NCBI GenBank assembly: GCA_027310465.1
Contig: DAIDAU010000502.1
Coordinates: 1 to 35,146 of the forward strand
DNA length: 35,146 nt
DNA from: Rhodocyclaceae bacterium
GTDB lineage: Bacteria > Pseudomonadota > Gammaproteobacteria > Burkholderiales > Rhodocyclaceae
Reading direction: 5' to 3'
In this document: positions 1-35,146 of the stretch, piece by piece
How the letters are laid out: each line of letters starts with the position of its first letter
Numbering within the stretch: position 1 is the first letter of the stretch
Position numbers and translations under genes: made by a program
Notes under the pieces: generated by a model
Told to the model about the DNA's origin: nothing
What the model saw: the letters and a program-made list of their open reading frames with translations, nothing else
The model's database searches: none

Positions 1-39
1 GTGCGGGCCGCCGAGACGGGCGGCGGCGCGGCGATCTGA
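1..39 (+). CDS. Possible 3' end of an upstream CDS (…VRAAETGGGAAI*), truncated by window edge
   Basis: Frame 1 is open from base 1 to a TGA at 37-39; too short to identify. Confidence 0.3.
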   Translation: MRAAETGGGAAI

Positions 40-169
40 CCATGGGTCTCTTGTTTTTGCTCGCCGAAACACCTAAAGTCGCTCGGGACCGAGCGGCGGG
101 GACGGACAACAATGCCGCGGGCTGCTGCTTCTGCCGGCGGCGGAACAAGACGATGGGTGGGGGTGGATT

Positions 170-1876
170 ATGTCGGCGTCGAGAGTGACGATCCTAGCGC
201 GGCTCGTTCATGGAGTCGCGGGTGCGCTGGTGGCGGCCGCGGGCATTGCCGGCGTCTATCTCGCGGGGGCGACGCCGAACTGGGGCATCGCCGCCTTCTA
301 TCTCGCCGTCGGCCTCGCCGTCGCCGTCGTTCCCGCGATGGTTGCGGCCCGCTCGCTGGCCGTTCCGCTGGAGCGCCTGCGCGACACCATCGCTTCGACG
401 CGCAGCGACGGCGACTTGTCGCGGCGCGCCGAGGTGCCGTCGGGCGGCGGCATCGCCGCGACGGCGCAAGCCTACAACGAGCTGATCGTCAGCTTCCAGG
501 GCATCGCCACGCGCATCGTGTTCACCGCCCAGCAGGTGGCCGAGGCGGCCGACAAGCTGATCGTCGAAGCCAAGAAGACGGTCGACAGCTCGGAGCACCA
601 GAACGCCGCCGCCGAGAGCGCGGCCGAGGCGGTGGCCGAGCTTTCCGGCGGCATCGCGGCAGTCGCGGAAAACGCCGACGGCACGGCGCATATCGCGCAG
701 TCGGCGCGCGAGCAGTCGACGCGCGGCGCGCAGATCGTCGGCGCCGCCTCCGCCGAGATCGAGCGTATCGCCCAATCGGTCGAGGAATCCGCCAAGGTGA
801 TCGCCGCCCTGGCCCAGCGCTCGGAGGCGATCTCGGGCATCGTCAAGACGATCCACGAGATCGCCGACCAGACCAACCTGCTGGCGCTCAATGCCGCGAT
901 CGAGGCGGCGCGCGCCGGCGAGCAGGGCCGCGGCTTCGCCGTCGTCGCCGACGAGGTGCGCAAGCTCGCCGAACGCACCACGGCGGCGACCGCCGAGATC
1001 GGCACGATGATCGCGGCGATCCAGGGCGAGACCCAGAGCGCGATCGCCTCGATCCGCGAGGGATCGAGCCAGGCGCACCACGGCGCCGAACTGGCGCGAC
1101 AGGCGGCCGAGGCGCTGACCGAGATCAACCGGGGCGCGCAGGAAACCATGGAAAAGGTGGACGCCATCGCCCGCTCCATGGCCGAGCAGAGCGAGAAGGC
1201 GAGCGCCATCGCGGAACACGTCACGAGCATCATGGGGTTGGCCGAGCGCAACAGCGAGGGTGCGCGCGGCACGCTGGCCGAGGCCAACCAGCTCGACTAC
1301 CTGGCGACCAATCTCGAGGAGATCGGCACCGTCTTCAAGCTCGGGCAGGCCGGCGAGGAGGCGCGCAAGATCCACCAGGCGATGCCGCAGATGGTGCAGG
1401 AGGCCGCGCGCCAGGTGTCGCAAGCCCTGGAGGCCGCGGTGGACGGCGGCACCATCAAGCTCGACGACCTGTTCGACCGCAACTACGAGCCGATTCCCAA
1501 CACCAAGCCGCCCAAGTTCCACACGCGCTACGACGCGCTGTGCGACCGCCTGCTGCCGCCGATCCAGGAGTCGATCCTCGGCCGCCACGCCGAGATGACC
1601 TATTCCATCGCCTGCGACAGCGGCGGCTACGTCCCCACGCACAACAACCGCTTCGCCCAGCCGCTGACCGGCGACGAGAAGAAGGACTTCGTCGGCAACC
1701 GCACCAAGCGCATCTTCGCCGATCCGGTCGGCAAGCGCTGCGGCGCGCACGAGATCCCGTTCCTGCTGCAGACCTACCGGCGCGACACCGGCGAGATCAT
1801 GCACGACATTTCGGCGCCGGTTTACGTGAAGGGGCGCCACTGGGGCGGGTTCAGGATCGGTTATCGCACGGAGTAG
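170..1876 (+). CDS. Methyl-accepting chemotaxis-like transducer: two N-terminal TM segments, HAMP-like region, MCP signalling domain, C-terminal soluble domain
   Basis: Hallmark MCP hairpin-tip sequence [50 protein letters not shown]; hydrophobic N-terminus; extra ~130 aa C-terminal domain after the signalling region. Confidence 0.93.
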
Positions 1877-1893
1877 CGTTTGGACTGGCGGTG

Positions 1894-2164
1894 CGGCGCT
1901 CGTGCCGACGGGGTGGTCCGCTGCGCTCCATGTCCCCCGGCGGACAAAGACGATAAGGCGTCCGCCTCCTCCTTTACTTACGCGCAGCGGACCACCCCAT
2001 CAGCCCGAGCGCGGAACCGTCGTCGCAGTTGCGAGCAGAACGGCAGGGCGTCGAGCCAAGGGTGGCGGGTAGTCGTCGACGCGTAGGTAAAGGAGGAGGC
2101 GGACGCCTTATCGTCTTTGTCCGCCGGGGGACACGAAGCGACGACGACTACCCGTCGCCCTTGG
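1894..2164. repeat. Composite inverted-repeat element: two oppositely oriented stem-loop units sharing a 55-bp core
   Basis: Core A 1927-1981 is the reverse complement of core B (about 2083-2137) with 3 mismatches. Arms of unit A (1910-1926 / 1982-1998) are a perfect 17-bp inverted repeat. Arms of unit B (2067-2082 / 2138-2153) pair at 15/16. Imperfect pairing extends outward in both. Confidence 0.9.
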
Positions 2165-2271
2165 CGGTTAAAACCACGACCAGCAGCGCCGGCGAGCAAA
2201 AGTGCCCCAATCAAGTTGTCGTACCATAGAACGCTCCTAAAACGGAAGAAGATCTGGCGAAAGGTTCGGAT

Positions 2272-3258
2272 ATGTCCGATTTGCTGAAGAACATTGACGC
2301 GCGCACCCGCCTGGCGGGTACGAACAAGCTGGAAATCCTCTTGTTCTCGCTCGGCGTGGACAATCGCACCGGGCGCCGCGAGACTTTCGGCATCAACGTC
2401 TTCAAGGTGCGCGAGGTGATGCGCACGCCGCCGATTACCGCGGCGCCCGACATGCCGTCGTCGGTCAAAGGCATGGTCAGCCTGCGCGGGGTGCTGGTGC
2501 CGGTGGTCGATCTGGCCGAGTACGTGGGCATGCAGCCCGACAGCCCGCGCGACATCATGATCGTCACCGAATACAACGGCCACACGCAGGGCTTCCTGGT
2601 CGAGGCCGTCGATACCATCCTGCGGCTCGACTGGGCGCAGATGCGCGTGCCGCCCGAAATGCTGACCGCCAATCTCGGCGGCCTGGTCACCGCGGTCACC
2701 GAGCTGGCCGATGCCCGGCTGGTGATGATGCTCGACGTCGAGCGCGTGCTGGCCGAAACCGCCAAGCAGGACGACGAGTACAAGTTCACCGCGATCGAGC
2801 CGCTCAACCGCAGCGACCTGACCATCCTCTACGCGGACGATTCGTCCGTCGCGCGCAACCAGATCGAGCGCACGCTCGACGTGCTGGGCATCAAGGGCAT
2901 CGCGACGATCAACGGCCGCATGGCGTGGGAGGAGTTGCAGAAGATCGCGAACTTCGCCGACTCGACCGGCCGCAAGGTCAAGGACATGGTGCAGCTCGTC
3001 CTCACCGACGTCGAGATGCCGGAAATGGACGGCTACATTCTGACCAAGAACATCAAGTCCGATCCCAGGATGATCGGCATCCCGGTCATCATGCATTCGT
3101 CGCTGTCGTCGATGTCGAACATGGCGCTCGGCAAGTCGGTCGGCGTCGACGAATACGTACCCAAATTCGAGCCCCAGCGCCTGGCAGAAACCTTGACGCG
3201 CCTGCTGCTGAGAGGCGAAAGCGAGAACGCCGCTGAACAGCAAGGAGCCGCTTCATGA
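2272..3258 (+). CDS. cheV: Chemotaxis protein CheV (CheW-like domain + receiver domain), copy 1
   Basis: CheW-like N-half (ILLFSLG…ETFGINVFKVREV…GMVSLRGVLVPVVDL) and REC domain (ILYADDSSVARNQIE…VLTDVEMPEMDGYILTKNIKSD…PVIMHSSLSS…VPKFE). Confidence 0.95.
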   Translation: MSDLLKNIDARTRLAGTNKLEILLFSLGVDNRTGRRETFGINVFKVREVMRTPPITAAPDMPSSVKGMVSLRGVLVPVVDLAEYVGMQPDSPRDIMIVTEYNGHTQGFLVEAVDTILRLDWAQMRVPPEMLTANLGGLVTAVTELADARLVMMLDVERVLAETAKQDDEYKFTAIEPLNRSDLTILYADDSSVARNQIERTLDVLGIKGIATINGRMAWEELQKIANFADSTGRKVKDMVQLVLTDVEMPEMDGYILTKNIKSDPRMIGIPVIMHSSLSSMSNMALGKSVGVDEYVPKFEPQRLAETLTRLLLRGESENAAEQQGAAS

Positions 3259-4238
3259 ACGCCCCCCGCTCGCAGTCGCTCTACTCCGCCGGTTCGACCA
3301 ATCCTGCGCCGCTGCTCGAGACCGTCGATGCGCGCACCAAGCTCGCCGGCTCCAACCGCATGGAGATCCTGCTGTTCTCGCTCGGCACGCACGAGACCTT
3401 CGGCATCAACGTCTTCAAGGTGCGCGAAGTCAGCAAGACGCCGGCGATCACCAAGGCGCCCAACATGCCGGCCGGCGTGGAGGGCCTGATCAGCCTGCGC
3501 GGCAACGTCATTCCCTGCGTCTCGCTGTCCAAGGTCATGGGCCTGTCCGACGCGCCCGGCGAGCTGGGCAGCTCGATGATGGTGACGGAATACAGCAAGC
3601 GCACGCTGGGCTTCCTGGTGCACGGCGTCGACCGCATCATCCGCGTCGAATGGGACCGCGTGCGCGCGCCGGAATCGGTGACCAGCGGCTCGCACGCCTA
3701 CATCACGGCGATCACCGAGCTGCCCGACGGCAAGCTGGTGTCGATCGTCGACGTCGAGCAGATCATGGCGAACACCTTCGGCGAGGCCATCATCCCGCAG
3801 ATCGAGCGTGCCGAAGCCGCGGAGGACCACAACGTGTTCTTCGTCGACGACTCGTCGGTGGCGCGCAAGAAGATCGCCGAGGTGCTCGACAAGCTGGGCG
3901 TCAAGCACAAGCACGCGCTGAACGGGCTGGAGGCGTGGACGCGCCTTTCCGGCATGGCGGCCCACAGCCAGCAATCGAAGCGCGACCTGCGCGACGAAGT
4001 CAGCCTGATCATGGTCGACGCCGAGATGCCCGAGATGGACGGCTACGTGCTGACCAAGAACATCAAGTCGGACCAGCGCTTCGACGGCATCCCGGTGGTG
4101 ATGCACTCTTCGCTGTCGTCGGAAGCGAACCGCTCGATGGGCAAGGCCGTCGGCGTCGATGCCTACGTCGCCAAGTTCGACGCCGAGGCGCTGGCCGAGA
4201 CGCTGCGGCCGCTGCTGGCGCGATCCCACAGAGAATGA
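3255..4238 (+). CDS. cheV: Chemotaxis protein CheV, copy 2
   Basis: Same CheW+REC architecture as the preceding gene; ATGA overlap with its stop codon. Confidence 0.95.
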   Translation: MNAPRSQSLYSAGSTNPAPLLETVDARTKLAGSNRMEILLFSLGTHETFGINVFKVREVSKTPAITKAPNMPAGVEGLISLRGNVIPCVSLSKVMGLSDAPGELGSSMMVTEYSKRTLGFLVHGVDRIIRVEWDRVRAPESVTSGSHAYITAITELPDGKLVSIVDVEQIMANTFGEAIIPQIERAEAAEDHNVFFVDDSSVARKKIAEVLDKLGVKHKHALNGLEAWTRLSGMAAHSQQSKRDLRDEVSLIMVDAEMPEMDGYVLTKNIKSDQRFDGIPVVMHSSLSSEANRSMGKAVGVDAYVAKFDAEALAETLRPLLARSHRE

Positions 4239-4255
4239 TGGAGGCGGAGCGATAA

Positions 4256-4654
4256 ATGGCTGTCGACCCCAGCAAAATAAGATTCCTCGTCGTCGACGAC
4301 TTCTCGACGATGCGCCGCATCGTGCGCAACCTTCTCAAGGAGTTGGGCTTCACCAACGTCGAGGAGGCCGAAGACGGCGCCGTCGCGCTGCAACGGCTCA
4401 AGTCGGCCGGCGGCATCGATTTCGTCATCACCGACTGGAACATGCCGAACATGGACGGGCTGACGCTGCTGCAGAGTGTGCGCGCCGACCCGGGCCTCAA
4501 GCATTTGCCGGTGCTGATGATCACCGCCGAGGCGAAGAAGGAGAACATCATCGCGGCCGCGCAGGCCGGCGCTTCCGGCTACATCGTCAAGCCGTTCACG
4601 GCGGCGACGCTGAACGAGAAGATGGTGAAGATATTCGACAAGATGGGCGCGTGA
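4256..4654 (+). CDS. cheY: Chemotaxis response regulator CheY
   Basis: 132-aa single REC domain: [23 protein letters not shown]…[15 protein letters not shown]…[14 protein letters not shown]…YIVKPF. Confidence 0.97.
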
Positions 4655-4679
4655 GCCCGTCCCAGACGAGACAGCGAGA

Positions 4680-5504
4680 ATGGTCAAACCCGTTAACTTC
4701 GACGAATCCGGCGACTCCGAAGACCTGCAGGCCTTGTTCGACAGCATCGCCGCCACGCCGCCCGCACCCGCGCCGGCTCCCGAACCGGTGCGCCGGCAGG
4801 CCGGCGCTGCGGGCGACTCCGACGAACTGCAGGCGCTGTTCGATTCCGTTTCGGAACAGGTGGCGGCGCCTGCCGCCGCGGCCGCCGAGACGGGCTCGCC
4901 GCAGGACCTGGCGTACAACCGCATCGGCCACATGGCGCGCCTGCTGCACGACTCGCTGCGCGAACTGGGCTACGACCGGATGCTCCAGGATTCGGCCAAC
5001 CGCATCCCGGATGCGCGCGAACGCCTCGCCTACATCGCGCAGATGACCGAGCAGGCGGCGAGCCGCGTGCTCAACGCGACCGACATCGCCAAGCCGCTGC
5101 AGGACCGCCTGCTGACGGAGTCCGAGACGCTCGGCGCGCGCTGGGAGCGGATGTTCGCCAACCAGCTCTCGGTCGAGGAATTCAAGGTGCTGGCCGCCGA
5201 TTCGCGCGCCTTCTTCACGGCGGCGCCGGCGAAGATCAAGACCACCAACGCGCAACTGACCGAGATCATGATGGCGCAGGACTTCCAGGACCTGACCGGC
5301 CAGGTGATCAAGAAGATCGTCGAGACCGTGCAGAGCCTCGAAGGCCAGCTGCTGAAGGTGCTGATCGAGGTGATGCCGGAAGAGCGCAAGGCCGCGGCGC
5401 CGGAAAGCCTGATGAACGGCCCGGTGGTCAACGCGGAAGGCCGTACCGACGTGGTGACGAGCCAGGCGCAGGTGGACGACCTGCTCGAGAGCCTCGGCTT
5501 CTAG
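4680..5504 (+). CDS. cheZ: CheY phosphatase CheZ
   Basis: CheZ core EIMMAQDFQDLTGQVIKKIVETVQSLE and C-terminal CheY-binding-like tail VDDLLESLGF; located between cheY and cheA. Confidence 0.93.
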   Translation: MVKPVNFDESGDSEDLQALFDSIAATPPAPAPAPEPVRRQAGAAGDSDELQALFDSVSEQVAAPAAAAAETGSPQDLAYNRIGHMARLLHDSLRELGYDRMLQDSANRIPDARERLAYIAQMTEQAASRVLNATDIAKPLQDRLLTESETLGARWERMFANQLSVEEFKVLAADSRAFFTAAPAKIKTTNAQLTEIMMAQDFQDLTGQVIKKIVETVQSLEGQLLKVLIEVMPEERKAAAPESLMNGPVVNAEGRTDVVTSQAQVDDLLESLGF

Positions 5505-5618
5505 AAAGGAAGATGGCATGAGCGATTTTAGTTACGGCATAACGCGCGCTCCGCGCGCATCAGCCTGCGCTGAAATCGCCCATGAAAATACGGAAAGGAA
5601 GATGGCATGAGCGATTTT
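5504..5618 (+). repeat. 26-bp direct repeat of the cheA RBS/start region (GAAAGGAAGATGGCATGAGCGATTTT at 5504-5529 and 5593-5618)
   Basis: Identical 26-mers with an 89-bp offset; intervening 63 bp contains a CGCGCG-CTC-CGCGCG palindrome and an inverted near-copy of the start region (5570-5584). Confidence 0.93.
5518..5610 (+). CDS. Candidate 30-aa leader ORF MSDFSYGITRAPRASACAEIAHENTERKMA, overlapping the cheA start by ATGA
   Basis: ATG with the same RBS sequence as cheA; in-frame TGA at 5608-5610 overlaps the cheA ATG at 5607-5609. Expression not demonstrable from sequence. Confidence 0.4.
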   Translation: MSDFSYGITRAPRASACAEIAHENTERKMA

Positions 5619-7514
5619 CAAGGCATGGAAGACCTGCTGCAGGATTTCCTGGTGGAGGCCACCGACCTGCTTTCGGGCGTCGACAACATGCTCATCGACC
5701 TCGAGCATGCGCCCGACGACCGCAAGCTGCTCAACGACATCTTCCGCGGCTTCCATACGATCAAGGGCGGCGCCGGCTTCCTCAACGCGACCGAGCTCGT
5801 CACCCTCTGCCACCTGACGGAGAACCTGTTCGACAAGCTGCGCAACGGCGAGCTGGTACTGACCAAGGAGGTCATGGACAGCATCCTCGCCGCCACGGCC
5901 GTCGTGCGCGACATGTTCGGCTACCTCGAGCGCGGCGTGCAGCCGCCGCCCGCGGACGCGGACCTGATCGCCCATCTGAAGGCGGCCATCGCCGGCGAGC
6001 TGGCGGGCGCGCCGGCCGCCGCCGCGCCCGCCGTGCCGGCCCCCGCGCCGGCCGCGGCGGCCGCGGCGGCTCCCGCCGGCGGCCCCAACTGGGACAACCT
6101 CTACAACGCCGTGACGGGCGCGGTGCCCGCTGCGACGCCGGCGGCCGCTCCCTCCGTGCCCGAGGCTGCGATGCACACCGACGTGGCGGGCAAGTCGCCG
6201 GACGACATCATCAAGCAGGCGGTCGGCCGCCGCGCCAGCGACAAGCCCGGCTACCAGGGACCGGCCGGAGGCCGCCGGCCCGAGGAAAAGACGCGCGACA
6301 ACTCGATCCGCGTCGACACCTCGCGCCTCGACCAGGTGCTGAACCTCTCGGGCGAAATCGGACTGACCAAGAACCGGCTGACGTCGCTGCGCTCGGACAT
6401 CCTCAACGGCCGTTCCGATACCGACACGCTGCACGCGCTCGACCAGGCCGTGAGCCAGCTCGACCTCCTGGTGTCCGACCTGCAGAACGCGGTGATGAAG
6501 ACCCGCATGCAGCCGATCGGCCGGCTGTTCCAGAAGTATCCGCGCATCGCCCGCGACCTGGCGTGCAGCCTCGGCAAGGACGTCGAGCTGGTGCTGGTCG
6601 GCGAGGACACCGAGATCGACAAGACGATGATCGAGGACTTGTCCGATCCGATCATCCACCTGATCCGCAACGCGGTCGACCACGGCGTCGAGACGATCGA
6701 GGAGCGCCGCATCGCCGGCAAGCCCGAGAAGGCGCCGGTGCGCCTCGAGGCGCGCCAGGAAGGCGACCACATCGTGCTGATCATCGGCGACGACGGTCGC
6801 GGCATGAACCCCGAGAAGCTGCGCGCCAAGGCGCTGCAGAAAGGCCTCATCACCGATGAAGAGGCCAACACCATGGACGAGCGGCAGAGCTTCAATCTGA
6901 TCTTCCTGCCGGGCTTCTCGACCAAGGAAGTGGCGTCCGACGTGTCCGGCCGCGGCGTCGGCATGGACGTCGTCAAGACCAACATCGCCAAGCTCAACGG
7001 CTCGATCGAGATCAAGTCGTCGGCCGGCAAGGGCTCGACCTTCGTCATCTCGCTGCCGCTGACGCTGGCGATCCTGCCGGTGCTGCTCGTCCAGCTCGGC
7101 AACCAGCCGTTCGCCGTGCCGCTGTCGATGGTGCGCGAGATCCTGCCGATCGACGTCGGCCAGGTGCAGGAAGTCGGCGGCCGCGCCACCATGGTGGTGC
7201 GCGGCGAGGTGATGCCGATCTATCCGCTGCATTACCTGCTCGGCTGGCAGCCGGTGGACATTGCGCAGTACGGCGTTCTCATGCAGACGGCCGAGCACAC
7301 CTTCATCCTCGCCATCGACGGCTTCATGGGCCGCGAGGACGCGGTGATCAAGTCGCTCGAGGACTTCCGTCCCAAGGGCGTGGCGGGCGTGACGACGCTG
7401 TCCAACGGCCAGATCGTGCTGATCCTCGACATGAAGGAACTCATGCAGGGGCTCGGCGAAGGCCGCGGCGTCCCGCGCTCGGTCTTCATCGTGCCCGAGG
7501 CGATCGCGGCGTAA
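5607..7514 (+). CDS. cheA: Chemotaxis histidine kinase CheA
   Basis: P1 HPt motif FHTIKGGAGFLN, P3 dimerisation, P4 ATPase (HLIRNAVDHGVE, GDDGRGMNP, GRGVGMDVVKTNI), C-terminal P5. Confidence 0.97.
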   Translation: MSDFQGMEDLLQDFLVEATDLLSGVDNMLIDLEHAPDDRKLLNDIFRGFHTIKGGAGFLNATELVTLCHLTENLFDKLRNGELVLTKEVMDSILAATAVVRDMFGYLERGVQPPPADADLIAHLKAAIAGELAGAPAAAAPAVPAPAPAAAAAAAPAGGPNWDNLYNAVTGAVPAATPAAAPSVPEAAMHTDVAGKSPDDIIKQAVGRRASDKPGYQGPAGGRRPEEKTRDNSIRVDTSRLDQVLNLSGEIGLTKNRLTSLRSDILNGRSDTDTLHALDQAVSQLDLLVSDLQNAVMKTRMQPIGRLFQKYPRIARDLACSLGKDVELVLVGEDTEIDKTMIEDLSDPIIHLIRNAVDHGVETIEERRIAGKPEKAPVRLEARQEGDHIVLIIGDDGRGMNPEKLRAKALQKGLITDEEANTMDERQSFNLIFLPGFSTKEVASDVSGRGVGMDVVKTNIAKLNGSIEIKSSAGKGSTFVISLPLTLAILPVLLVQLGNQPFAVPLSMVREILPIDVGQVQEVGGRATMVVRGEVMPIYPLHYLLGWQPVDIAQYGVLMQTAEHTFILAIDGFMGREDAVIKSLEDFRPKGVAGVTTLSNGQIVLILDMKELMQGLGEGRGVPRSVFIVPEAIAA

Positions 7515-7528
7515 TTTCCCGCACCGAC

Positions 7529-7631
7529 GGCGGCCTGCGGCCGCCATCGCAAAGGGCCCAACAACGAGCCTTTCGTGCGCTTTGGCGGACTTGGTGTCCG
7601 CCAGCTCAAATAAGGGCTGAATACCAGCCCT
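7529..7631. promoter_or_regulatory. Three consecutive perfect-stem hairpins in the cheA-flhB intergenic region
   Basis: GGCGGCC-TGC-GGCCGCC (7529-7545); TGGCGGAC-TTGGT-GTCCGCCA (7583-7603); AGGGCTG-AATAC-CAGCCCT (7613-7631). Confidence 0.7.
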
Positions 7632-7685
7632 GTTTCCCGGCTTTCCCCTTGATGCGGGCGGCAATAATTGCCGGCATGGAGGGGT

Positions 7686-8834
7686 ATGCCCTTGGCTGAA
7701 GACAGCGACCTCGAACGAACAGAATCAGCGACTTCACGGCGAATCGAGAAGGCCCGTGAGGAAGGCAACGTTCCGCAATCGCGCGAACTGATGGCCTTTC
7801 TCGTCATGGCTTCGGCGGTTGCCGGCATGTGGTCGCTCGGCTCCTGGATGTCGTTGCACGCCGGGGGAATCATGCGCCACGGCCTGACGTTCGGACGGGA
7901 TGCCGGCTTCGACACGAAGGCGATGGGCAACGTCTTCCTGGAGCTGTCGTGGGAGGCCTTGATGCTGATCGCGCCGATCTTCGTGCTGACCGTCCTGGCG
8001 GTGCTGCTGACCCCGTTCCTGATGGGCGGCTGGGTGTTCTCGGCGTCGGCGCTGACGCTGAATCTCGCCCGCCTCGATCCGGTCGCCGGCTTCAAGCGCA
8101 TGTTCTCGATGCAGACCGTCGGCGAGCTGGTCAAGGCGATCCTGAAGTCGCTGCTGATCGGCGGCATCATCTGGTGGGTGGTGCGCCACGAGCAGGACGA
8201 GCTGTTCGCGCTGATCGGGCAGCAGGTGGACGCGGCGATGGCCTCGACCGGACACATGCTGCTGTTCGCCTCCGCCGCTTTGCTCGGCGGCCTCGCCATC
8301 ATCGCCGCACTCGACGTGCCGTTCCAGCTCTGGCAATACTATTCGCGCCTGAAGATGACCAAGGAAGAGGTCAAGCAGGAAAACAAGGAAATGGAAGGCG
8401 ATCCGCAGCTCAAGGCGCGCATCCGCAGCCAGCAGCGCGAGATGGCGCGCCGGCGCATGATGGCCGAAGTGCCGAAGGCACAGGTGGTGGTGACCAACCC
8501 GAGCCACTTCGCCGTGGCGCTCAAGTACGAAGGCGACATGGCGGCGCCGCAGGTGGTGGCCAAGGGCATGAACATGATCGCGCTGAAGATCCGCGAACTG
8601 GCCGAGGAGAACTCGGTGCCGGTGATCGAGGCGCCGCCGCTGGCGCGTGCGCTCTACCGGCACGCCGAGCTCGGCGACCAGATTCCGGCGACGCTCTACA
8701 CCGCGGTGGCCGAGGTCATGGCCTACGTCTACCAGCTCAACCAGTTCCTCGCCGGCGGCGGCAAGCTGCTGCCGCCGCAGCTCCCGGCGGCGATCGCCGT
8801 GCCCGAAGGCATGGACCCGGGAGCCGCTGAATGA
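7686..8834 (+). CDS. flhB: Flagellar export apparatus protein FlhB
   Basis: FlhB family features, including the autocleavage motif in VVVTNPSHFAVALKY (NPTH-like NPSH); ORF track start at 7668, MPLAEDSDLERTE start at 7686 preferred. Confidence 0.95.
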   Translation: MPLAEDSDLERTESATSRRIEKAREEGNVPQSRELMAFLVMASAVAGMWSLGSWMSLHAGGIMRHGLTFGRDAGFDTKAMGNVFLELSWEALMLIAPIFVLTVLAVLLTPFLMGGWVFSASALTLNLARLDPVAGFKRMFSMQTVGELVKAILKSLLIGGIIWWVVRHEQDELFALIGQQVDAAMASTGHMLLFASAALLGGLAIIAALDVPFQLWQYYSRLKMTKEEVKQENKEMEGDPQLKARIRSQQREMARRRMMAEVPKAQVVVTNPSHFAVALKYEGDMAAPQVVAKGMNMIALKIRELAEENSVPVIEAPPLARALYRHAELGDQIPATLYTAVAEVMAYVYQLNQFLAGGGKLLPPQLPAAIAVPEGMDPGAAE

Positions 8835-10927
8835 ACGGCACGCTCTCGTTCCAGGGGCTGCTGAACCGCGGCAACCTCAAGGCGCTGGCGGCGCCCGCGC
8901 TGATCATCCTCATCCTGTCGATGATGGTGCTGCCGCTGCCGTCGTTCGCGCTCGACGTCTTCTTCACCTTCAACATCGCGCTGTCGGTGATGGTGATGCT
9001 GGTCGCGATGTACACGGTGAAGCCGCTCGACTTCTCGGTGTTCCCGACGGTGCTGCTGGTGACGACGCTGCTGCGGCTCTCGCTCAACGTCGCCTCGGCA
9101 CGCATCGTCCTGCTGCGCGGCCATACCGGGCCGGACGCCGCGGGCAAGGTCATCGAGGCCTTCGGCCAGTTCCTGGTCGGCGGCAACTACGCGGTCGGCA
9201 TCGTCGTGTTCATCATCCTGACCGTCATCAACTTCGTCGTCATCACCAAGGGCGCCGGCCGCATCGCCGAAGTCGGCGCGCGCTTCACCCTGGACGCCAT
9301 GCCGGGCAAGCAGATGGCGATCGACGCCGACCTCAACGCCGGCCTCATCGGCGAGGACGAGGCGCGCAAGCGCCGCTCCATGATCGCGCAGGAAGCCGAC
9401 TTCTACGGCTCGATGGACGGTGCCTCGAAGTTCGTGCGCGGCGACGCCGTCGCCGGCATCCTGATACTGCTGATCAACATCGTCGGCGGCCTGATCGTCG
9501 GCGTCGTCCAGCACGACATGGACGTCGGCGCCGCGGCCCGCCACTACACGCTGCTGACCATCGGCGACGGCCTCGTCGCGCAGATTCCGGCGCTGATCAT
9601 CTCGACCGCCGCCGGCCTGGTGGTGACGCGCGTCGGCGAGGACGCGGAAGACATCGGCTCGCAGTTCATCCGCCAGGTGTTCGGCAATCCCACGGTGCTG
9701 GTGCTGACCGCGTCGATCCTCGCCGTCCTGGGCATCATCCCCGGCATGCCGAACTTCGTCTTCCTGCTGCTGGCCGGCGCGATCGGCTGGCTGGCGTACT
9801 GGAGCCTCAAGCACAAGGCGGTCGAGGAGGCCAAGGCCCAGGGGCCGGCGGCGCCGGCCGCCGCGCCGGCCGAGGCCCAGGAAGCCTCGTGGTCGGACGT
9901 GGCGCCCGTCGACGTGCTCGGCCTCGAGGTCGGCTACCGGCTGATCCCGATGGTGGACAAGGGACAGGACGGCGACCTGTTGAAGCGCATCCGCGGGCTG
10001 CGCAAGAAGTTCGCGCAGGAGATCGGCTTCCTCACGGCGCCCGTGCACATCCGCGACAATCTCGAGCTCAAGCCCAACGCCTACCGCATCACGCTGAAGG
10101 GCGTCGAGGCCGGGACCGGCGAGTCCTTTCCGGGCATGTATCTCGCGATCAATCCGGGCCGCGTCAGCGGCCAGCTGCCGGGCAACCCGACCACCGATCC
10201 GGCCTTCGGCCTGCCGGCGGTCTGGATCGACGCCTCGCAGCGCGACCAGGCCCACGTCTTCGGCTACACGGTGGTGGACGCTGGCACCGTGGTGGCGACG
10301 CACCTGAACCACGTCATCCTCTCGCACGCCGCCGAGCTGCTCGGCCGCCAGGAGACCCAGGCGCTGCTCGACCACATCGCCAAGGACGCGCCCAAGCTCA
10401 TCGAGGATCTGGTGCCCAAGCTGCTCTCGCTCTCGATCGTGCAGCGCGTGCTGCAGAACCTGCTCGAGGAAGGCGTCAACATCCGCGACATGCGCACCAT
10501 CGTCGAGACGCTCGCCGAGCACGCCGCGCGCACCCAGGATCCGGCCGAACTCACCGCCCAGGTGCGCATCGCGCTGGGCCGCGCCATCGTCCAGCAGTTG
10601 TTCCCCGGCACCGGGGAGATGCAGGTCATGGCGCTGGATCCCGGCCTCGAGCGCATCCTGTCGCAGGCCGTGCAGGGCGGCGCGGGTGCCGAAGCCTCGG
10701 GCATCGAGCCCGGGCTCGCCGACACGCTGCTGCGCGAGACCGCCGCGGCGGCGCGGCGCCAGGAGGAAGCGGGCCTGCCGGCGGTGCTGCTGGTGCCGGG
10801 CAACCTGCGCTGGCTGCTGTCGCGCTTCCTGCGCCGCGGCGCGCCCAGCCTCAAGGTGCTGGCCAACGCCGAGATACCCGAAACCCGGACGATCCGCGTG
10901 AGCACGATCATCGGGGCCAAACCATGA
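8831..10927 (+). CDS. flhA: Flagellar export apparatus protein FlhA
   Basis: 698 aa; N-terminal multi-TM with LLVTTLLRLSLNVASARIVL and FVVITKGAGRIAEVGARFTLDAMPGKQMAIDADLNAG; ATGA overlap with flhB. Confidence 0.97.
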   Translation: MNGTLSFQGLLNRGNLKALAAPALIILILSMMVLPLPSFALDVFFTFNIALSVMVMLVAMYTVKPLDFSVFPTVLLVTTLLRLSLNVASARIVLLRGHTGPDAAGKVIEAFGQFLVGGNYAVGIVVFIILTVINFVVITKGAGRIAEVGARFTLDAMPGKQMAIDADLNAGLIGEDEARKRRSMIAQEADFYGSMDGASKFVRGDAVAGILILLINIVGGLIVGVVQHDMDVGAAARHYTLLTIGDGLVAQIPALIISTAAGLVVTRVGEDAEDIGSQFIRQVFGNPTVLVLTASILAVLGIIPGMPNFVFLLLAGAIGWLAYWSLKHKAVEEAKAQGPAAPAAAPAEAQEASWSDVAPVDVLGLEVGYRLIPMVDKGQDGDLLKRIRGLRKKFAQEIGFLTAPVHIRDNLELKPNAYRITLKGVEAGTGESFPGMYLAINPGRVSGQLPGNPTTDPAFGLPAVWIDASQRDQAHVFGYTVVDAGTVVATHLNHVILSHAAELLGRQETQALLDHIAKDAPKLIEDLVPKLLSLSIVQRVLQNLLEEGVNIRDMRTIVETLAEHAARTQDPAELTAQVRIALGRAIVQQLFPGTGEMQVMALDPGLERILSQAVQGGAGAEASGIEPGLADTLLRETAAAARRQEEAGLPAVLLVPGNLRWLLSRFLRRGAPSLKVLANAEIPETRTIRVSTIIGAKP

Positions 10928-10955
10928 CCACAACGCCTGACACGAAGGGTCCGAC

Positions 10956-12398
10956 ATGACCGTAAGACGCTATTTCGCCGAAACCGCCAGGGAGTGCCTG
11001 AAACGCGTGAAGGCCGATCTCGGTCCGGATGCCGTGGTGATGTCGAACCGCGCGGTGGATGGCGGCGTCGAGATCATGGCGATGTCGTCCGACAGCCTCA
11101 ACGCGCTGTCGCAGCAGCCGGCGCCGCAGCGCGTCGCGGTGCCGCCGCTGCGCCAGGAGCCGCGCAGCCCGGCGCCGCGTCCCGCCGCGCCGCCGCGCGC
11201 ACCGGCGCTCGACGACGATTACACGGTGAGCCTGTCCGCCAAGGCGCGCCAGCAGCCCTTCCAGGCGTGGCAGCCGCCGGTGGTCCAGCCGGCTCCGGCC
11301 CCGGCAGCCGCACCGGCTGCCAAGGCCCCGCAGACGGCGCTGCGGCCGCCGCCGCCGCGCGCCGAGGAGCGCGTGCCGTCGGCGGCCCAGGTGGCGGCCA
11401 AGCTCAGGGAAGCCGCCGAACCGGCGCCGCCGGCGCCCGCCGATGCGCAGGTGGCGCAGCTGATGACCGAGATGCAGAACATCAAGGCGATGCTGGAGCG
11501 ACAGCTGGCGGGCTTCGCCTGGGGCGAGCTGTCGCGCCAGACGCCGGCCAAGGCGCTGCTGCTCGCCGAGATGCTGGAAGCCGGCTTCTCCGGCGTGCTC
11601 GCCCGCAAGCTGACGGAGGAGATGCCCGGCGAGCTGTCGCCCGACGAGGGGCGCAAGTGGCTGAAGAGCGCGGTGAACCGGCGGCTGCGCACGCTGACCA
11701 ACGAAAACGACATCATCGACCGCGGCGGCATCTTCGCCGTGGTCGGCCCGACGGGCGTCGGCAAGACGACGACCACGGCCAAGCTGGCGGCGCGCTGCGT
11801 CGTGCGCTATGGCGCCGACCGCCTGGCGCTGCTGACGACCGACAGCTACCGCATCGGCGCGCACGAGCAGCTGCGCATTTACGGCCGCATCCTCGGCGTT
11901 CCCGTCCATATCGTCCGCGACGGCGAAGACCTGCGCCGCACCCTTTCCGACCTGCGCGACAAGCACATGGTGCTCATCGACACGGTGGGCATGAGCCAGC
12001 GCGATCGCATGGTGGCTGAGCAGGCGGCGATGCTGATGCGCGCCGGCGAGGTCAATCGGCTGCTGCTGCTCAACTCCACCGTCCGCGGCGACACCCTCGA
12101 CGACGTGATCCGCTCCTACGCCGGCGAGAATCTCGCGGGCTGCATCCTGACCAAGGTCGACGAGGCGGCGTCGCTGGCGCCGGTGCTGGACGCCGCGGTG
12201 CGCCACGGCCTGCTGCTCTCGTATGTCGCGAACGGCCAGCGGGTGCCGGAAGACCTGCACCTGCCGAACCGCAACTACCTGCTGCATCGCGCCTTCAAGC
12301 AGCCGGCGGCGGCCTCGCCGCATCGCCTGAACGAGGACGAGGTCGGCCTGGTGCTGTCGCCGCACGAAGTCGAGCCGCGGGAGGCGCGGCGTGCCTGA
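10956..12398 (+). CDS. flhF: Flagellar SRP-like GTPase FlhF
   Basis: AVVGPTGVGKTTTTAKLAARCVV…LLTTDSYRIGAHEQLRIYGRILGVP…VLIDTVGMSQRD; N-terminus MTVRRYFAETARECLKRVKADLGPDAVVMSNR. Confidence 0.96.
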   Translation: MTVRRYFAETARECLKRVKADLGPDAVVMSNRAVDGGVEIMAMSSDSLNALSQQPAPQRVAVPPLRQEPRSPAPRPAAPPRAPALDDDYTVSLSAKARQQPFQAWQPPVVQPAPAPAAAPAAKAPQTALRPPPPRAEERVPSAAQVAAKLREAAEPAPPAPADAQVAQLMTEMQNIKAMLERQLAGFAWGELSRQTPAKALLLAEMLEAGFSGVLARKLTEEMPGELSPDEGRKWLKSAVNRRLRTLTNENDIIDRGGIFAVVGPTGVGKTTTTAKLAARCVVRYGADRLALLTTDSYRIGAHEQLRIYGRILGVPVHIVRDGEDLRRTLSDLRDKHMVLIDTVGMSQRDRMVAEQAAMLMRAGEVNRLLLLNSTVRGDTLDDVIRSYAGENLAGCILTKVDEAASLAPVLDAAVRHGLLLSYVANGQRVPEDLHLPNRNYLLHRAFKQPAAASPHRLNEDEVGLVLSPHEVEPREARRA

Positions 12399-13215
12399 AG
12401 CGGCGAACATCGACCTGTCGGGCGACCAGGCGGCGGGCCTGCGCCGGCTGTTCGGCTCGCGCACGACGCAGGTGGTGGCTTTTGCCTCCGGGCGAGAATC
12501 GAGCGGGCGCACGACGCTGCTGGTGCAGACGGCGGCCGCGCTGGCCGCCGGCGGCCACGGCGTGGCGGTGATCGACGAGAATCCGGCGCCGCACAACGCG
12601 ATCTCCGCGTTCGGGCTCGCCGCGCGCTACGACCTGATGGACGCCGTCGCCGGAGATCGCCCGCTGCGCCAGGTGGCGATCCAGGCGGCGCCGCTGATCC
12701 GCATCTTTCCCGCGGCACGCGCGGCACGCGAGCTCCATGTCGCCGACGTCCTGCACCGCTCGAGGCTCGCCGGCTGCATGGCGGAGCTGCAGGGCGACGC
12801 CGCTTTCGTGCTCATCGACTGCGCGGCGCGGCGCGGCGGCCAGCTGTCCGCGCTCGCCCTCGCCGCCCGGCATCTCGCGGTGGTCGTCGCGGCGCAGAGC
12901 AGCGCGATCACGCACGCCTACGCACTGATCAAGCAGCTGGCGGCGGCGCGCGGCGGCCGCGGCAGCTTTCAGATCGTCATCACGCGCGCGCGCTCGCAGG
13001 ACGATGCGCGCGCCATCTTCGGCAACATGAAGCGCCTGGCGCGCGATCATCTCGGCGTGCGCCTGGATTTCCTCGGCACCGCGGCGACGCCGATCACCGC
13101 GCATCTGGCCGACGCGCTGGCGACGCGCCTGCCTCCCGCCTTCGATGCGTCTTATGCCGATGGATTTGCCGGGGAGGCGCCGGCAGCGCGCCCCGAAAAG
13201 AGCCTGATGGTATAG
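12391..13215 (+). CDS. flhG: MinD/FlhG-like flagellar number regulator with divergent P-loop
   Basis: GTG start overlapping flhF; MinD-like N-terminus QVVAFASGRESSGRTTLLVQTAAALAAGGHGVAVIDENP; position between flhF and fliA. Confidence 0.85.
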   Translation: MPEAANIDLSGDQAAGLRRLFGSRTTQVVAFASGRESSGRTTLLVQTAAALAAGGHGVAVIDENPAPHNAISAFGLAARYDLMDAVAGDRPLRQVAIQAAPLIRIFPAARAARELHVADVLHRSRLAGCMAELQGDAAFVLIDCAARRGGQLSALALAARHLAVVVAAQSSAITHAYALIKQLAAARGGRGSFQIVITRARSQDDARAIFGNMKRLARDHLGVRLDFLGTAATPITAHLADALATRLPPAFDASYADGFAGEAPAARPEKSLMV

Positions 13216-13248
13216 TAGGTGCCCTCACGGGCGGGCTTTTTTCCTACT
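13214..13248 (+). promoter_or_regulatory. Nested hairpin with T-tract immediately upstream of fliA (attenuator/terminator-like)
   Basis: Outer AGTAGG (13214-13219)/CCTACT (13243-13248), inner GCCC-TCAC-GGGC (13221-13232), T6 at 13237-13242. Confidence 0.5.
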
Positions 13249-13252
13249 GTCG

Positions 13253-13999
13253 ATGTACTCAGCCGAAGATGGTCTCACCAAGGAACAGCGCGTCGTTCAA
13301 TATGCTCCGCTGGTCAAGCGGATTGCCTATCATCTGATGGCGAAACTGCCGGCGAGCGTCCAAGTGGAGGATCTGGTGCAGAACGGCATGCTCGGTTTGC
13401 TCGACGCCATGGGACGCTTCGAGGAGGGCATGGGCGCCCAATTCGAGACCTACGCCGTGCAGCGCATCCGCGGCGCCATGCTCGACGGGCTGCGCGAGAA
13501 CGACTGGCTGCCGCGCGGCGTGCGGCGCGAAATGCGCCGCGTCGAAACCGCGATCCAGCAGCTCGAACACCTGCACGGCCGGCCGCCGACCGAGACCGAA
13601 CTGGCTGCCGCGCTGGGCATGGCGCTGGCCGACTACCAGACCCTGCTGCAGGAAGCCCGCGGCCATCAGCTGATCTACATCGAAGACCTCGGCAGCGACG
13701 ACGAGCAGTACCTCGACCGCAACTTCGCGGCGGCCACCCCCGATCCGCTGGCGGCGCTGGAGGATGCCGGCATGCGCGACGCCCTGATCAAGGCGATCGA
13801 GCACCTGCCCGAGCGCGAGCAGATGGTGATGGCGCTCTACTACGAAGAGGAATTGAACCTGCGCGAGATCGGCGAAGTGCTGAACGTGACGGAATCGCGC
13901 GTCTGCCAGTTGCACAGCCAGGCCATCGCGCGATTGCGCGCGGCCGTCACCGGCGAAGACAAGCCGTTGAAGAAGACCCGCTCGAGGCGGGCGGCATAA
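13253..13999 (+). CDS. fliA: Flagellar sigma factor sigma28 (FliA)
   Basis: Sigma70-family regions: VQYAPLVKRIAYHLMAKLPASVQVEDLVQNGMLGLLDAM, FETYAVQRIRGAMLDGLRENDWLPR, EELNLREIGEVLNVTESRVCQLHSQAIARLR. Confidence 0.97.
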   Translation: MYSAEDGLTKEQRVVQYAPLVKRIAYHLMAKLPASVQVEDLVQNGMLGLLDAMGRFEEGMGAQFETYAVQRIRGAMLDGLRENDWLPRGVRREMRRVETAIQQLEHLHGRPPTETELAAALGMALADYQTLLQEARGHQLIYIEDLGSDDEQYLDRNFAAATPDPLAALEDAGMRDALIKAIEHLPEREQMVMALYYEEELNLREIGEVLNVTESRVCQLHSQAIARLRAAVTGEDKPLKKTRSRRAA

Positions 14000-14011
14000 G
14001 GGACGGGACTC

Positions 14012-14752
14012 ATGGACATCATCAGCCTGATCGGTCTGACTCTCGGCATCGTCGCCATCGTCGGCGGACAGTTGCTCGAGGGCGGCCACATCGACGCATT
14101 GATCCAGCCGACGGCCTTCCTGATCGTCTTCGGCGGGACGATAGGCGCCACCTTGCTGGGCGCCCCGATGCGCGTCTTCTTCGCCGGCGTGAAGATGGTC
14201 AAGTGGGTGATGCTGCCGCCGGTGATCTCCTCGGCGCAGATGATCGACCAGGTCAGCCGCTGGAGCCACATCGCGCGCAAGGAGGGTCTGCTGGCGTTGG
14301 AGGCGCAGGTCAACTTCCTCAAGGATCCGTTCATGAGCAAGGGGCTGCAGCTGCTGGTCGACGGCGCCGAGCCGGAACGCATGCGCGAGGTGCTGGACGT
14401 CGAGATCGTCGCCTACGAGTCGCAGATGAAGGCGGCCGCCAAGATCTGGGAATCGGCCGGCGGCTACGCGCCGACCATCGGCATTCTCGGCGCGGTGATG
14501 GGCCTGATCCACGTGATGGAGAACCTCTCCGATCCTTCGAAGCTCGGCGCCGGCATCGCCGTGGCCTTCGTCGCCACGATCTACGGCGTCGGCTCCGCCA
14601 ACCTGATCTTCCTCCCCATCGGCAAGAAGCTGATCGCCAACATCGCGCGCCTGGTGACGATGCGCGAGATGTTCGTCGACGGCCTGGTCGGCATCGCCAA
14701 TGGGGACAACCCCCGCATCATCGAAAGCCGCCTGCAAGGCTACCTGCTGTGA
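14012..14752 (+). CDS. motC: Flagellar motor stator subunit, MotA family (MotC-like)
   Basis: MotA-type sequence: LIVFGGTIGATLLGAP, AGGYAPTIGILGAVMGLIHVMENLSDPSKLGAGIAVAFVATIYGVGSANLIFLPIGKKL; adjacent to fliA. Confidence 0.88.
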   Translation: MDIISLIGLTLGIVAIVGGQLLEGGHIDALIQPTAFLIVFGGTIGATLLGAPMRVFFAGVKMVKWVMLPPVISSAQMIDQVSRWSHIARKEGLLALEAQVNFLKDPFMSKGLQLLVDGAEPERMREVLDVEIVAYESQMKAAAKIWESAGGYAPTIGILGAVMGLIHVMENLSDPSKLGAGIAVAFVATIYGVGSANLIFLPIGKKLIANIARLVTMREMFVDGLVGIANGDNPRIIESRLQGYLL

Positions 14753-15618
14753 AGAATCGCCGTCGGCACGAGGAGGAGCACGAGAACCACGAACGCTGGC
14801 TCGTCTCCTACGCCGACTTCATCACGCTGATGTTCGCGTTCTTCGTCGTGATGTACGCGATCTCGCAGGTCAACGAAGGCAAGTACCGCATCCTCTCCGA
14901 TACGCTGGCTTCGGCGTTCAAGAACGTTCCCGGCAGCGCGGCGGGCACTTTCGAGGCGATCAATCCGGCGGCGCCCAAGCCGATCGCGGTGCCGATCCGC
15001 TCGATCAAGCCGACCATCAAGACCGACGAAAAGACGCGCCAGAAGCGGGACACCCTGCGCAAGATGGCCAAGGACGTGGCCGAGGCGCTGGCGCCGCTGG
15101 TGAAGGAAGGGCAGGTGCGCATCACCGAAGGCGCGCTGGGCATCACCATCGACATCAACGCCAATGTCCTGTTCGCGCCCGGCGAGGCGCGCCTCGACGT
15201 CGGCGCCGTGCGCGCGCTGTTCGCGGTGGCGCAGATCCTGGCGCCGACCGAGTTCCCCATCACCGTCGAGGGCCACACCGACAACACGCCGATCAGCACG
15301 CCGCAGTTCCCGTCGAACTGGGAGCTCTCCGGCGTGCGCGCGTCCAGCGTGGTGCGCCTGTTCATCGATGCCGGAGTCGATGCCAAGCGGCTGACGGTCG
15401 CCGGCTACGCCGATCAGCGGCCGGTGGCCGGCAACACTACGCCCGAGGGGCGCCAGCGCAATCGCCGCGTCGCGATCCTGATCGAGTCGCGCCCCGAGGA
15501 CGTGCCTGCGGAATTGAAGGTGGAAGAGGAAGGCCCGGCGCCGGCTGAGGGTGCCGCACCGGCCGCGCAGTCGGCTGCGGCGGCTCCGGCGCCCGCCGCC
15601 TCCCTGCGGCCGCGCTGA
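14749..15618 (+). CDS. motD: Flagellar motor stator subunit, MotB family with OmpA-like domain (MotD-like)
   Basis: GTG start overlapping the motC stop; WLVSYADFITLMFAFFVVMYAISQVNEGKY and OmpA-like ITVEGHTDNTPI…NWELSGVRASSVVRLFIDAGVDAKRLTVAGYADQRPV. Confidence 0.9.
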   Translation: MKNRRRHEEEHENHERWLVSYADFITLMFAFFVVMYAISQVNEGKYRILSDTLASAFKNVPGSAAGTFEAINPAAPKPIAVPIRSIKPTIKTDEKTRQKRDTLRKMAKDVAEALAPLVKEGQVRITEGALGITIDINANVLFAPGEARLDVGAVRALFAVAQILAPTEFPITVEGHTDNTPISTPQFPSNWELSGVRASSVVRLFIDAGVDAKRLTVAGYADQRPVAGNTTPEGRQRNRRVAILIESRPEDVPAELKVEEEGPAPAEGAAPAAQSAAAAPAPAASLRPR

Positions 15619-15620
15619 TA

Positions 15621-16097
15621 TCAGGCGCTGCTGAGAAAGCGGCGGCCGCCGCCGCCCACCTGCTGGCCATCGGGACCATACACCATGGCGCCGTCCGTGG
15701 CCGACATCAAGGCCGCCAGGGCCTTCTGGTTGTGCTGCCAGTGGATCGCGATCAGCTTGCCGTTGGTCTCGTTGAGGGCCCGCGCTTCCTTCGCCAGGGC
15801 GAGCAGCCGTTGCCACTGCGGCTGCAGCGTCTTGCCTTCGGGAGCGGCGGCGAGATAAGCCTCGACGCCTTCGCGTCCCGGCTTGCAATGATGGGCTGAG
15901 AGATATTGTTCGCGCTGCTCGCCGATCGCGCGCAGGCGCCCGGCGAACTCGGATTTGCGCTCGGCGATCGGCAGCAGCGCATCGGCGTTGCCGGAGGCGG
16001 CGAGCAGCTTCTGCTCCTCGCGCAGCAGTTCGATGAAGGCTCCTGCTTCCCGCGTTTCGGCGGCAAGCAGGTCGGCCAATGAGACGGCCGGCTGCAC
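15621..16097 (-). CDS. flgN: Flagellar chaperone FlgN
   Basis: 158-aa helical FlgN-like protein (LLREEQKLLAASGNADALLPIAERKSEFAGRLRAIGEQR) directly downstream of flgM. Confidence 0.88.
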   Translation of the reverse strand: MQPAVSLADLLAAETREAGAFIELLREEQKLLAASGNADALLPIAERKSEFAGRLRAIGEQREQYLSAHHCKPGREGVEAYLAAAPEGKTLQPQWQRLLALAKEARALNETNGKLIAIHWQHNQKALAALMSATDGAMVYGPDGQQVGGGGRRFLSSA

Positions 16098-16114
16098 GTG
16101 CTTCGGTCCGGTGG

Positions 16115-16411
16115 TCAGGAGTTCTTGGCCAGCAAGTCGCGAACGCTGCTCAGCAGGCCGTCGGCGATGCGCTCGGGATTGATCTTGAAGCGGCCTTCGG
16201 CGATCGCCTGCTTGATCTCGGCGACGCGCTGCGCATCGACGGGAGCGTCGGATACGTTGGCCTGGATTTCCTGCAACTTGCTGGAGAGCGAGGACAGGCT
16301 CACCTCGGTGTCCGCAGGAGGGGTGGAGCCGCGCTTCGCGCCCGTCGACGAACGGGTGCGAGTGTCGTTCGTAGCGCTTCCGAGGGGGGAAACGGTACTA
16401 CTGATCTTCAC
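16115..16411 (-). CDS. flgM: Anti-sigma28 factor FlgM
   Basis: 98 aa; FlgM C-terminal pattern VDAQRVAEIKQAIAEGRFKINPERIADGLLSSVRDLL. Confidence 0.93.
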   Translation of the reverse strand: MKISSTVSPLGSATNDTRTRSSTGAKRGSTPPADTEVSLSSLSSKLQEIQANVSDAPVDAQRVAEIKQAIAEGRFKINPERIADGLLSSVRDLLAKNS

Positions 16412-16447
16412 GGTTTGATTCCTTTCCGCCTAGGGCCACTGTCTTCG

Positions 16448-16474
16448 TTTACGGAAGCCTGCGCCGAAACTTGA
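16448..16474 (-). promoter_or_regulatory. Candidate sigma28 promoter for flgMN
   Basis: On - strand: TCAAGTTT-N11-TCCGTAAA; -35 matches 7/8 and -10 matches 5/8 to TAAAGTTT-N11-GCCGATAA. Confidence 0.55.
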
Positions 16475-16525
16475 GCCGAAATCGCGACAACGCCATGATT
16501 GTACAGCAGTTGCCTCGAGATGCCG

Positions 16526-17206
16526 TCAATATCCGACTTCGACCGCACCGCCGTTGCGGGCGATGCCGCTGACGACCTGGCCATTGCCGAGCCGCACCTG
16601 CGCGATTTGACCGTCGGCGGCATTGTTGAGTGCCCGTCCCTCGTTCGTCACCAGGAATCCCGGCCCCTTGGAAACGACCTTGACGCTCTGGCCCTGCTGG
16701 ATCGCCAGCGGCTGCCGCAGCATGTCCATTCGCAGCGGCCGCCCGGCCGGGATGGACACGGCGGCGGTGCGGCCGACGGCTTGGCGCTGGTCGGTCAGGA
16801 TGCCGGTCGGCAGTTCGGATAGGTCGCCGGTCTGCCGGGCCAGATCGGCTTCGGTGACGACCTGGCCCTGGACCAGGGGACGGCCGGTCACGACGTAATC
16901 CGCGACCACCCGGATGGTCACGGGAACGAACACGCTCCAGCCGCCTTCCTGAGCGCATCGCACAATGACGTTGGTATGTCCCCAGGCGCGGGCGCCGGGG
17001 GGCTGGCCGGCGTCGAACGCGGCGCAGGGCGCCAGGTTGTTGTTGGGATCGATCGCGCCGACGCTGAAGTTCACTTGCCCCGGAAGCCCCTTGGTCTGGA
17101 TGCGCAGGTAGTCCTCGACCGCTTTCCTGACCGGCGCGGGGTCCTGGCGCGCAAAACCGGGAGCGGCGAGGAGCATGGCGAGCGCGAGCGCGAGGAGGCG
17201 AATCAT
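16526..17206 (-). CDS. flgA: Flagellar P-ring assembly chaperone FlgA
   Basis: Signal peptide MIRLLALALAMLLAAPGFA; SAF/FlgA features ADYVVTGRPLVQGQVVTEADLA…IPAGRPLRMDMLRQPLAIQQGQSVKVV. Start at 17206 preferred over the ORF-track start at 17308. Confidence 0.92.
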   Translation of the reverse strand: MIRLLALALAMLLAAPGFARQDPAPVRKAVEDYLRIQTKGLPGQVNFSVGAIDPNNNLAPCAAFDAGQPPGARAWGHTNVIVRCAQEGGWSVFVPVTIRVVADYVVTGRPLVQGQVVTEADLARQTGDLSELPTGILTDQRQAVGRTAAVSIPAGRPLRMDMLRQPLAIQQGQSVKVVSKGPGFLVTNEGRALNNAADGQIAQVRLGNGQVVSGIARNGGAVEVGY

Positions 17207-17346
17207 GGCGCCCGGATTCAAGCACGCCGCACGGGCCGTGGCAAGCGTCGGGGGCGAGGCAAGAATTGCCGCGCCGGCTTGCCGTTTGCCGCATCCGGTG
17301 CAGAGCACCGCGTCATGAAAGCCCTTGCCAGGCGCTCCAGGCTATT

Positions 17347-17362
17347 TGGCACGGATACTGCA
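17347..17362 (+). promoter_or_regulatory. Candidate sigma54 (-24/-12) promoter upstream of flgB
   Basis: TGGCACG-GATA-CTGCA, near consensus TGGCACG-N4-TTGCW, 35 bp upstream of the flgB ATG. Confidence 0.75.
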
Positions 17363-17396
17363 TAACGGTGCCCAGAAGAACAACCTGAGGCCGCTT

Positions 17397-17807
17397 ATGC
17401 TGGATCGTCTCGACCGCGAACTGAGTTTCAACCGGAACGCCCTGAATCTGAGGAGCTATCGGCAGGAACTGCTCGCTTCGAACATCGCCAACGCCGATAC
17501 GCCGCATTTCAAGGCGCGCGACATCGACTTCAAGTCCGCGCTGGCCGACACGATGGCGGGGCGGACGCAAGGCGATCTGCAGCTGTCGCGCACCTCCGCC
17601 CGACATCTCCCGGGCGCCGACGGCAACCGCTACGGCGCCGCCGTCCAGTATCGGACGGAATATCAGGGCGCCGTCGACGGCAACACCGTGAACATGGACG
17701 TCGAGCGCAGCGCCTTCGCCGAGAACGCCGTGCAGACGGAGGCTCTCGTCACCTTCGTGCGCGGCCAGTTCCAAGAGATGAACATGGCGCTGCAGCCGGG
17801 CCAGTGA
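17397..17807 (+). CDS. flgB: Flagellar proximal rod protein FlgB
   Basis: [48 protein letters not shown] at 17397 preferred. Confidence 0.95.
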
Positions 17808-17808
17808 C

Positions 17809-18210
17809 ATGAGCGTATTCAACATCTTCGGCATCGCCGGCTCCGCGCTCACCGCCCAATCCGCGCGGCTGAATGCCGTCGCCAGCAACCTGGCGAACGC
17901 CGACAGCGTCGTCGGCGCCGACGGCCAGCCCTACCGCGCCAAGCAGGTCGTGTTCATGGCGACGCCCGTCGAAGGCGGCGGTATCGGCGTGCGCGTCACG
18001 CAGGTCGTCGAGAGCAGCGCGCCGTTCCGCACGATCTACGACCCCAAGAACCCGGCGGCCAATGCCGACGGCTACGTGAACATGCCGAACGTGAACGCGG
18101 TCGACGAGATGGTCAACATGATTTCGGCGTCGCGCGCCTACCAGACCAATGCGGACGTCATGAACACGACGAAGACCCTGCTCCTGAAAACCCTGACGAT
18201 CGGACAATGA
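17809..18210 (+). CDS. flgC: Flagellar proximal rod protein FlgC
   Basis: [30 protein letters not shown]…[31 protein letters not shown]. Confidence 0.96.
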
Positions 18211-18222
18211 GGATAGACAGCC

Positions 18223-18936
18223 ATGAGCACCAGCACTAGCAACGTTTCGAGCAACTCCCAGTCGCAGGCGATCTGGGCGGCGCTCAATGGCAGCAAGAAC
18301 GGCGCGTCAACCAGCAGCGCTTCATCGTCGAGCGACGGCGGCGCGGCCGGAATCCAGAACCAGTTCCTCAAGCTGCTGACCACGCAGTTGCAGAACCAGG
18401 ATCCGCTCAATCCGCTGGACAATTCCCAGATGACGTCGCAATTGGCGCAGATCAGCAGCCTTCAGGGTATCCAGCAGCTCAATACGACCCTGCAGACGAT
18501 GCTGGGCAACACGCAGGATTCGCAGGCGTTGCAGGCCGCCGCGCTGGTCGGGCGCGCCGTGCTGGTGCCGGGCAACGGCATTCCGATGTCCGGCGGAGCC
18601 ACGTCCTATGCCGGTTTCGACCTGGCCGGCGCCGCCGACAAGGTGACGGTCACGGTCAAGAATTCCAGCGGCCTGGCGGTGCGCACCCTAAGCTTGGGGA
18701 GCGCCGACGCCGGTACCAATATGTTCAGTTGGGACGGCAAGACGGACAACGGCACCACGGCTGCCGACGGCAGCTACACGTTCACCGTCGCGGCGGTCCA
18801 GGGCAGCAAGGACGTCGGCGCGACGGCGCTCAGCGTCGGCAAGGTGAGCAGCGTGGTGCGCAGCGGCACGGGGTTCAATCTCGACGTCGGTTCGCTGGGC
18901 ACGGCCGCCTTCAGCGACGTCCGCGAAGTGTTCTGA
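18223..18936 (+). CDS. flgD: Flagellar hook cap FlgD
   Basis: NQFLKLLTTQLQNQDPLNPLDNSQMTSQLAQISSLQGIQQLN; C-terminal FLN-like FSWDGKTDNGTTAADGSYTF. Confidence 0.96.
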   Translation: MSTSTSNVSSNSQSQAIWAALNGSKNGASTSSASSSSDGGAAGIQNQFLKLLTTQLQNQDPLNPLDNSQMTSQLAQISSLQGIQQLNTTLQTMLGNTQDSQALQAAALVGRAVLVPGNGIPMSGGATSYAGFDLAGAADKVTVTVKNSSGLAVRTLSLGSADAGTNMFSWDGKTDNGTTAADGSYTFTVAAVQGSKDVGATALSVGKVSSVVRSGTGFNLDVGSLGTAAFSDVREVF

Positions 18937-18964
18937 TCGACGGGTTTAGGGAAGGGAGAGCAGC

Positions 18965-20713
18965 ATGGGTTTCCAGCAGGGTCTTAGCGGACTGAACTCG
19001 TCGTCGAAGGCGCTCGACGTCGTCGGCAACAACGTTTCCAACTCCGGCACGATCGGCTTCAAGTCGGCGCGCGCGCAGTTCGCCGACGTCTTCGCGGCGA
19101 GCCTGTCCGGCGCCGGCGGCGCCAGCCAGGTCGGCATCGGCAACCGCATCAGCGCCGTCGCGCAGCAGTTCAGCCAGGGCAACATCACCAGCACCAGCAA
19201 CGCGCTCGACGTCGCCATCAACGGCAACGGCTTCTTCGTCATGTCCGACGCCAGCGGCGCGCTGTCCTACACGCGCAACGGGCAGTTCCAGCTCGACAAG
19301 AACGGCTACCTGGTGAACGCCGACGGCTTGAACGTGACGGGTTATCCGGCCAGCTACACGACCAACTCGCTCGGCGTCATCAACTCGACGACGCCCTCCA
19401 GCATCTTCATCGACCCGACCGACCTGCAGCCGCAGGTGACGACGAAAGGCGCGATCGCGGTCAACCTCGATGCGCGCGCGACGCTGCCGCCGGCCGGCCA
19501 CGAGAGCTTCAGCGCCGCGGATCCCCTGAGCTACAACTCGTCGACTTCGATGTCGATCTACGATTCGCTGGGCAACGTGCACACGCTGTCGACGTATTTC
19601 ATCTACGCCGGCACGACCGGCTCGGGCGCCAGCCAGCAATCCAACTGGCGGGTCCGCTATGCGCTCGACGGCGTCGCCAACGCGACGGCGGCGTTCGGCG
19701 GTTCCGACCCGTGGACCACGCCGGCGCTCGGTCCCCAGCCGGGCACGCTGGTCGGCACCGCGATCACCTATCCGAGTGCGACGGTTAACGCGGGCGGCAC
19801 GCTCAACCTGACCGTCAACGGCACGACCAAGACGATCACGATACGCGACTCGGTAACGGCACTCGGCGCCGGCGGCTCATACGACGCCACCACGCTGGCC
19901 GCCGAAATCAACGCGGCGATCGCCAATGCCGGCGCCTTCGGCAGCGCAGTCGCCACGGCAACGGTGAGCGCGTCCGGCGGACTCATCATCACGTCGGCCA
20001 CCACGGGGACGGCTTCGAACGTTTCCGTCGCCGCCGGCACGTTATCCGTGGCCAGCGTCTTCGGCACGGCGGCGCCGACGTCCACGCCAGGCTCCAATCC
20101 GACCGTCGCCTTCCTCTCCGGCGACGACTTGAGGCTGAGCTTCGACACTTCGGGCAAGCTCGTCGACTACAACGGCCAGGGCGGCCTGACGCCGCCGCCG
20201 GGCCTCAGCATCGACCTCGCGGCCGTGGTCGGCTCGACCAACAAGGCGGGCTCGCCGCTGGTCATCGATCCACAGAACGGCGGCCTCGACTATTCGCTGA
20301 CGACGCAGTTCGGCACCGCCTTCGGCGTCAACAGCCTGACGCAGGACGGCTATCCCTCCGGCCGCCTGACCAAGATCAGCGTCAGCCAGGACGGCGTCAT
20401 CCAGGGCAACTACACCAACGGCCAGACGCGCAACATGGCGCAGATCGTCCTGGCGCGCTTCACCAACCCGAACGGCCTGCAGAGCATCGGCGGCAACCAG
20501 TGGCAGGAGACCTTCACCTCGGGCGTGCCGCTGGTGGGGGCGCCGGGCTCGGCGTCGAACGGCCTGCTGCAGGATTCGGCGCTCGAGGAATCGACGGTCG
20601 ACCTGACCAAGGAACTGGTCGACATGATCACCTTCCAGCGCGCCTACCAGGCCAACGCGCAGACCATCAAGACGCAGGACTCGCTCCTGCAGACCATCAC
20701 CAACCTGCGTTAG
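18965..20713 (+). CDS. flgE: Flagellar hook protein FlgE (582 aa, with an internal hook-IN-like insertion)
   Basis: N-term GFQQGLSGLNSSSKALDVVGNNVSNSGTIGFKSARAQFADVF; C-term VDLTKELVDMITFQRAYQANAQTIKTQDSLLQTITNLR. Confidence 0.96.
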   Translation: MGFQQGLSGLNSSSKALDVVGNNVSNSGTIGFKSARAQFADVFAASLSGAGGASQVGIGNRISAVAQQFSQGNITSTSNALDVAINGNGFFVMSDASGALSYTRNGQFQLDKNGYLVNADGLNVTGYPASYTTNSLGVINSTTPSSIFIDPTDLQPQVTTKGAIAVNLDARATLPPAGHESFSAADPLSYNSSTSMSIYDSLGNVHTLSTYFIYAGTTGSGASQQSNWRVRYALDGVANATAAFGGSDPWTTPALGPQPGTLVGTAITYPSATVNAGGTLNLTVNGTTKTITIRDSVTALGAGGSYDATTLAAEINAAIANAGAFGSAVATATVSASGGLIITSATTGTASNVSVAAGTLSVASVFGTAAPTSTPGSNPTVAFLSGDDLRLSFDTSGKLVDYNGQGGLTPPPGLSIDLAAVVGSTNKAGSPLVIDPQNGGLDYSLTTQFGTAFGVNSLTQDGYPSGRLTKISVSQDGVIQGNYTNGQTRNMAQIVLARFTNPNGLQSIGGNQWQETFTSGVPLVGAPGSASNGLLQDSALEESTVDLTKELVDMITFQRAYQANAQTIKTQDSLLQTITNLR

Positions 20714-20723
20714 GACCGGCTGA

Positions 20724-21479
20724 ATGGACCGCCTGCTCTACACCGCAATGACCGGCGCCAGCAGCACGCTGGCGCAGCAGGCGGCCGTCGCGCACAACCT
20801 CGCCAACGTCGCCTCGACCGGCTACCGTGCCGAGGAGCACCGCCTGCGCGCGGTGCAGGTGCAGACGCACAATCCCGGCCAGGGCACGCTGCCGACGCGC
20901 GCCTTCGTCGCCGACGCCAGCACCCATACGGACTTTTCGGAAGGCCCGATGAACTACACCGGCCGCAACCTCGACGTGGCGGTGCAGGGGCGGGGCTGGA
21001 TCGCGCTGGCGCTGCCGGACGGCAGCGAGGCCTATACGCGCGACGGCAGCCTCCAGCTCGACGTCAACGGCGTGCTGCAGACGCGCAACGGCATCCCGGT
21101 GCAGGGCGACGGCGGGCCGATCACCATCCCGCCGGACAGCAAGACGTCGATCGGGCGCGACGGTACGGTTTCCGTGGTGCCGCAGACCGGCGTGCAGAAC
21201 ACCGCCAACACCATCGGCCGCATCAAGCTCGTCAACCCGCCCGAGGGCGACCTGGCGCGCGGCGCCGACGGGCTGTTCCGCCTGCGCGGCGGCGCCGCGG
21301 CGCCGGTCGACGCCAACGTGAAGCTGGCGAACGGCGTTCTCGAAGGCAGCAACGTCAACCCCGTCTCGCAGATGGTCGCGATGATCTCGCTGTCGCGTCA
21401 GTTCGACATGCAGATGCAGATGATCACCAACGCCCAATCGAACGACCGGTCGGCAGGCCAGGTCTTGCAGAACTTCTAA
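20724..21479 (+). CDS. flgF: Flagellar rod protein FlgF
   Basis: MDRLLYTAMTGASSTLAQQAAVAHNLANVASTGYRAEEHRL; LEGSNVNPVSQMVAMISLSRQFDMQMQMI. Confidence 0.96.
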   Translation: MDRLLYTAMTGASSTLAQQAAVAHNLANVASTGYRAEEHRLRAVQVQTHNPGQGTLPTRAFVADASTHTDFSEGPMNYTGRNLDVAVQGRGWIALALPDGSEAYTRDGSLQLDVNGVLQTRNGIPVQGDGGPITIPPDSKTSIGRDGTVSVVPQTGVQNTANTIGRIKLVNPPEGDLARGADGLFRLRGGAAAPVDANVKLANGVLEGSNVNPVSQMVAMISLSRQFDMQMQMITNAQSNDRSAGQVLQNF

Positions 21480-21491
21480 CGGACAGCCGCC

Positions 21492-22280
21492 ATGATTCGT
21501 TCACTCTGGATCGCCAAGACCGGCCTCGACGCCCAGCAGACCCAGCTCGACGTCATTTCCAACAACCTCGCCAACGTCAGCACCAACGGCTTCAAGCGCG
21601 CGCGCGCGGTGTTCGAGGACCTGCTCTACCAGACGCTGCGCCAGCCGGGCGCCGCCTCCTCGCAGCAGACCACGATCCCGTCCGGCCTGCAGATCGGCAC
21701 CGGCGTGCGGCCGGTGTCGACCGAGCGCATCTTCACGCAGGGCAACCTGCAGCAGACGGGCAACGCCCTCGACCTCGCCATCAACGGCCAGGGCTTCTTC
21801 CAGATCCAGATGCCGGACGGCACCTTCGCCTACACGCGCGACGGCGCCTTCCAGCAGGACTCCACCGGGCAGGTCGTGACTTCCAGCGGCTACCCGCTGT
21901 CGCCGGCGGTCACCATCCCGTCGAACGCGCTGACGGTGAGCGTGAGCCGCGACGGCATCGTCTCGATCACCCAGCCGGGTTCCGCCGCCGCCACGCAGAT
22001 CGGCACCATCCAGGTGGCGACCTTCGTCAACAACGGCGGGCTGCAGAGCGCCGGCGAGAACCTGTACCTGGAAACCGCGTCGTCCGGCACGCCGACGCCC
22101 AACACGCCGGGCACCAACGGCGCCGGCCTCATCAACCAGGGCTACGTCGAGACGTCGAACGTCAACGTCGCCGAGGAACTGGTGCAGATGATCCAGACCC
22201 AGCGCGCCTACGAGCTGAACTCCAAGGCGATCCAGACTTCCGACAACATGCTGGGCCGCCTGACCCAACTCAGCGCTTGA
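21492..22280 (+). CDS. flgG: Flagellar distal rod protein FlgG
   Basis: [92 protein letters not shown]. Confidence 0.98.
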
Positions 22281-22284
22281 CGCC

Positions 22285-22950
22285 ATGAGACATTTCGCCC
22301 TCGTCGCTCTCCTCGCCGCCGTGCTCGCAGGCTGCGCCACCACGACGCCGCCGACGGCGGTGCACCAGCCGATGACGGCGCGCCCCGAGGCGCGCGACTA
22401 CGCTGGCCCCAGCAACGGCGCCATCTACAACATCGCCTCGGCGCGGCCCCTGTTAGAGGATCGCCGCGCGCGCCTGCTCGGCGATACGCTCACCATCAAC
22501 GTCGCCGAGAAGACGGCGGCCTCGAAGATATCCGAGAACAAGGCGTCGCGTTCGCAGTCCATCGCGGTGACGACGCCGAGCATCGTCGGGCTGCCGTTCA
22601 AGGGCGCGCAGGGCACGGCGCTCAACGCCACCGACGCCAACTCGTTCGACGGCAAGGGGCAGAACACGTCGACCAACGATTTCACCAGCACGATCACGGT
22701 CACCGTCATCGAGGTCTATCCCAACGGCAACCTGCTGGTGTCGGGCGAGAAGCAGATCGGCCTCAAGGAAGGCGAGGAGTTCATCCGCTTCTCCGGCGTC
22801 GTCAATCCCGTCTACATCACCGCGCAAAACACGGTGCAGTCGGGGCAGGTCGCCGACGCGCGCATCGAATACAAGGCCAACGGCTTCCTCGACTCGGCCC
22901 AGGTGATGGGCTGGCTGGGCCGCTTCTTCCTCAGTTTCCTGCCTTTCTGA
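22285..22950 (+). CDS. flgH: Flagellar L-ring lipoprotein FlgH
   Basis: Lipobox [19 protein letters not shown]…[29 protein letters not shown]. Confidence 0.96.
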
Positions 22951-22952
22951 TC

Positions 22953-24068
22953 ATGAGCCGAACCCATAAATTCCTGATCGCCCTGATGTGGTTCTTCGCC
23001 GCCCTGCTGGTGGCGGACGCGGCGCGCGCCGAACGCATCAAGGACCTCGCCTCGATCGCCGGCGTGCGCGACAACCAGCTCGTCGGCTACGGCCTCGTGG
23101 TGGGCCTCGACGGCAGCGGCGACCAGACCACGCAGACCCCCTTCACGGTGCAGAGCATCCGCAACATGCTGCTCAACATGGGCGTCAACATGCCGGCCGG
23201 CACCAACCTCCAGCTCAAGAACGTCGCGGCGGTGATGGTGACGGCGACGCTGCCGCCCTTCACGCGCGCCGGCCAGCCGATCGACGTGACGGTGTCCTCT
23301 ATGGGCAACGCCAAGTCGCTGCGCGGCGGAACGCTGGTCATGACGCCGCTCAAGGGACCCGACGGCAACGTCTATGCGATCGCGCAGGGCAACCTCGCGG
23401 TGTCGGGCGCGGGCGCCGCCGCCGGCGGCTCCAAAGTCTCGTTCAACCACCAGTCGGTCGGCCGCATCGCCGCCGGCGCCATCGTCGAGCGCGAGGTGCC
23501 GACGCCCGTGGGCCAGGGGGAGTTCGTCTACCTCGATCTCAACACGTCGGATTTCGGCACCGCGCGGCGCATGGCCGACGCCATCAACCGCGCCATGGGG
23601 CCGGGCACCGCGACCGCCTCCGACGGCCGCCAGGTGCGCGCGCGCGCGCCGCTGAGCGCCGACGAGCGCGTCGCCTTCCTCGGCCGCATCGAGGATCTAG
23701 AGGTGATGCCGACGCAGACGCCGGCCAAGGTCATCGTCAACGCGCGTTCCGGCTCGGTCGTCATGAACCAGTCCGTCACGCTGCAGAACTGCGCCGTCGC
23801 CCACGGCAACCTTTCCGTTTCGGTGAGCGCCGAGAACGCCGTGAGCCAGCCGAACCCGCTCTCGGCAGGGCAGACGGCCGGCGTCACCAACGCGCAGATC
23901 GAGGTCAAGCAGGAGGGCGGCTCGATGATGAACGTGAGGTCGGGCGCCAACCTCGCCGACGTCGTGAAGGCGCTGAACGCCATCGGCGCCAATCCCGGCG
24001 ATTTGATTTCGATCCTGCAGGCCATGAAGGCGGCGGGCGCCCTGCGGGCCGATCTCGAAATCATCTGA
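22953..24068 (+). CDS. flgI: Flagellar P-ring protein FlgI
   Basis: [51 protein letters not shown]. Confidence 0.98.
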
Positions 24069-24135
24069 GGAGGGCAAAGATTGCCGGTTTTTTCCGGCCA
24101 TTGCCGCCTGCGCCGCGTGACATGCTAGGCCGATC

Positions 24136-25095
24136 ATGAGCACGCCCGCCAATATCCCGTCGATCTTCGACATGAGCAGCATGGCTGCGCTGAAGAGCGC
24201 CGCCAAGCGCGACGATCCGGCGGCCGTCAAGGCGGCCGCGCAGCAGTTCGAGGCGCTGTTCCTGCAGATGATGCTGAAGTCGATGCGGGACGCTTCGCCC
24301 AGCGACGGGCCGTTCGACTCGGAGCAGACGCGCATGTACGAGTCGATGCTCGACCAGCAGATGGCTCAGGTGATGGCCGCGAGGGGCAGCACCGGCCTGG
24401 CCGCCGTCATCGAGAAGCAGCTCACGCGCGGCGGCGATCAGACGGCATCCTACGAGGGCGGACTGCCGCTGCATCCGACCGGCAAGGCCTTCCGGCTCGA
24501 CGGCGACAAAGGCTCGCTGCCGCTGAATCGCAACGCGCCGCCGGCAGCCATACCCTTGAACCCGTTTCAGCCGAACGGCGCGGGCGCCGCGCCCGCCGCG
24601 GGCAGCGCGGACGCTTCCGGCGACGCCCAGCCCGGAACGGCGGCCGCAAGCTTCATCGCGAAGCTGCAGCCCTATGCGGAACAGGCCGGCCGCGCCACCG
24701 GCATCCCGGCGCAATTTCTGCTGGCGCAGGCGGCGCTGGAAACCGGCTGGGGCCGCGCCGAGCCCCGTCTCGCGGACGGCCGGCCCAGCTACAACGTGTT
24801 CGGCATCAAGGCGGGGCGCAGCTGGAGCGGCTCCGCCGTCGATGCGACGACCACCGAGTACGTGGACGGCGCGGCGCAGCGCACCAGCGAACGATTCCGC
24901 GCCTACGGCTCCTATGCCGAAGCCTTTCAGGACTACGCCAACCTGCTGAAGTCCAATCCGCGCTATGCGGCCTTGCTCGGCAATCAGGACGCATCCGCGT
25001 TCGCCCGCGGCCTCCAGCAGTCCGGATATGCGACCGATCCGGCCTACGGCGCGAAGCTCAGCCGCATCATCGCCGGAATGCCGCGAGCCGCCTGA
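24136..25095 (+). CDS. flgJ: Rod cap / muramidase FlgJ (dual-domain)
   Basis: N-terminal rod-binding region AAAQQFEALFLQMMLKSMRDA; C-terminal glucosaminidase-like QFLLAQAALETGWGR…NVFGIKAG…FRAYGSYAEAFQDYANLL. Confidence 0.95.
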   Translation: MSTPANIPSIFDMSSMAALKSAAKRDDPAAVKAAAQQFEALFLQMMLKSMRDASPSDGPFDSEQTRMYESMLDQQMAQVMAARGSTGLAAVIEKQLTRGGDQTASYEGGLPLHPTGKAFRLDGDKGSLPLNRNAPPAAIPLNPFQPNGAGAAPAAGSADASGDAQPGTAAASFIAKLQPYAEQAGRATGIPAQFLLAQAALETGWGRAEPRLADGRPSYNVFGIKAGRSWSGSAVDATTTEYVDGAAQRTSERFRAYGSYAEAFQDYANLLKSNPRYAALLGNQDASAFARGLQQSGYATDPAYGAKLSRIIAGMPRAA

Positions 25096-25120
25096 GCATC
25101 CGCGCTTCGCCGGCCTCCGC

Positions 25121-25136
25121 TGGCACATTCGTTGCT
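25121..25136 (+). promoter_or_regulatory. Candidate sigma54 promoter upstream of flgK
   Basis: TGGCACA-TTCG-TTGCT matches TGGCAC-N5-TTGC exactly, in the flgJ-flgK intergenic gap. Confidence 0.78.
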
Positions 25137-25152
25137 GCTTTTCTCCTGACAT

Positions 25153-25179
25153 TTGAGTTCGATCGGCGTCTGCCGATAT
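25153..25179 (+). promoter_or_regulatory. Candidate sigma28 promoter upstream of flgK
   Basis: TTGAGTTC-N11-GCCGATAT; -10 matches 7/8 and -35 matches 5/8 to TAAAGTTT-N11-GCCGATAA. Confidence 0.55.
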
Positions 25180-25198
25180 ACGAGTAGGAGCGCAACGG

Positions 25199-27469
25199 AT
25201 GGCGACCAGCATCATCAACAACGGACTGACGGGACTGCTCGCCGCCCAGGCGGGCATCCTCACGACCAGCCACAACATCTCCAACGCTTCGACCCCGGGG
25301 TACAGCCGCCAGCAGATCGTCCAGACGACGAACCAGCCGATGCAGACCGGGTCCGGTTTCTTCGGCCAAGGCACCAACGTCCAGACGGTGCAGCGCGTCT
25401 ACAGCTCGTACCTGACCGGCAGCGTGATGGCGGCGCAGACGCAGGTCGGCCAGATGGACGCGTACCTCGCGCAGGTCCAGCAGATCGACAACATGCTGGC
25501 GGATTCGAGCGCGGGATTGAGTCCAGCGCTGTCCGACTTCTTCAAGGGCGTCCAGGACGTTGCCGCCAATCCGAGTTCGATCCCGGCGCGGCAGTCCCTG
25601 CTGTCGGCCGCGCAGGCGCTGGCCTCGCGCTTCCAGTCCGTCAACCAGAACCTGGACGAGCAGCGCCAGGGCGTTAACGAGCAGATCACCAGCGAAGTCA
25701 CCCTGATCAACTCCTACACTTCGCAGCTCGCCGCGGTGAATCAGCAGATCATCCTCGCCAGCTCGGGCAACTCGAATCAGCAGCCCAACGACCTGCTCGA
25801 CCAGCGCAACCAGCTGCTGCAGGACCTGAACAAGGAAGTCCGCGTCACCACCGCGACGCAGACCGACGGCACCGTCAGCGTGTTCATCGGCAACGGCCAG
25901 CCGGTCGTCATGGGCACCAGCTCCTATTCGCTGGTCGCGCAGCCGTCGACGAGCGACCCGCAGGAAACCGTGGTGGGCCTCAAGGCCATCAACGGCAACG
26001 TCATCGAACTTCAGCAGAGCCTGCTGACGGGCGGGACGCTGGGCGGCTTGATGGCGTTCAGGAGCGAGTCGCTGGATTCGGCGCAGAACCAGCTGGGCCG
26101 CATCGCCGTCGATCTGGCCCAGACCGTCAATGCGCAGCACGCGCTCGGCCAGGACCTGAACGGCGCGCTGGGCGGCAGCCTGTTCACCTTCCCGGCCAAT
26201 GCGTCGAGCAACATGTACGCGTATACGAACCTGTACGCCAGCAAGAACAATACGGGCAACGCGGTTCTGACGGCGCAGGTCATCCAGAGCGATTACCGCG
26301 TCGTATATAACAGCGGCACGAATCAATACGACGTCTTCCGCCTCAGCGCCAACGGCGCCATGGCACCCGCGTCGGCCGGCAGTGCCATCGCCTCTTTTCC
26401 GGTGGGCGGGCAGATCGCCATCGACGGCGTGACCATCCAGGATACGGGCAGTCCCCCGTCGGCAGGTCCGCCGCCCGACGTAGCCGGCTTTACCGTCAAG
26501 CCGGGGAATCCGGCGGCGACCCGAGTTGTCGCCGATTCCAACAACTTCGAAGCCAGCGGCAACACCGCGTCACTGTCCTCCACGCAGGCGGGCGGGGGCG
26601 CGCTGACCGCCAGCGACTACCGCATCGATTACACGAGCAGCGGCTACGTGGTGACACGCCTGTCCGACAACACGGTGCTTGCTCCGACCACTAACAGCGT
26701 GCCGGCCAACAGCATCACGTTCGAGGGCGTGACGGTCCAGATGACCGGCACGCCGAGGGTCGGCGACAGCTATATCCTGCAGCCGACCCGCGAGGCGGCG
26801 CGCGACATTACCGTCAATATTTCCGATCCTAGGCTGGTGGCTGCCGGCGCGCCTTTCCGCACCCGCGTGGATTCCGGCAACACCGGCTCCGCCGCCATCG
26901 ATGCGGGAAGCATGGTGACGCTCGATCCGACCGCCGTTCCGCTGGGCGGCACCGTTACGCTGACCTATGCGAGCGCAACCAACACCTGGGCGATTTCCGG
27001 TCCGGTCCCGTGGAACGGCAAGACGATTCCGAGCGGCGCCTTCACGGCGGGGCAGCAGAACGTCATCGACCTCAACGGCATCCGGTTCACGCTGTCGGGC
27101 GTGCCGCAGAACGGCGACAAGGTCTACCTGGAGCCCAACTCCAGCGGCGTCTCCGACAACCGCAACGCCCAGGCGCTGGGCGCCCTGCAGACGACGCGGC
27201 TGATGGAAGGCAACTCGGCGACCTTCGAAGAGGCCTACTCGCAGATCGTCAGCCAGATCGGCAACAAGACGCGCGAGGTGACGGTGACCGGCAAGGCCCA
27301 GCAGGCGCTGGCGAATCAGGCCAACGACGCCGTGCAGCAGCTCTCCGGCGTCAACCTCGACGAGGAGGCGGCCAACCTGATCCGCTACCAGCAGGCCTAC
27401 CAGGCTTCGGCGAAGATGATCGACGTCGGCAGCAAGCTGTTCGACACTTTCCTGTCGGCGATCGGCTAA
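25199..27469 (+). CDS. flgK: Hook-filament junction protein FlgK (756 aa, enlarged)
   Basis: SIINNGLTGLLAAQAGILTTSHNISNASTPGYSRQQIV; C-term VNLDEEAANLIRYQQAYQASAKMIDVGSKLFDTFLSAIG. Confidence 0.96.
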   Translation: MATSIINNGLTGLLAAQAGILTTSHNISNASTPGYSRQQIVQTTNQPMQTGSGFFGQGTNVQTVQRVYSSYLTGSVMAAQTQVGQMDAYLAQVQQIDNMLADSSAGLSPALSDFFKGVQDVAANPSSIPARQSLLSAAQALASRFQSVNQNLDEQRQGVNEQITSEVTLINSYTSQLAAVNQQIILASSGNSNQQPNDLLDQRNQLLQDLNKEVRVTTATQTDGTVSVFIGNGQPVVMGTSSYSLVAQPSTSDPQETVVGLKAINGNVIELQQSLLTGGTLGGLMAFRSESLDSAQNQLGRIAVDLAQTVNAQHALGQDLNGALGGSLFTFPANASSNMYAYTNLYASKNNTGNAVLTAQVIQSDYRVVYNSGTNQYDVFRLSANGAMAPASAGSAIASFPVGGQIAIDGVTIQDTGSPPSAGPPPDVAGFTVKPGNPAATRVVADSNNFEASGNTASLSSTQAGGGALTASDYRIDYTSSGYVVTRLSDNTVLAPTTNSVPANSITFEGVTVQMTGTPRVGDSYILQPTREAARDITVNISDPRLVAAGAPFRTRVDSGNTGSAAIDAGSMVTLDPTAVPLGGTVTLTYASATNTWAISGPVPWNGKTIPSGAFTAGQQNVIDLNGIRFTLSGVPQNGDKVYLEPNSSGVSDNRNAQALGALQTTRLMEGNSATFEEAYSQIVSQIGNKTREVTVTGKAQQALANQANDAVQQLSGVNLDEEAANLIRYQQAYQASAKMIDVGSKLFDTFLSAIG

Positions 27470-27479
27470 GGAGACGGCA

Positions 27480-29180
27480 ATGCGCATCAGCACCTCGCAA
27501 ATCTATCAAACCGGCATCCGCTCCATCAACGACCAGACGGTGACGCTCCTGCGCAACCAGCAGATGCTGTCGTCCGGCCGCCGTGTCGTCACGCCGGCGG
27601 ACGATCCGGTCGCCGCGGCGCGCGCGCTCGTCGTGACCGAGGCGAAGGACATCAATGCGCAATTCGGCACCAACCAGGGCAACGCCAAGGACGCGCTGAA
27701 CCTCGAGGAATCCCAGATGTCGAGCCTGGGCGACCTGCTGACGCGCGTGCGCCAGCTCGCCGTGCAGGGGGGGGATGGCGCCCTGTCCGCGAACGACCTC
27801 AAGAGCATCTCCGCCGAATTGCGCTCGCGCTTCGAGGAACTGCTGGGCATCGCCAACACGACCGACAGCAACGGCGACTTCATCTTCTCCGGCAACATGG
27901 GAGGCACCAAGCCGTTCGGCGCCAACGTCGATGGCCTCAACGCGGCGCCGGGCAACGAAGTCACCTATTCCGGGGACAGCGGGCAGCGCAACCTGCAGGT
28001 GTCCGCCACGCGCTTCCTCCAGACCAGCGACGCCGGCGATGCCATCTTCAGGCAGATCGCGAACGGCAACGGCAGCTTCGTCACGGACTACAACACCACG
28101 AACACCGGGACGGGCGTCGTCGATGCCGGCAGCGTGCTCAATTCCGCGACCTGGGACGCGCTGCCGAACAAGGACTACTCGATCAACTTCTGGGTGGACG
28201 CCAACGGCATCGCCGGCACGCCCGGCACGACGTACTACGACATCGTCGATACGACCACGGGGAACTCGCTGCTGACGGGGAATCCGCCAGTCGTGCCGGG
28301 TTCCACGTCGGCCGGGCCGCCGCCGGTGCCGAGCCTCGCGACCGCGGGGCTGCGGACCTACCATGATGCCAACGCGATCCAGCTGAGCAAGCAGCCCGGC
28401 GATCCCGGGCCGGCGTTCGACCTCGGCTCGAGCGTCACCATCACGGGCTCGCCCGCCAGCGGCGACACCTTCACGATTGCGCCGAGCACGACGCAGAGCG
28501 TCTTCAAGACCGTCGCGAACCTGATCGGAGCGCTGGACGGACAGAGCTACAGCACGCTGACCGGAACGGCTTTTGCCGGACCGCTGACCATAAATGCCGC
28601 CAACAACACGCTGAGCCTCACGGTCAATGGCGTGCAGAAGAATATCGTGGTGCCCAGCGGTACCTATGGCAATTCGATTACGCTGGCGAACGCCATCAAC
28701 GCCGCCATCGCCGATCCCGTCAACGGCTTCGGCACCAACGTCGCCACCGCGTCAGGCATCAACGGCAACATCGTGCTGACGGCGCCGTCGAACGGCAGCA
28801 ACAGTGCGGGCATTTCGGTCGTCTCGGGCACCTTGGCGGTCGCCAGCGTTTTCGGCACGGCAACGCCGACCGCGGGCACGATCACGCGGAGCTCGACGGC
28901 CCTGGCCAACCAGATCAGCCAGGCCCTCACCAACATCGACCAGGCCTACGACAACGTGTTGCGCGTACGCTCGGGCATCGGCGCCCGCTTGAACGAGCTG
29001 GATTCGCTGTCCAGCGTCAATCAGGACGTGAATCTGCGCTACCAGGAAACGCTGTCCAACCTGCAGGACGTCGACTACGCGAAAACCATCAGCGACCTGC
29101 AGCAGAACCAGAACAACCTGGATGCGGCGCAGAAGTCGTACATGAAGGTGACCCAGCTGGGACTATTCAACTATCTCTGA
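27480..29180 (+). CDS. flgL: Hook-filament junction protein FlgL (566 aa, enlarged)
   Basis: MRISTSQIYQTGIRSINDQTVTLLRNQQMLSSGRRVVTPADDPVAAARAL; C-term ETLSNLQDVDYAKTISDLQQNQNNLDAAQKSYMKVTQLGLFNYL. Confidence 0.95.
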   Translation: MRISTSQIYQTGIRSINDQTVTLLRNQQMLSSGRRVVTPADDPVAAARALVVTEAKDINAQFGTNQGNAKDALNLEESQMSSLGDLLTRVRQLAVQGGDGALSANDLKSISAELRSRFEELLGIANTTDSNGDFIFSGNMGGTKPFGANVDGLNAAPGNEVTYSGDSGQRNLQVSATRFLQTSDAGDAIFRQIANGNGSFVTDYNTTNTGTGVVDAGSVLNSATWDALPNKDYSINFWVDANGIAGTPGTTYYDIVDTTTGNSLLTGNPPVVPGSTSAGPPPVPSLATAGLRTYHDANAIQLSKQPGDPGPAFDLGSSVTITGSPASGDTFTIAPSTTQSVFKTVANLIGALDGQSYSTLTGTAFAGPLTINAANNTLSLTVNGVQKNIVVPSGTYGNSITLANAINAAIADPVNGFGTNVATASGINGNIVLTAPSNGSNSAGISVVSGTLAVASVFGTATPTAGTITRSSTALANQISQALTNIDQAYDNVLRVRSGIGARLNELDSLSSVNQDVNLRYQETLSNLQDVDYAKTISDLQQNQNNLDAAQKSYMKVTQLGLFNYL

Positions 29181-29190
29181 AGATGCGGCG

Positions 29191-29658
29191 ATGAGATTCG
29201 GACTCGCAATGCTGGCGGCGGCCGCCCTCGCAGGATGCGGCAGCTTCAGCATCCCGACCAACGTCAGCGGCAACCTGCCGCGCTCCGGCACCGTGATCCC
29301 CAGCACGACGCTCAACCTCGCGCCCTCGGTGTCGATCGCGCTCGAAAAGGTCGTGTATTGGGGCATGTACGCCGGCGCCGCCTACCTGATCCTCGATCCG
29401 CTCGCGCCCAACTGGGACATCGAGCAGGCGCGCTTTCCCGACGAGCAGTACCACCTGTCGCTGCACATGAAGCGTTTCTACGCCGGCGGCGCCGGCGAGG
29501 CGCGCGTCGTCTTCCATCGCCGCGCCAAGGAGCTGATGCGGGAGCGCGGCTACGACGGCTACCAGGTGGTCGAGTACAACGAGGGCCTCGAATCCTCGGT
29601 GCTCGGCTCGCAGCGCACGGCGGAGGGCGTGATCCGCCTCACCGGGGCGGACAGCTAG
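29191..29658 (+). CDS. Small predicted lipoprotein of unknown function
   Basis: 155 aa; N-terminal hydrophobic segment with lipobox-like LAGC; follows flgL by 10 bp. No family recognised. Confidence 0.75.
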   Translation: MRFGLAMLAAAALAGCGSFSIPTNVSGNLPRSGTVIPSTTLNLAPSVSIALEKVVYWGMYAGAAYLILDPLAPNWDIEQARFPDEQYHLSLHMKRFYAGGAGEARVVFHRRAKELMRERGYDGYQVVEYNEGLESSVLGSQRTAEGVIRLTGADS

Positions 29659-30440
29659 CCGCCCGCGACCTTCATGATCGCGGCCATCGCATCGAACGAC
29701 TGGTCGAACAGGCGTTCCAGCGCCGCGGCGAAGTAGGGCAGCGAGATCGTGATGACGGCGAAGCCGGCGAAGATCGTCACCGGGAAGCCGACGGCGAACA
29801 GGTTCAGCTGCGGTGCCACGCGCGAGAGCACGCCCATGGCGATGTTGGCGATCAGCAGCGCGGCGATCAGCGGCAGCGCGAGCAGGACACCCGCCGCGAA
29901 CATGGTTCCGGCCCAGGCCAGCAAGGTGACGAAGCCCTTGGCTGCGAACGGCACCGTGGAGACCGGCAGCAGCGTGAAGCTCCGCGCCAGCAGCGACAGC
30001 ATCAGCAGGTGGCCGTTCAGCGCGAGGAAGATCAGGGTCGCCAGCAGGGCCATGAACTCGCTGACCACCGGCGCCTGCGACGAAGTGGTCGGGTCGTAGA
30101 ACACCGCGAACGACAGGCCCATCTGCAGGCCGATCAGCTGGCCTGCCACGTCCACCGCAGCGAAGGCGATGCGCAGCGCAAACCCGATCAGCGTGCCGAT
30201 GGCGACCTGTTCGAAGACGATCGCCAGCCCGATCCACGAGCCGGCCGGGACGGCGGGCATCGGCGGCAGGGCGGGGATGAGCGCCAGCGTGATCGCGACG
30301 CCGAAGACCACCTTGATGCGCTCGGGCAGCGAGATGTTGCTGAACACCGGCGCCACCGAGACCAGCGCCAGCACGCGCGCCAGCGGGAACACCAGCATGG
30401 CCAGCCAGGCGTCGAGCTGGGCCGAGCTGACGGAGATCAT
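29655..30440 (-). CDS. fliR: Flagellar export protein FliR
   Basis: MISVSSAQLDAWLAMLVFPLARVLALVSVAPVFSNISLPERIKV; multi-TM; start at 30440 overlaps the fliQ stop. Confidence 0.95.
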   Translation of the reverse strand: MISVSSAQLDAWLAMLVFPLARVLALVSVAPVFSNISLPERIKVVFGVAITLALIPALPPMPAVPAGSWIGLAIVFEQVAIGTLIGFALRIAFAAVDVAGQLIGLQMGLSFAVFYDPTTSSQAPVVSEFMALLATLIFLALNGHLLMLSLLARSFTLLPVSTVPFAAKGFVTLLAWAGTMFAAGVLLALPLIAALLIANIAMGVLSRVAPQLNLFAVGFPVTIFAGFAVITISLPYFAAALERLFDQSFDAMAAIMKVAGG

Positions 30441-30706
30441 CCGATCATGCCGGGGATAGCCTCGAACAGCCGCCGCATGTAATCGGTCATCAGCGTGATC
30501 ATCCACGGGCCGAAGACGATGAGGACGCCGAAGAGCACGACGACCTTGGGCACGAAGGACAGCGTCGCCTCGTTGATCGACGTCGCCGCCTGGAAGATGC
30601 TGACCAGCAGGCCGGTGGCCAGCGCGGCGATGAACAGCGGCGCGGAAACGGTCAGCATGAGTTCGATGGCGTTGCGGCCGATCTCGATTACGGTGGCGGG
30701 CGTCAT
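30437..30706 (-). CDS. fliQ: Flagellar export protein FliQ
   Basis: MTPATVIEIGRNAIELMLTVSAPLFIAALATGLLVSIFQAATSINEATLSFVPK. Confidence 0.97.
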   Translation of the reverse strand: MTPATVIEIGRNAIELMLTVSAPLFIAALATGLLVSIFQAATSINEATLSFVPKVVVLFGVLIVFGPWMITLMTDYMRRLFEAIPGMIG

Positions 30707-30728
30707 GGCAAAGCGGTTCCTCGAAACG

Positions 30729-31490
30729 TCATCCGAAGCTGCGGACCAGCGAGGCGATGATCAGGTTCCAGCCGTCGACCAGCACGAACAGCATGATCTT
30801 GAACGGCAACGACACGATTACCGGCGACATCATCAGCATCCCCATCGACATCAGCACCGAGGCGACCACCATGTCGATGATGAGGAAGGGGACGAACACG
30901 ATGAAGCCGATCTGGAACGCGGTCTTCAGTTCCGAGGTGACGAAGGCCGGGATCAGCACGCGCATCGGCACGGCTTCCGGCGACGCGGGTTTCGGCTGGT
31001 TCGCCACCGTCGTGAAGGTGGCGAGATCGGCGTCGCGCGTCTGCCGCATCATGAAGGCGCGCAGCGGCACGGCGCCGCGATCGAGGGCCTCGAGGAAGGT
31101 GATCCTGTTCTCGGACAGCGGCACGTAGGCGTCGGCGTAGATCTTCTCGCCGACCGGCGCCATGATGAAGAAGGTGAGGAACAGCGCAAGCCCGACCATC
31201 ACCTGGTTGGGCGGCGAGGTCTGGGTGCCGAGCGCCTGGCGCAGCAGGCCGAAGACGATGATGATGCGCGTGAAGCTGGTCATCATCAGCAGCATCGCCG
31301 GGAGGAAGGTGAGCCCGGTGAGCAGCAGCAGGGTCTGGATCGACATCGACCACTGCGTGCCGCCGCCGGGCGTCGGGGTGCCTGTTATGGCGGGCAGCGC
31401 CTGGGCGAGCGCCGCGCACGGCAGCAGCGCCAGCAGGACGGCGAGGAGCTTGAGCGGCGCTGCGAAGCGGCGGCTACGCCTTGGGACCAC
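30729..31490 (-). CDS. fliP: Flagellar export protein FliP
   Basis: [59 protein letters not shown]. Confidence 0.98.
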
Positions 31491-31887
31491 GGCGCCGTTC
31501 CGTCATCTGCTTGAGCCACCCCGCGAAGTCGCGCGCGGCTTCCGCGCCGCCCGGGGGCAGTTCCTGCCGCGGCACCTCGGCCAGCGTCGACACCTGGCCC
31601 TGCGCCACTCCCAGCACCAGCCAGCTGGAGCCGACCTCGAGCAGCACGACGCGCTCGCGCGGCCCCACCGAAATCCCCGAGACGACCCGCATCAGCCCGG
31701 AGCCGGGACCGCGGGGCAGCGAAAGGCGCTTGAGCAGCCACAGCGTGCCGAACAGCATGGCCAGGACCAGCCCGAGCCCGAACAGCATCTGCAGGATGCT
31801 GCTGCCGGTGTCGGGCAGGGCGGCCGTTTCGGCCCACGCGGCGGACGAGGGCGCCAGCAGCAACAGCACGGAGTAGGGAACGCGCAT
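31474..31887 (-). CDS. fliO: Flagellar export accessory protein FliO
   Basis: Single TM followed by basic region and [30 protein letters not shown]; overlaps fliP start. Confidence 0.9.
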
Positions 31888-31928
31888 GGGACACCGAGGA
31901 CGTCAGGTGCCGCCAGAATATAAATGCG

Positions 31929-31951
31929 GCTCCGGCGCCGATCGCCGGAGC
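31929..31951 (-). promoter_or_regulatory. Strong intra-operon hairpin between fliN and fliO
   Basis: GCTCCGGCG-CCGAT-CGCCGGAGC, perfect 9-bp stem, 5-nt loop, inside the 110-bp gap. Confidence 0.7.
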
Positions 31952-31997
31952 AAGCGAGGAAAAGCCGGGGTTATCCCAGGAAGAGCCCCGCGGCCGG

Positions 31998-32432
31998 TCA
32001 GCGATGAACCTTGCGCATGCGCTCCTGGGGCGTGATGATGTCGGTGAGGCGGATGCCGAACTTGTCGTTGACGACCACGACTTCGCCCTGCGCGATCAGC
32101 GTGCCGTTGACCAGCACGTCCATCGGTTCCCCGGCAAGGCCGTCGAGCTCGACCACCGAACCGTGCGCCAGCTGCAGCAGGTTGCGGATCGAGATCTTGG
32201 TGCGGCCGAGTTCCACCGTGAGGTGGACCGGAATGTCGAGGATGAGATCGAAGTCGCCTCCCGCCCCCGTCTTCGGCGCCGCGGCGGCCGAGAAATCGTC
32301 GAAGATCTTCGCCGGCTGGGCCTCGGGCGCCGCCGGGGCGGACGTGGCCGCGGCGGCGTCGGTCACCGTCTGCTCGTTCAATGCTGCAGCCCAATCGTCT
32401 TCCGAGATCTGGTGTTCTTGTTCGTCGCTCAT
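31998..32432 (-). CDS. fliN: Flagellar motor switch protein FliN
   Basis: DLILDIPVHLTVELGRTKISIRNLLQLAHGSVVELDGLAGEPMDVLVNGTLIAQGEVVVVNDKFGIRLTDIITPQERM. Confidence 0.97.
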   Translation of the reverse strand: MSDEQEHQISEDDWAAALNEQTVTDAAAATSAPAAPEAQPAKIFDDFSAAAAPKTGAGGDFDLILDIPVHLTVELGRTKISIRNLLQLAHGSVVELDGLAGEPMDVLVNGTLIAQGEVVVVNDKFGIRLTDIITPQERMRKVHR

Positions 32433-32441
32433 GGCGTGCTC

Positions 32442-33419
32442 CTATGCTTCGGCTTCCGGCTTCAGGAAGCGCTCGACTCTGATCGCGTACTGGCCGTCGC
32501 GCACCCCGTAGCGGCATTCCATGACCGGCACGCCGTCGGCGGTGGCGTTGACGGTCTCATCGATGGTCACCGGCACCACGTCGCCGACCTTGAGCTTCAC
32601 GACGTCGCCCAGGGTCAGGGTGGTGTGGCCGAGCGTCACGCTCAGCTCGACCTCCGCGCCGCGCAGCTGGCCGGCCAGCGTGCCGCTCCAGCGGCGGTCC
32701 GATCCCGCCTGCTCGCTGTGCATCGTGCTGTAGAGGATGTCGCGGATCGGCTCCACCATCGAGTACGGCAGGCACAGGTGCATCTCGGCCGAGTTGCCCG
32801 TCAGCTCGATGGTGAAGGTCACCGCGACGACGATCTCGGACGGCGTGGCGATGTTCGCGAACTGCGTGTTCATCTCGGAACGCACGTACTCGAACTCGAT
32901 CTTGTAGACCGGCTCCCAGGCCTTCTGGTACTCGTTGAAGAACACGTTCAGCAGGCCCTGGATGATGCGCTGCTCGGTCGGCGTGAAGTCGCGGCCTTCG
33001 ACGCGGGTGTGGAAGCGCCCGTCGCCGCCGAACATGTTGTCGACGACGAGGAAGACGAGGTTGGGGTCGAAGACGACCAGGCCGGTGCCGCGCAGCGGCT
33101 TGACGGTGACCAGGTTGAGGTTGGTCGGCACCACCAGGTTGCGGATGAACTCGCTGTATTTCTGCACGCGGATCGGGCCCACCGAAATCTCGGTGCTGCG
33201 GTGCATGTAGTTGAACAGGCCGATGCGCAGCAGCCGCGCGAAGCGCTCGTTGATGAGCTCCATCGTCGGCATGCGGCCGCGGACGATGCGCTCCTGTCGG
33301 CCGAGGTCGTAGCTCCGGACGCCGCCGGTCTCTTCCTGGACCGGCTCCTCGTCGGCCTCCCCGGTGACGCCCTTCAGCAGGGCATCGACCTCTTCCTGGG
33401 AGAGAAAGTCCTGGCTCAT
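32442..33419 (-). CDS. fliM: Flagellar motor switch protein FliM
   Basis: N-terminal CheY-binding motif FLSQEEVDALLKGV; ERIVRGRMPTMELINERFARLLRIGLFNYM. Confidence 0.98.
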   Translation of the reverse strand: MSQDFLSQEEVDALLKGVTGEADEEPVQEETGGVRSYDLGRQERIVRGRMPTMELINERFARLLRIGLFNYMHRSTEISVGPIRVQKYSEFIRNLVVPTNLNLVTVKPLRGTGLVVFDPNLVFLVVDNMFGGDGRFHTRVEGRDFTPTEQRIIQGLLNVFFNEYQKAWEPVYKIEFEYVRSEMNTQFANIATPSEIVVAVTFTIELTGNSAEMHLCLPYSMVEPIRDILYSTMHSEQAGSDRRWSGTLAGQLRGAEVELSVTLGHTTLTLGDVVKLKVGDVVPVTIDETVNATADGVPVMECRYGVRDGQYAIRVERFLKPEAEA

Positions 33420-33456
33420 GCGCGTTGCCTGTCTCTGTTTCGGGCGCCGGTTCGCT

Positions 33457-34047
33457 TCACTGGATGATGAAGGAGGTGAACAACACCGCCTGCACCGAAT
33501 CGTCGGGACCGGCGTTGTCGCTCGGTACCGCCGGGGCGCCGTCGGCGGCGCCCTTGGCCTTCGATTTCGGACCGTCGATGATCAGGTTGATGGCGTCGCG
33601 GATCTCGTTGGCGAGCCGCTGCACGCCCTGCGGATTCGACAGCTCGGACGGCTTCTTGCCCGACAGCAGCAGCAGCACCTTGTGGCGGAGTTCCGGCGTG
33701 TATTGCTTGACCCGCTCGCCGGTCGCGGCGTCGAGCACGCGCAGTTCGGGAGTCGCCTGCAGATAGGCTTCCGTCTGCTCGGGCTGCAGCTTGACGGTGA
33801 AGGGTTCGAACTTCACGAAAACCGGCGGCGCATCGGGATGATCCTTTTTCGCCTTGTGCGGCTTCTCGGTCTGGGCGGTGCCGTCGCCGGTGTCCTCGTC
33901 GTCCGCCGTATGCTTCTTCTTCAGCGCGAAGAACGCGCCGCCGCCGGCCAGCGCCAGCACCAGCACCCCGATGATGATGAACAGCAGCAGCTTGCCCTTC
34001 GGCTTCGCCGGGGCGGCATCATCTGCTTCGGGTTTCTTTTCGGCCAT
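33457..34047 (-). CDS. fliL: Flagellar basal body protein FliL
   Basis: Single TM, FVKFEPFTVKLQPEQTEAYLQATPELRV; upstream of fliM. Confidence 0.94.
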   Translation of the reverse strand: MAEKKPEADDAAPAKPKGKLLLFIIIGVLVLALAGGGAFFALKKKHTADDEDTGDGTAQTEKPHKAKKDHPDAPPVFVKFEPFTVKLQPEQTEAYLQATPELRVLDAATGERVKQYTPELRHKVLLLLSGKKPSELSNPQGVQRLANEIRDAINLIIDGPKSKAKGAADGAPAVPSDNAGPDDSVQAVLFTSFIIQ

Positions 34048-34085
34048 GCGTTGCTCCTGTCAATCGGTTTGCCTCGATGCGTTCC

Positions 34086-35146
34086 TCAGGCGAACGTATC
34101 GACGAGGCCGTTGCCGCGACGCAAGATCGTTGCGGCGGCCGTGCTCGATACGCCGCTGGTCAGCGGCTGGGCGATCGTCGCGCCCGCGTTCCCGCTGCGC
34201 GAGGAATTATCGCCCTTTTCGCGGTTGGCCGTCGATTGCTGGAAGGATTCGGCGCCGACTTGCGTCTGGCCGAGGGAAATCCCCGCGTCCTGGAGAATCT
34301 CGCGCAGCCGCGGCACGGCGTTCTCGATGGCTTCGCGCACGGTCGGGCTGGCGGAGACGAAGCTCGCGCTGGCCTGGTCCCCCTTCAACGAGATCGACAC
34401 TTCGATGCGGCCCAGTTCCGGCGGATTCAGCACCAGGTCGGCGCGGGTTTCTTGCTTGTTCACGAGCCACGTCAGCTTCTCGCCGACCTCGCCGTCCCAA
34501 CCCGGCGCGCCGACCGGCGTCCGGATATGGGCGGCATTCGGTTCCGCGGCCGGCGCCGCGTGAGGGGCAGCCGGCGCCGCAGCGGCCGAACGCGCATCCT
34601 GGGCGACATTGAGCAATGCCGCGAAATCCGCTCCCTCTTCCTTGGTGGAGGCGGCGCGGCTTGCCGCGTTCTGCAGCCCCTCGGCGGCAAAGTTTTCCGC
34701 CGGGCCCGCCGTCAAGGACGGGGCGGCGAGGGGCTTGGGCGTTTCAGCGGTGGAGGCCTGCAGCGGCGCCGCGGAGCCCGGCGTTGCCGCGGTGCTCGGC
34801 GCGGCGAGCAGCACCGGCTCCTGGCCGTCGTCCGCTCCGCGCTGCTTGCCCTTGGCGCCGGCCGTTTGAAGGTTCTCCTGAGGCGCGGCCTGCCCGGCCG
34901 CAGGGGGCACGATGCCCGCCAGCATCTGGGCGATGGCGGCGATCGCATCGGCCGGCGGCTGTTCGTTGGCATCCGCCTGTGCCAGGGCGTCTGCGGCCGC
35001 CAGCGCCTTGGGTGCCGGCTTGTCGGCCGGCTGGCCGGAAGACGAGGCTTGCTGGCTGACCTGATGCCGCAGCACGGCCGCAAACGGCTGCGCCGGGACG
35101 TCGCCCGGTGCGCTGCCGGGCGAGGAAGCGTCCGAGGGCGCCGCAC
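34086..35146 (-). CDS. fliK: Flagellar hook-length control protein FliK (N-terminus beyond window)
   Basis: Ala/Pro-rich N-region and C-terminal FliK_C-like LTWLVNKQETRADLVLNPPELGRIEVSISLKGDQASASFVSASPTVREAIENAVPRLREIL; the frame stays open to the window edge (…PGDVPAQPFAAVLRHQ). Confidence 0.9.
   Translation of the reverse strand, partial: AAPSDASSPGSAPGDVPAQPFAAVLRHQVSQQASSSGQPADKPAPKALAAADALAQADANEQPPADAIAAIAQMLAGIVPPAAGQAAPQENLQTAGAKGKQRGADDGQEPVLLAAPSTAATPGSAAPLQASTAETPKPLAAPSLTAGPAENFAAEGLQNAASRAASTKEEGADFAALLNVAQDARSAAAAPAAPHAAPAAEPNAAHIRTPVGAPGWDGEVGEKLTWLVNKQETRADLVLNPPELGRIEVSISLKGDQASASFVSASPTVREAIENAVPRLREILQDAGISLGQTQVGAESFQQSTANREKGDNSSRSGNAGATIAQPLTSGVSSTAAATILRRGNGLVDTFA

Follow-up and report, generated by a model that had tools for sequence, protein, structure and literature searches.

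The gap between a methyl-accepting chemotaxis protein (MCP) gene and cheV in the genome of a Rhodocyclaceae bacterium raises the question of whether the inverted repeats that it contains form a structured element and, if so, of what kind. A sequence-only reading of the window (the whole 35,146-nt stretch of contig DAIDAU010000502.1 that was analyzed) had taken them for a REP/BIME-like or non-autonomous mobile palindrome, a view that is supported by the large number of dispersed copies, their arrangement in inverted pairs, the existence of empty orthologous sites, and massive covariation.

Anatomy of the element in the MCP–cheV gap

The coordinates and domain matches agree with the proposal that two oppositely oriented units lie between the two genes; unit A is located on the minus strand and unit B on the plus strand. 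The interval assigned to them (1894–2164) was nearly right: the arm of unit A begins at 1896 and that of unit B finishes at 2165, and the stretch that empty sites lack spans approximately 1880–2185. The features are as follows.

170..1876, plus strand: left neighbor, methyl-accepting chemotaxis protein (PF00015, E 1e-40)
~1880..2185, no strand: stretch absent from the orthologous MCP–cheV interval of G002, G003, and G004 (ends approximate)
1896..2012, minus strand (motif strand minus): unit A, read from the sequence; inverted repeat; covariance-model match C394:1901-2007 (-)
1982-2012 / 1896-1926, minus strand: P1 arms of unit A (sequence and inverted repeat)
1967-1981 (GTAAGTAAAGGAGGA) / 1927-1938 (GGGGGACATGGA), minus strand: internal-loop strands of unit A
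1939-1966, minus strand: P2 hairpin of unit A
2013..2054, no strand: linker between the outward-pointing units
2055..2165, plus strand: unit B (sequence, inverted repeat, BLAST matches in the host genome)
2055-2082 / 2138-2165, plus strand: P1 arms of unit B
2083-2097 (GTAGGTAAAGGAGGA) / 2126-2137 (GGGGGACACGAA), plus strand: internal-loop strands of unit B
2098-2125, plus strand: P2 hairpin of unit B
2272..3258, plus strand: right neighbor, CheV-like protein with CheW and receiver domain (PF01584, PF00072)

Each unit is a two-helix hairpin that consists of a long outer stem (P1), a purine-rich internal loop of fixed sequence (5' GNARGTAAAGGAGGA / 3' GGGGGACAYGNA), and an inner stem (P2). On the motif strand, the layout reads P1 arm, GNAR GT AAAGGAGGA, P2 (with G-C as its first pair), GGGGG AC A YGNA, and P1 arm. 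The 55-nt cores of the two units differ at three positions, exactly as had been claimed, and the enclosing inverted repeat and the inner hairpin described for each core are indeed present: the arms pair in both units, and each core contains P2. The core pattern is found at only two places in the window, which are the two units, and in none of 100 shuffles. RNA folding yielded z-scores of -8.4 (unit B) and -7.9 (unit A), and none of 200 shuffles was equally stable. A promoter search at the element returned no match, and a terminator search only three weak terminator-like matches, two of which are located within P2 hairpins. The element is directly followed by a tandem of two CheV-like genes with CheW and receiver domains (2272-4238).

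Copy number and distribution

A core that occurs only once in the genome had been named as an outcome that would refute the proposal. The host genome (G000), however, contains 76 exact cores when searched with a shorter core pattern (reversed control, 0) and 68 matches to the strict core pattern. BLAST of unit B against the draft genome gave 74 matches, including A units, lone arms, and matches of palindromic nature; in this search, about 40 matches other than unit B itself, with 84–95% identity and in most cases spanning the full length from arm to arm, lie at unrelated sites. The copy counts vary with the pattern used, and the host assembly is 89.5% complete.

A partial core pattern matched at least 112 stretches in a collection of named genomes. 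The matches listed are mainly from Rhodocyclaceae/Rhodocyclales (Sulfuritalea, Ca. Nitricoxidireducens) but also include other Burkholderiales (Roseateles, Rubrivivax, Ideonella, Ramlibacter, Aquabacterium) and Xanthomonadales (Lysobacter, Luteimonas, Pseudoxanthomonas). Cultured carriers include Roseateles depolymerans DSM 11813 and Pseudoxanthomonas suwonensis DSM 17175. Among 400 genomes drawn evenly from the order, 14 are carriers, belonging to 5 of 158 genera. In genus g45, the majority of the species sampled have the element. The distribution of the family is patchy, yet persistent where the family is present. A covariance-model search of 291 genomes of the class, in which only 13 candidates per genome were scored, was not used for counts. 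Plasmid and phage collections contained no match to the window version of the element. Units on a contig of Nostoc sp. CMAA1605 (contig188; L091) closely resemble those of Roseateles, and contamination is possible.

A search of the window against Rfam gave no matches at the gathering score; those obtained with a relaxed threshold were mainly palindrome-like matches to miRNA families and far below the gathering scores. No prior description of the element was found in open-access papers, where occurrences of the core strings are noise. This kind of element is apparently undescribed, a statement that rests on Rfam and the open-access literature only.

Outward-pointing pairs and singletons

The multi-unit groups at 100 foreign loci comprise 51 with the orientation '-+', one each with '-+++' and '++', and none with '+-'. 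All 26 distinct pairs in G000 are '-+' (outward), and 25 of them join an A-type with a B-type arm. Exceptions to the outward-pair rule are found in L122 (6741-7707) and L153 (5651-5904), where units of the same orientation have nearly identical arms. With the inner arms fixed, the linker measures 57 in the window copy, 54–64 in all but two of the pairs in G000, and mostly 45–56 nt in other genomes. The linkers of pairs in L079, L110, L134, and L132 indicate that in some lineages the linker itself forms a strong hairpin (e.g., GGTATTCGAC..GTCGAATACC); such a hairpin was rejected as a general feature, being strong in some lineages but not in all.

Among the 17 B-type singletons with sufficient flanking sequence, about 11 tested positive for the linker and 14 for a stump of the A arm. 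Because most B singletons retain such traces, the original unit appears to have been the pair. By the same flanking sequences, most type-B singletons look like decayed pairs that have kept stumps of the lost partner.

Covariation and the folded strand

Arms that fail to covary would likewise have refuted the proposal, but covariation is strong in both alignments. In alignment A1, which comprises 18 diverse units aligned without structural guidance, 33 of 35 pairs changed on both sides and 91.7% of the cells are paired; the covariation score is 0.795, as opposed to 0.09–0.19 with slid partners, and was not reached in any of 500 shuffles. The score of 148 model-aligned units is 0.836 versus 0.09–0.15 when slid, in an alignment that leans toward structure. 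Covariation and the fixed loop bear out the earlier interpretation of a conserved loop on covarying stems as a structured element.

The P1 stems of 187 distinct units contain 314 G-T wobbles versus 19 A-C mismatches, in a count for which the stem ends were picked with G-T treated as paired. The bias is present also at the innermost 16 positions of P1, whose register is set by the loop (~89 versus ~9), and in the model alignment (199 versus 25). The motif strand matters, because a palindrome in double-stranded DNA or repair by template switching predicts equal numbers of G-T and A-C. As far as can be judged from these counts, the motif strand is the one that acts, folded and single-stranded; the asymmetry does not separate RNA from ssDNA.

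It is very improbable that the palindromes are merely a mutational by-product, with arms that match through template-switch correction and without selection on the fold. Correction of palindromes by template switching is known in general, and within a pair, both units often have similar inner stems. However, such correction predicts no strand preference, whereas GT exceeds AC about 10-fold, and the non-palindromic strands of the loop are both conserved and covarying.

The internal loop

The R preceding GT and the Y following ACA covary and, with few exceptions among the units, form A-T or G-C. Moreover, AAAGGAGGA/GGGGG alternates with AAAGGGGGA/GGAGG, AAAGAAGGA/GGGTG, and AAAGGGGAA/TGAGG, so that the covariation in the loop is of the types R-Y, A.G/G.A, and G.G/A-U. 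The inferred, putative order of oppositions is G.A, N-N', A.G, R-Y, a bulged A, G-C, and U-A, followed by five purine-purine or A-U oppositions. Parts of the core are fixed by construction in units that were found by pattern, but the core is the same in units that were not chosen in this way, namely those found by BLAST in G000 and partner units found with the covariance model. As though it were paired, the AAAGGAGG stretch changes together with the strand facing it (e.g., AAAGGGGGA/GGAGG and AAAGAAGGA/GGGTG); a ribosome-related role of this stretch is speculation. The anatomy of the units, with free stems, a fixed loop, strand asymmetry, and a fixed pair geometry, suggests that something reads the folded loop.

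Movement and persistence at orthologous sites

The orthologous MCP–cheV site in G002, G003, and G004 comprises ~100 bp between the genes and no unit. Since the site is empty in three congeners, the window copy must have moved in. When 54 elements of G000 were mapped to 1.2 Mb of G003, 12 could be placed: seven at sites without units, where the flanks abut within ~0–130 bp, three that represent two shared pairs, and two in rearranged regions. The comparison of filled and empty sites provided no evident target-site duplication of the kind expected of a DDE-transposon MITE, and the flanks are too diverged to define the ends of the element.

At the acyl-CoA dehydrogenase locus, a pair persists across several genomes of the Sulfuritalea group. 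In G644, a pair is located between a carboxyltransferase gene and the biotin-carboxylase gene of propionyl-CoA carboxylase, and the layout in G615 matches. In the orthologous-site comparison, the first unit shows 31 double changes that preserve a pair versus 10 single changes that break one; in the second unit, where the picture is less clear, 49 double changes preserve a pair, as opposed to 53 changes in which a pair was lost or gained, partly at ragged stem ends. Empty sites together with compensatory persistence indicate that the family is mobile and, at the same time, maintained as a structure. The pair between carboxyltransferase and biotin carboxylase is present in L232 (7633-11609) and L233 (8156-12050), which are apparently orthologous and represent two genera. 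The whole genome of G644 contains one exact core only.

Long persistence with compensation at orthologous sites could equally be due to host selection for a regulatory RNA. REPs are said to protect or process mRNA in operons, and the main rival explanation holds that the units are cis-acting RNAs kept by host selection, i.e., hairpins in 3'-flanking or intra-operon position that protect or process mRNA, with the loop as a binding site for a protein or a processing site for RNase. The wobble asymmetry of the motif strand fits RNA, the pairs are intergenic (between 15 convergent, 21 co-directional, and 7 divergent gene pairs, called with a simple codon model that makes some antisense errors), and pairs with compensatory changes persist at the carboxylase locus of G644 and G615 and at the Sulfuritalea-like locus. 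Nevertheless, a cis-acting RNA is considered unlikely: where the flanking genes are co-directional, solo units occur in either orientation without preference (6 sense, 5 antisense), each pair places one of its units antisense to any transcript, and the polymorphic presence at orthologous sites implies that those sites do not require the element.

A proposed REPIN-like element without a detected resident RAYT

REPINs and BIMEs are inverted doublets of REP sequences that are associated with a RAYT (Bertels and Rainey 2011, PMC3116915). The units resemble them in their intergenic location, high copy number, and arrangement in inverted doublets with a length-constrained spacer but also in the presence of singlets as remnants, compensatory changes in the hairpins, and spread within the genome (PMC3116915). 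The expectation of extragenic, multi-copy sequences in inverted doublets is met. By contrast, each unit is a two-helix hairpin of ~100 nt that encloses a conserved internal loop rather than a short tagged palindrome, and the two units of a pair have different arms. A palindrome of 20–40 bp with a GTAG-like end tag is not present; the nearest tetranucleotide in the units, which lies inside P1, varies (GTAA, GCAA, GGAA, GTAG).

The sequence-only reading had also suggested looking for a RAYT/IS200-type transposase, a check that came out negative in four of the five genomes of the genus. The Y1 domain (PF01797) was not detected in G000, G001 (which belongs to the same genus as the host), G002, and G003, whose completeness is 89.5%, 99%, 59%, and 99%. 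Neither these genomes nor the Y1 genes of other carriers provide the RAYT/Y1 gene flanked by the repeat that is expected of REPs, and no units lie beside the Y1 genes examined. The data do not support assigning the units to the REP/RAYT family, as their anatomy differs and Y1 is undetected in four of the five genomes of the genus. For lack of association, Y1/RAYT was rejected as a resident partner in the host genus.

On balance, we lean toward a REPIN-like, non-autonomous element whose pairs are dispersed in trans by an unidentified factor that recognizes the motif strand in its folded form. The site would represent one copy of a bipartite interspersed family of ~260–290 bp, composed of two non-identical, outward-pointing hairpin units and a linker of ~50 nt; the family would spread as pairs, most singletons being pairs that have decayed. 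Each unit may act as a folded single strand, either RNA or ssDNA, in which P1 and P2 serve as structural scaffolds whose sequence is free to change and the fixed purine-rich internal loop is the inferred recognition site of a trans-acting factor. An enzyme provided in trans would copy the family into intergenic sites, mostly beside the 3' ends of genes. Anatomy, copy number, covariation, asymmetry of the motif strand, pair rule, empty sites, and persistence at orthologous sites are observed; an enzyme in trans that reads the loop and the spread by copying into new sites are inferred. The best reading is an element that works like a REPIN/BIME but has not been shown to be one.

It is conceivable, albeit only as a tentative proposal, that the family represents a new class of structured nucleic acid, mobile or regulatory, that is bipartite and independent of Y1. 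Its only fixed sequence would then be an asymmetric purine-rich loop with covarying non-canonical pairs, and a conserved factor of Beta- and Gammaproteobacteria, as yet unidentified, would recognize the element in folded form, as RNA or ssDNA. The family has a covariation record that is unusually clean for a bacterial repeat, and it suggests that a REPIN-like way of life may exist without a resident RAYT. It also poses the concrete question of which factor reads the internal loop and provides an RNA/DNA motif that is unmatched in the current Rfam library and whose non-canonical pairs were inferred from covariation.

Candidate partners and other known systems

The terminal inverted repeats (TIRs) of TIRYTs flank a Y1 gene and are in some families self-complementary and arranged in close pairs (Di Nocera et al. 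2013, PMC3733652); a GGGGWSAS motif has been reported for these repeats (PMC3733652, PMC6006769). The units share the close pairs, the self-complementarity, and a GGGGACA-like string in the core, which has GGGGACAT in most units and GGGGACAC in a minority. Unlike TIRs, they flank none of the Y1 genes examined, and they carry AAAGGAGGA and P2, which are absent from the TIRs seen in the examined loci. TIRYT TIRs were rejected as the identity of the units, in the absence of any association at these loci.

An unusual REP/TIR family that is moved by a Y1 HUH transposase (RAYT or TIRYT), lost or unassembled in some hosts, would account for the REPIN-like architecture, for the occurrence of Y1 genes in each of the eight carriers from other genera that were tested, and for the similarity of GGGGACA in the core to GGGGWSAS of TIRYTs (PMC3733652, PMC6006769), which is a weak link. 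This explanation is nonetheless improbable: besides the missing Y1 in G000–G003, no units were found near the Y1 loci examined in carriers, most of which bear their own GGGGTCAG/GGGGACAG repeats of the GGGGWSAS type, and none at 30 TIRYT-like loci in the family of G072 on the Xanthomonadales side, where a single weak model match is a plain palindrome without core. In L356, L370, L371, L373, and L387, TIRYT-type Y1 genes lie between inverted repeats of the GGGGACAGACCACG or GGGGTCAG type; L387 contains several such repeats, some of which form long hairpins.

Reverse transcriptase was rejected as a universal partner, since PF00078 was not found in G570, G615, G048, G384, G427, and G072; the presence in every carrier that mobilization by a group II intron or retron would demand is not met. 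IS110 was also rejected, as it is missing in several carriers. No transposase recurs among the genes beside the units, and the most widely shared neighbor is a metabolic locus with the element at the same place in related genomes. The REPIN-like reading has against it that no partner gene was found, that several carriers lack Y1, several lack reverse transcriptase, and several lack IS110, and that there is no clear target-site duplication.

NEMIS, ERIC, and other RNA-processed, MITE-like repeats are dispersed palindromes of 100–300 bp that are co-transcribed with their neighbors and have a conserved stem sequence. The units are dispersed palindromic elements of the same size class, but their stem sequence is free, with only pairing and loop kept, and no terminal repeats with target duplication were seen. 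Integron attC sites are recognized as folded single strands and have variable stems, as do the units. By contrast, the units have no conserved heptamers at the ends of the arms (in alignments A1 and A2, P1 is variable over its whole length) and form no cassette arrays; their conserved block is the internal loop.
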